A stretch of 64,000 nucleotides of DNA from an uncultured bacterium (GTDB lineage Bacteria; Cyanobacteriota; Vampirovibrionia; Gastranaerophilales; Gastranaerophilaceae): positions 1 through 64,000 of the forward strand of contig CATLLN010000001.1 of assembly GCA_950022695.1 (NCBI GenBank). Reading direction: 5' to 3'. Under the pieces are notes generated by a model. That model was not told the DNA's origin. It did not search any database and was given only the letters and a program-made list of their open reading frames with translations. Both the position numbers and the translations under genes were made by a program. This document shows positions 1 through 64,000 of the stretch, piece by piece (the first letter of the stretch is position 1; every line of letters begins with the position of its first letter).

Positions 1-40
1 AAAAAAAGAGAATCACGGAAACCTCCTGATTCTCTTTTTT
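1..40 (-). terminator. Bidirectional intrinsic terminator
   Basis: A 9-bp perfect stem (7-15 with 27-35) is flanked by an A-run on the left and a T-run on the right, so it can terminate on either strand. It follows the minus-strand gene that ends at 65 and may also serve a plus-strand gene outside the window. Confidence 0.8.
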
Positions 41-64
41 ATTGCGTAAACTAATCTGGCTTAA

Positions 65-679
65 TTAATGTAAAGTGACTTTTTCAACTGTAACTTCTTT
101 ATAATTAAGTAATTTATTTAATGAATTGATTATTGGTTTTAATTTTGCTGCTGTAGTTTCCATTTCTACTTTTGTAAGATGTGTTTTGGTCGGAATAAAG
201 CTTAAGGTTTCGTATTTTGAAATTGTATCATATGGCCCGTTAGTTATCGCTTCAAGTTTTAGCTTTTTGCCGTGTGATTCTTGAAAATCTTTAAATAATT
301 GGTAAAACAAGGTTTGACCTGCAAGTTTAACTTTTTTCCCAATTTCTACAGGCCAAGTACAGATACAATCAAGTTTAAAAATATTTTTATCAGGAGTGAA
401 CGTGATTATACCACAAGGCGTATCATTAAGTGTTTCTACATATGTTATATTTTTTGGTTTTTGGCTGTTATCTACAGCATATTGAAGCATTTCATCCCAA
501 CGGGAATATTCATCTTTTGTAAGATTTGGCATCAAATCTTTGGTATGGATTCTATCGGGTAAACTTTTTAGAAATTTAAAATCAGCTCTATCTGTAATTT
601 TATAAAGTTTTAAATCTCCACAATTTGCGATGTGGAGTGCTTTAAATTGGGGATTATATTTTTGAGTTTGTAATTGCAT
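65..679 (-). CDS. GNAT-like hypothetical protein
   Basis: A 204-residue soluble protein with no signal peptide. The C-terminal half resembles a GNAT fold: a strand-rich middle, then a long amphipathic helix with AGQTLFYQLFKDF, then LKLEAITNG and an SKYETLSFIP segment that matches the usual 'yekLGF' end of the acetyl-CoA fold. The acetyl-CoA loop Q/RxxGxG/A is not clear, so the enzymatic activity is unproven. The start is chosen because an AAAGGA Shine-Dalgarno lies at good spacing upstream. It is a single gene ending in the terminator at 1-40. The N-terminal NPQFKALHI segment resembles N-termini I associate with many lineage-specific Gastranaerophilales proteins. Confidence 0.7.
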   Translation of the reverse strand: MQLQTQKYNPQFKALHIANCGDLKLYKITDRADFKFLKSLPDRIHTKDLMPNLTKDEYSRWDEMLQYAVDNSQKPKNITYVETLNDTPCGIITFTPDKNIFKLDCICTWPVEIGKKVKLAGQTLFYQLFKDFQESHGKKLKLEAITNGPYDTISKYETLSFIPTKTHLTKVEMETTAAKLKPIINSLNKLLNYKEVTVEKVTLH

Positions 680-756
680 TTAAATTCCTTTGCATTTAAT
701 AAGAATACTGAATTTAAAAATTGCTTATTTGGCTGTATTTATTAAGAAATTTTATG

Positions 757-762
757 TATAAT
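757..762 (+). promoter_or_regulatory. -10 box TATAAT, 6 nt before ATG
   Basis: A perfect TATAAT ends six bases before the ATG at 769 and there is no Shine-Dalgarno between them. Transcription would start at or next to the start codon, implying a leaderless mRNA. Confidence 0.55.
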
Positions 763-768
763 TTTGGT

Positions 769-1308
769 ATGGGTATTATTCACAGAGATTTTTATAATAG
801 AGATACTTTGGTTGTTGCAAAAGATTTGCTAGGTTGTAAATTATGCAGACGGATTGGCGGCAAGGTTTTGGAAGGAATAATTGTCGAAACTGAGGCTTAT
901 AAACAAAATGATCCGGCGTGTCATGCTTATCGCGGTAAAACGCCGCGTTCTGCGACTTTGTTTAAGATGCCGGGGCTTTCTTATGTTTATTTTATTTACG
1001 GAATGTATCATTGTGTTAATGTCACAACTGAGCCGGAAGAAACTGCAGGGGCTGTTTTAATAAGAGCTTTAGATCCTATTAATATTGAAAATACTAACGG
1101 ACCGGGAAAGTTATGCAGAGCACTTGAGATTACTAAAGAATTAAACGAAGTTGATGTAACAGATAATGAATCTTCGTTATGGATAGAAGATTGTAAAAAA
1201 TATTCTGAATCCGACATTGTAACTACAACAAGAATTGGAATTAAAGTTGCTGCTGATTATCCGTGGAGATTTTATATAAAAAATAATAAATTTGTTTCAA
1301 AATTATAA
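769..1308 (+). CDS. DNA-3-methyladenine glycosylase (AAG/MPG family)
   Basis: Base-excision-repair glycosylase that removes alkylated purines. The 179-residue protein carries the family landmarks LLGCKL, GxIVETEAY, DPACHAYRGKTPRS, YVYFIYGMYHCVNV and GPGKLCRAL. The acidic residue in IVETEAY is the presumed water-activating glutamate. Length fits the bacterial family (about 180-200). The reading frame stays open upstream through an ATG at 754 and a TTG at 721, but conservation begins at GIIHRDFYNRDTL. The ATG at 769 also sits six bases after a TATAAT box, so 769 is preferred. It is transcribed alone. Confidence 0.93.
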   Translation: MGIIHRDFYNRDTLVVAKDLLGCKLCRRIGGKVLEGIIVETEAYKQNDPACHAYRGKTPRSATLFKMPGLSYVYFIYGMYHCVNVTTEPEETAGAVLIRALDPINIENTNGPGKLCRALEITKELNEVDVTDNESSLWIEDCKKYSESDIVTTTRIGIKVAADYPWRFYIKNNKFVSKL

Positions 1309-1375
1309 AAATAGTTACTTGATTTTGAAAAAGATTTGTAATATCATTTGAAAGTAAAGATTAGCTGGGGTTAAG

Positions 1376-1612
1376 ATGTTAGTATCATCTATAGGATATT
1401 TTGAGCATAAAAAAACTATTATTCCTGATAATGTAATAAAAAATCAGAATACAAAAGTTAATTTATCAGAAGGTTTTGGACATTTTAACCAATCAAATAA
1501 ATTACAAAATAGCGATTCAGGTTTTATGAAAACCTTTATAGATTCTTTTAAATCGCTTATTGATAAAAGCAGAGCAGATGAAAGTTCTAAATATTTATCT
1601 TTAATAGCTTAA
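1376..1612 (+). CDS. Small hypothetical protein (78 aa)
   Basis: A 78-residue, lysine- and serine-rich soluble protein starting MLVSSIGYF. I do not recognise a family. The ribosome site is weak (GGGG about 7 bases upstream). The stop overlaps the end of the convergent MFS gene by four bases. It is kept as a gene because it fills the gap in the coding direction and has unbiased composition, but it could be spurious. Confidence 0.45.
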   Translation: MLVSSIGYFEHKKTIIPDNVIKNQNTKVNLSEGFGHFNQSNKLQNSDSGFMKTFIDSFKSLIDKSRADESSKYLSLIA

Positions 1613-2775
1613 TTTTTTTGAGCAAAAAGATATTTTACGAGAACTGAACAAAGTGCAGGTATTGCAGCGATAATAGTCAGTACCGGGACTATGCTTGTAG
1701 CTTGTGCAATGTATCCGATAATTGACATTGCAATTGCAACTATACCCCAAGAAAATCCGTTAATAAAGCCGCCAATTATGCTTTTATATTGCGGTAAAAC
1801 TTGTTGAGCCATGCTCATTGTGATTGGGGTTGCAAACATAGTTATAAAGCCCATCAAGGCAAAAATTACAAATGATAATTCAGGCAAGGTTTTATATGTA
1901 AGCATAAATAATATCATCATTGGAAAAGTTGTAATCATTGAAATATAAAATACATTTGCTGTGCCGATTTTCTTTTCAAATTTTGGACTAAGTAAAGAAC
2001 CAATTCCGCCTAAGAATAAAAAGAAAAATAATGCTAAACCTATTTGGAACTTTGAATATCCTTGAGCTTTCCACAAGAATGGAAGTAATATTGAACAAGA
2101 TGTTGTGATAAGTGATTTTAGCATTGCAATTATATTTAGAATATTCAATTTTTTGTTTGATAAGATATCAACAAATGCTTGTTTTAATTTAAAATCTGAT
2201 TTAGGTTGTTCGGTATTTGAAAATTTAGGAACACTGGAGAACATTAAAAGAGCCCATATAATACCTAAAATTGCAAGGAAAGGCATTTTATTAAGTCCAA
2301 AATATTGTGCAATTGTTGAGGATAGCAGAGGCCCTAATGAATAACCGAGAGTACCCATTGCAATAAAGATTCCCATATTTTTAACTCTGTCGGATGTTGA
2401 AAATTTGACAACAAATCCTAATGATTGAGGGTGAAATAGGCTTGAACCAAGGCTTCCCAGAACAATAAATAAAATCATTAAAGGGATTTTGGATGCTGCG
2501 GGAACCAGAGAAATAAATATTGAGGTGAATAGTAATCCCCAAAATATCAGGGCACGTTTCCTCATTTTATCTGCAAAAAATCCAAAATAAGGCTGCAATA
2601 AAGATGAAAAAATATGTGAGCAGCTTAAAATTATTGTAGCAACAGGCATTGAAATTTTAATCTGTTCAGCTATAAAAGGCATAATTGGGTTTAAAAACCC
2701 GGTGTAAATGTCGTTTACAAAATGTGCTCCGCTAAGCCATATTTGGGTTTTGCGCTCTTGGTTATTATAAATCAT
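1609..2775 (-). CDS. MFS transporter, fosmidomycin-resistance (Fsr)-like
   Basis: A 388-residue integral membrane protein with about twelve hydrophobic segments. The N-terminus GAHFVNDIYTGFLNPI, the loop FGFFADKMRKR and the segment GSLGSSLFHPQSLG resemble the Fsr branch of the major facilitator superfamily, which exports small drugs such as fosmidomycin. The substrate here is unknown. It is a single gene, divergent from dnaK; the 153-bp gap between them contains a perfect 16-bp palindrome (2811-2826). No clear Shine-Dalgarno precedes the ATG. Confidence 0.88.
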   Translation of the reverse strand: MIYNNQERKTQIWLSGAHFVNDIYTGFLNPIMPFIAEQIKISMPVATIILSCSHIFSSLLQPYFGFFADKMRKRALIFWGLLFTSIFISLVPAASKIPLMILFIVLGSLGSSLFHPQSLGFVVKFSTSDRVKNMGIFIAMGTLGYSLGPLLSSTIAQYFGLNKMPFLAILGIIWALLMFSSVPKFSNTEQPKSDFKLKQAFVDILSNKKLNILNIIAMLKSLITTSCSILLPFLWKAQGYSKFQIGLALFFFLFLGGIGSLLSPKFEKKIGTANVFYISMITTFPMMILFMLTYKTLPELSFVIFALMGFITMFATPITMSMAQQVLPQYKSIIGGFINGFSWGIVAIAMSIIGYIAQATSIVPVLTIIAAIPALCSVLVKYLFAQKN

Positions 2776-2810
2776 ATTTTAATTTTTACATTAAAGTTTA
2801 TAAAAATCAA

Positions 2811-2826
2811 TTCATCTTAAGATGAA
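2811..2826. promoter_or_regulatory. Perfect 16-bp palindrome, candidate operator
   Basis: TTCATCTTAAGATGAA reads identically on both strands. It lies between the divergent MFS and dnaK genes, 36 bp from the MFS start and about 45 bp upstream of the dnaK -10 box. It is not a CIRCE element. Regulator and target are unknown. Confidence 0.4.
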
Positions 2827-2869
2827 ATGTTAATTTTTTGTTTATTTTTTAAGGATTTAGCAAAAACGA

Positions 2870-2878
2870 TGTTATAAC
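2870..2878 (+). promoter_or_regulatory. Extended -10 promoter of dnaK
   Basis: TGT followed by TATAAC forms an extended -10 element about 50 bases upstream of dnaK, leaving a leader that contains the strong AAGGAGATA ribosome site. No CIRCE sequence is visible upstream. Confidence 0.45.
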
Positions 2879-2922
2879 AATAATATGGAATAATAAAAAG
2901 ATTATTTTAGTAAAGGAGATAA

Positions 2923-4773
<1,851 letters not shown>

Positions 4774-4790
4774 TGTAATCTTTTATAAGG

Positions 4791-4824
4791 AAGGCGGCGC
4801 CGAAATTCGGCGCCGCCTTTTTAT
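4791..4824 (+). terminator. Strong intrinsic terminator of dnaK
   Basis: A very GC-rich inverted repeat (arms about 4791-4803 and 4807-4819) is followed by TTTTTATTT. It is conspicuous in this AT-rich sequence. Confidence 0.9.
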
Positions 4825-4829
4825 TTATG

Positions 4830-4838
4830 TGATATAAT
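4830..4838 (+). promoter_or_regulatory. Extended -10 promoter (TGA-TATAAT), leaderless
   Basis: TGA-TATAAT ends six bases before the ATG at 4845, with no ribosome site between. It lies just after the dnaK terminator, so the next gene has its own promoter and probably a leaderless mRNA. Confidence 0.65.
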
Positions 4839-4844
4839 TCAGAT

Positions 4845-5570
4845 ATGGAAGAGAAAAACTTAAAAATATCAATTGCGCATTTGTACCCAAAATTATTGAA
4901 TTTATACGGTGATATGGGAAATATAATTACGCTTAAAAAACGTTGTGAATGGCGCGGGATTGATGTTGAATTTGAAGAAATCAATATTGGTGATTCTATA
5001 AAAAATCACGATTTATATTTTATTGGCGGTGGTCAGGATAAGCAACAGGAAGAAGTTGCGCAGGAGTTGTATTCTCATAAAAATGAACTTACCGCACAAA
5101 GAGATGATGGTGCTGTATTTCTTGGGATTTGCGGCGGTTATCAGCTTTTTGGACATTATTATCAACCGCACGATAAGGATAAATTAGAAGGAATCTCGCT
5201 GATGGATGCTTATACAGTTGCTGGTAAAAAACGTTTTATCGGGAATGTAACCGTAAAAACTGATTTAGGAACACTTGTAGGGTTTGAAAACCATAGCGGA
5301 CTTACTTACCTTCAAGGAGAAACAAAACCTTTAGGTACAGTAGTTGTCGGTAACGGAAACAACGGCAAAGATGGGCTTGAAGGCGGAAGATTTAAAAATG
5401 TTTTCGGAACATATCTTCACGGTTCGCTTTTACCGAAAAATCCTCATTTTGCAGATTATTTGATTGAGCTTGCTCTTGAAAAACGTTATGGCGAAAAAAT
5501 TAAGCTTACCCCGCTTGATGATAAACTAGAAAATGAAACACACGATTCATTGATAAACAAAAATTACTAA
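4845..5570 (+). CDS. Class I glutamine amidotransferase, GatD/CobQ-like
   Basis: A 241-residue stand-alone triad glutamine amidotransferase. The nucleophile is Cys96 in FLGICGGYQLFG and the catalytic His is about His192 in GTYLHGSLLPKNP. The opening HLYPKLLNLYGDMGNI and total length match GatD, which with MurT amidates the D-glutamate of lipid II. The fold is shared with cobyric acid synthase, but the synthetase domain is absent. No murT is visible in the window, so the partner is not confirmed. It appears to be leaderless and monocistronic. Confidence 0.85.
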   Translation: MEEKNLKISIAHLYPKLLNLYGDMGNIITLKKRCEWRGIDVEFEEINIGDSIKNHDLYFIGGGQDKQQEEVAQELYSHKNELTAQRDDGAVFLGICGGYQLFGHYYQPHDKDKLEGISLMDAYTVAGKKRFIGNVTVKTDLGTLVGFENHSGLTYLQGETKPLGTVVVGNGNNGKDGLEGGRFKNVFGTYLHGSLLPKNPHFADYLIELALEKRYGEKIKLTPLDDKLENETHDSLINKNY

Positions 5571-5600
5571 AACAAAAACGCCCTCAAATTTTTGAGGGCG
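5571..5600 (-). terminator. Intrinsic terminator (minus strand)
   Basis: A 10-bp perfect stem (5579-5588 with 5591-5600) is followed on the minus strand by TTTTTGTTTT. It terminates the minus-strand regulator gene ending at 5645; the T-run on the plus strand is poor. Confidence 0.75.
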
Positions 5601-5644
5601 TCATAATGTTTATCCCAAATCTTTCGCCTTTTTCCTGCCGCTGA

Positions 5645-5833
5645 TTAACTCAACAATGACTCTAACAAATTAGCATTTTGGAGTGCGCCTGTTGATTCTT
5701 TAATTTTTTGTTTGTAAATGTAAGTTCTTAATGCTTCACGAATAAGTTCACTTCTTGAACGGTTTTCACCATCTGCAACCTGATCAATTCTGTTCAAGAA
5801 ATCTTCCGGCATTGAAATTAATACTCTCGCCAT
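5645..5833 (-). CDS. Ribbon-helix-helix (CopG/Arc-type) regulator
   Basis: A 62-residue DNA-binding protein. ARVLISMPEDFLNRIDQVAD forms the N-terminal beta strand and first helix, and NRSRSELIREALRTYI is the second helix, typical of ribbon-helix-helix antitoxin-like or NikR-like repressors. The start at 5833 is chosen because GGAGAAT lies just upstream and conservation begins there; the frame is open further upstream to 5959 but those residues look non-coding. No toxin gene is adjacent, so it may be a free-standing regulator. Confidence 0.85.
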   Translation of the reverse strand: MARVLISMPEDFLNRIDQVADGENRSRSELIREALRTYIYKQKIKESTGALQNANLLESLLS

Positions 5834-5987
5834 ATATTCTCCTTTTTTACTAATATTGTTGTTGAAATGCTTACATTTATATAAAGTATTTTGTATATAA
5901 AAAAGTGCTATTTTTGTATAGAAGAAATATATATAACTTGTAAAACCCTTGCAGTACAAGCTTTTTGGTGGTTAATATTTCTTAATA

Positions 5988-6947
5988 TTAGCCAAATATT
6001 ATAGCAATGCATGTTAAAAACATAAAAAGAACCATGATGTTTCTGGAATATAAAAATCTAAAATAAAAAGGTGCATCCCCGCTTTTTAGAATTTTTTCCC
6101 AACTGTCAAGCGGGTAGTGCCAAGGGTAAATTTTTGGCAGGTATGTTTTATCTTCATTATAAGATTTTAAGTGAAAATAAAGATCAATAATCATCGGAAT
6201 AGTTAGAAATGTAAGCAGATACAGATAATTATGTGTTCTAAAAGATAAATATCCGATTAGTAAAAAACTTATGATATAAAAAACGAGGATAAAATTAAGT
6301 GCATTTGTTTTTGTTTTCAGACTTCTGCAAAGGGTTTTTTTGTGTGAGCATTCATCCTGATCAAAATCCATAAGCATATGTGCGTAAAGAATTGTATTTG
6401 TCATAAGTGCGCAGGCAAACGAAAGTATAAGAACTTCAAATGAAAATTTGCCTGTCATAACGTAATAAACACCTTCAAACAATAACGGACCGTAAGCAAT
6501 AATTACTGCGATTTCGCCAAGTCCGTTGAGAGAAAATTTTGGATAAGATACTGCAATTATTGCGCCGATAATTGCCAGAAGAGCAACGTATTTTCCTGCT
6601 GCAAAAAATAAAAAAGCACCTATAATTCCGCCTATTCCTAGGAAAACAAGGATTGTGTTTCTTAAATCAGTGATTGTTGCCTGATTATTTTTTAAATATG
6701 CGCATTTACAATTTTTGGCAGATGCGAAGAATTTTTCATCTTTACTTAAAACTTTATAATCAAAATAATCATCAGAGAGGTTTGTTGCAAGATGTACAAA
6801 AAGCATTCCGATTAATGCCAAAATTCCATAAAATACATTTCCTCCGGCTTTAAGAGAATAAATAAATATTACAGCCCAGCTAAATATTGTAATAGGTGCA
6901 GAATAAAGTCGTGCACATTTCAGCCAGAAGATAAATTTTTTGAGCAT
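5988..6947 (-). CDS. UbiA-family prenyltransferase, MenA-like
   Basis: A 319-residue polytopic membrane protein with eight or nine hydrophobic segments. It has the two aspartate-rich motifs of UbiA prenyltransferases: NLSDDYFDYK near residue 55 and MDFDQDECSHKKTL near 190. The first most resembles MenA, the 1,4-dihydroxy-2-naphthoate polyprenyltransferase of menaquinone synthesis, but no other men gene is in the window and the substrate is uncertain. Its ATG shares one base with the stop of the preceding small gene (TAATG), so translation is coupled. Confidence 0.82.
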   Translation of the reverse strand: MLKKFIFWLKCARLYSAPITIFSWAVIFIYSLKAGGNVFYGILALIGMLFVHLATNLSDDYFDYKVLSKDEKFFASAKNCKCAYLKNNQATITDLRNTILVFLGIGGIIGAFLFFAAGKYVALLAIIGAIIAVSYPKFSLNGLGEIAVIIAYGPLLFEGVYYVMTGKFSFEVLILSFACALMTNTILYAHMLMDFDQDECSHKKTLCRSLKTKTNALNFILVFYIISFLLIGYLSFRTHNYLYLLTFLTIPMIIDLYFHLKSYNEDKTYLPKIYPWHYPLDSWEKILKSGDAPFYFRFLYSRNIMVLFMFLTCIAIIFG

Positions 6948-7174
6948 TATTTTTCTCCAAAGATATTTTTCATAGCTTTTACTGATTCGTAACTGGCGCC
7001 GGCTTCAAGGATTTCTTCTGCGCTAAGCCCGAACATTGTAATTAGATTTCTTGCTTCTATAGTGTTGTTTAAATTCAAAAACTTTGCAGCTTCTGTTATA
7101 GCTGTTTCTCGTGTCATTTTGGTAAACTGATCGTTAATACCTTTTCTAAAAATTCTGGATTTAGATTTACCCAT
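6947..7174 (-). CDS. Small hypothetical protein (75 aa)
   Basis: A 75-residue basic N-terminus (GKSKSRIFRKG) is followed by a helical region, RETAITEAAKFLNLNNTIEARNLITMFGLSAEEILEAGASYE. I do not recognise it beyond a helix-turn-helix-like look. The start at 7174 is chosen because a perfect GGAGG lies six bases upstream, inside the end of the ROK gene. It overlaps that gene by eight bases and couples by TAATG to the prenyltransferase. Its place in the operon suggests it is real. Confidence 0.65.
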   Translation of the reverse strand: MGKSKSRIFRKGINDQFTKMTRETAITEAAKFLNLNNTIEARNLITMFGLSAEEILEAGASYESVKAMKNIFGEK

Positions 7175-8045
7175 TTTGAGCCTCCAGTGCAAGAAGTGCA
7201 GCTCCAATCATTCCTGAATAGTTGCCGGCTTGGGCTTTTTTGATTTTTGTCGGTGTTGTAACTATAGTTGAGTTAACGTTTTTTTCTATGGCTTTGATAT
7301 CAACAAATTCTGCCATAGAACCTGATAATACAATACAATCCGGATCAAAAAGGTTTGCAAGCCCAATTATACCGTCTGTAATATCATTTTGCCATCTGTT
7401 TAGAATTTCGACCATTAACTGATTATTTTTTGCTGCGCCTTCAACAACATCATACGTTGTTATATCAGGGTTTTGGGACATTTCTTCTGCTGTTAATTTT
7501 AATCCTGTACCTGATGCGTAGATTTCAAAACAATCCCAGGAACCGCAAGAGCATTTGCGGTGTTTTTTATTTGACATTTTGAAATGCATTTCACCTGCTG
7601 CACCGTTTTGTCCTTTCAGCAAGTGCCCATTTATTATAATTCCGCCGCCGACACCTGTGCCTAGTGTTATCATAACTGAAACTGCAGAATTTTTAGATGC
7701 TCCTATTTTGTATTCTGCCCAGGCTGCACAATTTGCATCATTTTCGACAAAAACAGGTTTTTTAGAAAGTTCTTGAAATCTCATTGACGGGTATTCTTTT
7801 GCAATATTGCCGGTTGAACCTACGATTCCTGAGTTTTGGTTATTTACAGCTCCGCAGGTTGAAAACGCAATTGTATCGACTTCATTTTCATATTTTTCTA
7901 TAATTGATATGAAGGTATTTTTAATCTCGTCAAAGGTTTTCGGAGTTGAATGTTTTTCAACTTCTGTAAGAATTTTACCTTTTTCATCAATTACTGCGTT
8001 ATAAATTTTTGTTCCGCCGACATCTATTGCAAGTGCTTTTTTCAT
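7167..8045 (-). CDS. ROK-family sugar kinase (probable ManNAc kinase)
   Basis: A 292-residue ROK kinase. The ATP-binding motif is DVGGTKIY (8-15), the catalytic aspartate is in ENDAN (Asp103), the glycine loop is LGTGVGGG (128-135), and the zinc site is His154 with CSCGSWDCFE (165-174). ROK kinases phosphorylate glucose, GlcNAc or ManNAc. Position directly downstream of nanE, whose product uses ManNAc-6-P, favours a NanK-like role, as inference. ATG 8045 follows GAGG; the TTG one codon upstream is unlikely. A copy of the 43-bp repeat fills the gap to nanE. Confidence 0.88.
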   Translation of the reverse strand: MKKALAIDVGGTKIYNAVIDEKGKILTEVEKHSTPKTFDEIKNTFISIIEKYENEVDTIAFSTCGAVNNQNSGIVGSTGNIAKEYPSMRFQELSKKPVFVENDANCAAWAEYKIGASKNSAVSVMITLGTGVGGGIIINGHLLKGQNGAAGEMHFKMSNKKHRKCSCGSWDCFEIYASGTGLKLTAEEMSQNPDITTYDVVEGAAKNNQLMVEILNRWQNDITDGIIGLANLFDPDCIVLSGSMAEFVDIKAIEKNVNSTIVTTPTKIKKAQAGNYSGMIGAALLALEAQNG

Positions 8046-8065
8046 CAATTTACCTCTTCCTGAAT

Positions 8066-8108
8066 ACGATTGAAATTACTTGGAAATAATTGGTATCAAT
8101 ATTTACCC
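8066..8108 (+). repeat. 43-bp repeat, copy R4
   Basis: It aligns without gaps over 43 bases to the three copies at 24945, 25930 and 25988, and is 33/43 identical to the copy at 25988. It lies in the nanE-ROK gap and overlaps the last codons of nanE. On the plus strand it runs opposite to both genes. Confidence 0.7.
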
Positions 8109-8792
8109 TCTGAATACGAATCTTTTTGTAATCAATTGCGGGCGGGTTATTGCTGAACCTATTACAACACAGTGAGCACCAAGTTCAAATGCTTTATTAA
8201 CCTGTTCAGGTTCCCAGATTCTGCCTTCTAATACAACAGGCATGTTTGTTTGTTCTACAAGTTGTTTTAAAAGTTCAAAATCAGGTTCTTTATCAGGTGA
8301 ATTCGTTGATTCAAGTGTGTAACCTGCAAGTGTTGTTGATAAAATATCAGCCCCTGCTTCCTTTGCTTTTATGCCTTCTTCAAGAGTTGAAATATCTGCC
8401 ATCGCAATACGTTTATTTATGTGAATATATTTTATTAAATCTTCAAGCTTTTCGCCGTTTGGACGTTTACGCTGTGTGCCGTCAAACGCTATAATATCAG
8501 CCCCTGCTTCAATCAAGTCTATAACATCTTTTATTGTTGGGGTTATGTAGACTATTTCCTTCCAGTTTTTCGGAATTACATTTGGTTTTGTAAGCCCGAT
8601 TACCGGTACGTGAAAAAGCCTTTTGGCATTTGTAACATCTCTGACTCCTGCAACTCGAAGCGCTCCTGCTCCGCCTGTTACAACAGATTTCATCATTGCG
8701 ACCATACATTTTTCTAAATATAAAGGCTCAGATGGCATTGCCTGAACAGAAACAACAATTGTTCCTTTTATTTTATTAACGACATTATTCAT
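8103..8792 (-). CDS. nanE: N-acetylmannosamine-6-phosphate 2-epimerase
   Basis: NanE interconverts ManNAc-6-P and GlcNAc-6-P in sialic-acid and amino-sugar catabolism. The 229-residue TIM-barrel protein shows the family blocks GTIVVSVQAMPSEPL, GGAGALRVAGVRDV, PVIGLTK, ADIIAFDGTQRKRP, IAMADIST, GADILSTTLAGYT and PVVLEGRIWEPEQ. Length is typical. It is first in a minus-strand run of four genes (nanE, ROK kinase, small protein, prenyltransferase). No nanA lyase or nag genes adjoin it, so the source of ManNAc-6-P is not visible. Confidence 0.95.
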   Translation of the reverse strand: MNNVVNKIKGTIVVSVQAMPSEPLYLEKCMVAMMKSVVTGGAGALRVAGVRDVTNAKRLFHVPVIGLTKPNVIPKNWKEIVYITPTIKDVIDLIEAGADIIAFDGTQRKRPNGEKLEDLIKYIHINKRIAMADISTLEEGIKAKEAGADILSTTLAGYTLESTNSPDKEPDFELLKQLVEQTNMPVVLEGRIWEPEQVNKAFELGAHCVVIGSAITRPQLITKRFVFRG

Positions 8793-8828
8793 ACATAAAT
8801 TATATATTAAACAAAACTTTTTGCATTA

Positions 8829-8837
8829 TGGTATAAT
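8829..8837 (+). promoter_or_regulatory. Extended -10 promoter (TGG-TATAAT)
   Basis: TGG-TATAAT lies 30 bases before the chosen ATG at 8868, giving a leader of about 24 nt that carries the GAGGAA ribosome site. Confidence 0.55.
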
Positions 8838-8867
8838 AAATGTAATAAGATTATGAGGAAATTATTT

Positions 8868-10199
8868 ATGAATAAAACTTTAGTGAAATATCCGTTTTTG
8901 ACCCAAGATGTAGAAATTTATGAACGTGAAAACGGTCATAAGATTGTTTTGGCTCATAAAGAAGGTGAGATGGTTAATGTTTCATCATGGGTAAAGACAG
9001 GTTCAATAAATGAAGATGATAAAAATAACGGGATTTCACATTTTCTTGAGCACTTGATGTTTAAGGGAACAAACAAATATAAAGTTGGCGAATTTGACAG
9101 AATGCTTGAAGCTAAAGGAGCAATTGTCAATGCTGCAACTTGGAAAGATTATACATTTTATTATGTAACTTTGCCGAAGGGCGCAGGAGGAAAAGATTTT
9201 GAACTTGCACTAAATCTTCATGCCGATATGATGATGAATCCGGTTTTTCCATATGAAGAACTCGGAGCACCGTTTGATTTGAATGATAATTCTGTTACTG
9301 ACAAACGTGAACGTCACGTTGTTATTGAAGAAATTAGAATGAGAAAAGATCAGCCATGGACAAAAGTTTATAATGTTTGTAATAAAAACATGTATACAAA
9401 TCATCCGTACAGGCGTGATGTAATTGGAACTCCGGAAATTATTTCCCAAGTTACAAGAGAAGATATAGATAATTATTACAGAACTTTCTATACTCCTAAA
9501 AATATTACAACTATTGTTGTTGGAGATTTTAATCATGAGGAAGTTTTAAATTTGCTTAGCGAAAAATTTGATTTCCCTAATCGTACTGAAGGAGCAAAAA
9601 CAGTTAATGAGATTGATTCTCCTGTTAGTGAAACAAAATATATTGAATCAAGTGCAAATGTTCAAACATCATATTTAATGTTTGGCTGGCTTGGTCCTCG
9701 TGCAAATGAACTTAAAGCTTCAATTTGTCTTGATTTAGTGAGCATAATTTTTGGAGAAGGCTCAAGTTCACGTTTGCGTCAAAATTTAATTGAAAAATTA
9801 CCGGAAAGAATATTTAACCTGATTGGTTCAGAGCATTATCAATTTAAAGACGGTAATAATTTCTTTATTCAGGCAAATTTTGATTCTGAATTCAAAGAAA
9901 AAGCAATCGAACTTGTAAAAAAAGAACTTGCTGATTTACTTGCCAACCCTATTACAGAAGATGAACTTTCAAAAGCAAAAAAACGAACAAAGTCACGTTT
10001 TGCAAATGCAGCAGAAACTGTATCAGAAATTGGTGAAACAATTGGATATTATATGACTGTCTGTGATGATTTGAAACTTGTTGAAGATTATCTTGCAGAT
10101 TTGGAAAGTATAACTGTTAAGGATTTGGAAGATTCAATAAAGAAATATTTGAAACTTGAAAATGCAGTAATTTCTGTACTTGTACCGCAAGGAGAATAA
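8868..10199 (+). CDS. M16-family zinc metallopeptidase
   Basis: A 443-residue processing-peptidase-like protein. The inverted zinc motif HFLEH (in GISHFLEHLMFKGT) sits near residue 55, and the third ligand is expected in HVVIEEIRM. The C-terminal half is the second, non-catalytic M16 domain (YLMFGWLGP, GEGSSSRLRQNL). No signal peptide is seen, so it is probably cytoplasmic. ATG 8868 is preferred over 8853 because GAGGAA lies nine bases upstream. It is followed after one base by the uracil-DNA glycosylase gene, forming an operon. Confidence 0.92.
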   Translation: MNKTLVKYPFLTQDVEIYERENGHKIVLAHKEGEMVNVSSWVKTGSINEDDKNNGISHFLEHLMFKGTNKYKVGEFDRMLEAKGAIVNAATWKDYTFYYVTLPKGAGGKDFELALNLHADMMMNPVFPYEELGAPFDLNDNSVTDKRERHVVIEEIRMRKDQPWTKVYNVCNKNMYTNHPYRRDVIGTPEIISQVTREDIDNYYRTFYTPKNITTIVVGDFNHEEVLNLLSEKFDFPNRTEGAKTVNEIDSPVSETKYIESSANVQTSYLMFGWLGPRANELKASICLDLVSIIFGEGSSSRLRQNLIEKLPERIFNLIGSEHYQFKDGNNFFIQANFDSEFKEKAIELVKKELADLLANPITEDELSKAKKRTKSRFANAAETVSEIGETIGYYMTVCDDLKLVEDYLADLESITVKDLEDSIKKYLKLENAVISVLVPQGE

Positions 10200-10200
10200 A

Positions 10201-10790
10201 ATGACACAAGAATTTGAACAACAGCTGGATTTAGTTAAACAAAAGTGTTTAAAGTGTGAAAAATGTTCACTTTGTCATACAAGAACGAATACTGTATTCT
10301 CCGGTGGAGTTCCGAATTCTAAGTTAATGCTGATTGGTGAAGCTCCCGGGTATTATGAAGATCAGAAAGGTGAACCTTTTGTTGGTAAAGCCGGTCAGCT
10401 TTTGGATAAAATTCTTGGCTGTGTCGGGTTTTCAAGAAAAGAGCATATTTATATTTGTAATACTCTAAAATGCCGTCCACCTGAAAACAGAGTCCGCTGC
10501 CTGATGAAAAAGAGGCTTGCCGTGAATATCTGGATGCACAAATCGAAATTCTTAAACCAAGAATAATACTACTTTGCGGAAGAGTTGCGGTTAACTCGTT
10601 TATAGATACAAAACTTGGTATAACAAAATTACGTGGAAAATGGTTTGAAGGTCCGAATTTTTCTAAAATGATGCCGATTTTCCATCCGTCATATTTATTA
10701 AGAAATGACAGCAGAGAAAAAGGCTCTCCAAAATGGCAAATGTGGCAGGATATTCAAGAAGTTCGCAGAGTTTATGATCAGATGAATTAA
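10201..10790 (+). pseudogene. Uracil-DNA glycosylase (family 4-type), frameshifted
   Basis: The first frame encodes an Fe-S uracil-DNA glycosylase N-terminus: CLKCEKCSLCHTRTNTVF, LMLIGEAPGYYEDQKGEPFVG, GQLLDKIL and NTLKCRPPENR. After base 10493 the family sequence continues in the next frame: PLPDEKEACREYLDAQI, PRIILLCGRVAVNSF, then IFHPSYLLRN and LQ-like tail residues ending at the TAA at 10788. One missing base between 10493 and 10494 explains the break; GTNCCG would encode the expected V-P. Restored, the protein would be 196 residues, normal for the family. Both halves are otherwise intact, so this is a recent mutation or an assembly error. Removes uracil from DNA if functional. Confidence 0.9.
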
Positions 10791-10797
10791 GTTTTAT

Positions 10798-10820
10798 GGC
10801 GCGGAGCTTTGCTCCGCGCC
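10798..10820. other. GC-rich perfect hairpin without T-tract
   Basis: A 10-bp perfect stem (10798-10807 with 10811-10820) and TTT loop lies between the glycosylase stop and the next promoter. It has no following T-run on either strand, so it is at best a weak terminator or an mRNA end stabiliser. Confidence 0.55.
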
Positions 10821-10827
10821 ACTGTTG

Positions 10828-10836
10828 TGATATAAT
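10828..10836 (+). promoter_or_regulatory. Extended -10 promoter (TGA-TATAAT), leaderless
   Basis: TGA-TATAAT ends exactly six bases before the ATG at 10843, the same geometry as at 4830 and 18115. No Shine-Dalgarno lies between. Confidence 0.65.
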
Positions 10837-10842
10837 TATTTT

Positions 10843-12633
10843 ATGAGTGAGAGTCATAGAATGAGTTTTACAACTCAGAATCGTTTAATAATTTTCGGAT
10901 TGGTGTTAAGCACATTGCTAATTATGGCAATTGCGGTTTTTGCAACGATTAATATTCAGAAAAATCTCAATGAAGCTTATCAGAATTTTGGTCAAGTGAT
11001 TTCAAAAATTCTTGCGATTGAAAGTGTTGAAATTACAAAAGATGCAACGGGTAAAGAAACATTTGAGATATTAAAAACTCACTCTGATTCTATATTAAAA
11101 TCTCATCAGGACATTGTTTTTATTGAATTCCGTGATGAAAACGGGAAATTAATTTACAACGCTAAAAATAAATTACATAAAATTTCCAAAAAACCTAATA
11201 TTTCTGTAAGTTCACCAATGGTAAACATTATTGATAACTCTAATATCGGTTCTGTTACTGTTGGGCTTTCAGGGTCAATTGTCGGGAAAGTCTCATCAAC
11301 TACCCGCGCTTCAATCTTGTTTGTTTTTGTAATTGTGTGGTTGGTTTTTGCGTTTGTAATTTTAATAAACACATATCTTATTACACGTGAGTTGAGGATT
11401 TTTCACGATGGTGTAAGCAAGATTTCATCAGGTGAATTCGGTTATAAAATTGAAGGAAAAGACGTCAGTGATGAAGTTCAAGGACTGTTTAACGCATTTA
11501 ACGATATGTCTGCAAGGCTTAATGTTTATGAAGAACAAAATATTGAACAGTTAACACTTGAGCGTAACAAACTTGAAGCTGTTTTGATGAGTATTGTTAA
11601 TGGGGTTGTGGTTTGTGATAACAACGATAAAGTTGTTTTGTTAAATAATCATGCAAAACAAATGCTTGAACTTGAAGATGATCAGCTTTTAGATACAAAT
11701 ATTCAAAATTACGTCGATACAGAAGGCGAATATTGTTTTACTGATAAAATCGAAGAATATAAAAAACTTTCTCTGGAAGAAAAATCATCTAAACCTGTAA
11801 TTTTTAATATTACAATTGATGGTCGTATTTTAAAATCAATAATTTCTCCAATGTTTACGCAAAACCACGATTATGTCGGCTATATCATTGTACTGATTGA
11901 TGTGACGCGTGAAACCGAAATGGATAAGATGAAATCTGATTTTATTTCCAATGTTTCACACGAACTTAGAACTCCTGTGACTGTATTAAGAAGTTATATT
12001 GATACTTTGTATAACTACGGTGATGAGTTTGATACTGATACGAAAAAAGAGTTTATTTCAACTTTAAACACAGAAATCATTCGACTTAACAGTATGGTTA
12101 ATGATATTTTAGATTTTTCAAGATTGGATTCTAATGCAAAAATTGAAAAATGTGAAAATGATTTATCACAGCTTGTGGATTCTTGTGTGTCACAAGTTGA
12201 GGTGCTTTTGAAAGATCACAATTTAAAAATTGATGTAGATAAAGACAATGATATTCCGTTGTTATGCTTTAATTATGAGAGTATTGCGCGAGCTTTAACT
12301 AATTATCTTTCAAATGCCATAAAATATGCTCCGCTGGATTCAACAATAAAGGTGAAATTATTTAAAGAATCAGAAAAAAATCAGGTTACAGTTACTGTTC
12401 GGGATGAAGGTATCGGGATAGCGCCTGAGTTTCAGAAGAAGGTTTTTGAAAGATTTTACCGCGTAGAAAATAAAACACATAGTGTTAAAGGTACAGGTTT
12501 AGGGCTTCATTTAGTTAAAACAACAATAGAAAAACATCATCACGGTAATGTTTTTGTTGAATCTCAGCCAAATTGCGGCTCAACATTTGGATTCAGTTTG
12601 CCGATTGCTTATATGGATGACGAATTAATATAA
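10843..12633 (+). CDS. Membrane sensor histidine kinase (HAMP-PAS-HisKA)
   Basis: A 596-residue two-component sensor. Transmembrane helix 1 is about 14-36, an extracytoplasmic sensor spans 40-155, and helix 2 is about 157-180. HAMP follows at 182-230, a PAS-like region at 240-355, and HisKA has phospho-accepting His373 in NVSHELRTP. The HATPase domain has NYLSNAIKYAP, VRDEGIGI, FERFYRV and GTGLGLHLVK. The layout matches WalK/PhoR-type kinases. No response regulator is adjacent, so the partner is unknown. The ATG is six bases from a -10 box; M7 is an alternative start. Confidence 0.93.
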   Translation: MSESHRMSFTTQNRLIIFGLVLSTLLIMAIAVFATINIQKNLNEAYQNFGQVISKILAIESVEITKDATGKETFEILKTHSDSILKSHQDIVFIEFRDENGKLIYNAKNKLHKISKKPNISVSSPMVNIIDNSNIGSVTVGLSGSIVGKVSSTTRASILFVFVIVWLVFAFVILINTYLITRELRIFHDGVSKISSGEFGYKIEGKDVSDEVQGLFNAFNDMSARLNVYEEQNIEQLTLERNKLEAVLMSIVNGVVVCDNNDKVVLLNNHAKQMLELEDDQLLDTNIQNYVDTEGEYCFTDKIEEYKKLSLEEKSSKPVIFNITIDGRILKSIISPMFTQNHDYVGYIIVLIDVTRETEMDKMKSDFISNVSHELRTPVTVLRSYIDTLYNYGDEFDTDTKKEFISTLNTEIIRLNSMVNDILDFSRLDSNAKIEKCENDLSQLVDSCVSQVEVLLKDHNLKIDVDKDNDIPLLCFNYESIARALTNYLSNAIKYAPLDSTIKVKLFKESEKNQVTVTVRDEGIGIAPEFQKKVFERFYRVENKTHSVKGTGLGLHLVKTTIEKHHHGNVFVESQPNCGSTFGFSLPIAYMDDELI

Positions 12634-12654
12634 GCTTTGAATTGCAATATCATA

Positions 12655-14256
12655 TTAATCAAATAGCGCATTGATTTTATCAGTAATATCTTGCGGGTCT
12701 ATTTCGTTTGTAATTTTGTTTACATCCTGTGCAATTTGATAAAGCTTAGCAGCTTCAATTTTATCGCCTGTGATTGAAATTGAGCGTGCAAGGTTAAAAT
12801 GAGCAAGCGCGTAATTCGGATTACATTCAACTGATTTTTTAAACATTTCCATTGCTTTTTGAACTCTGCCTAAATCATCAAGATATATTACGCCCAGGTT
12901 GTTATAAGCAATATCGTAGTTCTTGTCAAATTCTATAGCAAGCTCGTATTCGCGAATAGCTTCATCTGTGTCGCCTTTTCCCCAGTATAAAAATCCTAGG
13001 TTACAGTGAATTTTAGCGTTCTGAGGGTCAAGATCAAGTGCGTTGCGATAGATTGCAAGAGCATTTTCGTAATCCTGTTTATCATAAAAAGCACTGCCAA
13101 GGTTAATATAAATATCAATATCTTCCGGAGTTAACAAGTAAGCGCTCTGATAAGATGTAATTGCAGCATCTAAATCCTGTTTAGCTTCTTGGAAAACGAA
13201 ACCTAAAGTCTGGTTAACAACACTTGTCCATTCTTTGCTTGGATTTAGGGTTACGGCTGTTTGGAAGTGTGATACGGCACCGTCAACATCGCCTTTAATA
13301 TATAAAATATTTGCTAAATTTGAATGAAATTCAGGCATGTTCGGCATAATTTGGATAAGCTTTTTGTAAACTTCAATCGCGTTATCGTAATCGCCTAAAT
13401 CTTCGTAAGCTTTGCATAAATGACGGTAAGCAGGGATGTTTAAGTTATCCAGCCAGATTGCCATTTTGTATTCCGTGATTGCGTTTTCAAACTGACCAAG
13501 TGATGAATAAATGTCACCAAGCAAACAGTATAGAGGAACAAATCCCGGCGCTTTATCAATTGCGTCAATGTAAATATCTAGAGCTTCATTAAGTCCTTTT
13601 GTCTGCACTTGAAGATAGCCTTTAAGAAGTATCGGCAGGAATTTTGTATAAGCTAAAGAGTCTTTAACTTTTTTCATTGCTGCTATGTCAAATGGCAGGG
13701 TTACTGCAGACATAAGATATTCATTGAACGATTTAATTTTGTTTTTGAATACTCTAAACGATGAAATTTTGTAGATATTATGCAGAAGATAATGTGAACA
13801 AGAACTTGCAAACGGTGCGTATTTAATAGCTTTTTTTGCATTGATTTCTGCATCTAAAAATCTTGCTTTTTTTGTGTAAACTTCTGCTAACATGTGGTAT
13901 GCTTTTGCGTGTTTTGGATTCTTTGCAACAGCATTGTCAAAGTAGTTGATTGCTTTGTCAAGGTCTCCTTTGTAAAACTGTGCCATACCTATTTTGTAAT
14001 AGATATTGGCAGAGTTTATGTATGATTCAAGCGCAATTTGATATTCTGTAATTGCTTCATCAATATACTGGCAAGAAGAATAAATATCTAAGTGCCACGC
14101 AAGATATAAATCCCCTAATCTGAGGTGTAAATCAGCATTTGTCGGGTCTTTTTGAAGACCGATTTGACATAATTCAATCGCTGATTTTACATTTCCGCCT
14201 TTGACTTGTTTTTCAATTTTTTTATCTAAAAGTTTTGTATCGTTTTCCATATTCAT
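12655..14256 (-). CDS. Large TPR-repeat protein
   Basis: About 533 residues made almost entirely of tetratricopeptide repeats. Repeats such as ADLHLRLGDLYLAW, ANIYYKIGMAQFYKGDLDKA, AKAYHMLAEVYTKKA and AKIHCNLGFLYWGKGDTDEA run to near residue 520. No signal peptide or membrane segment is seen, so it is likely a cytoplasmic scaffold. The start is placed at 14256 (MNMENDTKLL); the open frame upstream to 14316 would add a hydrophobic stretch overlapping the minus-strand -10 box. Partner proteins are unknown. Confidence 0.85.
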   Translation of the reverse strand: MNMENDTKLLDKKIEKQVKGGNVKSAIELCQIGLQKDPTNADLHLRLGDLYLAWHLDIYSSCQYIDEAITEYQIALESYINSANIYYKIGMAQFYKGDLDKAINYFDNAVAKNPKHAKAYHMLAEVYTKKARFLDAEINAKKAIKYAPFASSCSHYLLHNIYKISSFRVFKNKIKSFNEYLMSAVTLPFDIAAMKKVKDSLAYTKFLPILLKGYLQVQTKGLNEALDIYIDAIDKAPGFVPLYCLLGDIYSSLGQFENAITEYKMAIWLDNLNIPAYRHLCKAYEDLGDYDNAIEVYKKLIQIMPNMPEFHSNLANILYIKGDVDGAVSHFQTAVTLNPSKEWTSVVNQTLGFVFQEAKQDLDAAITSYQSAYLLTPEDIDIYINLGSAFYDKQDYENALAIYRNALDLDPQNAKIHCNLGFLYWGKGDTDEAIREYELAIEFDKNYDIAYNNLGVIYLDDLGRVQKAMEMFKKSVECNPNYALAHFNLARSISITGDKIEAAKLYQIAQDVNKITNEIDPQDITDKINALFD

Positions 14257-14287
14257 AAATAGCTCTTTACCACTTATTTTAATTAAT

Positions 14288-14293
14288 ATTATA
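14288..14293 (-). promoter_or_regulatory. -10 box for the TPR gene
   Basis: TATAAT on the minus strand lies about 32 bases before the chosen start at 14256, and diverges from the plus-strand -10 at 14325-14330. Confidence 0.45.
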
Positions 14294-14324
14294 TAAAATT
14301 GCAAGTTAATTAACATATTTTGTG

Positions 14325-14330
14325 TATAAT
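14325..14330 (+). promoter_or_regulatory. -10 box for the LeuA-like synthase gene
   Basis: TATAAT preceded by TGTG lies 27 bases before the ATG at 14357. A GAGGAAAG ribosome site lies in the short leader. Confidence 0.5.
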
Positions 14331-14356
14331 ATAGTTTATTAGAATGAGGAAAGATT

Positions 14357-15667
14357 ATGACAGATAACAGAATATATTTTGTAGACGTAACAAATAGGGA
14401 CGGCGTGCAAACTTCACGTTTGGGTTTAGCAAAATTACAAAAAACAATAATTAATTTAATGCTTAACGATATGGGTATAACCCAATCAGAATTCGGGTTT
14501 CCGACAACAAAGCACGAACTTAATTACCTTAACGGTAACCTTGAGCTTGTAAAGCGCGGTGTTATCTCTACAACAAAGCTTTCAGGCTGGATGAGAGGAA
14601 TAGCTGCTGATGTTGAACAGTCTTTCCGCGACGTGCCGGAGCTTAAGTACGTTAATCTTTCACAATCAACTTCTGAACAAATGATTAATGGCAAATATTT
14701 GGGCAAGAAAACTCCTGATGATATTATTAAAATGACCAAAGAAGCCGTGGAATGTGCAATTGATAAAGGTGCAAAAATTGTCGGGGTTAACGCAGAAGAC
14801 GCTTCCCGAAGTGATATTGACTATTTAATTAAGTACGCATCTGAAGCTAAAAAATCAGGCGCATATAGGTTTAGATACTGTGATACACTGGGTTTTGAAG
14901 ACCCTCAGACAACTTATGACAGAATCTATAAAATTGCAAAAGCGACCGAAATGCCAATTGAACTTCATTTTCACAATGATTTGGGAATGGCAGCAGCTTG
15001 TTCTGTAATGGGTGCAAGAGCAGCAATTGACGCGGGGGTTGATGCTTATATCAACACTGCAATTAACGGTATGGGAGAACGTGCAGGAAATGCTGATTTA
15101 GTATCTTGTCTTCTGGCGTGTTTGAAATCCGCAGGGTTCAAAAACAAATACAAAATTGATGGAAATATTCGTTTGGATAGAGCATGGCAATTAGCAAAAT
15201 ATACGGCTTATGCCTTCGGGGTTGATATTCCAATAAATCAGCCTGCTGTTGGTGATAATGCGTTTGCGCACGAATCAGGAATTCACGCAGATGGCGCCTT
15301 AAAAGACAGAAGAAATTACGAGCTTTATGATTTTGAAGAACTTGGACGCGGTGAACCTGAAATTATTGAAACCGGAAGAATGATTACAACAGGTGAATAC
15401 GGTGGTATTAAAGGGTTCAGAAACGTTTATGATAATCTTGAAATTGAATTTAAAGATGAACATGAAGCGCGTAATATTTTGGAACTTGCGCGCTATGCGA
15501 ACGTTCATACTCAAAAACCTTTAACAACAAGTGAGTTGAAGTTTATTTATTACTTCCCGGATATCGCGGCACAGGTTATGACAGTTTCACCATACTATGA
15601 ACCGCTTGGAGCGATTAAAGATAGAGTTGAAGCCCAAAAAATCAAAGTTCCGCAAGGGATTATTTAA
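14357..15667 (+). CDS. Homocitrate/Re-citrate synthase-like DRE-TIM enzyme
   Basis: A 436-residue DRE-TIM metallolyase that condenses acetyl-CoA with a 2-oxo acid. Metal and catalytic residues are in DVTNRDGVQ (10-18; Arg14, Asp15, Gln18) and HFHND (204-208). NGMGERAGNADL and FAHESGIHADG are the other family blocks. The C-terminal allosteric domain of 2-isopropylmalate synthase is absent. The opening FVDVTNRDGVQTSRLGLAKLQ and EFGFPTTKHE resemble, from memory, the Re-citrate synthase group rather than LeuA or NifV. That would supply citrate for 2-oxoglutarate synthesis, but homocitrate or citramalate activity cannot be excluded. It has its own promoter and is not next to leucine or lysine genes. 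Confidence 0.85.
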   Translation: MTDNRIYFVDVTNRDGVQTSRLGLAKLQKTIINLMLNDMGITQSEFGFPTTKHELNYLNGNLELVKRGVISTTKLSGWMRGIAADVEQSFRDVPELKYVNLSQSTSEQMINGKYLGKKTPDDIIKMTKEAVECAIDKGAKIVGVNAEDASRSDIDYLIKYASEAKKSGAYRFRYCDTLGFEDPQTTYDRIYKIAKATEMPIELHFHNDLGMAAACSVMGARAAIDAGVDAYINTAINGMGERAGNADLVSCLLACLKSAGFKNKYKIDGNIRLDRAWQLAKYTAYAFGVDIPINQPAVGDNAFAHESGIHADGALKDRRNYELYDFEELGRGEPEIIETGRMITTGEYGGIKGFRNVYDNLEIEFKDEHEARNILELARYANVHTQKPLTTSELKFIYYFPDIAAQVMTVSPYYEPLGAIKDRVEAQKIKVPQGII

Positions 15668-15882
15668 ACAATATCCAGTCGTTGTTTGAATTCTTTTTGA
15701 GCAATTTCATCTATTTCATCTTGTAATTCGAAAAACTGTAATAAGATATCATTGCAAAAATCTTGAAAAAAATATGCATCGCTGTTTTCTTCAATGAAGC
15801 CTGCAATGGCGTATTTCATAAGTTCGAGCTTTTTCACGAGATTGTAACTATCTTCTTGTAATTTGTTTATACTATCTTGCAT
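15664..15882 (-). CDS. Small acidic helical protein (72 aa)
   Basis: A 72-residue, Glu/Asp/Leu-rich, fully helical protein (MQDSINKLQEDSYNLVKKLELM and FFELQDEIDEIAQKEF). I do not recognise a family. It overlaps the preceding plus-strand synthase by four bases at the 3' ends and is divergent from the xre gene. No Shine-Dalgarno is evident. Such small proteins are sometimes paired with an Xre regulator, but nothing here proves a toxin-antitoxin pair. Confidence 0.55.
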   Translation of the reverse strand: MQDSINKLQEDSYNLVKKLELMKYAIAGFIEENSDAYFFQDFCNDILLQFFELQDEIDEIAQKEFKQRLDIV

Positions 15883-15896
15883 TTATATGTCTTATT

Positions 15897-15929
15897 GCTA
15901 TCTTTATATATCTACAAGATAAATATAGC
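15897..15929. promoter_or_regulatory. Inverted repeat, candidate Xre operator
   Basis: Two 11-base arms, 15897-15907 and 15919-15929, are inverted copies with one mismatch and an 11-base spacer. They lie between the divergent small helical gene and the xre gene, where an autoregulator would bind. A TTGTAT -35 (15933) and TAATAT -10 (15957) for xre follow directly. Confidence 0.35.
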
Positions 15930-15968
15930 ACGTTGTATAACGAGTGTCAATAGTCTAATATAAATATC

Positions 15969-16199
15969 ATGAAGAAAAATATAGCTACCAATATAACAAA
16001 ATATTTTGGGAAAAAGGTAAAAATAGAAAGAATTAAAAAAGATCTTTCGCAGGAGTCATTAGCAGAGTTAGCAGGAATAAGCAGAGCTTATTTAGGTGCT
16101 GTTGAACGGGCAGAAAGTATTCCGTCTATAGAAACTGCCGGAATGTTAGCTAAGGGACTTGGCATTGAACTTCACAAATTGTTTATTTTTGAGGATTAG
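15969..16199 (+). CDS. Xre-family helix-turn-helix regulator
   Basis: A 76-residue DNA-binding protein. The helix-turn-helix lies in LSQESLAELAGISRAYLGAVERAESIPSIETAGMLAKGLGI (about residues 26-66), typical of the Xre/Cro family and of small C-type controllers. A TAATAT -10 box ends six bases before the ATG, suggesting a leaderless mRNA. The gene is monocistronic. Its target is unknown; the inverted repeat at 15897-15929 is a candidate. Confidence 0.92.
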   Translation: MKKNIATNITKYFGKKVKIERIKKDLSQESLAELAGISRAYLGAVERAESIPSIETAGMLAKGLGIELHKLFIFED

Positions 16200-16248
16200 T
16201 AACTGCGAGAAAATGTCGCCCTGAACTAGATTCAAGGTTTGATATTTT

Positions 16249-16962
16249 TTAGATCTCATAATCAATTCCGTGTTGTTTGAAAAGTGCGTTGAAAAAGTCT
16301 TTGTTTTCAATGATGTTTTCCGATGTTAATTTCATATGTATAGCACAGTCAAACATATTTTCCTTTTGACTCTGTTGTGCCATTACTCTATCGATATAAG
16401 TTTTTGCAAGTTTGTTTGTTTCACGGGTTATGGCGCGCTGTTCTTCAGCTGACGGTTTTTGTTTTAACTTTTCTATAAATTCTATCGCGTTTTGGATTAT
16501 TTCATCAAGAGGATTTTTACTGTTTTGTATGATATTTTTTAATATATTATCTCTTGTTGCAAAAGCGGTTGTGCTTGGTTGAAATTTATATTTTGAATGA
16601 AAATAAATTGCTGTGTCTTTTGATACGATATCAAGTTGTTTTATCTTATTTTCAAGCATTGTAATTATGCTTGAAAGTCGTAGAAGTTCACCCAAACGAA
16701 AACCTTTTTTGCGATATTCCGGCAGTGTTTCAATAAAATAGCCGGTCATAGTTTTATTATCATTGTCAATCGAAAATATTTCATGTCCGAGAGTTTTTCC
16801 AAAAGGGTTTTTTATTTCGGAAATTAAACGATTATATCCGTCATAATGTATTTTAGTATCTGTTACAAGGTTGCCGAAAATTTCATGACGAGTGTGCAAA
16901 GTATTGACGATTCTTGAATCTGTCGGGGTTATAGTTTTTAATATTGGTTTTACAAGATGCAT
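16249..16962 (-). CDS. GNAT-like acetyltransferase (hypothetical)
   Basis: A 237-residue soluble protein. The central region GYFIETLPEYRKKGFRLGELLRLSSI has the strand and the R-x-x-G-x-x-x-G acetyl-CoA loop of GNAT enzymes. AIYFHSKYKFQP corresponds to the 'FYeklGF' motif. The C-terminal third is helical (AIEFIEKLKQKPSAEEQRAI) and has no recognised domain. The substrate is unknown. No clear Shine-Dalgarno precedes the ATG. It lies downstream of mnmA on the same strand and may be co-transcribed (32-bp gap). Confidence 0.68.
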   Translation of the reverse strand: MHLVKPILKTITPTDSRIVNTLHTRHEIFGNLVTDTKIHYDGYNRLISEIKNPFGKTLGHEIFSIDNDNKTMTGYFIETLPEYRKKGFRLGELLRLSSIITMLENKIKQLDIVSKDTAIYFHSKYKFQPSTTAFATRDNILKNIIQNSKNPLDEIIQNAIEFIEKLKQKPSAEEQRAITRETNKLAKTYIDRVMAQQSQKENMFDCAIHMKLTSENIIENKDFFNALFKQHGIDYEI

Positions 16963-16994
16963 ATTTTATGTAAAACCTGTCAAAATAATTTTTG

Positions 16995-18047
16995 CTAAAT
17001 AACTTTACCACCGCCGATTAAGTGACCGTCATTAAGGTCGTAAATTACGCCTGCCTGCCCCGGTGTTATTGAGTTTACAGGTTCGTAAAAAGTGATTTCA
17101 GCTTTATCATCAATAATTTCAACTTGAGCTTTTTTAGCAGGCATATTGTAGCGGATTTTTACCATTGCATCAAATTTTTCACTTCCTATCGGATATGAAA
17201 AATTCAAATCTTCTATTGCAAGTTTTGTGCGGAAATCGTCTTCGCGTTTGCCAAGATATACAATATTTTTTTCTGAATCTATATTTATAACATATAGCGG
17301 ATAAGGCGCAGCAATTCCGATTCCTTTGCGCTGTCCGATTGTGTACTGGTAATGTCCGGTGTGGGTGCCGAGTTTTTTACCTGTCGGAATTTCAATGAAA
17401 TCACCTTTTTGGTCGCCAAATTTGTCTTTTAAATAGGATTTTGTTGTATCCGGTTTTTGGATAAAGCAAATATCCTGACTTTCTTTAGAAGATTTTGGAG
17501 GTAAATCAAAATCATATGCCATTTGACGAACCTGTGATTTTTCGTATTCATACAGCGGAAAAACTGTTTTAGAAAGCTGTTTTTGCCCCAAACGGTATAA
17601 AAAATACAACTGGTCTTTGTGTTCATCTTTTGCAGGATAAAGTTTGTAAACTCCATCAACAAGTCTTATATCCGCGTAATGCCCTGTTGCAAAGATATCC
17701 GCGCCAAGTTCATTTATTGCATAGTCAAAAATTTCACCCCATTTTATAAATTGATTACACATTATACAAGGGTTTGGGGTCTGTCCGTTTTTGTAAGAAT
17801 TTTCAAAATATTCTATGATTTCTTTTTGAAATTTTTCTGTAACGTCAACTATATAATGTTCTATACCGAGTTTATCGGCTACATTTTTTGCGTTTTGGCA
17901 AACTATATCTGCGGCAGGTGTGTTAACCATTTTCCCTGTTACACCGATTACTTTGTAACCCTTTTGTTGCAATAAAAGAGCAGTAACCGAACTATCAACA
18001 CCGCCGGATAAGGCAACGGCTGCTATTTTTTGATTATTTACTTCCAT
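16995..18047 (-). CDS. mnmA: tRNA-specific 2-thiouridylase MnmA
   Basis: MnmA thiolates U34 of tRNA(Lys/Glu/Gln). The 350-residue protein has the PP-loop ALSGGVDSS (12-20) and the catalytic cysteine region TPNPCIMCNQFIKWG. It also has ATGHYA, SKESQDICFI with the second catalytic cysteine, GQRKGIGI and the C-terminal PGQAGVIYD. Length is normal. The ATG has no strong ribosome site. No cysteine desulfurase adjoins it. Confidence 0.97.
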   Translation of the reverse strand: MEVNNQKIAAVALSGGVDSSVTALLLQQKGYKVIGVTGKMVNTPAADIVCQNAKNVADKLGIEHYIVDVTEKFQKEIIEYFENSYKNGQTPNPCIMCNQFIKWGEIFDYAINELGADIFATGHYADIRLVDGVYKLYPAKDEHKDQLYFLYRLGQKQLSKTVFPLYEYEKSQVRQMAYDFDLPPKSSKESQDICFIQKPDTTKSYLKDKFGDQKGDFIEIPTGKKLGTHTGHYQYTIGQRKGIGIAAPYPLYVINIDSEKNIVYLGKREDDFRTKLAIEDLNFSYPIGSEKFDAMVKIRYNMPAKKAQVEIIDDKAEITFYEPVNSITPGQAGVIYDLNDGHLIGGGKVI

Positions 18048-18114
18048 AGCTTATGTTTTATAACAAACAGTCAGTGAATTCAACCGGCAGTTACTGGTAT
18101 TATATTTACCACTG

Positions 18115-18123
18115 TGGTATAAT
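18115..18123 (+). promoter_or_regulatory. Extended -10 promoter (TGG-TATAAT), leaderless
   Basis: TGG-TATAAT ends exactly six bases before the ATG at 18130, with no ribosome site between. It drives the four-gene operon 18130-21555. Confidence 0.65.
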
Positions 18124-18129
18124 GCAGTT

Positions 18130-19050
18130 ATGAAAAAGTTTTTACTATCTTTGATTTTAAGTATAGCGATATGTTGTAATATTCCTGTTTTAGCCGATGA
18201 AGTTGAAGAAGATTATTTTGATATTGCTGCAAATTACTGTGTTATAGGTGATTATGAATCTGCGCTTATTTATCTTGATAAGATTTTAACAATAAATCCG
18301 AATAATCAAAAAATCGTTGATTTAAAAAAAGGTTTGACACATGTTATTGAACAAGATAAAAAAACGTTTGTTACAGGTGTTAACCCGCTTGTAAAACAAG
18401 CCCAGGAAGCTAAGCGAATTGGAGATGAAAGATTAGAAGAATCTTCGCTTATTGAAGGTACACAAGCCGAAAATTCTTATCTTGCGTATTATTATTTGGG
18501 GAACTTTTTCAGAGATAAAAATAATTTTTTAAAGGCGTTAGATGCTTATAACGGGGCACTTTCTGCTAAACCTGATTTTGCGCAGGCTTATCTGGCATCA
18601 GCTGTTACGCTTTTTGATGTTGGGCGCTATGAAGCCGTTATAAATCCCATTGATAAGTATTTAACCTTTAATCCGAATGATGATTTAGCATATGCTGTTA
18701 AATCCCGTGCAGAATTTGAAATGGGAATGCTCGAAGAATCACGTGCAGATAATGAAAAAGCTATTCAAATTAATGACTGTCCTGAATATCAATTTGACAG
18801 AGCAAAAATTTTATATAAATCAGACGCTTTTAAAGCCGCAAAAGATATATTTACAGAACTTTTACCGGATATTCAGACATCAAAGATATACGAATACATG
18901 GGATATTGCGACATAGCTCTTGAAGATTATATGAGCGCTTTGATGAATATAAATAAAGCTCTCATACTCTCTGACGATGACGAGTTTTTAGAAATTAAGT
19001 ATAATGAAATAAAAGATATATTGGAAAAGAATCAGGATGAGCAGACGTAA
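18130..19050 (+). CDS. Secreted TPR-repeat protein
   Basis: A 306-residue protein with an N-terminal signal peptide (KKFLLSLILSIAICCNIPVLADE, cleavage probably after VLA). TPR units follow, including AANYCVIGDYESALIYLDKI, AYYYLGNFFRDKNNFLKALDAY and AQAYLASAVTLFDVGRYEAV. It is probably periplasmic or surface-exposed. First gene of an operon; its last codons overlap the start of the metallophosphoesterase by 14 bases. Role unknown, likely protein binding. Confidence 0.85.
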   Translation: MKKFLLSLILSIAICCNIPVLADEVEEDYFDIAANYCVIGDYESALIYLDKILTINPNNQKIVDLKKGLTHVIEQDKKTFVTGVNPLVKQAQEAKRIGDERLEESSLIEGTQAENSYLAYYYLGNFFRDKNNFLKALDAYNGALSAKPDFAQAYLASAVTLFDVGRYEAVINPIDKYLTFNPNDDLAYAVKSRAEFEMGMLEESRADNEKAIQINDCPEYQFDRAKILYKSDAFKAAKDIFTELLPDIQTSKIYEYMGYCDIALEDYMSALMNINKALILSDDDEFLEIKYNEIKDILEKNQDEQT

Positions 19051-20029
19051 AAGAGTAAAAGAGAAAAAAGAAGGTTTTTTCACCAGAGTTGTAAACGGTA
19101 TGATAACACTTTGTCTTACTGCCGGAATGCTCTGGGGTTTGCAGGCATGTTCCGGAACAAATACAGCTGCAGGTTTAAAGTTTGCTCAGCTTAGCGATGT
19201 CCATTTTTTAGCAGATGGCTCAAATACTACATTTAAAATGACCGGAGAATCGCCAAGACTGCTTGATGATGCAGTAGCTCAGATTAATGATTATAATGAT
19301 ATTGATTTTGTAATGTTTACAGGCGATTTGATTGATAAGTCTTTTGAAAAAGAGTTAAAAGCATTCTTGCCGCATGTTGAAAAGCTTAATGCTCCTTGGT
19401 ATTTTGCGTTTGGTAATCATGACAGATGTGTCGGCGGGTATTTGAATACTCTTGTATACCTTGATATGGTCAGAAACTCTAACCCTGATTTTAAGTTTAA
19501 AAAAGCTTATTATTCTTTTGAACCAAAGAAAAATTATAAAGTCATAGTACTTGATAATATTATTACTGATGAAATAACTTCAAACGGCTATATTGATGAT
19601 GAACAGTTGAAATGGCTTAAAAAAGAATTAGATTCGTCTAGGAATGATACGGTTTTAATTTTTATGCACATTCCGATTATTGAGCCGTTTGCAAGTCCTA
19701 ATCATAAAATGCGTAACGGTATCGTTTTAAAACAGCTTATTGAAAGTTATAAAAATCCGATTGGGGTTTTTCAAGGACATTATCATGCGGCTAAAATTAC
19801 ACAGCACGATAATGTGTTATATGTAAATTCTCCGGCTCTTGTGTCTTATCCGAATGCATTTAGGGTTGTTAGCGTTACTAATCATAAAGATAAAGTAGTT
19901 TTTGATTTTGAATGGAAAGAAACAAGAGAAACTACTATTCAAAAAATGGCGAAAATACTTGTATTCTCCGGTGGACTCTACGCAGGTGAAGAAAAAGATC
20001 AAACCGGTGTTTATGAAATAAAAAAATAA
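19037..20029 (+). CDS. Lipoprotein metallophosphoesterase
   Basis: A 330-residue calcineurin-like phosphoesterase. The metal and catalytic motifs are all present: QLSDVHFL (D-x-H), FTGDLID (GD), AFGNHDRC (GNHD), FMHIP and GHYHAA (GHxH). The N-terminus is basic, then has a hydrophobic stretch ending WGLQAC, with Cys38 in a lipobox, so it is probably a lipoprotein on the outer side of a membrane. The substrate is unknown; relatives hydrolyse phosphodiesters or phospholipid headgroups. It overlaps the upstream TPR gene by 14 bases and is 16 bases before the MBL gene. Confidence 0.9.
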   Translation: MSRRKRVKEKKEGFFTRVVNGMITLCLTAGMLWGLQACSGTNTAAGLKFAQLSDVHFLADGSNTTFKMTGESPRLLDDAVAQINDYNDIDFVMFTGDLIDKSFEKELKAFLPHVEKLNAPWYFAFGNHDRCVGGYLNTLVYLDMVRNSNPDFKFKKAYYSFEPKKNYKVIVLDNIITDEITSNGYIDDEQLKWLKKELDSSRNDTVLIFMHIPIIEPFASPNHKMRNGIVLKQLIESYKNPIGVFQGHYHAAKITQHDNVLYVNSPALVSYPNAFRVVSVTNHKDKVVFDFEWKETRETTIQKMAKILVFSGGLYAGEEKDQTGVYEIKK

Positions 20030-20045
20030 TTTTGAGGAAAATATA

Positions 20046-20969
20046 ATGAGCGAGTTTAAAGTAAAATTTAGAGGTGTAAGAGGAAGCTTCCCTGTTGCTG
20101 ATAGAAATTTTTTAAAGTTTGGCGGCAATACTTCTTGTGTTGAAGTTCAGGCAGGAAATCATATAATTATTCTTGACGCAGGAACTGGTATTGTTGGAAT
20201 TGGTGATGATTTGATGCAGAATTATATAGCATCAGCAGTTAGAGAAGAAGAAAGAAAACCTATTTATTCAACAGTTCTTATTTCACATATTCATCAAGAT
20301 CATTTGATGGGATTAACTTTTTTTAAACCTATTCATTTAAAAAATTCTAAGTTAAATATATTTGGTCCAAAAAGTCAGAATTCAACACTTGAATCAGATT
20401 TATCGGAACTTATTTTTGGCAAAACTTTTCCAATAGAACTCGGTAATATCGCTTGTAACCTTGAAGTTAAAGATATCTGTGATTCTCAAGCAATCCTAAT
20501 AAAACCGGATAGAGCACCTGAGCTTGTAAATCTGGAAGAAGTAAAACAAGAAGATGATGATGTCTTGATTACATTTTATAAGTCTTATGTTCATCCTCAA
20601 GATGGTGTGATTATTTATAAAATATCATATCAAGGTAAATCTCTTGTTTATGCAACAGATAAAGAATGTTATTTTGGCGGTGATAAAAAGTTTGTGAAAT
20701 TTGCAAAAGATTGTGATTTACTTATTCACGATGCACAATATACTACAGAAGATTATTTGAGTCCTTATTCTTCTAAACAAGGTTTCGGGCACTCTACATA
20801 TGATATGGCAGTTGAGGTTATGAAACAGGCAAAAGCAAAGTCACTTGTTTTCTTTCATTACGACCCGTCTTACGATGATAATAAGCTTGAAAGAATTAAG
20901 GAACATTACACATCAGGTAATAAAAATGTTCATATGGCTTATGAAGGTTTGGAATTTGACCTTTTATAA
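20046..20969 (+). CDS. MBL-fold metallohydrolase
   Basis: A 307-residue metallo-beta-lactamase-fold enzyme. The binuclear site is HIHQDH (81-86), with LDAGTG upstream and YATDKE, LLIHDAQYT, GHSTY and FFHYDP as later ligands. The pattern resembles the cAMP-phosphodiesterase/RNase Z-like branch that often starts KFRGVRGSFP and FGGNTSCVEV. No signal peptide, so cytoplasmic. Substrate unknown. GAGG precedes the ATG at good spacing. Third gene of the 18130-21555 operon. Confidence 0.9.
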   Translation: MSEFKVKFRGVRGSFPVADRNFLKFGGNTSCVEVQAGNHIIILDAGTGIVGIGDDLMQNYIASAVREEERKPIYSTVLISHIHQDHLMGLTFFKPIHLKNSKLNIFGPKSQNSTLESDLSELIFGKTFPIELGNIACNLEVKDICDSQAILIKPDRAPELVNLEEVKQEDDDVLITFYKSYVHPQDGVIIYKISYQGKSLVYATDKECYFGGDKKFVKFAKDCDLLIHDAQYTTEDYLSPYSSKQGFGHSTYDMAVEVMKQAKAKSLVFFHYDPSYDDNKLERIKEHYTSGNKNVHMAYEGLEFDLL

Positions 20970-20991
20970 GTTTTTATTAAACAGGTAATTA

Positions 20992-21555
20992 ATGAAAAAG
21001 TTTTTAATATTTTTAGTTATATTATTTTCTGCGCTTCCGGGAGTTTGTGCACCGGGAACGACAGCTACTTATGTTATTGACCCGGTAAAAAATGCATTTG
21101 AACATAATAATATGGGCATAATTTATATGGAAGAAAAATGTTATTATGCTGCGATTCAAGAGTTTAAAATGGCGATTAGTCTGAACCCGAAAACTCAGGC
21201 TACAGCAGTATACTTTAATAACTTAGGTAAGGTATACCTCGCAATTGGTTATCCTGAAATGGCTCTGGATTGTTTTCAGAATGCGGTTATACAGTATAAT
21301 TTAAATTTTGAATTTTATAAAAATCTTGTTGAATGCTATGAAAAACTCGGGCAGACTAAATCAAAGCTTGAGTTTTACAAAAAAAATGATTCAAATCCAT
21401 TTGATAAAATATTGCTTGGACTATTATACGCAAAAACCGGTAATACAAAAAAAGCGATTATTGTCCTAGATGAATTTGCGATGTCAGAGCCTAATTTAAT
21501 GATTACTCCTGCAATAAAACAATATATTCAGCAGCTTGTAGACGAATTGTTATAA
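20992..21555 (+). CDS. Secreted TPR-repeat protein
   Basis: A 187-residue protein with a signal peptide (KKFLIFLVILFSALPGVCA). At least three TPR units follow: AFEHNNMGIIYMEEKCYYAAIQEF, VYFNNLGKVYLAIGYPEMAL and FYKNLVECYEKLGQTKSKLEF. Last gene of the operon and a smaller relative in architecture of the first gene. CAGG seven bases upstream may serve as the ribosome site. Role unknown. Confidence 0.82.
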   Translation: MKKFLIFLVILFSALPGVCAPGTTATYVIDPVKNAFEHNNMGIIYMEEKCYYAAIQEFKMAISLNPKTQATAVYFNNLGKVYLAIGYPEMALDCFQNAVIQYNLNFEFYKNLVECYEKLGQTKSKLEFYKKNDSNPFDKILLGLLYAKTGNTKKAIIVLDEFAMSEPNLMITPAIKQYIQQLVDELL

Positions 21556-21560
21556 TTGAA

Positions 21561-21590
21561 GAGGGGCGAAACCTAAAGGTTTCGCCCCTC
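21561..21590. terminator. Hairpin between convergent genes
   Basis: A 13-bp perfect stem (21561-21573 with 21578-21590) and TAAA loop lies between the converging operons. The T-run is poor on both strands, so it is a likely but not classical terminator. Confidence 0.6.
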
Positions 21591-21606
21591 TCGTAGATGT
21601 AAAATA

Positions 21607-22356
21607 TTATTTTTTAAATTTTTCTAATAAATTTGTGCTTCCTGTATCAAATTGTGGAGCAACTTTTGCCGGAGCTTCGGCTTTAATCGGTTCTTTTGCA
21701 GCACCTTGCATTGAAGGGTTTGATTTATCTTCAACTTGAGCTGGAAGAGCTGTACCGTTTTGTCTTGCTTCACGTTCTGCCATTTTCTTTTCAACTTTGC
21801 CGGCAAGAGGTGTTGCAATGAATGGTACTAACATACGTTTTCCGACAATTGTAGCTGCCGCAAGAGATGTTAAACCGCCGAATGCATCTTTAACATTGTT
21901 TCTGATTTTTTCAAATTCTTGAGTGAATTTGATGCTGTTCATATCGGCATAACCAGGTTGGTTTTTAACGATTGATTGGTAAGTTTTTTTAATTGGTCTG
22001 TCAAACATTTTGCCGAAGAATTTATCAAACATTTTAGTTTGGCAAACTTTGTGAGAAACCGTGAAGAACATTAACAACTGTAATGCAATCATTAAAACAC
22101 CGTTTGTTAAGTCTAATGATGCAACGAATTTACGTTTATCATCCGGAATGTCTTTGTTATTCATACTTTGAGTAACGTATAAGTAACATCCCAAACCGTC
22201 TTTTGCAACAATTGATGATACACCAAGACCGTCAATATACATTCTGTTGTTGTTGTATACTTCGTTACCTGCTTTTTTAGCTATTTTACTGTTTGAGAAC
22301 CATTTAATAGGTCTGTATACACAAGTCTCAAGTAAAGGATTGATTTTTGGATTCAT
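21607..22356 (-). CDS. Membrane protein of unknown function (249 aa)
   Basis: A 249-residue protein with a hydrophobic segment near 85-105 (GVLMIALQLLMFFTVSH) and a weaker one near 165-190. A proline/alanine/lysine-rich tail follows (EPIKAEAPAKVAPQF). I do not recognise a family; I have seen similar pairs only in Gastranaerophilales-type genomes. The ATG shares one base with the stop of the upstream gene (TAATG) and GAGGTGAA precedes it, so the two proteins are made together. Confidence 0.75.
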   Translation of the reverse strand: MNPKINPLLETCVYRPIKWFSNSKIAKKAGNEVYNNNRMYIDGLGVSSIVAKDGLGCYLYVTQSMNNKDIPDDKRKFVASLDLTNGVLMIALQLLMFFTVSHKVCQTKMFDKFFGKMFDRPIKKTYQSIVKNQPGYADMNSIKFTQEFEKIRNNVKDAFGGLTSLAAATIVGKRMLVPFIATPLAGKVEKKMAEREARQNGTALPAQVEDKSNPSMQGAAKEPIKAEAPAKVAPQFDTGSTNLLEKFKK

Positions 22357-23975
22357 TATTTCACCTCTACTTTCTGGTTATTATTTTTCTTTTCTTTAGC
22401 TGCGGCTGCTTTGTTTGATAAATTAGGAAATGCCTTATCCATAAACCAAGGATAAATCTTGTTTAGCATCCAACAAGTTGCAGGAAGAATTGCAAGTGAT
22501 ACTCCTAAGCCTGTCCAGCGTTTTAAACCATCAATATTTGATTTAGCATGTTTTTTTAATTGGTCACCAATACATTTAGAGATGGATTTTGCTTTTTCGG
22601 AAAGTCTTGTGCCTACGCTTTCAACCCATTCTATGGATTTTTTCAAATCAGCTTCACCAATTCCGTTATCTGTCAATTTAGCTCTAACACTATTTCTGGA
22701 AGCTTCAATAGTATCATCAATAATTTGTTGAGCTTCTTTAACAGTTATTCCAGATGTCTCTAATCTTGTTTTAATTTTAGTTAATGCTTCAATAGTTTCA
22801 TCAATCGCATTTGTTCTTCTATAAATTACTTCGTTTACATATTCCATAATTTCTTGGGTTGATTTTTTAGATTGCATTGTGTTAACACTTTCAATCATTT
22901 TATCAATTTTTTCGCCAAGAACTCTTAATGCAGAAGAATCATTTCCTGTATTTTTATCTTTAATTTCTTTGATAATTTTAATAAGTTCTGTGTTAACAGA
23001 TTTTTTAGAAGAATCTTTTTTGATTTCAGTTTTTAATTCTTTTATTAAGGCTTTACAGTCTTTGTTGAATTTTTTGTTTGCTTCTGCAATTTGATTTGGA
23101 GTTGTAGCAAAATCTGTTTGGTTATAAATTTGAGTTACATTACTGCGTAATCTTTGTAATACAGATTTAGCTTCATCCGGGTTATTGTGGAAGAAAATTC
23201 CTCTTTCAATTTTTTGTGGAAGTTTTCTTTGAATAACTTTTACTTTTTCGGCACTTTCAGATTGGATAATGTTATCTATTGTTTCAGTAAATAATTTTTT
23301 AAATTCCTGAGCAGGCATTTCTAGAGTTGAAGCTGTTTTACCGTTTGAGGTATTAAATACAATTTTATCTTGTTCAATCATATTTATTAGCTTTTTGTCA
23401 TAATTAGCATTTTTATGAGCTTCAATAGCGTCTTTCATTTCCTGTTTAGTGTATTTCTTACCAGGGTTAAGTGCTTTAATTTCTTTTTTCAAATAGTCAT
23501 CTGACGGGAATAAAGAAGAGTTATATCTTGTTGAGAAATAACCGATGTCTGCAGCATGTTTAATGATTTTATTGAAAGGAACAACAATAGCTGCTTGTGT
23601 TGCGACTGCAAGAACTGCAGAAACAGGCTGACGCCAAGCAGTATATGTTCTGGTATTTTCGTCTGTATCTGATAACGGGTTGTATTTGATAAATAATGGT
23701 GCAACAAGACCTGTACCTGTTGCGTTAATAAGTTGGTTTTGAACTTCTCCCATTCCTTCGTGAATTTTTACCATTTTTTTTATTTTACCCGGCATGATAT
23801 CAAGTAAAAATTCTTTTAAAGGTTTAGCTGCCGGAGTTACGACTTTAGCTGCTCCTGAAAAACTTGTAGTGTCATGCGGAACACCGAGGTATACTCTGTT
23901 TTTAACGGCTTGCCCGTTAAATAATCTTTGCGCGGATGTAGTTTCCAGGCTATTTTTAATCTTTTCGATACTCAT
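22356..23975 (-). CDS. Large coiled-coil/membrane protein of unknown function (539 aa)
   Basis: The N-terminus (NRVYLGVPHDTTSFSGAAK) leads to a weakly hydrophobic region near 110-140. A long helical, lysine/glutamate-rich central part (about 180-490) follows, then a hydrophobic segment near 495-515 (LGVSLAILPATCWML) and a basic tail. Unrecognised; probably anchored at both ends with a large helical domain. GTAGGTG precedes the ATG. A 16-bp AT palindrome (23994-24009) lies in the leader. It is translationally coupled to the gene ending at 21607. Confidence 0.75.
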   Translation of the reverse strand: MSIEKIKNSLETTSAQRLFNGQAVKNRVYLGVPHDTTSFSGAAKVVTPAAKPLKEFLLDIMPGKIKKMVKIHEGMGEVQNQLINATGTGLVAPLFIKYNPLSDTDENTRTYTAWRQPVSAVLAVATQAAIVVPFNKIIKHAADIGYFSTRYNSSLFPSDDYLKKEIKALNPGKKYTKQEMKDAIEAHKNANYDKKLINMIEQDKIVFNTSNGKTASTLEMPAQEFKKLFTETIDNIIQSESAEKVKVIQRKLPQKIERGIFFHNNPDEAKSVLQRLRSNVTQIYNQTDFATTPNQIAEANKKFNKDCKALIKELKTEIKKDSSKKSVNTELIKIIKEIKDKNTGNDSSALRVLGEKIDKMIESVNTMQSKKSTQEIMEYVNEVIYRRTNAIDETIEALTKIKTRLETSGITVKEAQQIIDDTIEASRNSVRAKLTDNGIGEADLKKSIEWVESVGTRLSEKAKSISKCIGDQLKKHAKSNIDGLKRWTGLGVSLAILPATCWMLNKIYPWFMDKAFPNLSNKAAAAKEKKNNNQKVEVK

Positions 23976-24087
23976 TTTACACCTACTATGACCTTCTATA
24001 TATATAGAATCCCAAACATTGAAAAAATTGCTATAAATTTAGCATTTGTAAAGAAATATTAATGGATTTCCTTAACTCTTTTTTCCC

Positions 24088-24176
24088 TAATTGCAGAGAA
24101 ACGATTTTACGGCTATTTCTCACCAAACAACCGGATTCCCCCGCAGTGTTTCCATCACGAGGAAACACTGCAATTA
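24088..24176. other. Candidate structured RNA element
   Basis: Within the 248-bp gap between the thioredoxin and 539-aa genes, a 9-bp outer helix (24088-24096 with 24168-24176) encloses a 6-bp hairpin (24096-24101 with 24116-24121). It competes with an 11-bp hairpin (24143-24153 with 24161-24171) for the same CTGC. This could be a switch or sRNA; strand is unknown. A TATAAT on the minus strand (24173-24178) overlaps it. The rest of the gap holds nothing I recognise. Confidence 0.35.
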
Positions 24177-24223
24177 TACAAAACACATAAAAAAATTAAA
24201 AGTATATTATTAAGAATTATGAA

Positions 24224-24781
24224 TTACTTTTTTGAATCAAGAAGCTTTCTGATTCTTAAATAACGGTCTAATTCTTTGCTGACAGTTTCTGTTTTTCCAA
24301 GGTAAGCATTTGATAATAATACTTTATTATCGTATTTCGGGTCTAAGATAAATACTGTCGGGAATCCTGTAATACCGATTTCGTTAACAACTTTTTCGTA
24401 TTTTTTGTCTTCAACGTTAACTTTAGAAAAGTCCATAACATCAGCATATTTTTCGGATAATTCTTTGTAAATCGGCATGAATTTTACACAGTATCCGCAC
24501 CAGTCAGCATAAAACAATACTAAAACCGGTTTTTTGCTTTTCATAGCTTTGTTGTATTCTACACCGATTTTATACTCAGACGGTTTTTGCGGTTCGCCTG
24601 TTAAATTAGCTGATTGAGTTAGTTTTTCAAACATTTCTTGTTTTTGTGCTTCAAGTTGTTTGTAGTGATAGTATTCATAGCCTGCTGATGCGCAAATTGT
24701 TAGTAAAAGTAATACTATTGTAAAAATTGCAACATTTTTTCTACTAACATTTTGAAGTTTTTCTTTTAAATTAAATCCCAT
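24224..24781 (-). CDS. Membrane-anchored thioredoxin-like protein
   Basis: A 185-residue protein with one N-terminal transmembrane helix (about 17-36, AIFTIVLLLLTICASAGY) and a thioredoxin fold. The redox motif is WCGYC (Cys95, Cys98) and the cis-proline is in TGFPTVFIL. The domain probably faces the periplasm and acts on disulfides of exported proteins, as in TlpA/DsbD-type systems. GAGGAGAAA precedes the ATG. It is monocistronic. Confidence 0.9.
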   Translation of the reverse strand: MGFNLKEKLQNVSRKNVAIFTIVLLLLTICASAGYEYYHYKQLEAQKQEMFEKLTQSANLTGEPQKPSEYKIGVEYNKAMKSKKPVLVLFYADWCGYCVKFMPIYKELSEKYADVMDFSKVNVEDKKYEKVVNEIGITGFPTVFILDPKYDNKVLLSNAYLGKTETVSKELDRYLRIRKLLDSKK

Positions 24782-24944
24782 TTTTTTCTCCTCTTTTCAT
24801 TACATTATTATAATATGAATAAACAAACAAATTTTTTTCTTAATATTTGTTAACATGATGTAACACTTAGTATATATCTGGGTATATACAAAGTATATAA
24901 TCTCGTGTTACATTTTCCCCAAGTTCTATGAAATAAATAGAGCA

Positions 24945-24987
24945 ATAGTTGATGTGGCTTGGAAACAATTGATAATAACATTTATCC
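24945..24987 (+). repeat. 43-bp repeat, copy R1
   Basis: Ungapped copy of the 43-bp family, ending 21 bases before the sigma-factor ATG and just before its GAGGAG ribosome site, in the same orientation as the gene. The remainder of the 227-bp gap 24782-25008 is AT-rich, with no other feature recognised. Confidence 0.7.
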
Positions 24988-25008
24988 AAAATAAGAGGAG
25001 TTTAATTT

Positions 25009-25917
25009 ATGACAAAAGATTCACTAATCGAAATGAAAATCGGTCCGCAAAATTCTAATCCTGCGAAAAATGAAGTGTTGGAAGCTTCTAAAGACAGTGT
25101 TTTGAGTGCTTATTTAAGAGAAATTTCATCTTATCCGCAACTGACATTTGAACAGGAAAAAGAACTTGCACAATTGATTGAAAAAGGTGATTGTGAAGCT
25201 AAGAAAAAACTTATTCAGGCAAATTTAAAACTTGTAGTAACAGTTGCGAGAAAGGCTATTCATATGTCAGTACTTCCTGTAATTGATTTGATTCAGGAAG
25301 GCAATATGGGGCTTATGATTGCGGCTGAAAAATATAATTACAGACTTGGTTATCGATTTTCAACTTATGCGGCATGGTGGGTTAAACAGGCTATGTTTAA
25401 GGCAATTTCGGAGCAATCTCACTGCATGAAAATCCCTGTTTATATTCAGGAAACTTTATCTAAATTTTCTAAAGTGAAATCTCAAATGGAACAAGAGGTT
25501 AATGCTTCTGTAAAAACAGAAGATGTTGCGAAAAAAATGAATATTGCGCCTGATAAAATTGAAATGTTTTTATCAGCTTATACAAAAACAATTTCAATAG
25601 AAAATGGTTTAGAAAAAAATGACGGAAAAGAGCTTAATGTTGCAGATATTTTGGCAGATAATACAAGTTTGGTATCTGAAAATATTGAGTTTCAGTCGTT
25701 AAAAAATGATATTCAAAATGTAATTTCCACATTAAAAGAGCGTGAACAGGAAGTTGTTAAAATGCGTTACGGGCTTGATGATACAGAACGTTATACATTA
25801 GAAGAAATCGGAAATATTTATGGTGTAACAAAAGAGTGTATTCGCCAGACAGAATTGAGAGCTTTAAAAAAGATGAAATTATCGGGAGCATCGCTTTTAT
25901 CAAGTTATATTTGTTAA
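25009..25917 (+). CDS. RNA polymerase sigma-70 family factor (RpoD/group 2-like)
   Basis: A 302-residue sigma factor with regions 1.2 to 4.2. Region 1.2 is SVLSAYLREISSYPQLTFEQEKELA and region 2 is LIQANLKLVVTVARK, VIDLIQEGNMGLMIAAEKYNY and FSTYAAWWVKQAM. Region 4.2 is YTLEEIGNIYGVTKECIRQTELRALKKM. Region 1.1 is short, and the protein is shorter than a typical primary sigma, so I favour an alternative group 2 (cyanobacterial type) factor. NLI/NMGL replaces the usual NIGL. It is flanked by three copies of the 43-bp repeat. GAGGAG precedes the ATG. Confidence 0.93.
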   Translation: MTKDSLIEMKIGPQNSNPAKNEVLEASKDSVLSAYLREISSYPQLTFEQEKELAQLIEKGDCEAKKKLIQANLKLVVTVARKAIHMSVLPVIDLIQEGNMGLMIAAEKYNYRLGYRFSTYAAWWVKQAMFKAISEQSHCMKIPVYIQETLSKFSKVKSQMEQEVNASVKTEDVAKKMNIAPDKIEMFLSAYTKTISIENGLEKNDGKELNVADILADNTSLVSENIEFQSLKNDIQNVISTLKEREQEVVKMRYGLDDTERYTLEEIGNIYGVTKECIRQTELRALKKMKLSGASLLSSYIC

Positions 25918-25929
25918 TTTTGTAGCTTG

Positions 25930-25972
25930 ACAATTGAGATGATAAGAAAATAATCGGTGATACCATTTATCT
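25930..25972 (+). repeat. 43-bp repeat, copy R2
   Basis: Ungapped copy starting 13 bases after the sigma-factor stop, in tandem with R3 (15 bases between copies). Confidence 0.65.
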
Positions 25973-25987
25973 TCTTTGATTAACTCT

Positions 25988-26030
25988 ATAGTTGAGATTA
26001 CATAGAAATAATTGGCAGCACTATTTATCC
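25988..26030 (+). repeat. 43-bp repeat, copy R3
   Basis: Ungapped copy between R2 and the sigma-factor terminator. It is the copy closest to R4 (33/43 identical). Confidence 0.7.
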
Positions 26031-26056
26031 CCTCGTGTTTATGTAAAGTAGAATTG

Positions 26057-26076
26057 AGCCGCGTTTGCGGCTTTTT
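26057..26076 (+). terminator. Intrinsic terminator of the sigma-factor gene
   Basis: A 6-bp GC-rich stem (26057-26062 with 26067-26072) is followed by TTTT, which runs into the stop codon of the convergent cobO. Confidence 0.8.
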
Positions 26077-26659
26077 AATATTCAATACCTTTACGTGCGG
26101 CAATTCCTGTGTCCCAATAGTGTTTTACAGGTTCAATTTTTGATACAAGGTGTGCAATTTCTACAATTTTCGGGTGCGCATTTCTTCCTGTTAAAACAAT
26201 TTCCATTTCATCGGGTTTGTTTTTTAAAACATCAACAACTTCATCTACATCAAGAATTCCAAGATCGATTGCGATATTTGCTTCATCAAGGATTATAAGC
26301 TGGTATTCGTGGTTTTGGATTGCTTGTTTTGCGATTTCCCAGCCTTTTTTTATTTCTTCTTTGTCTTTGTCATTTTGATTGTCTTTATATATGATTCTGT
26401 CAAGTCCGGCTTGAACGATTTTAAGATTTTCTGATATTTCAGGTGAAAGCTCGCGGAAAGAATTCAGTTCGCCGTAATCATTTCCACCTTTTGTAAACAT
26501 AACAATAAGCACTTTCCAACATCTGCCAAGTGCGCGCATTGCAAGCCCTAAAGAGGCGGTGGTTTTGCCTTTGCCGTTTCCTGTGTAGACTTGAATATAA
26601 CCGTGCTGTGCCCAGTTAGGATTTATTAAATTGTTGTTGCAGTTTACCATATTTCCCAT
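26075..26659 (-). CDS. cobO: Cob(I)yrinic acid a,c-diamide adenosyltransferase
   Basis: CobO/BtuR-type enzyme that adds the adenosyl ligand of coenzyme B12. The 194-residue protein has the P-loop YTGNGKGKTTASLGLAMRA near residues 22-40, LDEANIAIDLGI as Walker B, VVLTGRNAHPK and the C-terminal KxGIEY ending. Length is normal. No other cobalamin gene is in the window, so it may act in corrinoid salvage. The start could also be the second ATG (26650). Confidence 0.95.
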   Translation of the reverse strand: MGNMVNCNNNLINPNWAQHGYIQVYTGNGKGKTTASLGLAMRALGRCWKVLIVMFTKGGNDYGELNSFRELSPEISENLKIVQAGLDRIIYKDNQNDKDKEEIKKGWEIAKQAIQNHEYQLIILDEANIAIDLGILDVDEVVDVLKNKPDEMEIVLTGRNAHPKIVEIAHLVSKIEPVKHYWDTGIAARKGIEY

Positions 26660-26677
26660 TTATTATATATTAAAATT

Positions 26678-27193
26678 ATGAATATGAAAACGGATTTAAG
26701 GATTAGAGCAAAAGATATTCGAAAAAGCTTACCGATTTGTGAAATTTCTGAAAAATTAATAAAGTTGGTGCGAAATCATGCCGCTTATATTGAATCAAAA
26801 AATGTTATGCTTTTTTATCCGACTAAATACGAGGTTGATTTGCGTGGTCTGCTTGGGGATGATAAGAATTTTTATTTTCCGCGTGTAAAAGATGAAAATC
26901 TTTTAATTTGTCCTTATATAGTTGGGGACAGATTAGAAAAATCCTGTTTTAATATATTAGAGCCTTGCAGTGAACCTGTTGATGCAAGTATTTTGGATTT
27001 AATAATTGTTCCTGCGCTTATGGTTGATAAAAAGGGGTATAGACTTGGTTATGGTGGCGGATATTACGATAGGCTGCTTGACAAGCTTAGTTCAAGTGTA
27101 AAAACAATTTGTGCGCTGCCTGAAGAATTGGTAATTGAAGAGCTGCCGCGTGATGATTTTGATATCCCTGTGGATTTTGTAATAAGTTTCTAA
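26678..27193 (+). CDS. 5-formyltetrahydrofolate cyclo-ligase
   Basis: Converts 5-formyl-THF to 5,10-methenyl-THF with ATP. The 171-residue protein shows MLFYPTKYEVDL, a substrate loop ending FYFPRV, and the diagnostic LGYGGGYYDRLL near residue 130. DFDIPVDFVISF closes the protein as in the family. A TATATT box ends six bases before the ATG, with no ribosome site; an in-frame ATG lies at 26684. It is divergent from cobO. Confidence 0.95.
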   Translation: MNMKTDLRIRAKDIRKSLPICEISEKLIKLVRNHAAYIESKNVMLFYPTKYEVDLRGLLGDDKNFYFPRVKDENLLICPYIVGDRLEKSCFNILEPCSEPVDASILDLIIVPALMVDKKGYRLGYGGGYYDRLLDKLSSSVKTICALPEELVIEELPRDDFDIPVDFVISF

Positions 27194-27196
27194 TTT

Positions 27197-27225
27197 AAAA
27201 CGACCCGCTGATAGCGGGTCGTTTT
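27197..27225 (+). terminator. Intrinsic terminator
   Basis: A perfect 13-bp stem (27197-27209 with 27213-27225) ends in TTTT. It follows the cyclo-ligase stop directly and can act on both strands between the converging genes. Confidence 0.85.
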
Positions 27226-27265
27226 AGTGTTTGTCGGGTTAGTTTATTTTCGGGTATTGTGTTAT

Positions 27266-27793
27266 TTAGGCGAATGTATATTTAGGAGCCATATCTTTTA
27301 TGCCTTTGTCTCGGCCTTCTTTAGCTGCTTGAAGTTCTGCTTCGATTGATTTTCCTAAAGCTTCAAGTTTTTCTTTTTCCTGAGTAATTCGTTCTTCTTC
27401 GACTTTCAGGTTTCTTGTTTCAATTTGCATTGCGCGGTCTCTGCCTTGTTCATAAAGTTTTCTCATTATGAATGCTTGGTATTGTTGCTGTTGTTGAGCG
27501 TTTTGTTGTTGACCTTGCATTTGCTGCATGTACATCTGCTGCATATAAGGAGCATTTTGCTGCATATATTGTAATGAACTATTATGTGCAAATGACAGAT
27601 AATTCATTGTTCTGCCCATCATTGAGCCAGGGGTATTAAGCATTTCGCCTATTGAAATCCCGCCGCTTGCAATTGTTGCTGCATACTGTTGTAAATCTCT
27701 TAATTTTTTTGTCAGCTTGATGAGACGATATTCGACATTACTTCTTTGATAAATCAAATCGTGCACTCGAGCTGTAAACATTAGAATGCCCAT
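27266..27793 (-). CDS. Q/M-rich hypothetical protein (175 aa)
   Basis: A 175-residue soluble protein. The N-terminus is helical (TARVHDLIYQRSNVEYRLIKLTKKLRDLQQYAA), the centre is glutamine- and methionine-rich (about 80-105) and the C-terminal region is a coiled coil (KVEEERITQEKEKLEALGKS). I do not recognise a family; composition is reminiscent of small structural or secretion-associated proteins. The start could also be M5 (27781). AGGTAGGG lies upstream. Transcribed after clpP, but a terminator separates them. Confidence 0.65.
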   Translation of the reverse strand: MGILMFTARVHDLIYQRSNVEYRLIKLTKKLRDLQQYAATIASGGISIGEMLNTPGSMMGRTMNYLSFAHNSSLQYMQQNAPYMQQMYMQQMQGQQQNAQQQQQYQAFIMRKLYEQGRDRAMQIETRNLKVEEERITQEKEKLEALGKSIEAELQAAKEGRDKGIKDMAPKYTFA

Positions 27794-27851
27794 TGTACTA
27801 ACCCTACCTTTTTAATTTTAATAACTAACCTTTTTTAACCTACATCTATAT

Positions 27852-27885
27852 AAAAACATGCAATATCAAGTTATTGCATGTTTTT
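27852..27885 (-). terminator. Intrinsic terminator of clpP
   Basis: A perfect 14-bp AT-rich stem (27852-27865 with 27872-27885) ends in a T-run on the minus strand, 29 bases after the clpP stop. Confidence 0.8.
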
Positions 27886-27914
27886 GGGTATATATTAAGT
27901 TTTCTTAACAATTG

Positions 27915-28529
27915 TTATTTTGAAGTACGTTCTACAACTTTATCGATAAGTCCGTATTCCATTGCTTCATATGCAGTTAGGAAGTGGTCACGTTCACAGT
28001 CATCTTTTACTTTGTCAAATGGCTGACCTGAATTTTCTGCCATAATTCCGATTAACATATCTTTCATTCTGCGAATTTCTTTTGCTTCAAGTTCAATATC
28101 TGTTGCTTGACCTTGAGCACCGCCTAAAGGCTGGTGAATCATAACTCTTGCATTTGGAAGAGCAAGTCTTTTACCTTTAGCGCCTGAACATAGCAAAAAC
28201 GCACCCATAGAAGCCGCATCACCAAGACAGATTGTAGAAACATCTGATTTAATAAGGTTCATTGTGTCATAAATCGCCATACCTGCTGTGATTACACCGC
28301 CAGGGCTATTAATATAAAGCATAATATCTTTTTCTGAATTTTCACTGTCTAAAAGCAAAAGCTGTGCAACAATTGAATTTGCGACTTCATCATTGATTTC
28401 TGTCCCCAAGAAAATAATTCTTTCTCTTAAAAGTCTTGAAAAGATATCAAATGAACGCTCTCCGCGTGAAGAAGCTTCAATAACTGTAGGCACATAGCCC
28501 ATTATTTTCATATAAGTTTCCTGATCCAT
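27915..28529 (-). CDS. clpP: ATP-dependent Clp protease proteolytic subunit
   Basis: ClpP forms the tetradecameric serine-protease chamber used by ClpX/ClpC ATPases. The 204-residue protein has Ser107 in GDAASMGAF and His132 in MIHQPLGG; the third residue is expected in the [11 protein letters not shown] region. The N-terminal [13 protein letters not shown] contains a short propeptide-like stretch. AAGGAGAGCC precedes the ATG. It stands alone, without clpX behind it. Orphan Clp_N and ClpX zinc-finger proteins are encoded 4-8 kb away on the same strand. Confidence 0.98.
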
Positions 28530-28628
28530 ATGGCTCTCCTTTTTTTATTATTATACTACAAAAAATATATTGTAAAAATACGTAAGGTTATGTATAATAA
28601 TTTATGTATATTGAAAAGGAGAAAGTGT

Positions 28629-29470
28629 ATGAAATTTAACAATATCTTTAAAAATCGGGGGGGGGTAACTGTTTAAGGCTTAATTTAAGCGGGTTTCAGC
28701 TATCTCCTAGAAAAGCATTTACTTTAGCCGAAGTTTTGATTACTTTAGGCATAATTGGTGTTGTTGCTGCTATGACCATTCCGAATTTAATTGCTAATGC
28801 GCAGAAAAAATCTGTTGTATCAGGACTTCAGGAAGCGCAATCTATTTTAAATCAAGCGGTTAAAATGTATTCTTATGAATCTGATGAAGAAGGTACAGGG
28901 GATTTTGACACAAGTTTGGATTCAAAAGCGTTTGCCCAAAAATATTTTGAACCGTATTTGAAAGTCGCAAGAGTTTGTGAAAACATGTCTGACGGTTGTT
29001 GGAAAACTGAAAACTTTTACGGTTATTACGATTTAGGAATGAACCGCAAAACTGACACTATTAAATACAGTCTTGTGCTAAATAATGGTATGATACTCGG
29101 ATTTGGTAAAATTCATGGTTATAATCTTCATTCAATAATTGTAGATATTAATGGTCAGGGTAGAAGAAATATTATGGGTAAAGATGTATTTGTATTTTAT
29201 CCGTTTAACAGTGAAGCCTTGTGTGCCGGTTATAACAAAGATAAAGCTAAAATGATTAAAAACGGAATTTATCCTGGAAGTTTTGATAATTGTGGTGTCC
29301 CTCATGTTATTTTTTCAAGAGAAGAAATTTTAGCACCAAATAAATTGCTTCGTGCTTGTAACAAAGATGTAGCACCTGATGGCGGAGGTCGAACAGGTGC
29401 CGGTTCAGCATGTGCGGCTTTAATTTTCAAAGACGGTTGGAAAATCAGCCGCGATTATCCTTGGAAATAG
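28629..29470 (+). CDS. Prepilin-type protein, out of frame at a G9 tract
   Basis: The ATG at 28629 has a strong AAGGAG site, but reading from it hits a stop at 28674, just past nine consecutive G (28657-28665). The frame reached by adding one G reads NCLRLNLSGFQLSPRKAF, then the class III leader FTLAEVLITLGIIGVVAAMTIPNL, then a pseudopilin-like domain to 29470. Cleavage is expected before F, with Glu at +5. Intact length would be about 280 residues. The frame without the tract has no good start (only TTG 28736, inside the leader). This fits a phase-variable gene in the OFF state, or a homopolymer sequencing error. Confidence 0.8.
28657..28665 (+). repeat. Poly-G tract (G9)
   Basis: Nine Gs in an AT-rich genome, preceded by C, placed about ten codons into the prepilin gene. 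Seven or ten Gs would put the ATG and the pilin domain in the same frame. Confidence 0.9.
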
Positions 29471-30693
29471 GGGTACTCGCCGCACGGGGAATTATTGGGT
29501 AATGTTATTATAAAAGTTGTTCCGTTTGCAGGTTTACTTATGATATCGATTTTACCGTTGTGAAGTTTTACAAATTCTTTTGCAATAGTAAGCCCGAGTC
29601 CGGTTGAAGTTTCGGATTTTGATAGTGAATCTGCAATCTGGAAAAACTTATTAAATATTTTTTTATGATATTTTTTATCAATTCCGATTCCTTCATCTTT
29701 GATTGAAATATAAACAGAGTTATCTTTTTTCCCGGCTTTTATATGTATTTCAGAATTCTGTGGAGAAAACTTTATTGCGTTTCCAAGAAGGTTAAAAATT
29801 ACCTGTTGAAGTTTTATATAATCACCGCTCAAATTCAGGTTTTCATCAACATCTTTAACTACTTTTACCCCTTTTTTTTGATAAAGTGGTTTTAGTATAT
29901 TACAGACTTCTTCTATTAAGATATTAATATCAACAGATGAAATATTTAATTTAACTGTATTTGATTCAAGTTTTGAAATATCAAGAATTTCGTTAATCAT
30001 TCCTAACAGGCGAACCCCTGCAATTCTTATATCATCAATATATTCAGCTTGCTTTTGAGTAAGTTCGCCAAATATCCTGTTTCCCAGAATCTCTGAAAAT
30101 CCGATTATTGAATTCAAAGGTGTACGCAAGTCGTGCGAAATATTTGCAATAAATTGGTTTTGAAGTTTTTCGTTGGCTTTTATTTTTTTATTTTGTTTTT
30201 TTATTGTTTCATAAGCCTGCTGAGTTTCAATTATACCTTCTTCAAGTGCCTTAACCTGCATTTGCAAAACTTTTGAAAGTTCCAAATCTTTTATCAGGTT
30301 AGAAATAATTTGAGAACAGGTCTTAAAAATAAGTTTTTCATCAGGTGTAAAATTAGGGGTAAAGTTTTTTTTATCACGAAAGATTACAAGTAGCCCAAAA
30401 ACAGTGTCTTTAACTAATAAGCGTCTGCAAAGATTATTTTCACCAGGAAAAATCGGAGGTTCTTGAAGGTTGTATAAATTTTTTGAGGTCTTTTCATCAA
30501 GTTTTATATCTTCATAAATCTCATAATTTTTCCCGAATTCAAGGGTTAATCGCTCAGGTGTAACATAAAAAATTGCAGCAGAATCAAACCTGATTATTTC
30601 ATTCAGTACATCAAATATTTCATCTGCGTGGGAATTTTTATTTAAATCAAGTTCGTAGAATTTATTAATTTTTTCTACTGCGTTTTTGAACAA
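29455..30693 (-). CDS. Soluble sensor histidine kinase
   Basis: A 412-residue histidine kinase without membrane segments. The N-terminal 1-140 looks like a GAF-type sensor, a coiled coil runs 145-178, and HisKA has His187 in FIANISHDLRTPLNS. The HATPase domain has NLLGNAIKFSP, IKDEGIGID, FNKFFQ and STGLGLTIAKE. It starts with TTG immediately after the hpt stop and uses GAGG in the hpt tail. It is the last gene of the 36518-29455 operon and overlaps the pilin gene end by 16 bases. No response regulator adjoins. Confidence 0.9.
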   Translation of the reverse strand: MFKNAVEKINKFYELDLNKNSHADEIFDVLNEIIRFDSAAIFYVTPERLTLEFGKNYEIYEDIKLDEKTSKNLYNLQEPPIFPGENNLCRRLLVKDTVFGLLVIFRDKKNFTPNFTPDEKLIFKTCSQIISNLIKDLELSKVLQMQVKALEEGIIETQQAYETIKKQNKKIKANEKLQNQFIANISHDLRTPLNSIIGFSEILGNRIFGELTQKQAEYIDDIRIAGVRLLGMINEILDISKLESNTVKLNISSVDINILIEEVCNILKPLYQKKGVKVVKDVDENLNLSGDYIKLQQVIFNLLGNAIKFSPQNSEIHIKAGKKDNSVYISIKDEGIGIDKKYHKKIFNKFFQIADSLSKSETSTGLGLTIAKEFVKLHNGKIDIISKPANGTTFIITLPNNSPCGEYPYFQG

Positions 30694-31227
30694 TTAAACC
30701 TCTTTGTAACCGATGTATCTAAGGTTTCTGTAATATCCGTCATAGTCTAAACCGTAGCCTACAACAAATTTATCATCAACTTCAAACCCGTAATAATCCG
30801 GTTCGATATTCACTTTTCTTGTAATTTTTTTATCCAGAAGTGAACAGAATTTCAAAGATTTTACGTTGAAATTTATTCCCATAAAATCAATAAGGAATTT
30901 TGCAGTTAACCCTGTATCAACGATGTCTTCGATAATAAGAACGTTTTTCCCGTTAAGGTCAGGAAGCTTGATATCTACGGCGTTAACTTTGCCGGATGTA
31001 GTTGTAGCAGAACCATAGCTTGATAGTCTGATAAATTCCATCTTTAAAGGCATATCAAGATTTTTTACAAGGTCAGTTGCAAACATTACAGCACCTTTTA
31101 AAACACAGATCGCTATAACTTCTTCCCCGTTATAAAATTTGTTCATTTCATCAGCCAGCTCTTTGATTCTTGATTGAAGCTGTTCTTCGCTGAATAATAC
31201 TTTTAAATCTTCGATTTTAATTTCCAT
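30694..31227 (-). CDS. hpt: Hypoxanthine phosphoribosyltransferase
   Basis: Salvages hypoxanthine/guanine with PRPP. The 177-residue protein has the PRPP loop VLIIEDIVDTGLTAKFL near 95-110, the flexible loop RLSSYGSATTTSGK and the C-terminal DYYGFEVDDKFVVGYGLDYDGYYRNL. It overlaps tilS by 11 bases. The tilS-hpt order is also conserved in Bacilli, supporting both calls. Confidence 0.96.
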   Translation of the reverse strand: MEIKIEDLKVLFSEEQLQSRIKELADEMNKFYNGEEVIAICVLKGAVMFATDLVKNLDMPLKMEFIRLSSYGSATTTSGKVNAVDIKLPDLNGKNVLIIEDIVDTGLTAKFLIDFMGINFNVKSLKFCSLLDKKITRKVNIEPDYYGFEVDDKFVVGYGLDYDGYYRNLRYIGYKEV

Positions 31228-32560
31228 TTTCGCCCTCTTTATAAAATTTCATTCTGTGTGTTGCTTTTTTTGTTATTTTAATCTTATCGCTTATTCCAAG
31301 CCCGATTGCCCATAAGATTTCATTATCAAAGGCAAGGAAAAATAAATTATCTTTTTCGTGGTTGGGAATTTTTTTCTCGTTTAAGTATTTTTTTAGTTTT
31401 TGAGTGCCTTTGAGTCCGAAAGGTTTTATTATATCGCCTTCAAGCCGTGTTCTTAAGTCAAAATCAATAGGTTCTGACAGTTGAACATATGCTATTTTTT
31501 CGCTGTCTTTCGGAAACTTTTTAACTTCTTTATCAAATTTTTCAAGCTCAAATACATATCCGTCAAATTTGTAGCTTCCTTCTTTTGTAATACGAATGAA
31601 AGGACTTAACGGAGTTTTTTGTGTAATGATTTCAATAAATTTATCACTTGTAAAAATCCATAAATCGCTTGTCAATGAACAGGTTTTACCGGATTTTGAA
31701 CTTGAGTTTTCTTTTATAAATTCTAAAATATTAAAAATCTTTTTCCTGTCATAATCAAGGTTATATTTAATAAACATGTTATAAATAATACGTTTTTGAA
31801 CAGATGTTGATAGATTTAAAAATTTTTTTGTTGAAATCTTATTATTAACAGATATTTTGTTTAAAATTTGGTTTAAATATTCTTCTATAATTTCTGTTTC
31901 TTCTTTTGCAATTTCGGATAGTGAATTTATTGAATCTACAGCGTTTGAATTAACTTTTTGAAGCGCAGGCATAATGTTTGCTCGGATGAAATTCCTTTTA
32001 TATTTGGTATTAGAATTTGAGCTGTCGTTATTTGGATTTAGGTGATGTTTTTGACAGTATGTTTCGATTTCATTTCTTGTGATGTCAAGCAAAGGGCGGT
32101 AAAATATTCCGCGTCTTTCGTTTATTCCCTGTAAGCCGGAAATACCTGTCCCTGTTGCAATCCTGTATATTAAGGTCTCAGCATTATCGTTTTTGTTGTG
32201 TGCTGTAAAAACTATTTGGCTGTTAAATTTTTTTGCACAGTGTTTAAAAAAATCATACCTTGCATCTCTTGCTGCTGTTTCTGTTTTTGGAACATTTGAT
32301 GCTAAATTTTCACTGTAGAATTCGATACCAAGAGATTCACAGAAATTTTTACAGTTAATTTCTTCGTTATCGCTTTCTTCCCCGCGCCATTTGTGGTTTA
32401 CGTGGATTGCAATGATTTTGTTTTTTGTACTGTGATGTAAAGCATCTAAAAGACACATTGAATCATATCCGCCTGAAAATGCTGCAAGATAAACTAAATC
32501 CGGTTTATCTAAATCGTGTTTTTGCAAAAAAGATTTAATTGTTTCGCGAATTTTGCTCAT
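31217..32560 (-). CDS. tilS: tRNA(Ile)-lysidine synthase
   Basis: TilS modifies C34 of the AUA-reading tRNA(Ile) to lysidine. The 447-residue protein has the PP-loop SGGYDS (29-34), HVNHKWRGEES, TAHNKNDNAET, GTGISGLQGI and NSNTKYKRNFIR. The C-terminal TilS domain is present (IKPFGLKGTQKLKKYLNEKKIP). The usual SGGxDS has Tyr at the variable position, which is tolerated. The gene begins two bases after the stop of the Clp_N gene. Confidence 0.96.
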   Translation of the reverse strand: MSKIRETIKSFLQKHDLDKPDLVYLAAFSGGYDSMCLLDALHHSTKNKIIAIHVNHKWRGEESDNEEINCKNFCESLGIEFYSENLASNVPKTETAARDARYDFFKHCAKKFNSQIVFTAHNKNDNAETLIYRIATGTGISGLQGINERRGIFYRPLLDITRNEIETYCQKHHLNPNNDSSNSNTKYKRNFIRANIMPALQKVNSNAVDSINSLSEIAKEETEIIEEYLNQILNKISVNNKISTKKFLNLSTSVQKRIIYNMFIKYNLDYDRKKIFNILEFIKENSSSKSGKTCSLTSDLWIFTSDKFIEIITQKTPLSPFIRITKEGSYKFDGYVFELEKFDKEVKKFPKDSEKIAYVQLSEPIDFDLRTRLEGDIIKPFGLKGTQKLKKYLNEKKIPNHEKDNLFFLAFDNEILWAIGLGISDKIKITKKATHRMKFYKEGENGN

Positions 32561-32562
32561 AA

Positions 32563-33927
32563 TTACTGTGCTTTTGCGATATGTTTTTTAATGCCTTCTC
32601 TAATTTCCACAACATCTGTTCCAAGCTGCTCTAATGCCTGCATCGCAAGTGAATCGGGTTCAGTTGTTATAGCATAAAGCAAGTCAGATGATTCAATTTT
32701 TGTTTTATTTTGTTTTTTTGCGTATTCCCAGGCTGTTTCCAGAACACGTTTTGCACGTTTAGTGAATACCATTTCGTTTTCAAAGTATTCATTGCCATAG
32801 CCAATAATCTGTTCAATTATAATACGTGCATCACGGATATTGATTTCGAGTTCATTTAATACAACTGCACCAATTCCTGTTGCTTCACCAATTATACCAA
32901 GCAAAAACATTTCAGTACCAACAACGCCTCTGCCGATTCTTCGCGCTTCTTGTTTTGCAAGGCGAAGGATTGTAAGTGTTTCAGGCATTTGTTTTTCGAT
33001 TGGTTTGATAATTCCGTGGGCAAGGTCATCGTCATTAATATTTAATTCTTTAAAAATATTATACGCAACACCTTTTTTGGTTTTTAAAAGCCCCAAAATC
33101 ATATGTTCCGGCAGAACCTCTGAAGAACCGAGTTCTTTAGCTGTTTGAAGCGCCAGACTCATTGCGATAAATGCGTTTGGAGTAAACACAATTTGGCGTC
33201 CTTCATACTCAGCCTGACGAGAATCTATATGAGACAATTTTTCTTCAAAAATCTCATCAGTAATTCCGAAATCTGAAAGAATTTTAGCTAAATCAGAGTC
33301 TTTATCTTCCAATATAGATGAAATAATTTGTTCTGTACCAAGGATTTCGTAGTTTGATGTTGAAAGTTTAGAAACCGCACGTTCAAATATTTTTGATGAT
33401 TTTTCGTTATCAAAAAGAGAGTCGGTTTCCTGTGTTAAATTAACTTCCTGTTCTTTGTTTTCATCAAGTTCAGGGTGAAAATCTTTTTTTGCTTTACGTT
33501 GTACAAGTTTTTCAATTAGCGGTTTTGACTTTTCAATATCAAAATCAAGGTGTTCCAGATATTCTCGAATTTTGGAATACTTATCATTGATTGCTGCTAA
33601 AACCAGGTGTTCATAATGTACAGTAGGGTTTCCTGATTTTTCAATCAAATCCATAGTATTGGTTAAAATCCGTTTGAAATCTTCACTGAATGGTATTGCA
33701 GAATTCATATCAGATTCTTCAATATTCAGGCTAAGATATATTTCTTCTGCCAGTCTTTCGTATGTTATATCGTAAGTTTTAAAGATTTTTGCAACAAAAC
33801 CTTTTGTTTCTTTGACAAGAGCAAGAAGCAAATGTTCAGCCAAAACCTTATCTGAGTGGTCATAAATGGCGATATTTTGAGCTTCTACTATTACGTTGAC
33901 TGCTTTTTCAGTAAATTTTTCAAACAA
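32563..33927 (-). CDS. Six-repeat Clp_N domain protein without ATPase
   Basis: A 454-residue protein built of Clp amino-terminal repeats and nothing else. I count six: about 5-68, 79-144, 173-238, 248-313, 315-380 and 387-452, i.e. three tandem double domains. Each has the 'f..ea..iA...g...v..eHlLlaLl' pattern (AEHLLLALVKE, YEHLVLAAIND, PEHMILGLLK, TEMFLLGIIGE). There is no Walker A/B motif and no AAA+ domain, unlike ClpC or ClpB. It probably binds substrates, adaptors or arginine-phosphorylated proteins, or competes with ClpC. It starts with TTG behind AAGGA. Confidence 0.9.
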   Translation of the reverse strand: MFEKFTEKAVNVIVEAQNIAIYDHSDKVLAEHLLLALVKETKGFVAKIFKTYDITYERLAEEIYLSLNIEESDMNSAIPFSEDFKRILTNTMDLIEKSGNPTVHYEHLVLAAINDKYSKIREYLEHLDFDIEKSKPLIEKLVQRKAKKDFHPELDENKEQEVNLTQETDSLFDNEKSSKIFERAVSKLSTSNYEILGTEQIISSILEDKDSDLAKILSDFGITDEIFEEKLSHIDSRQAEYEGRQIVFTPNAFIAMSLALQTAKELGSSEVLPEHMILGLLKTKKGVAYNIFKELNINDDDLAHGIIKPIEKQMPETLTILRLAKQEARRIGRGVVGTEMFLLGIIGEATGIGAVVLNELEINIRDARIIIEQIIGYGNEYFENEMVFTKRAKRVLETAWEYAKKQNKTKIESSDLLYAITTEPDSLAMQALEQLGTDVVEIREGIKKHIAKAQ

Positions 33928-33941
33928 GATTTCTTTCCTTA

Positions 33942-34226
33942 TTATTCTTCAATATCTTCTTCATCTTCATCGATTGGTTCAAGACTTTCAATATATTCCT
34001 GAACTTTATCGAATTCATCATCATTGTCGATTGTTTCAAAGAAAACTTCTTCGCCTTCTTCTGTATATCTCATAAGCACAACTTCAGGATCTTCATCTTG
34101 TGTATCAGCTTCGATTAAAAGCGCGTATTGTTTTCCCTCAAATTCAATGATATCATACAATTCACATTTGATTACAGTACCGTCATCATCTGTGATTTCA
34201 ATGATATTTTCTTCGTTAATTGCCAT
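33942..34226 (-). CDS. DUF1292 family protein
   Basis: A 94-residue, very acidic protein (ITDDDGTVIKCELYDIIEFEGKQYALL and EVVLMRYTEEGEEVFFETI) matching the DUF1292/YrzB family of unknown function. In Firmicutes this gene neighbours ruvX (yrrK), as here. AAGGAGAAA precedes the ATG. Function unknown. Confidence 0.85.
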   Translation of the reverse strand: MAINEENIIEITDDDGTVIKCELYDIIEFEGKQYALLIEADTQDEDPEVVLMRYTEEGEEVFFETIDNDDEFDKVQEYIESLEPIDEDEEDIEE

Positions 34227-34238
34227 AGTTTTTTCTCC

Positions 34239-34643
34239 TTAATTTTTGCGTGACAGGTATTGTTCCAGTATAATACAAGCACTTTCAATATCAACTAATC
34301 CTTTATCTTTTCGGAAGTCTATTTTTTTATTACGAAGATTTTCTTCTGCTGTATCAGAAGTTAACCTTTCGTCTTCAAATAAAACCTCGTAATTTTTAAT
34401 TTTTGCGGCAAAATTTTCACAATTTTCTGCCTGAAAGCCTTTTGTCCCGTCCATATTGAGCGGAAGCCCTACTACAATTTTCTTAACATTGTTTTCTTTT
34501 GCAATTTTGTAAATAGTTTCAAGCGCTTTATCTTCAGGCTCGCGCGGAATGTATGAATGACCGTTTGAAAGCATTAAAAGATAGTCGCTTAGTGCGATTC
34601 CAATCCTTTTTGTGCCGATATCAAGTGCCATTACTTTGTACAT
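34239..34643 (-). CDS. ruvX: Putative pre-16S rRNA nuclease / Holliday junction resolvase-like
   Basis: YqgF/RuvX family, an RNase H-fold nuclease thought to mature 16S rRNA. The 134-residue protein has ALDIGTKRIGIALSD with the first catalytic Asp, IVVGLPLNMDGTKG, FEDERLTS with the acidic pair, and DIESACIILEQYL with the last Asp. The start at 34643 (MYKVMALDIG) lies two bases after the upstream stop; the ATG at 34658 would overlap that gene. Confidence 0.92.
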   Translation of the reverse strand: MYKVMALDIGTKRIGIALSDYLLMLSNGHSYIPREPEDKALETIYKIAKENNVKKIVVGLPLNMDGTKGFQAENCENFAAKIKNYEVLFEDERLTSDTAEENLRNKKIDFRKDKGLVDIESACIILEQYLSRKN

Positions 34644-34645
34644 TA

Positions 34646-36241
34646 TTATTTTACCCATATTTCTTCGATAAATTTGATTTTATCGTCGATTTCTTCTATT
34701 GTAAGACCGTTATTTTCTACACTTTTGTCGTACTTAATGACCATTAAATACTCATAAATACTGCGTTTTAAGATGCTTTTATAAAGTTCTTGTTTGATTT
34801 CTTCATCTTTGAAAAGTCCATAAATTTTTTGAGCATCTTCTTCTTTTCCTATTACAAATTTTATATAAGCAGCCATTAGTAATTTTTGATTCCATGCAGT
34901 TTTTTCTTCATTGTAGAAAACCTTTTCAAGGTTATTTTCTATAAGTTCATTTAAGTTTTGGCAGTCTTTTAGTTCTTTTAACAATATAGTAAATTCATCA
35001 CTATAGTTGCAATCCAAAAACCAGTGAGCTGAAATTTTCATATCATCAAGTTCTGTGATAATTTCCCGATCTACTTTTGCCGGTACAATTTGTTCTGATA
35101 AAATAGTTTCAATCTGCTCACTGTCAAAATCAATATCAATTAAAAGATTTTTCCAGCAAACATACTCATAAGGCAATTTCCAGTTGTTGTGACTGTTTTT
35201 AATTGTTGTAATTTCGGCATTATATAGGATTGTTTTGAATGATTCGGGGTCGATATCAACTGTTTTTTCATCCCGTAAAAATCTTTCAAGAATTTTGCTG
35301 CATTCAAATTTAGAGATTTCGAAAAAGCCGAAACAGTCTTTTATACCGGTTTCAATATTTATAACAATTGATACAAAGCGGATTTTTTCATCCTGTGTAA
35401 TTCTTGTAAAAATTAGCGCCATATCGCCGTGACCGTCAGGATATGTCAGGTAAAATTTATACGGCTTGCTGTCAGATAGAACTTCTTTATAAAATTCTTT
35501 GGTGTTATCTTGGCGCATTCCGGAAATTTTTATAGTAGACAAGCTTCGTTTAATTTCTTGCAGAAGTTCACCTGTTGCAAGATGTTGCATTTCATCAAGT
35601 ACATGAAGTGCAAGCTGTGATTTTGTATTTCCCAAAAGTTTTAAAGCTTCTTTGCCTGTAGGGCTGTTTGGTTCTGAGACAAATACGGGAATCAAGATAT
35701 TTGCAAGAACATCTGAATCAAAATCATCTGCAAATGAATTTAATAATGTAATTTTATCTTGTACTCTAATTGATGCCAGAAAATCCATAAAATCTATTTG
35801 AACTTCAGGATTGATAACAGCAGTGTTTAAAAGCTGTTTTGTATTGGCATCAAGAAGGCTTTGTGCATCATCAAGATATTCTTCGCAGGTTTCGTATGAC
35901 CAATCAGCATCAAGTTCGCGCAGAAGATTTAAAATTGTAATTTTAACTTCTGTTTGAAGGTTCTGGTTTTTAAGAGTTTCCCACAATTTATTTATAAGTT
36001 CGTCTTTAGGTACAAAATGTTCTAACAGAAAACAAAGAACAGGGATTTTTTCCGGATTTGCGTTGACAAGTTCTTTAAACAACACTTTTGAGATAAGTTT
36101 TTTATCTTCCTGTGAGTCGAGCATATCAAAATCTGCAAGACAATTTTGGATATCATTTACCGAATTTATTTTTCCTAACAATTCAGTAATTGCCGATTTT
36201 AGTTCAAACGGGTTTAGTTGTTTAAATTTAGCACCTGTCAT
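34646..36241 (-). CDS. HEAT-repeat-like hypothetical protein (531 aa)
   Basis: About 531 residues, soluble and mostly helical. The N-terminal half (to about 230) looks like degenerate HEAT/ARM repeats: VKITILNLLRELDADWS, NILIPVFVSEP, GKEALKLLGN and SQLALHVLDEMQHLA. The C-terminal half has alpha/beta character (YKFYLTYPDGHGDMALIFTR) and no recognised domain. The start at 36241 (MTGAKFKQL) is seven bases after the zinc-finger gene's stop. Role unknown, possibly a scaffold. Confidence 0.7.
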   Translation of the reverse strand: MTGAKFKQLNPFELKSAITELLGKINSVNDIQNCLADFDMLDSQEDKKLISKVLFKELVNANPEKIPVLCFLLEHFVPKDELINKLWETLKNQNLQTEVKITILNLLRELDADWSYETCEEYLDDAQSLLDANTKQLLNTAVINPEVQIDFMDFLASIRVQDKITLLNSFADDFDSDVLANILIPVFVSEPNSPTGKEALKLLGNTKSQLALHVLDEMQHLATGELLQEIKRSLSTIKISGMRQDNTKEFYKEVLSDSKPYKFYLTYPDGHGDMALIFTRITQDEKIRFVSIVINIETGIKDCFGFFEISKFECSKILERFLRDEKTVDIDPESFKTILYNAEITTIKNSHNNWKLPYEYVCWKNLLIDIDFDSEQIETILSEQIVPAKVDREIITELDDMKISAHWFLDCNYSDEFTILLKELKDCQNLNELIENNLEKVFYNEEKTAWNQKLLMAAYIKFVIGKEEDAQKIYGLFKDEEIKQELYKSILKRSIYEYLMVIKYDKSVENNGLTIEEIDDKIKFIEEIWVK

Positions 36242-36248
36242 AATCTGA

Positions 36249-36518
36249 TTATCTTGCCTTTCCCCAGAACGCATCCAGAATATGCTGAGCCTCAGCTGAT
36301 GGCATTCTGTCCTGCAAAATTAAGTATTGAACTGCTATCATTGCGCATTCAGAACAAATATTTACCCCCGGACCTTTTACCATTTTTATTACCTGAGTGT
36401 TAGGTCTGCCGCAGAAACTGCAATAAACAGGTTCACAAACTTTGTTTTCATCCTGTTGTTTTTCGTCAGTAATAGCCTTTTTTTTAGCGCCTAAGCTGAC
36501 TACTTTATCGTCTGACAT
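36249..36518 (-). CDS. Stand-alone ClpX-type zinc finger protein
   Basis: An 89-residue protein with the four-cysteine ClpX zinc-binding domain: CSFCGRPNTQVIKMVKGPGVNICSEC-like layout with Cys33, Cys36, Cys55 and Cys58, followed by the usual helix AMIAVQYLI. The AAA+ part of ClpX is missing and the protein ends naturally at 89. In ClpX this domain dimerises and recruits substrates and adaptors (SspB, lambda O). It is first in an eight-gene operon that also encodes a Clp_N-only protein. AAGGAGAAT precedes the ATG. Confidence 0.9.
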   Translation of the reverse strand: MSDDKVVSLGAKKKAITDEKQQDENKVCEPVYCSFCGRPNTQVIKMVKGPGVNICSECAMIAVQYLILQDRMPSAEAQHILDAFWGKAR

Positions 36519-36635
36519 ATAATTCTCCTTTTTTACATTTTTTATTGTAACTTAAATTAATGAAATTTGCTATATTTTTATTATTAAATTATAATTAGTT
36601 TAACATCAGCTTAACATGTTTGAAGAGGGGTATAA

Positions 36636-37226
36636 ATGAGAAAAGTACTTTTAATTGCAAGCATTTTATTTGTGGCAGTTGCATCCACTGCTTGTATTAA
36701 CAATTTAGCGGTTCAGGACTTAAATAATAAAGCTAAGATATACGCAGATAAAGGAGATTATGTTCAGGCAATTGAAAGGTTAAAATCAAGTATTGATTTA
36801 GATCCTTCGGTGTTTGAAACTCATTATAACCTTGCTGTTGTTTATACCAAGGCGGAAGATTATATTAATGCTATTGAAGAATATAAGAAAGTTATTGAAA
36901 TGAAACCTGATAATGCGGATTCGTATTACTCTCTTGCTGTTGCTGAGAATAACTTAGCTGTTGATATTGAACAGCTTAAAGTCCGTATGAATATTGATGA
37001 TACTCTTTTTACCCCAAATCAAAGCGGAGAAACTACAATTGAGCTTACAGATGAATTGACGGAAAAAGAAAAAAATCTTGTAAAAGAACTTTATGATTCT
37101 GCAATTGCAAATTACCAAAAATATCTAGAATTAAATCCTAATGCTGATGATAAACAAGAAGTAGAGACAAATATCCAAAAGATTCAGGAAGCTCAAAATC
37201 CAAATAGAAAGCAGGCAATTGACTAA
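36636..37226 (+). CDS. TPR-repeat lipoprotein
   Basis: A 196-residue protein with a lipoprotein signal (KVLLIASILFVAVASTAC, lipidated Cys20). Two clear TPR units follow (AKIYADKGDYVQAIERLKSSIDLDP and THYNLAVVYTKAEDYINAIEEYKKVIEMKP), with a partial third unit near the C-terminus. It precedes lgt, the enzyme that lipidates it, with a TAATG overlap. GAGGGG precedes the ATG. Confidence 0.88.
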   Translation: MRKVLLIASILFVAVASTACINNLAVQDLNNKAKIYADKGDYVQAIERLKSSIDLDPSVFETHYNLAVVYTKAEDYINAIEEYKKVIEMKPDNADSYYSLAVAENNLAVDIEQLKVRMNIDDTLFTPNQSGETTIELTDELTEKEKNLVKELYDSAIANYQKYLELNPNADDKQEVETNIQKIQEAQNPNRKQAID

Positions 37227-38032
37227 TGTTTGTAATTCCGGCGCCAACTCCTGTTGCCTTTAATCTGTTCGGGCTGCCAATTTACTGGTACGGTATAATT
37301 ATGGCATTTGCAATTTTTATCGGTATGCTTGTCGGGAATAAAGTTTTTAATATCGTAAATGCTGATTCTCGTCGTGATATTATTATTGAATACGCACCGA
37401 TGATTATTATTTCAGGAATTTTAGGTGCCAGATTATATTTTTGTATGCTGAATCCGGGATATTACTTTTCTCATCCGCTTGAAATACTTGATATTAGAGA
37501 AGGCGGATTATCTATTCACGGTGCTATAATTTTTGGAATTTTAAGCATTATTTTTATGGCTAAAAAGACAAAAGTGTTTCTTTTAAGTATTCTTGACGGG
37601 ATGGCTTGTGCAGTTCTTTGCGGTCAAGTAATAGGCAGGTGGGGAAACTATTTTAATTCTGAAGCTTACGGACTGCCTGTAAAAAGTCAGAATTGGGGTT
37701 TATTGATACCCGAAGCAAATAGAGCTGCAGGTTATACAGATTTTAACCTGTTTCATCCGGCTTTTCTGTATGAAAGTAGTTTAAATCTGGCAGGGTTTAT
37801 ATTTCTTTTGTTTATTATGTTGAAATTTGGTAAAAAATATAAAGGTCTTACATTTTTTATTTATTTAATTATTTATGCCGTGATAAGATTTTTTATTGAA
37901 CAGATTCGAATTGATAGTGCTTTGAATCTCGGAAACATTCCGATTGCTGAAGTAGTTTCAATTATCTTATTTATTATAGGTCTTGTAGGGGTTTTATTCG
38001 TATTATGTCGCAGTTTTTCAGATAAAAAATAA
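37226..38032 (+). CDS. lgt: Prolipoprotein diacylglyceryl transferase
   Basis: Lgt transfers diacylglycerol to the lipobox cysteine of prolipoproteins. The 268-residue protein has about seven membrane helices, an LPIYWYGII start, HGAIIFGI (catalytic His), GQVIGRWGNYFNSEAYG, HPAFLYES and the C-terminal RFFIEQIR. The ATG shares one base with the stop of the upstream lipoprotein gene. Confidence 0.96.
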   Translation: MFVIPAPTPVAFNLFGLPIYWYGIIMAFAIFIGMLVGNKVFNIVNADSRRDIIIEYAPMIIISGILGARLYFCMLNPGYYFSHPLEILDIREGGLSIHGAIIFGILSIIFMAKKTKVFLLSILDGMACAVLCGQVIGRWGNYFNSEAYGLPVKSQNWGLLIPEANRAAGYTDFNLFHPAFLYESSLNLAGFIFLLFIMLKFGKKYKGLTFFIYLIIYAVIRFFIEQIRIDSALNLGNIPIAEVVSIILFIIGLVGVLFVLCRSFSDKK

Positions 38033-38131
38033 TATATATTCTTTATATAACTTCATAAAGTTGTTATTTTGAGCAATTTAATTTCTATAAAAAACTTTAT
38101 ATATAAGTGAAGTCTATATGAGGATGATTAT

Positions 38132-38284
38132 ATGCCAGAAATTGCATTATGTTTATTTGATTTGGAACAGTTGTTTAAGTTGTTTCCAAAGCCGGATAAA
38201 GAATTGAACAAAAAACTTCTTGAATATGAGCAAAAAGCACAAGAAAATATGGCTCAAATCAGGTTTAATTTGTTTACTGAATAA
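38132..38284 (+). CDS. Small acidic/basic protein (50 aa)
   Basis: A 50-residue ORF starting MPEIALCLFDLEQLFKLFPK and ending RFNLFTE, with a helical charged centre (KELNKKLLEYEQKAQENM). It has GAGGA seven bases before the ATG and a clear terminator right after the stop, which argues that it is a real expressed gene. I do not recognise it. Confidence 0.6.
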   Translation: MPEIALCLFDLEQLFKLFPKPDKELNKKLLEYEQKAQENMAQIRFNLFTE

Positions 38285-38290
38285 AAAGAA

Positions 38291-38320
38291 AAGACAAGGT
38301 ATCCCGCCTTGTCTTATTTT
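38291..38320 (+). terminator. Intrinsic terminator
   Basis: A perfect 9-bp stem (38291-38299 with 38307-38315) is followed by ATTTTTATT, seven bases after the 50-aa gene. Confidence 0.85.
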
Positions 38321-38350
38321 TATTAGACTCAATTAATAAAAATACTTTGT

Positions 38351-38893
38351 TTAATTTTCTATTTTGATAATGTTATTTACCATTGCAATAATTGCACCTA
38401 TTACAGCTCCTGTTACAAGGAAAAATCCCGTAGGTCTATTATGTTTTGTTAGTAAATTATAGGCACGAATTACTTTTCTTGCTGATTTTTCGGCTATTTC
38501 AGAAGATGTTTTACATAATTTTTTGAACTCAAATAAATCGCTTGGCTTTTTATCTTTTATAGTTTCAATTGAACTGCGAATTTTTGATTTTGAGACATGT
38601 TCGCCATCTTTTAAACTATCAAATAATTGTACAAATTCGTCTTTTGCAAGTGATTTTGGCTCTTTTGATTTAATGGAATCAATATATTTTTTAGTTCTGA
38701 AGCTATATTCAGTTTTTTGGTTGTTAATTTTTTTTGTAGTGTGAATATATTCATCTACAGTTTTTTCTTCCTGGGTAAGCGGGTAAGTATATTGGAAAAC
38801 AATACCTGAAGCAGCACCTATTACTGCTCCTTTTGTAATTTGAGTCAGCACACCATGTCTTTTATCGTTTCCCTGTATGGCATCTACTTTCAT
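38351..38893 (-). CDS. Hypothetical membrane protein (180 aa)
   Basis: A 180-residue protein with two hydrophobic glycine/alanine-rich segments: near 21-37 (GAVIGAASGIVFQY) and near 155-172 (GFFLVTGAVIGAIIAMV). They bracket a charged helical domain (TKKINNQKTEYSFRTKKYIDSI). The GxxxG-like segments suggest paired membrane helices. Unrecognised. The 180 bp upstream hold no recognised gene. Confidence 0.65.
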   Translation of the reverse strand: MKVDAIQGNDKRHGVLTQITKGAVIGAASGIVFQYTYPLTQEEKTVDEYIHTTKKINNQKTEYSFRTKKYIDSIKSKEPKSLAKDEFVQLFDSLKDGEHVSKSKIRSSIETIKDKKPSDLFEFKKLCKTSSEIAEKSARKVIRAYNLLTKHNRPTGFFLVTGAVIGAIIAMVNNIIKIEN

Positions 38894-39073
38894 GTTAATT
38901 TAAATCCTTTTTTGATTTTTGATACAATACGGCATTTAACTAAGTTTTCTAACTTAATTAAAAACTATGAAAGGACTTGCACTTAAATATTCTATTCAGA
39001 CTGCAGAAAAAATTATCTGAATAAAACTGAGTAATCAAACCCTCGTTTTTATGTAGTGCATTATAAATTAAAG

Positions 39074-40033
39074 TTATTTCTTTGTCAAGACTCTGCCTAG
39101 ATTCAACAAAATCATAATCCCTATAAGTGCCAAAGTCAGGTAAAAGTAGTATTTTATAGCGTTATGACTTGCAAATAAACAAGCTAATCCACCGGCTAAT
39201 ATTGCAACAGACGTTAGGATTACGACAGTTTTCTTTTGAGAAAAACCGGCATGAAGAAGTTTGTGGTGAATGTGTTCTGCATCAGCTACAAACGGTGATT
39301 GTCCTTTACTGATTCTTCTTAAGCTCGCGTAAGTTATATCAATAATAGGAACAGCCAAAACCACAAATGGCAGAAGAATTGATAATGTTGCAACTTTCAT
39401 AACCCCTGTGATAGATATTGTTGCAAGCAAAAATCCGGCAAATAATGCACCGCTGTCACCCATAAAGATTTTTGCAGGATTAAAGTTGAAGGTTAAAAAT
39501 GCAAGCATTGAACCTGCAAGAATAAAACCAATCAAAGCACTAATAGGATTTGGCGGAGATAAAGTAATAGCAAGAACTGCAAGTGTAATTGCATTAACTG
39601 TAACAACAGAACCTGCAAGACCGTCAACACCATCAATAAAGTTTACTGCATTTGAAATTCCGACAATCCATAAAAGCGTAATAGGATATGAAAACCATCC
39701 TAAATCTATTTCCAAAAACGGAATAGTATTTATTTGAACACCCAACAGATAAACAATTGTTGCGATAGATACCTGAATAAGCAGTTTAAATTTAGCTCCA
39801 AGACCGTAAACATCATCAATAAGTCCAAGCAGAAACATCAATGAACTTCCAAGAAGTATACCTGACATAAGTTTACCGTATGGATAATAACTCATTAAAA
39901 CAAGACATAAAAAAGTCAGCATAGTACTTGCCCAGATTGCGACCCCGCCGATTCTGGATATTGGTTTTGTGTGAATTTTTCTTTCATTTGGAACATCAAC
40001 AAGTCCTTCTTTTTTTGAAAAACTTATAACCAT
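39074..40033 (-). CDS. WecA/MraY-like polyprenyl-phosphate sugar-1-P transferase
   Basis: A polytopic membrane enzyme that loads a sugar-1-phosphate on undecaprenyl phosphate for envelope glycan synthesis. Motifs are LVDVPNERKIHTKPISRIGG, LGLIDDVYGL (Asp pair), NAVNFIDGVDGLAG, FLTFNFNPAKIFMGDSGALF and the His motif DAEHIHHKLL, which fits WecA/TagO rather than MraY. The ATG 40033 lacks a ribosome site and cuts off helix 1. The frame runs upstream through a hydrophobic helix to a perfect AGGAG (40116-40120) with only ATC/ATA/ATT codons at start position, so the true start may be about 40102-40111. Follows glyA in the same operon. Confidence 0.9.
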   Translation of the reverse strand: MVISFSKKEGLVDVPNERKIHTKPISRIGGVAIWASTMLTFLCLVLMSYYPYGKLMSGILLGSSLMFLLGLIDDVYGLGAKFKLLIQVSIATIVYLLGVQINTIPFLEIDLGWFSYPITLLWIVGISNAVNFIDGVDGLAGSVVTVNAITLAVLAITLSPPNPISALIGFILAGSMLAFLTFNFNPAKIFMGDSGALFAGFLLATISITGVMKVATLSILLPFVVLAVPIIDITYASLRRISKGQSPFVADAEHIHHKLLHAGFSQKKTVVILTSVAILAGGLACLFASHNAIKYYFYLTLALIGIMILLNLGRVLTKK

Positions 40034-40133
40034 AGGAACAAGAAATACCCCGAAAATATAGGCTATAATTGTTCCGATTATTTGTGAGTGTGCTAACTTA
40101 ATAATTATGATGTGTCTCCTTTATATTTGAATT

Positions 40134-41372
40134 TTAGTTGTATAGCGGGTGTTTTTGACATAATTTAAGAGAACGTTCTCTTAAATTATTTAACGCAATT
40201 TCATTATCTGATGAAAATACTGCAGATGCAATAATTTTTGCAATTTCTGTCATATCTTCTTCTTTGAAGCCTCTTGTTGTAACTGCAGGTGTACCTAGTC
40301 TGATACCGCTTGTAACAAAAGGACTTTGCGGGTCATTAGGTACTGTGTTTTTATTTGCAGTAATTCCGACAGCTTCTAAAACATTAGCAATGTCTTTACC
40401 TGTTTTGCCTGTTCTTCTAAGGTCTAATGTCATTAGGTGGTTTTCAGTCATTCCGCCTACGATATCAAGTCCTTCATCAAGTAAACCTTGAGCTAAAGCT
40501 TGAGCGTTTTTAACAATTTGTTGCGCGTATTCTTTGAATTCAGGTTTTGAAGCTTCTAATAATGCAACTGCTTTACCTGCAATAATATGTTCTAACGGTC
40601 CGCCTTGAAGTCCCGGAAATACTGCTTTGTCAATTGCTGTTGCAAATTCTTCTTTGCACATAATTATTCCGCCGCGAGGTCCGCGAAGAGATTTATGAGT
40701 TGTTGTTGTGACAAAATCGCAATACGGTGCAGGTGACGGGTGAATTCCGGCTGCAACAAGTCCTGCGATATGAGCGATATCAGCTAATAATAAAGCTCCG
40801 ACTTCATCTGCAATTTCTTTGAACTTTTTAAAATCAATAATTTTAGAATAATTACTTGCACCGCAAATAATTAATTTAGGTTTATGCTCAAGTGCCATTT
40901 GGCGAACATTTTCGTAGTCGATTTCGCCGTTTTCGTTAATTCCATAGCTTTTAACATCGTAATATAAGCCTGAAAAATTAACGGGAGAACCGTGAGAAAG
41001 GTGACCGCCGTTAGATAAATCCATACTTAAAACTCTGTCGCCGGGTTTCATTGTTGCCATAAAGACTGCCATATTAGCCTGAGCTCCGCTGTGCGGCTGT
41101 ACGTTAGCATGATCCATATGGAAAAGTTCGCATGCTCTTTTTTGTGCAATTTCTTCAATTACATCAATGTGTTCGCATCCGTTATAATATCTTTTGTGCG
41201 GTTTGCCTTCTGCGTATTTATTGGTTAAAACGCTTCCGCATGCTTCCATAACTGCAAGTGATGTGAAGTTTTCACTTGCAATAAGTTCAATATTTTCTTG
41301 TTGTCTTTTAAGTTCTAATTCTATTTGCTGCGCAACTTGCGGGTCTGTTTGTTTTATATTTTCTAAATTCAT
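40134..41372 (-). CDS. glyA: Serine hydroxymethyltransferase
   Basis: PLP enzyme that interconverts serine and glycine with THF. The 412-residue protein has [46 protein letters not shown] and the PLP-lysine motif [14 protein letters not shown]. The C-terminal [14 protein letters not shown] and HPLYN are present. GGGAGAG precedes the ATG. It is upstream of the WecA-like gene. Confidence 0.98.
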
Positions 41373-41439
41373 ACACTCTCCCTTTTTATTCTTAATTATA
41401 CTTTATAATACTATTTGCGCAAGTTTGTTAATCTTGGGC

Positions 41440-42024
41440 TTATTCTTCGATTTTATCAGCTTCAGGCGGATAAGATTCTTTAAGTACATTAACTATATAA
41501 TCTGTGTCACGAGAGATGACGTAATATTTTTTTGCTTTTGAATCTATAATACAAGAATTCATTAAACAATTGGATGTTAGTTTTAGAACTTTATTTAATT
41601 CAGCCTGATCAGGTGATTCCATTGTGCAGCCTTCGGATTCCGGATCATGTTTAACTCTTAACTCTTCATGCAGATCTTCCCAATTCTTTAAAGGAATTAC
41701 TTTATAATTAATAGTTTCATTTTCGAGCTTTTTTGTTAATTTATCATGAAAAATCAGTCCATCTTTTTTATCAAAGGTATGAGTATTATATCCGTAAAGA
41801 AATATTGGTTCATCAGAATTATAAATATTTTCGTAAGCCTGATATTTTTTTGAAAGTTCCGGAATATCAGATGGCATGTTATGTTCTTCTGTTACGTAAA
41901 CTAAAGTATTAAAATCGTTGAATCGTTTGAATGATTTATATCTGTTAAATGCTAATAGCCCGCTGTACAATATTATTATTGCAATAATTCCTGTTATGAT
42001 TTTTTCATATTTGTTTAACTTCAT
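41440..42024 (-). CDS. Hypothetical protein with N-terminal membrane anchor
   Basis: A 194-residue protein with one transmembrane helix near 10-25 (KIITGIIAIIILYSGLLAF) and an extracytoplasmic domain of unknown fold. It includes two cysteines in SNCLMNSCIIDS and a GCTMESPDQAELNK segment. The ATG directly follows the nagZ stop with GGAGAG overlapping it, so it is the last gene of the four-gene operon from 44788. Unrecognised. Confidence 0.65.
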   Translation of the reverse strand: MKLNKYEKIITGIIAIIILYSGLLAFNRYKSFKRFNDFNTLVYVTEEHNMPSDIPELSKKYQAYENIYNSDEPIFLYGYNTHTFDKKDGLIFHDKLTKKLENETINYKVIPLKNWEDLHEELRVKHDPESEGCTMESPDQAELNKVLKLTSNCLMNSCIIDSKAKKYYVISRDTDYIVNVLKESYPPEADKIEE

Positions 42025-43005
42025 TTAGCTCTCCATTTTTAAGAATTTATTTTTTAATTCCACAATTTTATTATAAGAAAATTCTATATTTTCTTTTAAC
42101 TCATCATCAATTATAGCTTTTTGGTAAATTTTTTCAATTATTTTAATTGTTTTGTCATCAGAAAATCTGTATATAAACAAATTTACTCCAGCTTTAATTG
42201 CCATTTCGCAAGCTTCAACTTCACCAAAAGCTGAAACACCTTTCATAACCATGTCATCAGAAATTATTACCCCATTAAAGCCTAGCCTGTCACGCAAATA
42301 TAATAAAGCATTTTTGCTAAGGGAGGTTGGAATCGGATTTTTTTCAAAACACGTGCAATGAAGATGTGCAGCCATAATCATTTCTATCCCGTTATTTATT
42401 GCAGATTTAAATGGTTTTATATGAGTTTTTTCCATTTCTTGAAGGGTTAAATCAATTTTTGGCAGGGTAAGATGACTGTCAGCATTCGCATCACCGTGTC
42501 CCGGGAAGTGCTTGCAGCAAGGAATAATTTTATTTTTGCGATAAATCTCTGAAACGATTTTTTCACATTTTATAACCTCGTCAGGATTTGATGAGAATGC
42601 GCGTTCTCCAATTATCGGGTTATTCGGGTTTGTGTTGGTATCAATACAGGGTGCAAAGTTTAAATTTATACCGTACGAAAGTAATTCTTTTGCGATTTGT
42701 TCGGTTTGTTCGGTTAGGAATTCTTCACCTTTTTCACAGGCAAACTTTGCAGATAAATATTTTTTGCCGTTATGAATATTTTCTGTTCTTTCAACCCTTC
42801 CGCCTTCTTGGTCTATTGATAAAAACACAGGGGTTTTAGCCTGATTTTTAATTTCTTTTGTCAGGTTTTTAAATTGTTCGGTTGATTGAATATCTTTTGT
42901 AAAAAATATTACTCCGCCAAGCCCTTCTTTCAAGGCTTGTTTGTAATTCCCGCCTTCAAGCCCGAGAATAAACATTTGATATAATTTTTCTTTTAATTCT
43001 GTCAT
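42025..43005 (-). CDS. nagZ: Beta-N-acetylhexosaminidase (GH3, NagZ-like)
   Basis: Glycoside hydrolase family 3 enzyme that removes GlcNAc from muropeptides or chitooligosaccharides. The 326-residue protein has SIDQEGGRVER, NLNFAPCIDTNTNP, the NagZ catalytic loop CKHFPGHGDANADSHLTLP, and the nucleophile in FNGVIISDDMVMKG. No signal peptide, so likely cytoplasmic recycling. ATG 43005 is chosen, one base after the upstream stop with GAAGG before it. Confidence 0.93.
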   Translation of the reverse strand: MTELKEKLYQMFILGLEGGNYKQALKEGLGGVIFFTKDIQSTEQFKNLTKEIKNQAKTPVFLSIDQEGGRVERTENIHNGKKYLSAKFACEKGEEFLTEQTEQIAKELLSYGINLNFAPCIDTNTNPNNPIIGERAFSSNPDEVIKCEKIVSEIYRKNKIIPCCKHFPGHGDANADSHLTLPKIDLTLQEMEKTHIKPFKSAINNGIEMIMAAHLHCTCFEKNPIPTSLSKNALLYLRDRLGFNGVIISDDMVMKGVSAFGEVEACEMAIKAGVNLFIYRFSDDKTIKIIEKIYQKAIIDDELKENIEFSYNKIVELKNKFLKMES

Positions 43006-43006
43006 C

Positions 43007-43591
43007 TTAACCTTCGTAAACAAATTCGAAAACTTCTGTTAAATCAAGAAGATTACCGGATTTTATAACTTCTTGAATCTTATCGTGAATTTTTTCTGAT
43101 TCCTGAGCGGATGGAGTTTTAAATTCAGTCGGAAGCTTTACGTCATCGGTTGTTTTTGTACCAACAAAACCGCAGTTTAGGGTTAAAAACTCTTTATATA
43201 GTTCCAGAATTTTTATATGAAGCGGATTTATTTGGTAATCAGTGCCAAGGTAATATTTAACATCTTTTTTTAGACGGGTAAAAAATTCGATTGAATAATC
43301 TGCTTCTTCAATGGTTTCTTCTTTATCGTATGTTCCGCCGATACAAGGATTACCGTCAATTTGGATATTCCCAAGAGATTTTATATATACTGCCCAGAGT
43401 AAACTGCCAAGACAGAAACCTACGTTATTATCAACCATTCTTGTAATTTGCGGATAAAGCATTTTGAATTTCATTTTTCGCTGTCCGAGATTTTTGAATT
43501 GGTTAATACTCGCGTACAGGTATTCTGCGCTTATAGATAATATTGTTGTATGCTGGGCATATCCCGGGTCAAATAATACTGATTCTGTCAT
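43007..43591 (-). CDS. Hypothetical protein (194 aa)
   Basis: A 194-residue soluble protein, mainly helical, beginning TESVLFDPGYAQHTTILSIS. It has no signal peptide and no motif I recognise. CAGAGGTG precedes the ATG. It sits three bases after the alpha/beta-hydrolase stop and one base before nagZ, so it is part of that operon. Function unknown. Confidence 0.65.
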   Translation of the reverse strand: MTESVLFDPGYAQHTTILSISAEYLYASINQFKNLGQRKMKFKMLYPQITRMVDNNVGFCLGSLLWAVYIKSLGNIQIDGNPCIGGTYDKEETIEEADYSIEFFTRLKKDVKYYLGTDYQINPLHIKILELYKEFLTLNCGFVGTKTTDDVKLPTEFKTPSAQESEKIHDKIQEVIKSGNLLDLTEVFEFVYEG

Positions 43592-43594
43592 TTT

Positions 43595-44788
43595 TTATAA
43601 CACCTCTGATTTTTTGTTTTTACGTTTTAAGATTTTATCTTGATAATTTTTATCATATTGGAATTTTGTTCCGTTAACGAAACTTTTTACAACACCATTT
43701 GCAAATGTTCCTCTTGCTGACCAGTATGAAGTGTGAGCAAAAAGTGCAGAACGTTTTGACCAGACACTTGAATTATCGTAAATCACACCGGTCGGATTTT
43801 CTACTTTTATATTCATCCGTTCTTCCATTTGTTCAGTTGTAAGGTTTCTGCTTGAAGGAAATCCAAGCGGATCTTCCTTAAAGTTAACAGTTAGAAAGTA
43901 GATTCCGTTTTCAAGAATATATTTAATCATATATTTGTTATAAAAATTAAGCTCGTAGTTTTTGTCTGCTAAATCCGAGTAAAACAATGGAATCGGGCTT
44001 GCGAAGTTTACCACACCGCGTACATAACCTGAAGGAGCACAGTACTTATCAGTCATTTCATCAAGATTTAAATAGTTTTCTTTAAGTTTTTCAGAATTTT
44101 GGTTTAATACAAGATGTCCTGTGTTGGTTATGGCACCAAGGTTGCCTTTATCATGTGCAATAGCAGACAGGCATGTATCTTTTCTCGGATTGTCTTTTAC
44201 GAAATTCATTGTTTCTTCATCAGATTTTAGCGCTGTAAATAATTCTTCTGTATTTATATATGGAAGTTTATAAAGCATATACTGATAAGTTACAAAAGTT
44301 CCTGCAGAATATCCGTAAAGTATTACATTTTGATTTCTTGCGGCTTCTTCTTTTACTTTTTCGTTAAGTTCATCAAGAATAGGCAGCATATTATGAGATT
44401 TTTGAACCCATATGGCATCGTGCATAAATTGGGTTAACAGGCTTCTTACTTCATATGCTAAAGTTGAACTTATTGCTTTTGAAATATTTAGTCTGTCTTT
44501 TACAAAATCCAGGTCTGTTTTGCTGTTGTAACCCCAGAAAAATATCTGCGGAGTTTCTTCAATAACAAGTTTATTTTCTTTTGTCCATTTTTTTATTGCT
44601 GAATTTTTTTCGAATTTCTTTTTCATCACAGGGTGAAGTTTATTAACCCCTTTGATGTACCAGTCTTTCATTTTTTTATCGTTGTTGTTTGAACCATTAA
44701 TGTATAAAAAAGTAAGATTGGTGTCTTGTGCAGGTACAGCAAGCTGTAGTGTTAAAATTGCTAAAATAGTTAATAAAATCTTTTTCAT
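43595..44788 (-). CDS. Secreted alpha/beta-hydrolase-like protein
   Basis: A 397-residue exported protein with a signal peptide (KKILLTILAILTLQLAVPAQ, cleavage after about Ala20). The nucleophile-elbow motif GYSAG (Ser161 in VILYGYSAGTFVTYQY) indicates a serine alpha/beta hydrolase. A plausible His lies in SAIAHDKG or ALFAHTSYW, and the family is otherwise unrecognised. The N-terminal FLYINGSNNNDKKMKDWY resembles lipase-type oxyanion regions. First gene of the operon; a TGT-TAAAAT box lies seven bases before the ATG. Confidence 0.75.
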   Translation of the reverse strand: MKKILLTILAILTLQLAVPAQDTNLTFLYINGSNNNDKKMKDWYIKGVNKLHPVMKKKFEKNSAIKKWTKENKLVIEETPQIFFWGYNSKTDLDFVKDRLNISKAISSTLAYEVRSLLTQFMHDAIWVQKSHNMLPILDELNEKVKEEAARNQNVILYGYSAGTFVTYQYMLYKLPYINTEELFTALKSDEETMNFVKDNPRKDTCLSAIAHDKGNLGAITNTGHLVLNQNSEKLKENYLNLDEMTDKYCAPSGYVRGVVNFASPIPLFYSDLADKNYELNFYNKYMIKYILENGIYFLTVNFKEDPLGFPSSRNLTTEQMEERMNIKVENPTGVIYDNSSVWSKRSALFAHTSYWSARGTFANGVVKSFVNGTKFQYDKNYQDKILKRKNKKSEVL

Positions 44789-44795
44789 ATTAAAG

Positions 44796-44804
44796 ATTTT
44801 AACA
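44796..44804 (-). promoter_or_regulatory. Extended -10 promoter (TGT-TAAAAT), near-leaderless
   Basis: On the minus strand TGT-TAAAAT ends seven bases before the ATG at 44788, without a ribosome site. It is divergent from the equivalent plus-strand element at 44857. Confidence 0.5.
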
Positions 44805-44856
44805 TAATAATATTTATTTTGCAGTTTTTTAAAACGTGTTAATAAGTAGTTCTTTA

Positions 44857-44865
44857 TGTTAAAAT
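44857..44865 (+). promoter_or_regulatory. Extended -10 promoter (TGT-TAAAAT), leaderless
   Basis: TGT-TAAAAT ends exactly six bases before the ATG at 44872, without a ribosome site. Confidence 0.55.
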
Positions 44866-44871
44866 CTTGTT

Positions 44872-45519
44872 ATGAAAGAATTTTTTGTTGGATTATTAGA
44901 TTGGATTTATAAGAAGCGGTGCTATTTTTGTAAAAGTTCAAAAGAATCCGTGAAAATGTGCTCAAAATGCTATGATGAACTTGAATTTTTGCCTGTTGAA
45001 GTTAACAGAAAAGTCTTTAAGGCTGAAGTTTATTGTGCAGGGGTTTATTCTAAAAATCTGCAAAAAATGATTCGAGGGCTAAAGTATCACAGGCAGCAAG
45101 ATTTAGCGTATTATCAGGCAAAATTCATGTGGCAGTATTGGCAGCGTTTGGGTTTTGAAGAGGATTTTCAAATTGTTCCCGTACCGATTTTTCCAAAGCG
45201 CAAAAAGCAGCGTAAATATAATCATATGGAACTTGTGGCAATTGAATTTGCAAAACTCTCAGGTTACGAGGTTAATTTTGAGCTTATAAAACGTATTAAA
45301 GATACAAAACCTCAGTATAAATTGAAAAAGGTTGAGCGGATGGCAAATTTGGCAAAGGCTTTTGAGGTTAACTCCGTAAAACTTCTACCTGATAAAGAAA
45401 TCCTTATTATTGATGATATTTGTACAACGGGTTCAACATTTGAAGAGATGATAAAAGAGTTTAATAATGTTGGTATTTATGATATAACTTGTTTTGCTAC
45501 AACAACGCCTTGGGGGTAG
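44872..45519 (+). CDS. ComF-family phosphoribosyltransferase-like protein
   Basis: A 215-residue ComF-like protein: an N-terminal four-cysteine zinc finger (CYFCKSSKESVKMCSKC), the central VYSKNLQKMIRGLKYHRQ and a C-terminal PRTase fold with ILIIDDICTTGSTFEEM. In other bacteria ComF is required for DNA uptake, and this genome region also carries a prepilin gene and a DprA-like protein, but a competence role here is inference. Apparently leaderless. Confidence 0.9.
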   Translation: MKEFFVGLLDWIYKKRCYFCKSSKESVKMCSKCYDELEFLPVEVNRKVFKAEVYCAGVYSKNLQKMIRGLKYHRQQDLAYYQAKFMWQYWQRLGFEEDFQIVPVPIFPKRKKQRKYNHMELVAIEFAKLSGYEVNFELIKRIKDTKPQYKLKKVERMANLAKAFEVNSVKLLPDKEILIIDDICTTGSTFEEMIKEFNNVGIYDITCFATTTPWG

Positions 45520-45580
45520 GGGTAAATATATATAAGCTTTCCTCTGCGCTTGAGCAAGGGTTAGGGCGAGGGTACATACA

Positions 45581-45892
45581 ATGATAATAGCCGAATTTTC
45601 AAAATACTTACAGGAACATAACGAGGAACTTCTTACTCGTAAAACCACACCATTGAGGCTTTTACACGAGTGGCTTCGTGCTGTAATTAATAAAAATCCG
45701 AAAAATAATATTGATAAAATTGTACATAAAGAGATTCTGTATTGTGAAAATAAGAATGGGGATTATCTGATTGTTGGAAAATCTGACAGCGGCAGGGTTT
45801 TGGTTAGTGCACTTATAAAATTTGCAAAAAGCTATGATAATTATAATCAGGCAAAGTGGATGGAGATTACAGAACGTTCGTTTCACGAATGA
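45581..45892 (+). CDS. Hypothetical protein (103 aa)
   Basis: A 103-residue soluble protein starting MIIAEFSKYLQEHNEELLT, with a lysine-rich middle and a GKSDSGRVLVSALIKFAKSYDNYNQAKW region. Unrecognised. No clear ribosome site; the 61-bp gap from comF contains a G-rich stretch but no terminator. Could be co-transcribed with comF. Confidence 0.5.
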   Translation: MIIAEFSKYLQEHNEELLTRKTTPLRLLHEWLRAVINKNPKNNIDKIVHKEILYCENKNGDYLIVGKSDSGRVLVSALIKFAKSYDNYNQAKWMEITERSFHE

Positions 45893-45975
45893 TTCTCATT
45901 ATTTAAGAGGATTGAAGCTGAATTGAAATTTTAATATAATATGTACGGTTTATAAATAGTTAAGGCAGTGAAGTT

Positions 45976-47031
45976 ATGAGTGAATACAGTATTGGATTCT
46001 TCGGTGATTTAACCACAGGTGAAAATTATCAGACCAAGTATGACCGTAATGCAAGGATTAATATATTAAGACAAAAAGGCTATGATGTACTGTTTGAAAA
46101 TGTTGAAATATTTTTAAACAGGTTTGATTTTAATATAGTTAATTTAGAAACTCCCTTGACTGATATAACGACTTCAAGTATTGCTCAAAAGAAAAGGGTT
46201 TTGCATTGGGCTGATAAAGAAATTGTCCCGCAGTTGCTTAATAAATATAAGGTATCAGCGGTTTCGCTGGGGAATAATCATATATTAGATTATGATATGC
46301 AGGGGCTTTTGGATACTCAAAATGCTTTAAAGAGTGCAGGAATCGGATTTTTCGGCGCGGGGGTAAATTTAGACAGAGCAAGTATGCCGCTTATTAAGCG
46401 AATTTCGCTTTATGAAAGAAATATAAATTTGTACGTTATCGGCGGATACAAATACCACAAAGATTATGACAAAGAATATGATTTTTATGCAAAAGAAACT
46501 AAATGTGGTGCGTTTTTATTAACTCCGGAAAGCGTTGAAAATTTAATCAAGACAATCAAAGAAAATGATAAGGATTCAAAAGTAATTATGTTTCCGCATT
46601 TCGGGTATGATTTGATGAAAAACACTAATTTACAAATAGAGTATGCCCATCAATTTATTGATTATGGAGCAGATTTTGTAATTGGTCACGGCCCGCATTA
46701 TATGAATTCAATTGAGATTTATAAGGGTAAACCTATTTTATACGGTCTTGGCAATTTCATTTTCCCTGCTAATTTTAGCGCTAAAACAGAACCGTATAAT
46801 ATGGTTGCCGAATTGAAATTTTTCGAAACAGATAATGATATTCATTCAAAGATAAATATATATCCGATATATATGGATAACCATTCTTTTAATCCGGTTA
46901 CAAGATTATTAAGGAAAGATGAATTGGATAAATTTATTGATTTATTGACAGAATATGATACAAGTGTGAAAGATAATATCATAATTGATTCATCATCAGA
47001 TTTGATACGAATTGAATTTAATTATGAATAA
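45976..47031 (+). CDS. CapA-family protein (poly-gamma-glutamate synthesis-like)
   Basis: A 351-residue PGA_cap/CapA-like metallophosphatase-fold protein. Motifs are GFFGDLTTG, FNIVNLETPLTD, VSLGNNHILDYDMQGL, FPHFGYDL and GADFVIGHGPHYMNSIE, then LYGLGNFIF. No signal peptide, which is unusual because many CapA proteins are membrane-anchored. It is 21 bases upstream of the radical-SAM fusion gene, so the pair probably acts in one surface- or glycan-related process, as inference. Confidence 0.88.
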   Translation: MSEYSIGFFGDLTTGENYQTKYDRNARINILRQKGYDVLFENVEIFLNRFDFNIVNLETPLTDITTSSIAQKKRVLHWADKEIVPQLLNKYKVSAVSLGNNHILDYDMQGLLDTQNALKSAGIGFFGAGVNLDRASMPLIKRISLYERNINLYVIGGYKYHKDYDKEYDFYAKETKCGAFLLTPESVENLIKTIKENDKDSKVIMFPHFGYDLMKNTNLQIEYAHQFIDYGADFVIGHGPHYMNSIEIYKGKPILYGLGNFIFPANFSAKTEPYNMVAELKFFETDNDIHSKINIYPIYMDNHSFNPVTRLLRKDELDKFIDLLTEYDTSVKDNIIIDSSSDLIRIEFNYE

Positions 47032-47052
47032 TTGATAAAAGAGGTATATATA

Positions 47053-48933
47053 ATGGAACAAGAAAATAATAGACCGATTATTTATTATGGAGTTACAAAT
47101 AGTATTCCCAAAAAAATTGATGAATATATTTCAATGACAGGGGAACCTGTTTTATTTGTAGATAAAGATAAAGAATTATATAAATATACTAATAAAAAGC
47201 TTTTGGATAAGTATGAGGTTGTTTCAATAGATGAAGCGTTAGAAAGATATCCGGATGCTGATGTTTGGGTAACATACAGGGTTGCAACAAATACTGCTAA
47301 AATTTTGTTATCAAAAATGGCTCCTGAAAGAATTCACTTTTTTGAAGCTGATTTAGAATACAGACACGGCTGTAAATATCTCGGGCATTTTATCAGTTAC
47401 AGAAAACATAATTTTTCACCGTGTTGTATTGTTAAGCAATACCCGATTATTCCGACATCAGGAACAATAAAAGAAAGAATTGGCCATTGGACAAAATACT
47501 CAACCGAACTTATTGAAGATATCAGGCAGGGTAAGGAAAACGCTTGTTCTAAATGTCCTCACTTGCAGCCCGGATTTTGGTCAAAGAAAGTAAAATTAGA
47601 TACTGTAAGTTTTGGTACAAACCAGCCGGGTGATGTTTGTAATTTTAAATGTATTTATTGCTTTGCAGAAAGCCAGTTAAAACACTTAAAAGATGATGAG
47701 GACGGCTTTACTACTTATGAAATTATCAAGCAATTGTCAGAAATGCCAGAATTAGATAATTCTGATTTTAATATTAACCTTTCTAACGGTGAATTTTGTG
47801 CAAATAAAGATTGTGATGCAATTTTTGATATTTTGTTAAAAACAAAATGGAGAGTTTCATTTATCACTAACGGTTCTATTTACAGAGAAAAATTTGCGGA
47901 ATTTTTAAAAACAGGCAGAGTTATAAAAGTTCAAACATCTTTGGATGCAGGTACCCGTGAAACTTATAAAAAAGTTAAGCAGGTGGATGCTTTTGAAAGA
48001 GTTGTCGAAAATATGAAAAAATATCCGTATAAAGATGTCAATTTTATTTTGAAATACATTTTCCTTGAAGATATAAATGATAATGAAGCTGATATTGATG
48101 GATTTTTTGAAATAGCAAAATCCGTGGGATGTAAAAGAATAACTATTTCAAGTGACTTATTTAAACCGTTAACTCCGAAAATGAGAGAACTTGCTCTTAG
48201 ATTGATGAAAAAAGCAAAGCCTGAAGGAATAATTATTTCTGAAAACGGCAGTTATTTATGCTCAGCAGATGCTGAATTTATTACAAAAAGTTTCGAAGAA
48301 ATTCCGGCATATGCCAATCCCGATACTAATTTAGTTGCCGGTTTTTCATCAAGTAACGATAGTGAACGATATACCGCAAAGATTGTAAAATACGGAAACA
48401 CAATTATTCGGGATAAATCAAACACAGGACGAATTACCGGAGGCGGCAAACTGATATTAAACCAAAAATTAATACCTGGTTCTAATGCTGAATGTATTGT
48501 GGCTTTAGGAGATAATTCTACTGTGAATGTAGAAGGTGAATTCAGGTTATATCCTGATACTCAATTAAGATTGAGAAAAAATGCCGTAGTAAATTTGGGT
48601 TCAGGTTATGTAAATCAGGGAACAATTATTCATTGTGAAAATAGTATTACAATTGGCAGAAATGTAGCAATTTCATTTAATTGTTATATTGCAGATTCTG
48701 ATTTCCATACGATAATTAATAACGATGGAAAATGTTTAAACCCCGCTAAACCTGTTGTTATAGGTGATAGAGTATGGATTGGTCAGGGCGCTGTAATATT
48801 AAAAGGTGTTACAATAGGTAACGGTGCAATAATTGCGGCAGGTTCGGTTGTGACAAAAGATGTTCCGCCAAATACTATGGTTGCTGGCAATCCTGCGGTT
48901 GTAAAAAAAGAAAATGTGAAATGGATTATGTAG
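47053..48933 (+). CDS. Radical SAM / hexapeptide acetyltransferase fusion
   Basis: A 626-residue multidomain protein. Residues 1-100 form a Rossmann-like region ([15 protein letters not shown]). A cysteine-rich block follows (CCIVKQY; CSKCPHL), then a radical SAM domain with the 4Fe-4S motif CNFKCIYC (Cys196, 200, 203). About 470-626 is a left-handed beta-helix transferase with hexapeptide repeats ([41 protein letters not shown]) typical of maltose/xenobiotic O-acetyltransferases. The combination is unusual. ATG 47053 is chosen, eight bases after GAGG. It follows the CapA-like gene and may modify a sugar or peptide. Confidence 0.85.
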
Positions 48934-49017
48934 AGTACTTTCCCTGTAGTTTTATGCCGGCTTGATAGTAATAAATCTTTACCGCTTGTTAAGATTTAGC
49001 CATAAACTTTATGTTTA

Positions 49018-49026
49018 TGCTATACT
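49018..49026 (+). promoter_or_regulatory. Extended -10 promoter of gyrA
   Basis: TGC-TATACT lies 34 bases upstream of the gyrA start. An 8-bp hairpin (48972-48979 with 48991-48998) lies just upstream and could end the previous transcript. Confidence 0.5.
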
Positions 49027-49059
49027 GTTATCAAGGAGTATAGACTGGAGGGAAGAGTA

Positions 49060-51612
49060 TTGACTCAGCAAAATATGTTCGATCACGGGAAAATCGTTCC
49101 TGTAAATATAAGAGAAGAGATGAAGCGTTCGTATATTGATTACGCAATGAGTGTAATTGTCGGACGTGCATTACCGGATGTTAGAGATGGTTTAAAACCT
49201 GTTCACAGACGTATTTTATACGCTATGAATGAATTGGGAATGTATCCTGATAAACCGTTTAAGAAATGTGCTCGTATTGTCGGTGAAGTTCTTGGTAAAT
49301 ATCACCCGCACGGCGACAGTTCAGTATACGAAGCTCTTGTTCGTATGGCGCAAGACTTCTCAACACGTTATTTGATGGTTGACGGGCATGGTAACTTTGG
49401 TTCGGTTGATGGTGACGGCGCTGCTGCGATGCGTTATACGGAAGCTCGTATGCATAAAATTACTCAATCAATGCTTGCTGATATTGATTGTGAAACAGTT
49501 GAGTTTGAACCTAACTTCGATGGATCCCTACAAGAGCCGGCAGTTCTTCCTGTAAGGCTTCCGATGTTGTTATTAAACGGTGTTTCAGGTATTGCGGTTG
49601 GTATGGCAACAAATATTCCGCCTCATAACCTTTGCGAAGTCGTTGACGGTACTATTGCGTTGATTGATAATCCGAAAATTACTATTCCTGAACTTATGGA
49701 ACACATTAAAGGACCTGATTTCCCTACAGCGGCTACAATTATCGGCTTAAATGATATTAAACAGGCTTATGAAACAGGTAGAGGCTCAATTAAAATGTCA
49801 GCAGTTGCTGGTTTTGAAGAAATCGCAGGCGGTGGCGGACGCCAATCCAGAACAGCAATTGTAGTAACTGAAATTCCTTATCAGGTTAACAAGGCTTACT
49901 TAATCGAAAAAATTGCTGATTTGGTTAAGGAACAAAGAATTAACGGTATCTCTGATATCCGTGACGAATCTGACCGTGAAGGTATGAGAATCGTTATTGA
50001 GCTTAAACGTGATGCTAAACCTGATGTTGTTAAAAATAACTTGTTTAAATATACTCAGCTAGCAACGACATTCGGTGTAAACATGGTTGCGCTTTGCGGT
50101 AAACAGCCTCGTTTGATGAACTTATACGAAGTATTAAACGAGTTTGTTGAACACAGAATTGAAATCGTTACAAGAAGAACTATTTTCTTCCTGAAAAAAG
50201 CAAAAATCAGAGCTCATATTTTAGCAGGTTTAATTATTGCACTTGGTTCAATTGATGAAGTTATTGAACTTATCAAAAAATCAAAAACAACTGATGATGC
50301 GCGCGAAGGTTTGATGAGCAGATTCGGGCTTGATGTTGATCAGTCAAATGCAATATTAGAAATGCAATTAAGACGTTTGACAGGTTTGGAACAAGATAAA
50401 GTTAAGGCTGAATACGATGAATTGTTGAAAAAGATTGCCGAATATGAATCAATTCTTGCAAGCCGTCAAAAAATCCTTGACATCATCAAAGCAGAACTTC
50501 TTGAAGATAAAGAAAAATACGGGGATGACAGAAAAACTCAAATTCTGCCGGAACAGGGTGAAGTTACAATTGAAGACTTAACTCCGAATACTCCGATGGC
50601 TGTATTTATTACTCATCAAGGATATTTGAAACGTATTTCACTTGATACATTTGAACGTCAAAACCGTGCAACACGTGGTAAATCAGGTATGAAAACAAAA
50701 GATGATGATGATATTCAACATTTCTTTACTGCAATGATGCATGATAAAGTGTTGTTCTTCTCATCAAAAGGTACGGTTTATAGCTTAAATGTATATGACT
50801 TCCCGGAAGGTGGACGTCAGGCTAAAGGCTTGCCTATTGTAAACGTTCTTCCGATTGATCAGGATGAAAAAATAACAGCAGTTGTTCCTGTAAGTTCATT
50901 CTCTAAAGACTTGAATCTTATTATGCTTACTAAAAAAGGTAATATCAAACGTATTGAACTTGATAACTTCTCAAATATCAGACGTAACGGTATTATTGCG
51001 ATTGGTTTGGATGAAGGCGACAGCTTATGCTGGGTAAAACTTGCAACTGCAAAAGATGAAATCATTATCGGTACATCTTGCGGTATGGCAATCAGATTCC
51101 CAATTCAGGATTTAAGACCTCTAGGCAGAAGTGCACGTGGTGTAATTTCAATGAAATTACGTACAGGTGATGAAATTGTAGGCTGCGACATTGTTCCGCA
51201 AGATTACGATGCTGACTTGCTTGTAGTGACATCAGACGGTTTTGGAAAACGTACAAAATTATCTGAATTCAGAACACAAAACAGAGGCGGAATCGGATTG
51301 ATTGCGACTAAATTTAAATCAAGTGCTTCAAGACTTGTAGCATTGACTATCGTAAGAGATTCAGATGATATTATGATGGTTACTGCAAATGGTGTTGTAA
51401 CTCGTTTGAATGCCGGTTCAATTTCACAGCAAGGACGTCCTGCAACAGGTGTAAGAGCTCAGAACCTGAACGATAACGATATGGTTTGTTCTGTTAATAA
51501 AATCATTAATCCTGACGATGATGATGTGACAATAAAAGCAGCACCTTCTGAATCAACAGAATCTGCTCCAGCAGAAGATATTCAGCAGACCAGCTTGCTT
51601 GATGAAAATTAA
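49060..51612 (+). CDS. gyrA: DNA gyrase subunit A
   Basis: An 850-residue type II topoisomerase breakage-reunion subunit. The catalytic tyrosine is Tyr126 in AAMRYTEAR. The quinolone-determining loop reads [19 protein letters not shown], with Ser87 and Glu91 at the positions of E. coli Ser83/Asp87, so no classical resistance substitution. C-terminal beta-pinwheel blades follow ([33 protein letters not shown]). The GyrA-box-like QxxRGGxG segment appears as QNRGGIG, favouring gyrase over ParC. It starts with TTG behind GGAGGGA. Confidence 0.96.
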
Positions 51613-51632
51613 AAAGTTAATTTAATAATGAG

Positions 51633-51666
51633 GAAGGTGACTTAAGTTAAAGCCACCTTCTTTTTT
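51633..51666 (+). terminator. Intrinsic terminator of gyrA
   Basis: A 7-bp stem (51633-51639 with 51654-51660) is followed by TTTTTT, 20 bases after the gyrA stop. Confidence 0.75.
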
Positions 51667-51770
51667 GTGAAATTTTTTATTTGAAAAAATTTTAAAAAGG
51701 TAATATATTCTTTACGCACGGTTTGATTTATGTTAATATGTTCTGGCATAGTTAATAAGGAGAGAAAAAT

Positions 51771-52010
51771 ATGGCAGATGCGAAAATTTTAGCAACAATC
51801 GAAAGAAGTGATACAGAACAATTACAAATTTCTGTTAGTGAATATAAAGGCAGAAGCTATCTTAATATGAGAATATTTTACACAACTGATGAAGGTGCAA
51901 CTTGGCTTCCTACTAAAAAAGGTGTGACTTTCTCACCAGACCAGTTGGATTTGTTAACAGAAGCTATTGAAGAAGCTAAACAAGAATTTATGGCAGCTGA
52001 GGAAGCGTAG
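51771..52010 (+). CDS. PC4/Sub1-family ssDNA-binding protein
   Basis: A 79-residue protein whose ISVSEYKGRSYLNMRIFYTTDEGATWLPTKKGVTFSPDQL core matches the PC4 transcriptional coactivator domain, which binds single-stranded DNA. AAGGAGAG precedes the ATG. It lies ten bases upstream of priA, whose ribosome site overlaps its stop region, so it may work with PriA at single-stranded DNA, as inference. Confidence 0.85.
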   Translation: MADAKILATIERSDTEQLQISVSEYKGRSYLNMRIFYTTDEGATWLPTKKGVTFSPDQLDLLTEAIEEAKQEFMAAEEA

Positions 52011-52020
52011 GAGCTGTCAC

Positions 52021-54318
52021 GTGACAGAAGAAACTGTACAAAACAAATTATTTAAATTACCGGCTCGCAAGCTTACGTTAAAAAAGCATGAGCCGGCTTC
52101 TCTTATGCATGAACATACTTATGCCGTATGCCTGGTGAATGTTAAAGCGCTTGGGGTCAAGACTTTTAGCTATATTATTCCGCCTGAAATGAGTGACAAA
52201 ATCAAAATTGGTCAGGCTTTACTTGTCCCTTTTGGCAGACAGGGGCTTATCAATGCGTTTTGTGTAGGGTTTTCGGATTACCTGCCGCCTGAGATTAAGG
52301 CAAAACGGGTTGCAAAAATTCTTGATGAAACCCCGCTGTTTTCTGTGGCATATTTAAAACTTCTGGAATGGGTCGCAAATTATTATTGTACAGATTTGAT
52401 TACAGTTTTGAATACTGCAATTCCGTTAAAACTCATTGAAAAATCACTGAAAACCGAACAATCAATAATTTTTGTTAAAACAGACGGCGCGACAAAGCGG
52501 CAATTACAGGTTTTAGAGGTATTACAAGCACAGGGTAAAATGCCATTAATTGAGTTTGAAAAACTGGCAAAAACAACCCGTGCAACAGTGAAAAAACTTG
52601 AAGCTCTTGGGTGTGTAAAGCTTGTGACAGAACAGGTTTACCGTAACCCGCTTGATATTCTAAAAATTGATAAAAAAGAAGAATTGTATGAATTATCAGA
52701 AACCCAGCAAAAGGTTTATGAAGGAATTTCGGCGCAGATAAAAGAGGAAGTTTCTCCGCAAATTTTACTTCACGGGATTACGGCTAGCGGCAAGACAGAA
52801 GTATACTTCAAAGTGATTGACGATACAATAAAATCAGGTAAGAATGTTTTGTTTTTAGCGCCTGAAATTGCACTTGCGTCTCAATTAACAAAGCGTTTAG
52901 CACGGAAATTTGGCACAAAAGATGTTGCGATATGGCACAGCAGTATTTCAGAGGGTGAGCGGTACGATGTTTGGCAAAAACTTTATAATGATGAGATAAA
53001 AATCCTTGCAGGCGCCCGTTCTGCTGTGTTTGCGCCGCTTAAAAATGTAGGACTTATAATTATTGATGAGGAGCATGAAGGAGCATACAAACAAACCTCG
53101 CCAGCTCCCCGTTATGATGCGCGGCTTGTGGCAAGAAAACTTGCAGAATTTAATTCCTGTCCGCTGATTTTGGGTTCGGCTACACCTGATATTTCAAGCT
53201 ATTACCGTGCAGTTAACTCAAACCACCTATACGAGATGCTTAAACGCTACAATAACGCGAAAGTTGCGCCGGTTACGGTTATTAATATGCAAGAATATGG
53301 ACGTGCGGCTTATAAAAGCTTGATTTCAAAGCCTTTGCAGACAGCAATAAAAGAAACTCTTGATAATAAACAGCAAGTAATTTTGCTGATAAATCGCCGT
53401 GGGTTTTCGACCTATACCCAGTGTCAGGGCTGTGGACACGTAATTGAGTGTCCGAATTGTGCGATTCCGATGATATGGCACGCGAAAGACAATATGTTAA
53501 AATGCCACTACTGCAACCATGTTGAGTATTTTCCTGATTCCTGTCCGAATTGCGGGTTTGACGGGTTGAAAAACTCTGGCACTGGTACACAAAAAATTGA
53601 GCAATACATAAAAGATTTGTATCAAGGGTATAATGTTGAGCGGATTGATAGTGATGTTTTAACCCGAAAAGGTGAACACATCAGGCTTCTGGAACGTTTT
53701 CAGCGCGGTGATATTGATATTCTGGTCGGAACTCAGATGATTGCAAAAGGTTTGGATAATCCTAACGTTACACTTGTCGGGGTAATTTCTGCGGATGCAA
53801 GTTTTAATCTGCCGGATTTTAGAGCATCCGAGCGAGGTTTTCAGCTTTTAACACAGGTTGCAGGACGTGCAGGACGCGGAGAATTCAAAGGACGTGTGCT
53901 TTTCCAGACTTACAATCCCGAATACTATGCGCTTGAAAGTGCAAAATCTCAAAATTATTCAGAGTTTTACGAAAAAGAAATTAAATCGCGTGAGGATTTC
54001 GATTATCCGCCGTTCAGCCAGATTATCAGATTAATTTTGAGTTCACAAAACAACTTCCGTGCAGAAAAAGCTGCGCAGGAAATTGCACTAAGGCTATGTA
54101 CTATGATTGAAAAATTTGGGTTTGGCGAACGGATTGAAGTGCTTGGACCGACACCTTGCGTAATTGAGCGCATAAATGGTTATTACAGATTCCAAATTCT
54201 TATTAAAAATAAACTGGAAGATAAAGGACATCAGTTTGTTTCAAGCTTTTTGAATAAGATTACCGCGCCAAAAGATATTAAAATGACAATCGATGTCGAT
54301 CCGCTGGATATTTTATAG
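52021..54318 (+). CDS. priA: Primosomal protein N' (replication restart helicase PriA)
   Basis: A 765-residue superfamily 2 helicase. The N-terminal DNA-binding domain starts at TYAVCLVNVKALGVKTFSYIIP. Walker A is GITASGKTEV, Walker B is IIDEEHEGAYKQ, and LGSATPDI, LINRRGFSTYTQC and VAGRAGRGEFKGRVLFQT are the helicase motifs. The zinc region has eight cysteines between CQGCGHVIECPNC and CPNCG. The GTG at 52021 is chosen because AGGAG lies about eight bases upstream; the frame is open to 51967 but overlaps the PC4 gene. Confidence 0.95.
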   Translation: MTEETVQNKLFKLPARKLTLKKHEPASLMHEHTYAVCLVNVKALGVKTFSYIIPPEMSDKIKIGQALLVPFGRQGLINAFCVGFSDYLPPEIKAKRVAKILDETPLFSVAYLKLLEWVANYYCTDLITVLNTAIPLKLIEKSLKTEQSIIFVKTDGATKRQLQVLEVLQAQGKMPLIEFEKLAKTTRATVKKLEALGCVKLVTEQVYRNPLDILKIDKKEELYELSETQQKVYEGISAQIKEEVSPQILLHGITASGKTEVYFKVIDDTIKSGKNVLFLAPEIALASQLTKRLARKFGTKDVAIWHSSISEGERYDVWQKLYNDEIKILAGARSAVFAPLKNVGLIIIDEEHEGAYKQTSPAPRYDARLVARKLAEFNSCPLILGSATPDISSYYRAVNSNHLYEMLKRYNNAKVAPVTVINMQEYGRAAYKSLISKPLQTAIKETLDNKQQVILLINRRGFSTYTQCQGCGHVIECPNCAIPMIWHAKDNMLKCHYCNHVEYFPDSCPNCGFDGLKNSGTGTQKIEQYIKDLYQGYNVERIDSDVLTRKGEHIRLLERFQRGDIDILVGTQMIAKGLDNPNVTLVGVISADASFNLPDFRASERGFQLLTQVAGRAGRGEFKGRVLFQTYNPEYYALESAKSQNYSEFYEKEIKSREDFDYPPFSQIIRLILSSQNNFRAEKAAQEIALRLCTMIEKFGFGERIEVLGPTPCVIERINGYYRFQILIKNKLEDKGHQFVSSFLNKITAPKDIKMTIDVDPLDIL

Positions 54319-54374
54319 ATTCCGAATCAGACCCGGAATGACAAGGAAAAATATAACGTCACTCTGAATTGACA

Positions 54375-54400
54375 AGAAAATAGCGTGAGCGTAATTTTCT
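54375..54400. other. Hairpin between priA and pcrA
   Basis: A 7-bp stem (54375-54381 with 54394-54400) lies between the converging genes. A second inverted segment (ATTCCG with CGGAAT, about 54319-54339) precedes it. A GAATxGACAAG unit occurs twice (about 54336 and 54366). These look like degenerate terminators or a small repeat. Confidence 0.4.
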
Positions 54401-54444
54401 GTTCTTACTTGGTGATTTAGTGATTTCAAAAATGTTTACATAAT

Positions 54445-56949
54445 CTAGAATTTCTTTAACTTCGCATATGATGCGTCCATGGCTTTTTTACCAAGTTTGC
54501 CAAAGTCGATTGTGTACATTACGCTGTCACCGACATTCAAAACATCTGTGATATGACCGATTCCCATCTTGTCGTGGAAAACGCGTTGACCGACTTCAAA
54601 AGTATCATCTACAAATTTGCTCTGCTCTCTTTCGCGTTCTTTTTGTTCGGCTTCAAGTCGTTGAGCTTCTTGCTGTCTGCGGCGTTCTTCCGCCATACGC
54701 TTAATTGCGTTATCTTTCATAAACGCATCAATTTTTTCCTGCTCACGTTTTTTATTGATTGCAGATTTAACCAAAATTGTACGCTGCGGTGTGCGGTTTG
54801 AAGCAGGCTTTTGATATGTCGGACGGCTTGAATTTGTTGAAGTCGATGATGCAAGTCCGCGTCTTTGAGGAGCTACAAAGTTTGAGCCAAATCCTGTTGA
54901 AGGTTTAATATAACCGTCAGAATCTGATTTTGCTTTAGCGGTTGTTACAGCGCTTCTGAATGTTGATTCACGGCTCAATCTACCTTCTGACTCCATTGAC
55001 TCAATCAGATTTGCAGGAATTTCTTCAATAAATCTTGACGGGTTGTAGTAGCGGTATTCTCCCCAGGTTTGGCGGCGTTTTGCTGATATTAAGTATAACT
55101 TTTCTTCAGCACGAGTTACACCTACATACATAAGTCGGCGTTCTTCTTCGACTTCGGAATTTGATTGAAGCGTACGCTGGCTCGGGAAAATCCCTTCATC
55201 CATTCCTGCAATAAATACGGTCGGAAATTCCAGACCTTTTGCCGCGTGGAGGGTCATCATTGTAATGTTATTTGTTTCGTTTTCCATTGAATCAAGGTCA
55301 GATACAAGTGCAACTTGCTGTAAGAATTCGCCAAGCAAATTATCTTCTTCTTCAGGGACAAATTCTTCTGCTACGTTTACAAGTTCCTGCAAGTTATTTA
55401 TATCATCCTGAAAATCCGGATTCGTTGCGGCTTTTGATTGTAATTCCGCTAAGTAGCCTGATTTTTCAATAACAAGGGTTACAAAATCTTTCAGGCTGTA
55501 TGCGCTTTGAGCGTCTTTAAATTTTTGAATTAAGCTTGCAAAATCTTTTAATTTTGAACGTGTTTTTGGTGCAATTTCAGAATCTTCGCAGATTTTAATT
55601 GCCTCAAACAGGCTTATGTCTTTTGAATTTGCAAAGTCAGACAGATTTTTTACTGTGGTGTCGCCGATTCCGCGTTTTGGAATATTTATTACGCGGCGTA
55701 AGCTTTGTGAGTCATCTGTGTTATTGATTAATTTTAAATAGCAAATTACTGTTTTAACCTCTGCGCGGTCGTAGAATTTTGTACCGCCATAGATTCTATA
55801 TGGTACACCTGTAGCCATACAAGCTTCTTCTAATGCACGGGACTGGTTGTTGGTTCTATATAGAATTGCAAATTGATTATAGTTACCTTTTGCGGTGCGT
55901 TTAATATTTGAAACAATGTAATTTGCTTCATCTGTTTCATCTGCGGCGATGTAATAGCTTAATTTTTCACCTTCACCTTTGTTTGAATACAGAACTTTTT
56001 CAACACGTTCGTCGTTGTTTTCAATAACTGCGTTTGCGGCGTTAAGGATACAAGCTGTTGAACGGTAATTCTGTTCGAGTTTAATCAGTTTTGTTTTAGG
56101 GTAATCCTTTTGAAAATTCATAATGATTGTAAAATCAGCTCCGCGCCAAGAGTAAATTGACTGGTCGACATCACCTACAACACATAATGAACGTTCATCC
56201 GGAACATCTTTTGACAGATTTGTATAAAGCATATTGACAAGATTATACTGTGCAAGGTTAGTGTCCTGATACTCATCGACCATAATATGCTGGAATCTTT
56301 CGTAATACTGACGACGGACTTCTTCGTTTTGTTCTAATAATTTAACTGTCAGCATCAACATATCATCAAAGTCGATAGCGTTATTATTGTTTAATGCTTT
56401 TTCGTATTCTTCGTAAATGGATGCGATTCTTTGGGATTTAAAATCTCTTGCGTAAGTTGCAAAAGTTGTTGCATCCTGCATTTTATTTTTCGCATTTGAA
56501 ATTACTGTTTTAACAAGCTTTGTCGGATAAACTTTTTCATCAAGATTAAGTTTTTTGATTGCTCTTGTAATTATTTGATTGGTATCTGAATCATCATAGA
56601 TTGTGAAATTTTTATCTAAGTTTTTGCCTGTTGCAGTATTATATTTGTCGATATTTTCGCGTAAAATTCTTCCGCAGATTCCGTGGAATGTACCGACCCA
56701 CATATATTTAACCGTATCTTCTCCGATGATTTTACCGATACGTTCTTTCATTTCTTTAGCTGCTTTGTTCGTAAATGTTACGGCTAAAATGTTTCTTGGT
56801 CTTACACCCTGACGAATCATGTATGCGATTCTTGTTGTTAAAACCTTTGTTTTACCTGAGCCTGCGCCTGCTAAAATCAATAGCGGACCTTGTGTTGTTT
56901 GTACAGCTTCCTTTTGTTCCTTATTAAGATTTTCTAATAGATTTTCCAT
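54445..56949 (-). CDS. pcrA: ATP-dependent DNA helicase PcrA/UvrD
   Basis: An 834-residue superfamily 1A 3'-5' helicase. Motifs in order are LNKEQKEAV (Q motif), LAGAGSGKTKVLT (Walker A), AVTFTNKAAKEMKER, MVDEYQDTN (Walker B), VVGDVDQSIYSWRGAD, LEQNYRSTACILNAAN, TMMTLHAAKGLEFPTVF and MYVGVTRAEEKLYL. The C-terminal GQRVFHDKMGIGHI is the PcrA RNA-polymerase-binding tail. ATG 56949 has GAAGAGGTC upstream; the longer frame to 56991 would overlap a promoter. Confidence 0.97.
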   Translation of the reverse strand: MENLLENLNKEQKEAVQTTQGPLLILAGAGSGKTKVLTTRIAYMIRQGVRPRNILAVTFTNKAAKEMKERIGKIIGEDTVKYMWVGTFHGICGRILRENIDKYNTATGKNLDKNFTIYDDSDTNQIITRAIKKLNLDEKVYPTKLVKTVISNAKNKMQDATTFATYARDFKSQRIASIYEEYEKALNNNNAIDFDDMLMLTVKLLEQNEEVRRQYYERFQHIMVDEYQDTNLAQYNLVNMLYTNLSKDVPDERSLCVVGDVDQSIYSWRGADFTIIMNFQKDYPKTKLIKLEQNYRSTACILNAANAVIENNDERVEKVLYSNKGEGEKLSYYIAADETDEANYIVSNIKRTAKGNYNQFAILYRTNNQSRALEEACMATGVPYRIYGGTKFYDRAEVKTVICYLKLINNTDDSQSLRRVINIPKRGIGDTTVKNLSDFANSKDISLFEAIKICEDSEIAPKTRSKLKDFASLIQKFKDAQSAYSLKDFVTLVIEKSGYLAELQSKAATNPDFQDDINNLQELVNVAEEFVPEEEDNLLGEFLQQVALVSDLDSMENETNNITMMTLHAAKGLEFPTVFIAGMDEGIFPSQRTLQSNSEVEEERRLMYVGVTRAEEKLYLISAKRRQTWGEYRYYNPSRFIEEIPANLIESMESEGRLSRESTFRSAVTTAKAKSDSDGYIKPSTGFGSNFVAPQRRGLASSTSTNSSRPTYQKPASNRTPQRTILVKSAINKKREQEKIDAFMKDNAIKRMAEERRRQQEAQRLEAEQKEREREQSKFVDDTFEVGQRVFHDKMGIGHITDVLNVGDSVMYTIDFGKLGKKAMDASYAKLKKF

Positions 56950-56975
56950 GACCTCTTCCCAAATCAAAAAAAATA

Positions 56976-56984
56976 TGATATAAT
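56976..56984 (+). promoter_or_regulatory. Extended -10 promoter (TGA-TATAAT)
   Basis: TGA-TATAAT, 49 bases upstream of the ATG at 57034, drives the SLOG/HEAT/EF-hand operon. It diverges from pcrA. Confidence 0.55.
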
Positions 56985-57033
56985 ACAGCATAGTTGAAAA
57001 ATGTAATTAATGCAATTAGAAGGTAAACAAAAA

Positions 57034-57630
57034 ATGACAGAAAGTGATATGGAAATTTTATTAAGCGCAGACGAAAACAGCGGAGATGTACAAAAGATTA
57101 TTGTTCCTATTGATGATGAAATGGATACAGTAAAATCAGATTCTCCAAATACTGTTGATGAGCTTGCAATGGAACTTGCAACTATTAAACAATCAGCAAA
57201 AAAAATCGCAATTATCGGAAGCCGTAATCTTCCTATCACACATCAGCAAATGATTGAAACTTTATCTACAGCTCTTGTTATGCAAGGTAATACAATCATT
57301 ACATCCGGTGGCTCTTCAGGTACAAACGCAGCTGCAATCCGCGGTGCTATGAAAGCTAATCCTGATAAATTATGTGTTATTCTGCCGCAAACTATCGGTC
57401 AGCAGCCGTCTGATGTGCAAGATCAGTTAATCGGTGTTCCTAATATTATTGAACATTCTGATCGCGCTATGATGACTTTAGCTGATGCTTCACGCGTTTG
57501 TAACAGAGAAATTATTGATGAATGTAATCAGTTAATCTGTTTCCTTTCTCATACAAGTAAAACTCTTCATAACGCAGTTCAATACGCTGAAGAAGGTCAT
57601 AAAGTTATTACAGTATTTTACTTAGATTAA
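57034..57630 (+). CDS. SLOG/DprA-like Rossmann-fold protein
   Basis: About 198 residues. After an acidic N-terminal region of about 55 residues comes a Rossmann-type domain: KKIAIIGSRNLPITHQQM, TIITSGGSSGTNAAAIRGAM, LCVILPQTIGQQ, and CNQLICFLSHTSKTLHNAVQYAEEGHKVITVFYLD. This is the nucleotide-binding SLOG/DprA-LOG architecture, but it lacks the DNA-binding extensions of DprA. The ATG at 57034 is preferred over 57010 because GAAGGT lies ten bases upstream. First gene of a three-gene operon. Confidence 0.82.
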   Translation: MTESDMEILLSADENSGDVQKIIVPIDDEMDTVKSDSPNTVDELAMELATIKQSAKKIAIIGSRNLPITHQQMIETLSTALVMQGNTIITSGGSSGTNAAAIRGAMKANPDKLCVILPQTIGQQPSDVQDQLIGVPNIIEHSDRAMMTLADASRVCNREIIDECNQLICFLSHTSKTLHNAVQYAEEGHKVITVFYLD

Positions 57631-57643
57631 TCAGGTTTTCTTT

Positions 57644-58813
57644 ATGAGTGATAAATTAAAGAAATTGACAGGCAAAAATCCTAATGATTTTGAGCCTGTA
57701 GCTTATAGTCTTATAAATAATCCTGATGTAGATCTTTTTTGTGAACTCGTTGAAAAAGACGATTTCCTTTTTGATTTTGTAAAACAAAATGTCGCATCAA
57801 GGCTTGAAAAAGTTTGTAATGAATTAAATTACCTTAATTTGTTAAATTTTTTAAAATATTATTCTCCCTCGTACGAAGATTTTATAATATCGACACTTGT
57901 AAAGTACGCTGATGAAGATTTAACAGATAAAATGCTTGAATTGTTTGAAAACGGTACAGATGATGAAAAAACTTACTGCGCAAAATATTTTTCATATATT
58001 CAAGACCCGCTTTCGCTGGATTTTTTGAAAGAAAATGCGTATAGTCAAAATTCAGCACTTGCTTCTAATTGTGCCTCTACATTAGGAATCTTAAATGATG
58101 TTGAGTCTTATAATAAAGCAATTTTAATGTTGGATTCTGATGATGAATTTATTCGCTTAGATGGAGCAAAATTTCTCGTCTCTTACGGTAATAAAAACGC
58201 AGTTCCAACGATAATTTCCGCAATTAAAAAGTCCTCTATGGCTGAAAATATGGCAGGTGAATTACTATATTTGACAGACTTATTTACTGTTTATAAAAAT
58301 AATCAACGCGAAGGATTATATATTGCAAATCTTATTATAAACGGACTTGGTGAAATCTTAGGACTTGCTCAGGTTTTCGATTTTCAGCTTTATGAATTTT
58401 TAGAAATGGTTATAAAATCACCAAAAACCTCTTCTTCTGCCGCAGTTTTACTAAATGCCGCAGATAAGTTTGAAACACTGACTGAAAATGATGAGTATTT
58501 GTTTGATGAAACAAAAGAAACAAAACAAGAAATTCATGATATCAAAAAGCTTTTATCCGGAATTGCTATGAGTGTTTTGTACGGATTGATAGATGAAGAA
58601 TTAAATGAAAAAAGTGAATTTATATTTACTGCACTGGAATTTACTGAAAACGAAGAAAGTATAAGAATGCTTTTAAAATCCTCAAATCCTGCAATTGTAA
58701 TTAAGGCTCTTGAGGTTTTAAAGCAATTCGAATCCTTAACATCAGATGATAAAAATACTGCTTTAAATTCTGTTGTTGATGAAAATATAAAAAATGTAAT
58801 TCTGGCAATATAG
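57644..58813 (+). CDS. HEAT-repeat-like protein (389 aa)
   Basis: 389 residues of paired helices typical of HEAT/ARM repeats: DEKTYCAKYFSYIQDPLSLDFLKENAYSQ, ASNCASTLGILNDVESYNKAI, FIRLDGAKFLVSYGNKNAVPTI and PAIVIKALEVLKQFESL. Soluble, acidic, no catalytic motif. It begins 13 bases after the SLOG gene and ends 11 bases before the EF-hand gene. Probably a scaffold; partners unknown. It resembles in architecture the 531-aa protein at 34646. Confidence 0.78.
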   Translation: MSDKLKKLTGKNPNDFEPVAYSLINNPDVDLFCELVEKDDFLFDFVKQNVASRLEKVCNELNYLNLLNFLKYYSPSYEDFIISTLVKYADEDLTDKMLELFENGTDDEKTYCAKYFSYIQDPLSLDFLKENAYSQNSALASNCASTLGILNDVESYNKAILMLDSDDEFIRLDGAKFLVSYGNKNAVPTIISAIKKSSMAENMAGELLYLTDLFTVYKNNQREGLYIANLIINGLGEILGLAQVFDFQLYEFLEMVIKSPKTSSSAAVLLNAADKFETLTENDEYLFDETKETKQEIHDIKKLLSGIAMSVLYGLIDEELNEKSEFIFTALEFTENEESIRMLLKSSNPAIVIKALEVLKQFESLTSDDKNTALNSVVDENIKNVILAI

Positions 58814-58824
58814 GAGAATAGCTT

Positions 58825-59145
58825 ATGCGTTATATTATTACTCAGGAAAGAAACAATGTACCGGCTGGATTTCGTAATCTTACAGATGAAGAGATCGCAA
58901 AAGATTTTTTGAAAATGGATGTTGATAAAAGTTATTTCATTTCAAAAAATGAATGGATGTTGAATTTTATAAAATTATTGGGTAATGATTTATCATCTTT
59001 AGAAAAAGATGGACCGGATTCTCTTATGACAAAGATTCGTGAATTATCTGATGAATTTGATAAATATGATTTAGACGGAAATAAATATATTGATTATATC
59101 GAATATAAAAATTTCTTATCAGATAATATTTACATTTCGGAATAA
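58825..59145 (+). CDS. EF-hand calcium-binding protein
   Basis: A 106-residue protein with two full EF-hand loops: DVDKSYFISKNE (32-43) and DLDGNKYIDYIE (82-93). Both have acidic or oxygen-bearing residues at loop positions 1, 3, 5, 9 and 12, so calcium binding is likely. No signal peptide, so it would sense cytoplasmic calcium. GGAGAA precedes the ATG. Third gene of the operon with the SLOG and HEAT proteins. Confidence 0.88.
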   Translation: MRYIITQERNNVPAGFRNLTDEEIAKDFLKMDVDKSYFISKNEWMLNFIKLLGNDLSSLEKDGPDSLMTKIRELSDEFDKYDLDGNKYIDYIEYKNFLSDNIYISE

Positions 59146-59213
59146 CAATATATAAAATTCTACAAAAGCTTTCCTGCATGGAAGATCCGTCGGAAGCAGA
59201 TGAATTATAAATA

Positions 59214-59245
59214 AAAAACAGGCTACGGATAATGTCCGTAGCCTG
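59214..59245 (-). terminator. Intrinsic terminator of secF
   Basis: An 11-bp perfect stem (59219-59229 with 59235-59245) is followed on the minus strand by TTTTTTATTT, 20 bases after the secF stop. Confidence 0.85.
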
Positions 59246-59264
59246 AAATTTTGTATGTGGTAAA

Positions 59265-60236
59265 CTAAGCTGCAGGTTGAGCTTTTTTACCTTTTCTTTC
59301 TTCCCAGAAATCAACAATCATACTGCAGAAGAAAATACTTGAATAAACACCGACAATTACGCCTAACATCATAGCTAAAACGAAGTCTTTTGTAGTTACT
59401 CCGCCAAAGAAGTATAATGCTGCAAGTGTTATAAATACTGTCAATGAAGTATTTATACTTCTTGCAAGTGTTTGGTTAACTGATGCGTCAACGATTTCTC
59501 CAAATGTCATTTTCTTACCGTAATATCTTAAGTTTTCACGGATTCTGTCGAATGTTACGATAGTATCGTTAATTGAAAAACCGATAATTGTTAAGATAGC
59601 AGTAAGGAATAATCCATCAATTTGTACATCACAGAATATTCCAAGTAATGAAAATACCCCTGTTACAAATAAGACATCGTGTACAAGTCCTAGTATTGCC
59701 GCAACCGCGTATTCAAATTTGAATCTTAATGAAATATAAACAATCATACCTAAAATTGCAAGTGCTAAGGCAATTAAAGACATTTTGAACAATTCTTTAC
59801 CAAGAGTCGGACCGACAGATGATACTTGAATAAGTTCGGCATCTTTATATTCACTTTTTACTGTGTTTGTAATTTGTTCAGCTGTTTCAGAACCTTCATC
59901 AATAAATTTAGTTCTGATAGAAATTACTGATTTAATATTGTTATTTTCAGCAGTCGGGTTAACATTAAGAATTTGGATGTAAGGGTTTTGAACACCTATT
60001 TTATCTAAATCTTCTCTTGTTTTAGATACTGCTTCGTTATCTATTGTTTCCGGAACACCGTATTGAAGAATTGTTCCGCCTGTGTAGTCGATACCAACTT
60101 TAACAGGAGCGTGTGTCGGGTATGTCACCATTGAATAAATCATAGCTGCAATTCCCGGTAAAAGTAAGCATGCGGATAATATCATCCAAAGAACTCTGTA
60201 TTTTACAACATGCACTGTTTTATTGAAATTAAACAT
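59265..60236 (-). CDS. secF: Protein translocase subunit SecF
   Basis: A 323-residue inner-membrane partner of SecD that uses the proton gradient to complete export. It has about six membrane helices, GIDYTGGTILQYG, SVGPTLGKEL, FSINDTIVTFDRIRENLR and TRSINTSLTVF-like LARSINTSLTV. GAGGT precedes the ATG. It follows secD by 21 bases in the same operon. Confidence 0.96.
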   Translation of the reverse strand: MFNFNKTVHVVKYRVLWMILSACLLLPGIAAMIYSMVTYPTHAPVKVGIDYTGGTILQYGVPETIDNEAVSKTREDLDKIGVQNPYIQILNVNPTAENNNIKSVISIRTKFIDEGSETAEQITNTVKSEYKDAELIQVSSVGPTLGKELFKMSLIALALAILGMIVYISLRFKFEYAVAAILGLVHDVLFVTGVFSLLGIFCDVQIDGLFLTAILTIIGFSINDTIVTFDRIRENLRYYGKKMTFGEIVDASVNQTLARSINTSLTVFITLAALYFFGGVTTKDFVLAMMLGVIVGVYSSIFFCSMIVDFWEERKGKKAQPAA

Positions 60237-60257
60237 TTTATATTTACCTCAACTTTC

Positions 60258-61589
60258 CTAGTCTAAAACCCCGAAACGTGCTTTTTCACGTTTGGTTTCT
60301 TGTACTTCATAACCTTTTCCGATTTCGTCTTTAGATAGACCGAATAATGCAGGATATTTTAATTCTCCTGTACCAAAGATTAAGTGCATGAAGTTTTTAG
60401 TAACGGTAATTGCTGTGAACATTGAAACAATTACACCAAGAGCAAGTGTTAAGGCAAAACCTTTAACAACGCTTGTTCCTAAGAAATACAGGATTACACA
60501 AGCAAGAACGGTTGTCATGTTTGAATCGAAAATACTTGTGAAGGCTCTGTCAAAACCTGAATTTATTGCAGTAAATAAGTTTCTGCCTGCTTTCAATTCT
60601 TCTTTTGTTCTTTCAAAAATCAGGATGTTAGCATCAACAGCCATACCGACAGACAGAATGAAACCTGCAATACCAGCCAGTGTTAATGTAACCGGAATAA
60701 TTTTGAATAGTGCAAAAAGTATTAAAGCATAGATTACAAGTGCAATGTCAGCAATGAAGCCCGGTAATCTGTAGTAAAATACCATAAATATCATAACAAG
60801 TCCGATACCTAAAAGACCTGCAAATTTGGATTTTTCTATACTGTCAGCACCTAGTGTTGGTCCAACAGTGTTTTCTTGAATAATATCAGATGGTACAGGA
60901 AGTGCTCCAGCATTAAGGAGGTTAACCATTCTTTCTGCTTCTTCGTATGCAAAACCGGAAGAACCGCCGGAAATTTCAGCACGTCCGCCAAAAATTGCTT
61001 CTCTGATTACCGGTGCTGAGATTTCTTCGCCGTCAAAGAAAATTGCCATTTGTTCACCAACTAATTTTTGGGTTAGTTCGGCAAATTTTGTAGCACCTTT
61101 TCCGTTGAATTCAAGAGAAACTGTCCACTGACCTGTTTGATCAGAACCGATTGATGCTGATTTTAAGTCTTCACCGGTTAAACCTGTAGATTCCCATAAT
61201 AGCAAACCTTTTTCGTCTCTTGCCGGTTTTTTATTAGCATCAAATACGGGCTGTTTGAATTCTAACTGTGCAGTTTTACCTAAAAATGCTTCAGCTTCTT
61301 TAAGGTCTGTTACGTTAGGAATTTCGACAATAAGTCTTTTGTCGCCGACTTGAGCAACGCTTGTTTCGGATACCCCTAATTTGTTTACACGGCTTTCGAT
61401 TGCATATTGTAAACGATTCATAACTTCAGGAGTAATTTTTCTGACTGAGTCTGTAGTTTTTGCTTCAAGCATAATTCTTGAACCGCCTACAAGATCAAGT
61501 CCGAGTTTTGTTGGTTTTTTGTAGATTGTAAAGACACATGCTATGACAATTGCTACAATTACCCAAAACATAATAATCTTGTTTTTCAA
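60258..61589 (-). CDS. secD: Protein translocase subunit SecD
   Basis: A 443-residue export motor with six membrane helices and a large P1 domain. LGLDLVGGSRIMLEA, ESRVNKLGVSE, RLIVEIPNV, TVGPTLGADSIEKS and GMAVDANILIFERTKEEL are the SecD motifs. GAGGGT precedes the ATG. It is upstream of secF and downstream of dapA with a 72-bp gap. Confidence 0.97.
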   Translation of the reverse strand: MKNKIIMFWVIVAIVIACVFTIYKKPTKLGLDLVGGSRIMLEAKTTDSVRKITPEVMNRLQYAIESRVNKLGVSETSVAQVGDKRLIVEIPNVTDLKEAEAFLGKTAQLEFKQPVFDANKKPARDEKGLLLWESTGLTGEDLKSASIGSDQTGQWTVSLEFNGKGATKFAELTQKLVGEQMAIFFDGEEISAPVIREAIFGGRAEISGGSSGFAYEEAERMVNLLNAGALPVPSDIIQENTVGPTLGADSIEKSKFAGLLGIGLVMIFMVFYYRLPGFIADIALVIYALILFALFKIIPVTLTLAGIAGFILSVGMAVDANILIFERTKEELKAGRNLFTAINSGFDRAFTSIFDSNMTTVLACVILYFLGTSVVKGFALTLALGVIVSMFTAITVTKNFMHLIFGTGELKYPALFGLSKDEIGKGYEVQETKREKARFGVLD

Positions 61590-61661
61590 TTTTTTACCCT
61601 CTTATATGTACTACTTTTACTGTTTTTATTATGATGATAAGTCAAAGTTGATAAAAATGAA

Positions 61662-62570
61662 CTAGCCCTCTTCGCTTAATTCTGCTTTAACACTATCAAT
61701 TATTTTGAATAATTCGATTTTTTCTTCGTCTGATAACACGGCTAATGGTTTTCTTACATAATCGTGTATTAACCCTTTATAAGCCAATGCTGACTTAACA
61801 GGAACCGGATTAGGCGCCATAAATAATTTTCTGAATACCGGATAAAGTTTTTTGTGCATATTTCTTGCTGCAATTAATTCACCTGATTTAAAGTTTCTAA
61901 TCATTGATTTAATTTCAGAACCGAAAATGTGAGATGCAACAGAGATAACTCCGTGAGCGCCTAATGACAACATCGGAAGTGTTAAGCTGTCATCACCTGA
62001 ATATATAACAAAGTTTTCAGGACATAGCATTTTTAACTCTGTTACTTTATCCATATCAGGGAAGCTTTGTTTTAAACCTACGATGTTATTATATTTTTCT
62101 GCCAAAAATGCGACTGTTTCAGGAAGCATATTAACCCCTGTTCTACCTGGAATATTGTATAAAATAATTGGTAAATCAGTGCTTTCTGCAATAGCTGAAA
62201 AGTGTTCAATCATACCTTTCTGGTTCGGTTTGTTATAGTATGGTACAACTGATAAAATTGCATCCACTTCTTCTTTTTGTGCAAATTTTGTGTATTCAAT
62301 AGCAGAAGCTGTAGAATTTGAGCCTGCGCCAAGAATAATTTTAGCTTTATTTGCAACCGCTCTTTTTACGGAATTTACCAGTTCAATTTCTTCTTCGTTA
62401 GTTAATGTAGGAGATTCTCCTGTGGTTCCGGCAACAAGAATAGCATCACTTCCGGAACTGATTAAATGTGCTGCAAGAGATTCTACTTTATCGTAATCAA
62501 TAGCGCCTGATTTTTCCATAGGCGTTACCATAGCTGTAATAACCTCTCCGCAATCATATCTTAGTGCCAT
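61662..62570 (-). CDS. dapA: 4-hydroxy-tetrahydrodipicolinate synthase
   Basis: DapA condenses pyruvate and aspartate semialdehyde for lysine and diaminopimelate. The 302-residue TIM barrel has VAGTTGESPTLTNEEE, VVPYYNKPNQKGM, LYNIPGRTGVNM and the Schiff-base lysine in IVGLKQS, with YSGDDSLTLPML after it. GAGGAT precedes the ATG. Divergent from lptC. Confidence 0.96.
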   Translation of the reverse strand: MALRYDCGEVITAMVTPMEKSGAIDYDKVESLAAHLISSGSDAILVAGTTGESPTLTNEEEIELVNSVKRAVANKAKIILGAGSNSTASAIEYTKFAQKEEVDAILSVVPYYNKPNQKGMIEHFSAIAESTDLPIILYNIPGRTGVNMLPETVAFLAEKYNNIVGLKQSFPDMDKVTELKMLCPENFVIYSGDDSLTLPMLSLGAHGVISVASHIFGSEIKSMIRNFKSGELIAARNMHKKLYPVFRKLFMAPNPVPVKSALAYKGLIHDYVRKPLAVLSDEEKIELFKIIDSVKAELSEEG

Positions 62571-62687
62571 ATATATATCCTCTTCCCTAATCTATAACAC
62601 ATTAATTATAGTACAAAAGTAATAATAGTGTGTAAATATTAAGATATTTAATTATTACGGCAGAAAATTTTATTTTGTAATCTTTTG

Positions 62688-62696
62688 TGTTAAAAT
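62688..62696 (+). promoter_or_regulatory. Extended -10 promoter (TGT-TAAAAT), near-leaderless
   Basis: TGT-TAAAAT ends seven bases before the ATG at 62704, with no ribosome site between. Confidence 0.5.
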
Positions 62697-62703
62697 TTTG
62701 AAT

Positions 62704-63285
62704 ATGAAATGGAATGATTTACCGAAGAAAAAAAGGTTATATGCAGCTGCATTATTGACTATCGGAGGGGTATTAGCCTGGGCTTTTATTACTGCCGGTA
62801 TTATTACACATGATTTTAACCGTAAGCAGCTGGAATCCCGTGGAGATGAGCAGGAAGCTGTTGTGAACGGTATAATTTTGACTGAAACAAAAGATGACCA
62901 AAAATACTGGGAAATATACGGTGAAACCGGAAAATGGGACAGCTCAAACGGGGTAGCTCAGTTAAATAAAGTTATCGGAAATTTCTATAAAGATAATGAA
63001 GTTTCGATGAGTTTTGAATCTTCAAAAGGTACTTATAATTCAAAAGAAGGTGATATAACTCTTCATGAAGATACTTTTATTGTCTTAAAAGACGGGATTA
63101 CATTAAATGCCGATAACCTTCATTGGATAAATTCGCACACGCCTATTGTTGCGGAAGGGCATGTTAAAATTCAAAAAGGAAAAGAATTACTTTCAACTGC
63201 GGATAAAATCGTAATCAGTCCGGAGTATGACAGTTTTAAAATAATCGGAAACACTGTTTCAAAAGTTTATGAGGATAAAAAATAG
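62704..63285 (+). CDS. lptC: LPS export protein LptC-like
   Basis: About 193 residues with one N-terminal membrane helix (YAAALLTIGGVLAWAFITAG) and a periplasmic beta-jellyroll (YWEIYGETGKWDSS; GTYNSKEGDITLHEDTFIVLKDGITLNADNLHW). This is the LptC fold, which passes lipopolysaccharide from the inner-membrane ABC exporter to LptA. It is directly upstream of lptA. ATG 62704 is preferred over the TTG at 62698. Confidence 0.88.
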   Translation: MKWNDLPKKKRLYAAALLTIGGVLAWAFITAGIITHDFNRKQLESRGDEQEAVVNGIILTETKDDQKYWEIYGETGKWDSSNGVAQLNKVIGNFYKDNEVSMSFESSKGTYNSKEGDITLHEDTFIVLKDGITLNADNLHWINSHTPIVAEGHVKIQKGKELLSTADKIVISPEYDSFKIIGNTVSKVYEDKK

Positions 63286-63286
63286 T

Positions 63287-64000
63287 ATGAAAAAGATATT
63301 ACTGGGATTTGTATCGTTAATGTTATTGGCGGGGCTTGGTGTTCAGGCTTCTGATTTAATTATTGAATCTAAAAACCAATCGTTTAACGAATCTGATAAT
63401 AAAATTAAATTTAACGGGAATGTAAAAGTTACTGTTGATGATTTAAAGGTTGTTGGTGACAGTGCGGATGTTAATGTTACAAACGATCAAAAACTTGATA
63501 CTGCAACTTTTTATGATAAACCTTATGCTTTTGAAATTAAGAAAAATAAAAAAAGAGAAGTTAAAGCAAATATTTTGAAAGTTTCTTTGATTACAAAGAT
63601 TATCAGAGCGGAAGGTGACACTCAATCAATTGTATTTGAAGGTAAGACTCCTGTTGTTGTAATCAACGCGGATGTTCAGGAATACGATACAAAAACCGGG
63701 GTTATGACTGCAACCGGTGCTGTTACTATGCTTTATAAAGATATTGAAACTTTCTCAAACGGAGCACAAATTACAACTGATAAAAACGGTGATTTAAAAC
63801 GTCTTGTATTGACAGGTAATGCTAAAGTTAAGCAAGAAAATAACGAATCATATGCTGATAAATTTGTTTATGAAGCTTCAACCGGTAACCTTACAGCGTA
63901 TGGTAATACAACATCAAATGCTGTGATGGATGACGGTTCAAAATTGGTTCTAAAATCAAGCTATCAGGAATACAACCAGAAAAAATCAATATTTAATGCA
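63287..64000 (+). CDS. lptA: LptA/OstA-like periplasmic protein (partial, runs off end)
   Basis: The frame is open from ATG 63287 to the window end (238 codons). A signal peptide (KKILLGFVSLMLLAGLGVQA) is followed by OstA-type repeats: LIIESKNQSFNESDNKIKFNG, VTVDDLKVVGDSADV, IINAD-like VVINADVQEYDTKTG and KVKQENNESYADKFVYEASTG. It starts one base after the lptC stop. Periplasmic lipopolysaccharide bridge by family; the C-terminus is not in the window. Confidence 0.88.
   Translation, partial: MKKILLGFVSLMLLAGLGVQASDLIIESKNQSFNESDNKIKFNGNVKVTVDDLKVVGDSADVNVTNDQKLDTATFYDKPYAFEIKKNKKREVKANILKVSLITKIIRAEGDTQSIVFEGKTPVVVINADVQEYDTKTGVMTATGAVTMLYKDIETFSNGAQITTDKNGDLKRLVLTGNAKVKQENNESYADKFVYEASTGNLTAYGNTTSNAVMDDGSKLVLKSSYQEYNQKKSIFNA

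Follow-up and report, generated by a model that had tools for sequence, protein, structure and literature searches.

Why does an intact pilin gene lie out of frame with the start codon in front of it? The question is raised by a run of nine G's in the genome of an uncultured Melainabacterium of the gut (G000; 1.95 Mb in 37 contigs). The run falls within the window, by which we mean the whole 64,000-nucleotide stretch of DNA that was analysed (contig C1, positions 1 to 64000). The original prediction held that a ribosome site and an ATG lead into the G-run and then into a stop, and that a change in tract length would fuse the ATG to a class III pilin by slipped-strand phase variation.

A G tract separates a start codon from a prepilin frame

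Direct reading of the sequence confirmed all coordinates of the proposed layout, which comprises the following features.

28616–28622, + strand: Shine-Dalgarno sequence AAGGAGA, read directly, 6–7 nt 5' of the ATG and conserved in the G000 cassettes
28629–28656, + strand: ATG start codon (28629–28631) and first 28 nt of the leader, MKFNNIFKN plus a C, in the ATG frame, by sequence reading
28649–28651, + strand: TAA stop in the pilin frame, 5' of the tract, by sequence reading
28657–28665, + strand: G9 tract, flanked by C (5') and T (3'), by sequence reading and by run counts in the window and the genome
28664–28717, + strand: remaining leader in the pilin frame, GNCLRLNLSGFQLSPRKA; paralogs have related GN.LKLNL..F leaders
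28674–28676, + strand: TAA stop of the ATG frame at the G9 length, giving a 15-residue peptide, by sequence reading
28718–29470, + strand: mature pilin-like protein FTLAEVLITLGIIGVVAAMTIP..., 250 aa plus stop, with the PF07963/TIGR02532 motif and a predicted long N-terminal helix and beta domain

The pilin frame spans the GGT at 28664 to the TAG at 29468–29470, with FTLAEVL at 28718. Reading the frames bore out that the ATG and the pilin share one frame at ten (or seven) G's and are out of frame at nine. The pilin was also predicted to have no start of its own; indeed, no ATG, GTG or TTG occurs in its frame from the stop at 28649–28651 to the G9 tract. Such a long G-run had been called out of place in this genome, and the counts agree: the window holds one run of at least eight G's against 0.08 expected, and the genome holds 22 runs of at least nine against about 0.4 expected under a first-order model.

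The identity of the protein as a class III pilin is likewise upheld. The window pilin scores 24.1 bits with PF07963 (cut-off 21.2) and 21.7 with TIGR02532 (cut-off 16.3). Its AlphaFold2 model (pLDDT 86.7) has a 53-residue N-terminal helix, residues 7–59, followed by the strands of a beta domain. Additionally, G000 encodes a prepilin peptidase in a 387-aa frame (PF06750, E 2.4e-36). No match reached an E below 0.001 when the model was searched with Foldseek against the PDB, and that search was of no help on the pilin subclass. On the motif scores, the predicted fold and the peptidase in the genome, the assignment of the putative product as a type IV or class III prepilin holds.

One 5' cassette precedes many pilin genes

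The locus had been described as a single switched gene, with the suggestion that other pilin genes be searched for tracts at the same place. That search found seventeen further pilin genes with a G9 tract, and a nineteenth (L213) with G7. The window gene is one of about 19 in its genome, and several relatives carry about 20–60 tracts each, with hundreds across the genus; the single-gene picture needs correction. Every one of the 22 runs of at least eight G's in G000 is exactly G9, with zero G8 and zero of ten or longer. The prepilin N-terminal motif has 76 matches in the genome, corresponding to some 75 pilin genes, which is a very large pilin set for 1.95 Mb.

As read from the assembly, not one tract pilin of G000 is in frame, and the offset of the pilin frame is equal in nearly all. 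Nearly all also share the same context, in which an ATG with a ribosome site is followed by 28 nt and then by approximately AAARC-G9-TAAC. The 28-nt spacing recurs in 21 of 21 tract pilins of the nearest relative, the Melainabacteria MAG CASLVD01 (G001). One locus, L012, has ATGs at -45 and -28, the second of which yields the common register. Among about 40 sampled pilins that lack a tract, most have short in-frame leaders such as MKKxFTLAEVL.

The start codon, leader and tract behave as a unit. Two of the genes, L024 and L025, share an identical segment of roughly 170 bp that starts just 5' of the ribosome site and runs through the conserved N-terminal stretch; upstream of it and in the pilin body they are unrelated. 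The leader is likewise common to L011, L015 and L027, over shorter stretches. The identical cassette on unrelated bodies shows that start, leader and tract have passed as copies from one pilin gene to another, probably through recombination. Such copying would also tend to even out tract length and register within a genome.

Tract lengths and registers differ between related species

The same arrangement is present in seven related species, with modal tract lengths that are species-specific and range from G8 to G11. The mode is G9 in G000, G001, G009 and G014, G8 in G034, and G11 in G007, G041 and G046. A scan of genome contigs for AAAC-G8+-TAAC matched the sister MAG CASLVD01 and unrelated genomes, and a scan of viral contigs for the cassette gave no match. 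Within G001, lengths run from G8 to G11, with G9 in 22 of 32 tracts.

Register was readable in 111 tract pilins from the eight genomes. Only four are in frame, against 37 expected, and the other 107 are out; the P of 1e-14 against a one-third share is a guide value, as it assumes independent loci and these are related by descent. Offset 1 was found in 53 genes and offset 2 in 54, and the two are mixed also within one genome. The four in-frame cases are three G10 genes of G001, open for 254–405 codons, and one truncated gene of G034. Four more loci (L073, L098, L149 and L192) have long open ATG frames that lack a recognised pilin motif or run off the contig end, and could add in-frame cases. 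In G007, all 44 are out of frame at tract lengths of 8 to 12, with differences in the flanks compensating for those in the tract.

The base immediately 5' of the G-run, position 28656 in the window, is a C in 105 of the 111 genes, also between genes that differ in codon phase. This pattern may reflect either descent or a constraint at the DNA level.

Out-of-frame pilins remain under purifying selection

A decayed gene downstream of the tract had been named as grounds for rejecting the prediction, and this is not what we found. Behind the tracts of G000 lie 18 open pilin bodies of 119–469 aa. Tract pilins of G000 and G001 form ten reciprocal-best pairs, with dN/dS values of 0.087–0.268; by this measure the genes are under purifying selection and are not decaying.

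In eight of the ten pairs, neither assembly has the gene in frame. Tract length differs in three pairs: L017 (G9) and L044 (G11), L019 (G9) and L087 (G10), and L029 (G9) and L080 (G10). In the last two, the G10 gene of G001 is in frame and its G9 partner in G000 is OFF. Differences are larger among the orthologs of the window gene itself: the one in G009 (69% identity) lacks a tract and has a short leader in frame, the one in G007 has G12, and those in G034 and G038 have other inserted sequence. In G001 the contig ends inside the G-run.

Probable phase variation of a large pilin repertoire

We favor slipped-strand phase variation, through the G tract, of a large and mostly OFF pilin repertoire, and give this reading of the sequences a probability of roughly 0.7. 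The G9 tract would act as a translational switch within the 5' cassette that these genes share. The common length would leave the frame off by one, and translation would stop after about 15 codons; one G gained or lost by replication slippage would join the start to the pilin frame. Prepilin peptidase would then remove the leader, including the residues encoded by the G's, and the tract would carry no cost to the mature pilin. Recombination would copy the cassette among pilin genes, which would spread the switch to unrelated bodies and help lengths to stay uniform. A consensus sequence with most copies OFF would fit a population displaying few of these pilins at once. Frames, tract lengths, the OFF excess, purifying selection, the sharing of the cassette and the differences in state between species can be read from the sequences. 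We infer that slippage would take place in living cells, and that the pilins would be expressed, exposed at the surface and of benefit.

This central part of the original prediction was supported only in part. The tract does hold the gene off frame, the body is intact, species differ in tract length, and in two of ten pairs the OFF gene of G000 has an ON partner in the sister species; on the other hand, tract length shows zero variation within G000. Two observations fit phase variation poorly. The first is this uniformity, unexpected of a tract that slips freely, which has a P of about 1e-6 under the G9 share of 53% in the Campylobacter poly-G phasome, where another 26% are G10 (PMC6321876). 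The second is the in-frame state, which is far below the neutral third. Slippage may be slow, because MutS is present in G000; its presence also led us to reject a loss of mismatch repair as the origin of the tracts. Recent copying of the cassette may account for the uniform G9 among pilins, and leaves uncovered the equally uniform length of differently flanked tracts outside pilin genes. For in-frame genes to be so rare, either the sampled populations must have been under selection for OFF, or the out-of-frame form must be expressed by RNA slippage.

Alternative explanations

The latter possibility leads to the strongest alternative, recoding, which we consider unlikely. Here the tract length would be fixed, and slippage of RNA polymerase on the G's, or ribosomal frameshifting, would yield small amounts of pilin, with the out-of-frame gene as the working, low-dose state. 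The 22 of 22 G9 tracts of G000 suit this proposal, as does the register of G007, which stays off frame across G8, G10, G11 and G12 through compensating flanks and is in frame in none of 44 genes. Strong purifying selection despite the off-frame state in both species points the same way. However, offsets 1 and 2 are equally common and mixed per genome, which leaves no single frameshift direction and led us to reject a direction-specific ribosomal frameshift as a general mechanism. Downstream RNA structure is also absent (mean z of -0.44 over 26 loci, by simple single-strand folding), and G001 has in-frame orthologs. As Rfam gave no match near the tract and downstream folding is not unusual, we rejected an explanation by RNA structure. 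Bacterial transcriptional slippage is best documented on A and T runs, a further point against recoding on G's. PMC1088944 analyses A and T runs. In an extended form of this proposal, selection would keep more than 100 pilin genes of the genus out of frame and slippage at the RNA level on the G-run would express them, with tract length setting a dose and not an on/off mutation; we rate it a shade lower still.

Next is an artefact of sequencing or assembly that conceals tracts that are really in frame. The original prediction had named an assembly error as one refuter, and we regard one as improbable. Long G-runs are difficult to sequence, contigs of many MAGs stop at the tracts, and a Bifidobacterium breve tract annotated as G11 has G12 as its major form (PMC9187656). 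Yet opposite errors would be required, since G000 would have to gain one G and most G007 genes lose one, and random errors would let an in-frame class survive. The independent assembly CASLVD01 also has G9 at most tracts, and the mostly OFF state is common to eight species. Runs of at least ten A's are present in the G000 assembly, which excludes a generic collapse of homopolymers.

Most improbable of all is that these are pseudogenes decayed after a frameshift: every tract pilin of G000 is out of frame, one tract (L028) sits in a broken pilin remnant and the sole in-frame tract pilin of G034 is truncated, but the 18 open bodies and the low dN/dS of the ten ortholog pairs argue against it.

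Comparison with known switches

If phase variation is right, the mechanism is an ordinary one; what is unusual is the scale, the presence of one cassette on unrelated pilins and the near-absent in-frame state. Pathogens are the best-known bearers of poly-G switches. In Neisseria, pilC has a poly-G tract in its signal-peptide region. As in our genomes, the leader that carries the G-tract is cleaved from a pilus protein, but PilC is a tip and biogenesis protein with one or two copies and not a pilin family. Antigenic variation at Neisseria pilE/pilS brings variable 3' segments into a single expressed gene. Many pilin versions, few of them expressed, and recombination between copies are features in common; the difference is that in our genomes the 5' cassette is constant and is carried by many complete genes.

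Campylobacter resembles G000 in its many intragenic poly-G tracts within an AT-rich genome, in G9 as the commonest length, and in having the G's mostly on the coding strand. Its lengths are spread and its ON share is nearer the neutral value, whereas G000 and its relatives have a near-uniform length per genome, one dominant protein family and few ON copies. The closest published case is the gut commensal B. breve UCC2003 (PMC9187656), in which two sortase-dependent pilus loci, bbr_0113 and bbr_1889, carry intragenic G10 or G11 tracts; the reference is OFF, with enrichment for the ON length in mice. There too, the first pilus gene is broken at the G tract into two frames that replication slippage joins. 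Those are Gram-positive pili with two loci in that strain; the prepilins of G000 and its relatives are type IV-like, their tracts number about 19 to 60 in each genome, and the shared cassette lies within the cleaved leader.

Among open-access papers, we found nothing relevant on phase variation or pilins in Melainabacteria. An uncultured, non-photosynthetic gut relative of cyanobacteria appears to carry a very large set of switchable pilins with most copies off. This bears on surface variation in commensals, on the rarity of the in-frame state and on the spread of a phase-variation switch among the members of a gene family.

Further observations

Four of the 22 G9 tracts of G000 lie outside intact pilin genes, namely L028 and three others. 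At L022 (positions 1536–1544), the tract is at the extreme 3' end of a cytidylyltransferase gene (CTP_transf_3, Pfam) with a second cytidylyltransferase gene directly 3', and a change in its length would alter the C-terminus or the coupling with the next gene. At L016 (L247) and L020, the tract reads as an in-frame C9 (Thr-Pro-Pro-Arg) within antisense reading frames of ~640 residues, and one of the two has the TAAC flank of the pilin cassette.

Strand use also differs between the two kinds of pilin gene. On contigs C1 and C2, counted by hand from the table of prepilin motif matches, 13 of 14 tract pilins are on the G-rich (GC-skew-positive, presumably leading) strand, and 25 of 33 tract-less pilins are on the opposite one (Fisher p = 1.6e-5). 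In the leader of one tract-less pilin, L241, an A7 run precedes a stop (ATGGTTAGAAATTTAAAAAAATAA); this may be a poly-A counterpart of the G switch.

Other repeats, or a duplicated N-terminus, occur between the Met and FTLAEV in eight genes of G000 and its relatives (L048–L051, L265, L266, L221 and L223), for example MKKDFTLAEVLAGRGNMLPVFSKAGFTLAEVL. From these sequences, the cleaved prepilin leader looks like a general landing place for insertions, which should be harmless there because the leader is removed. Finally, in a Bacilli MAG from rabbit gut (CANQAF01), four loci (L108, L119, L127 and L132) carry, upstream of pilin genes (MKKGFTLIELLAVI), a G9–G10 tract, then TAACCCC or TAATACCC, then a T-rich stretch. 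These tracts are possibly a convergent switch in the untranslated leader of an unrelated genome.
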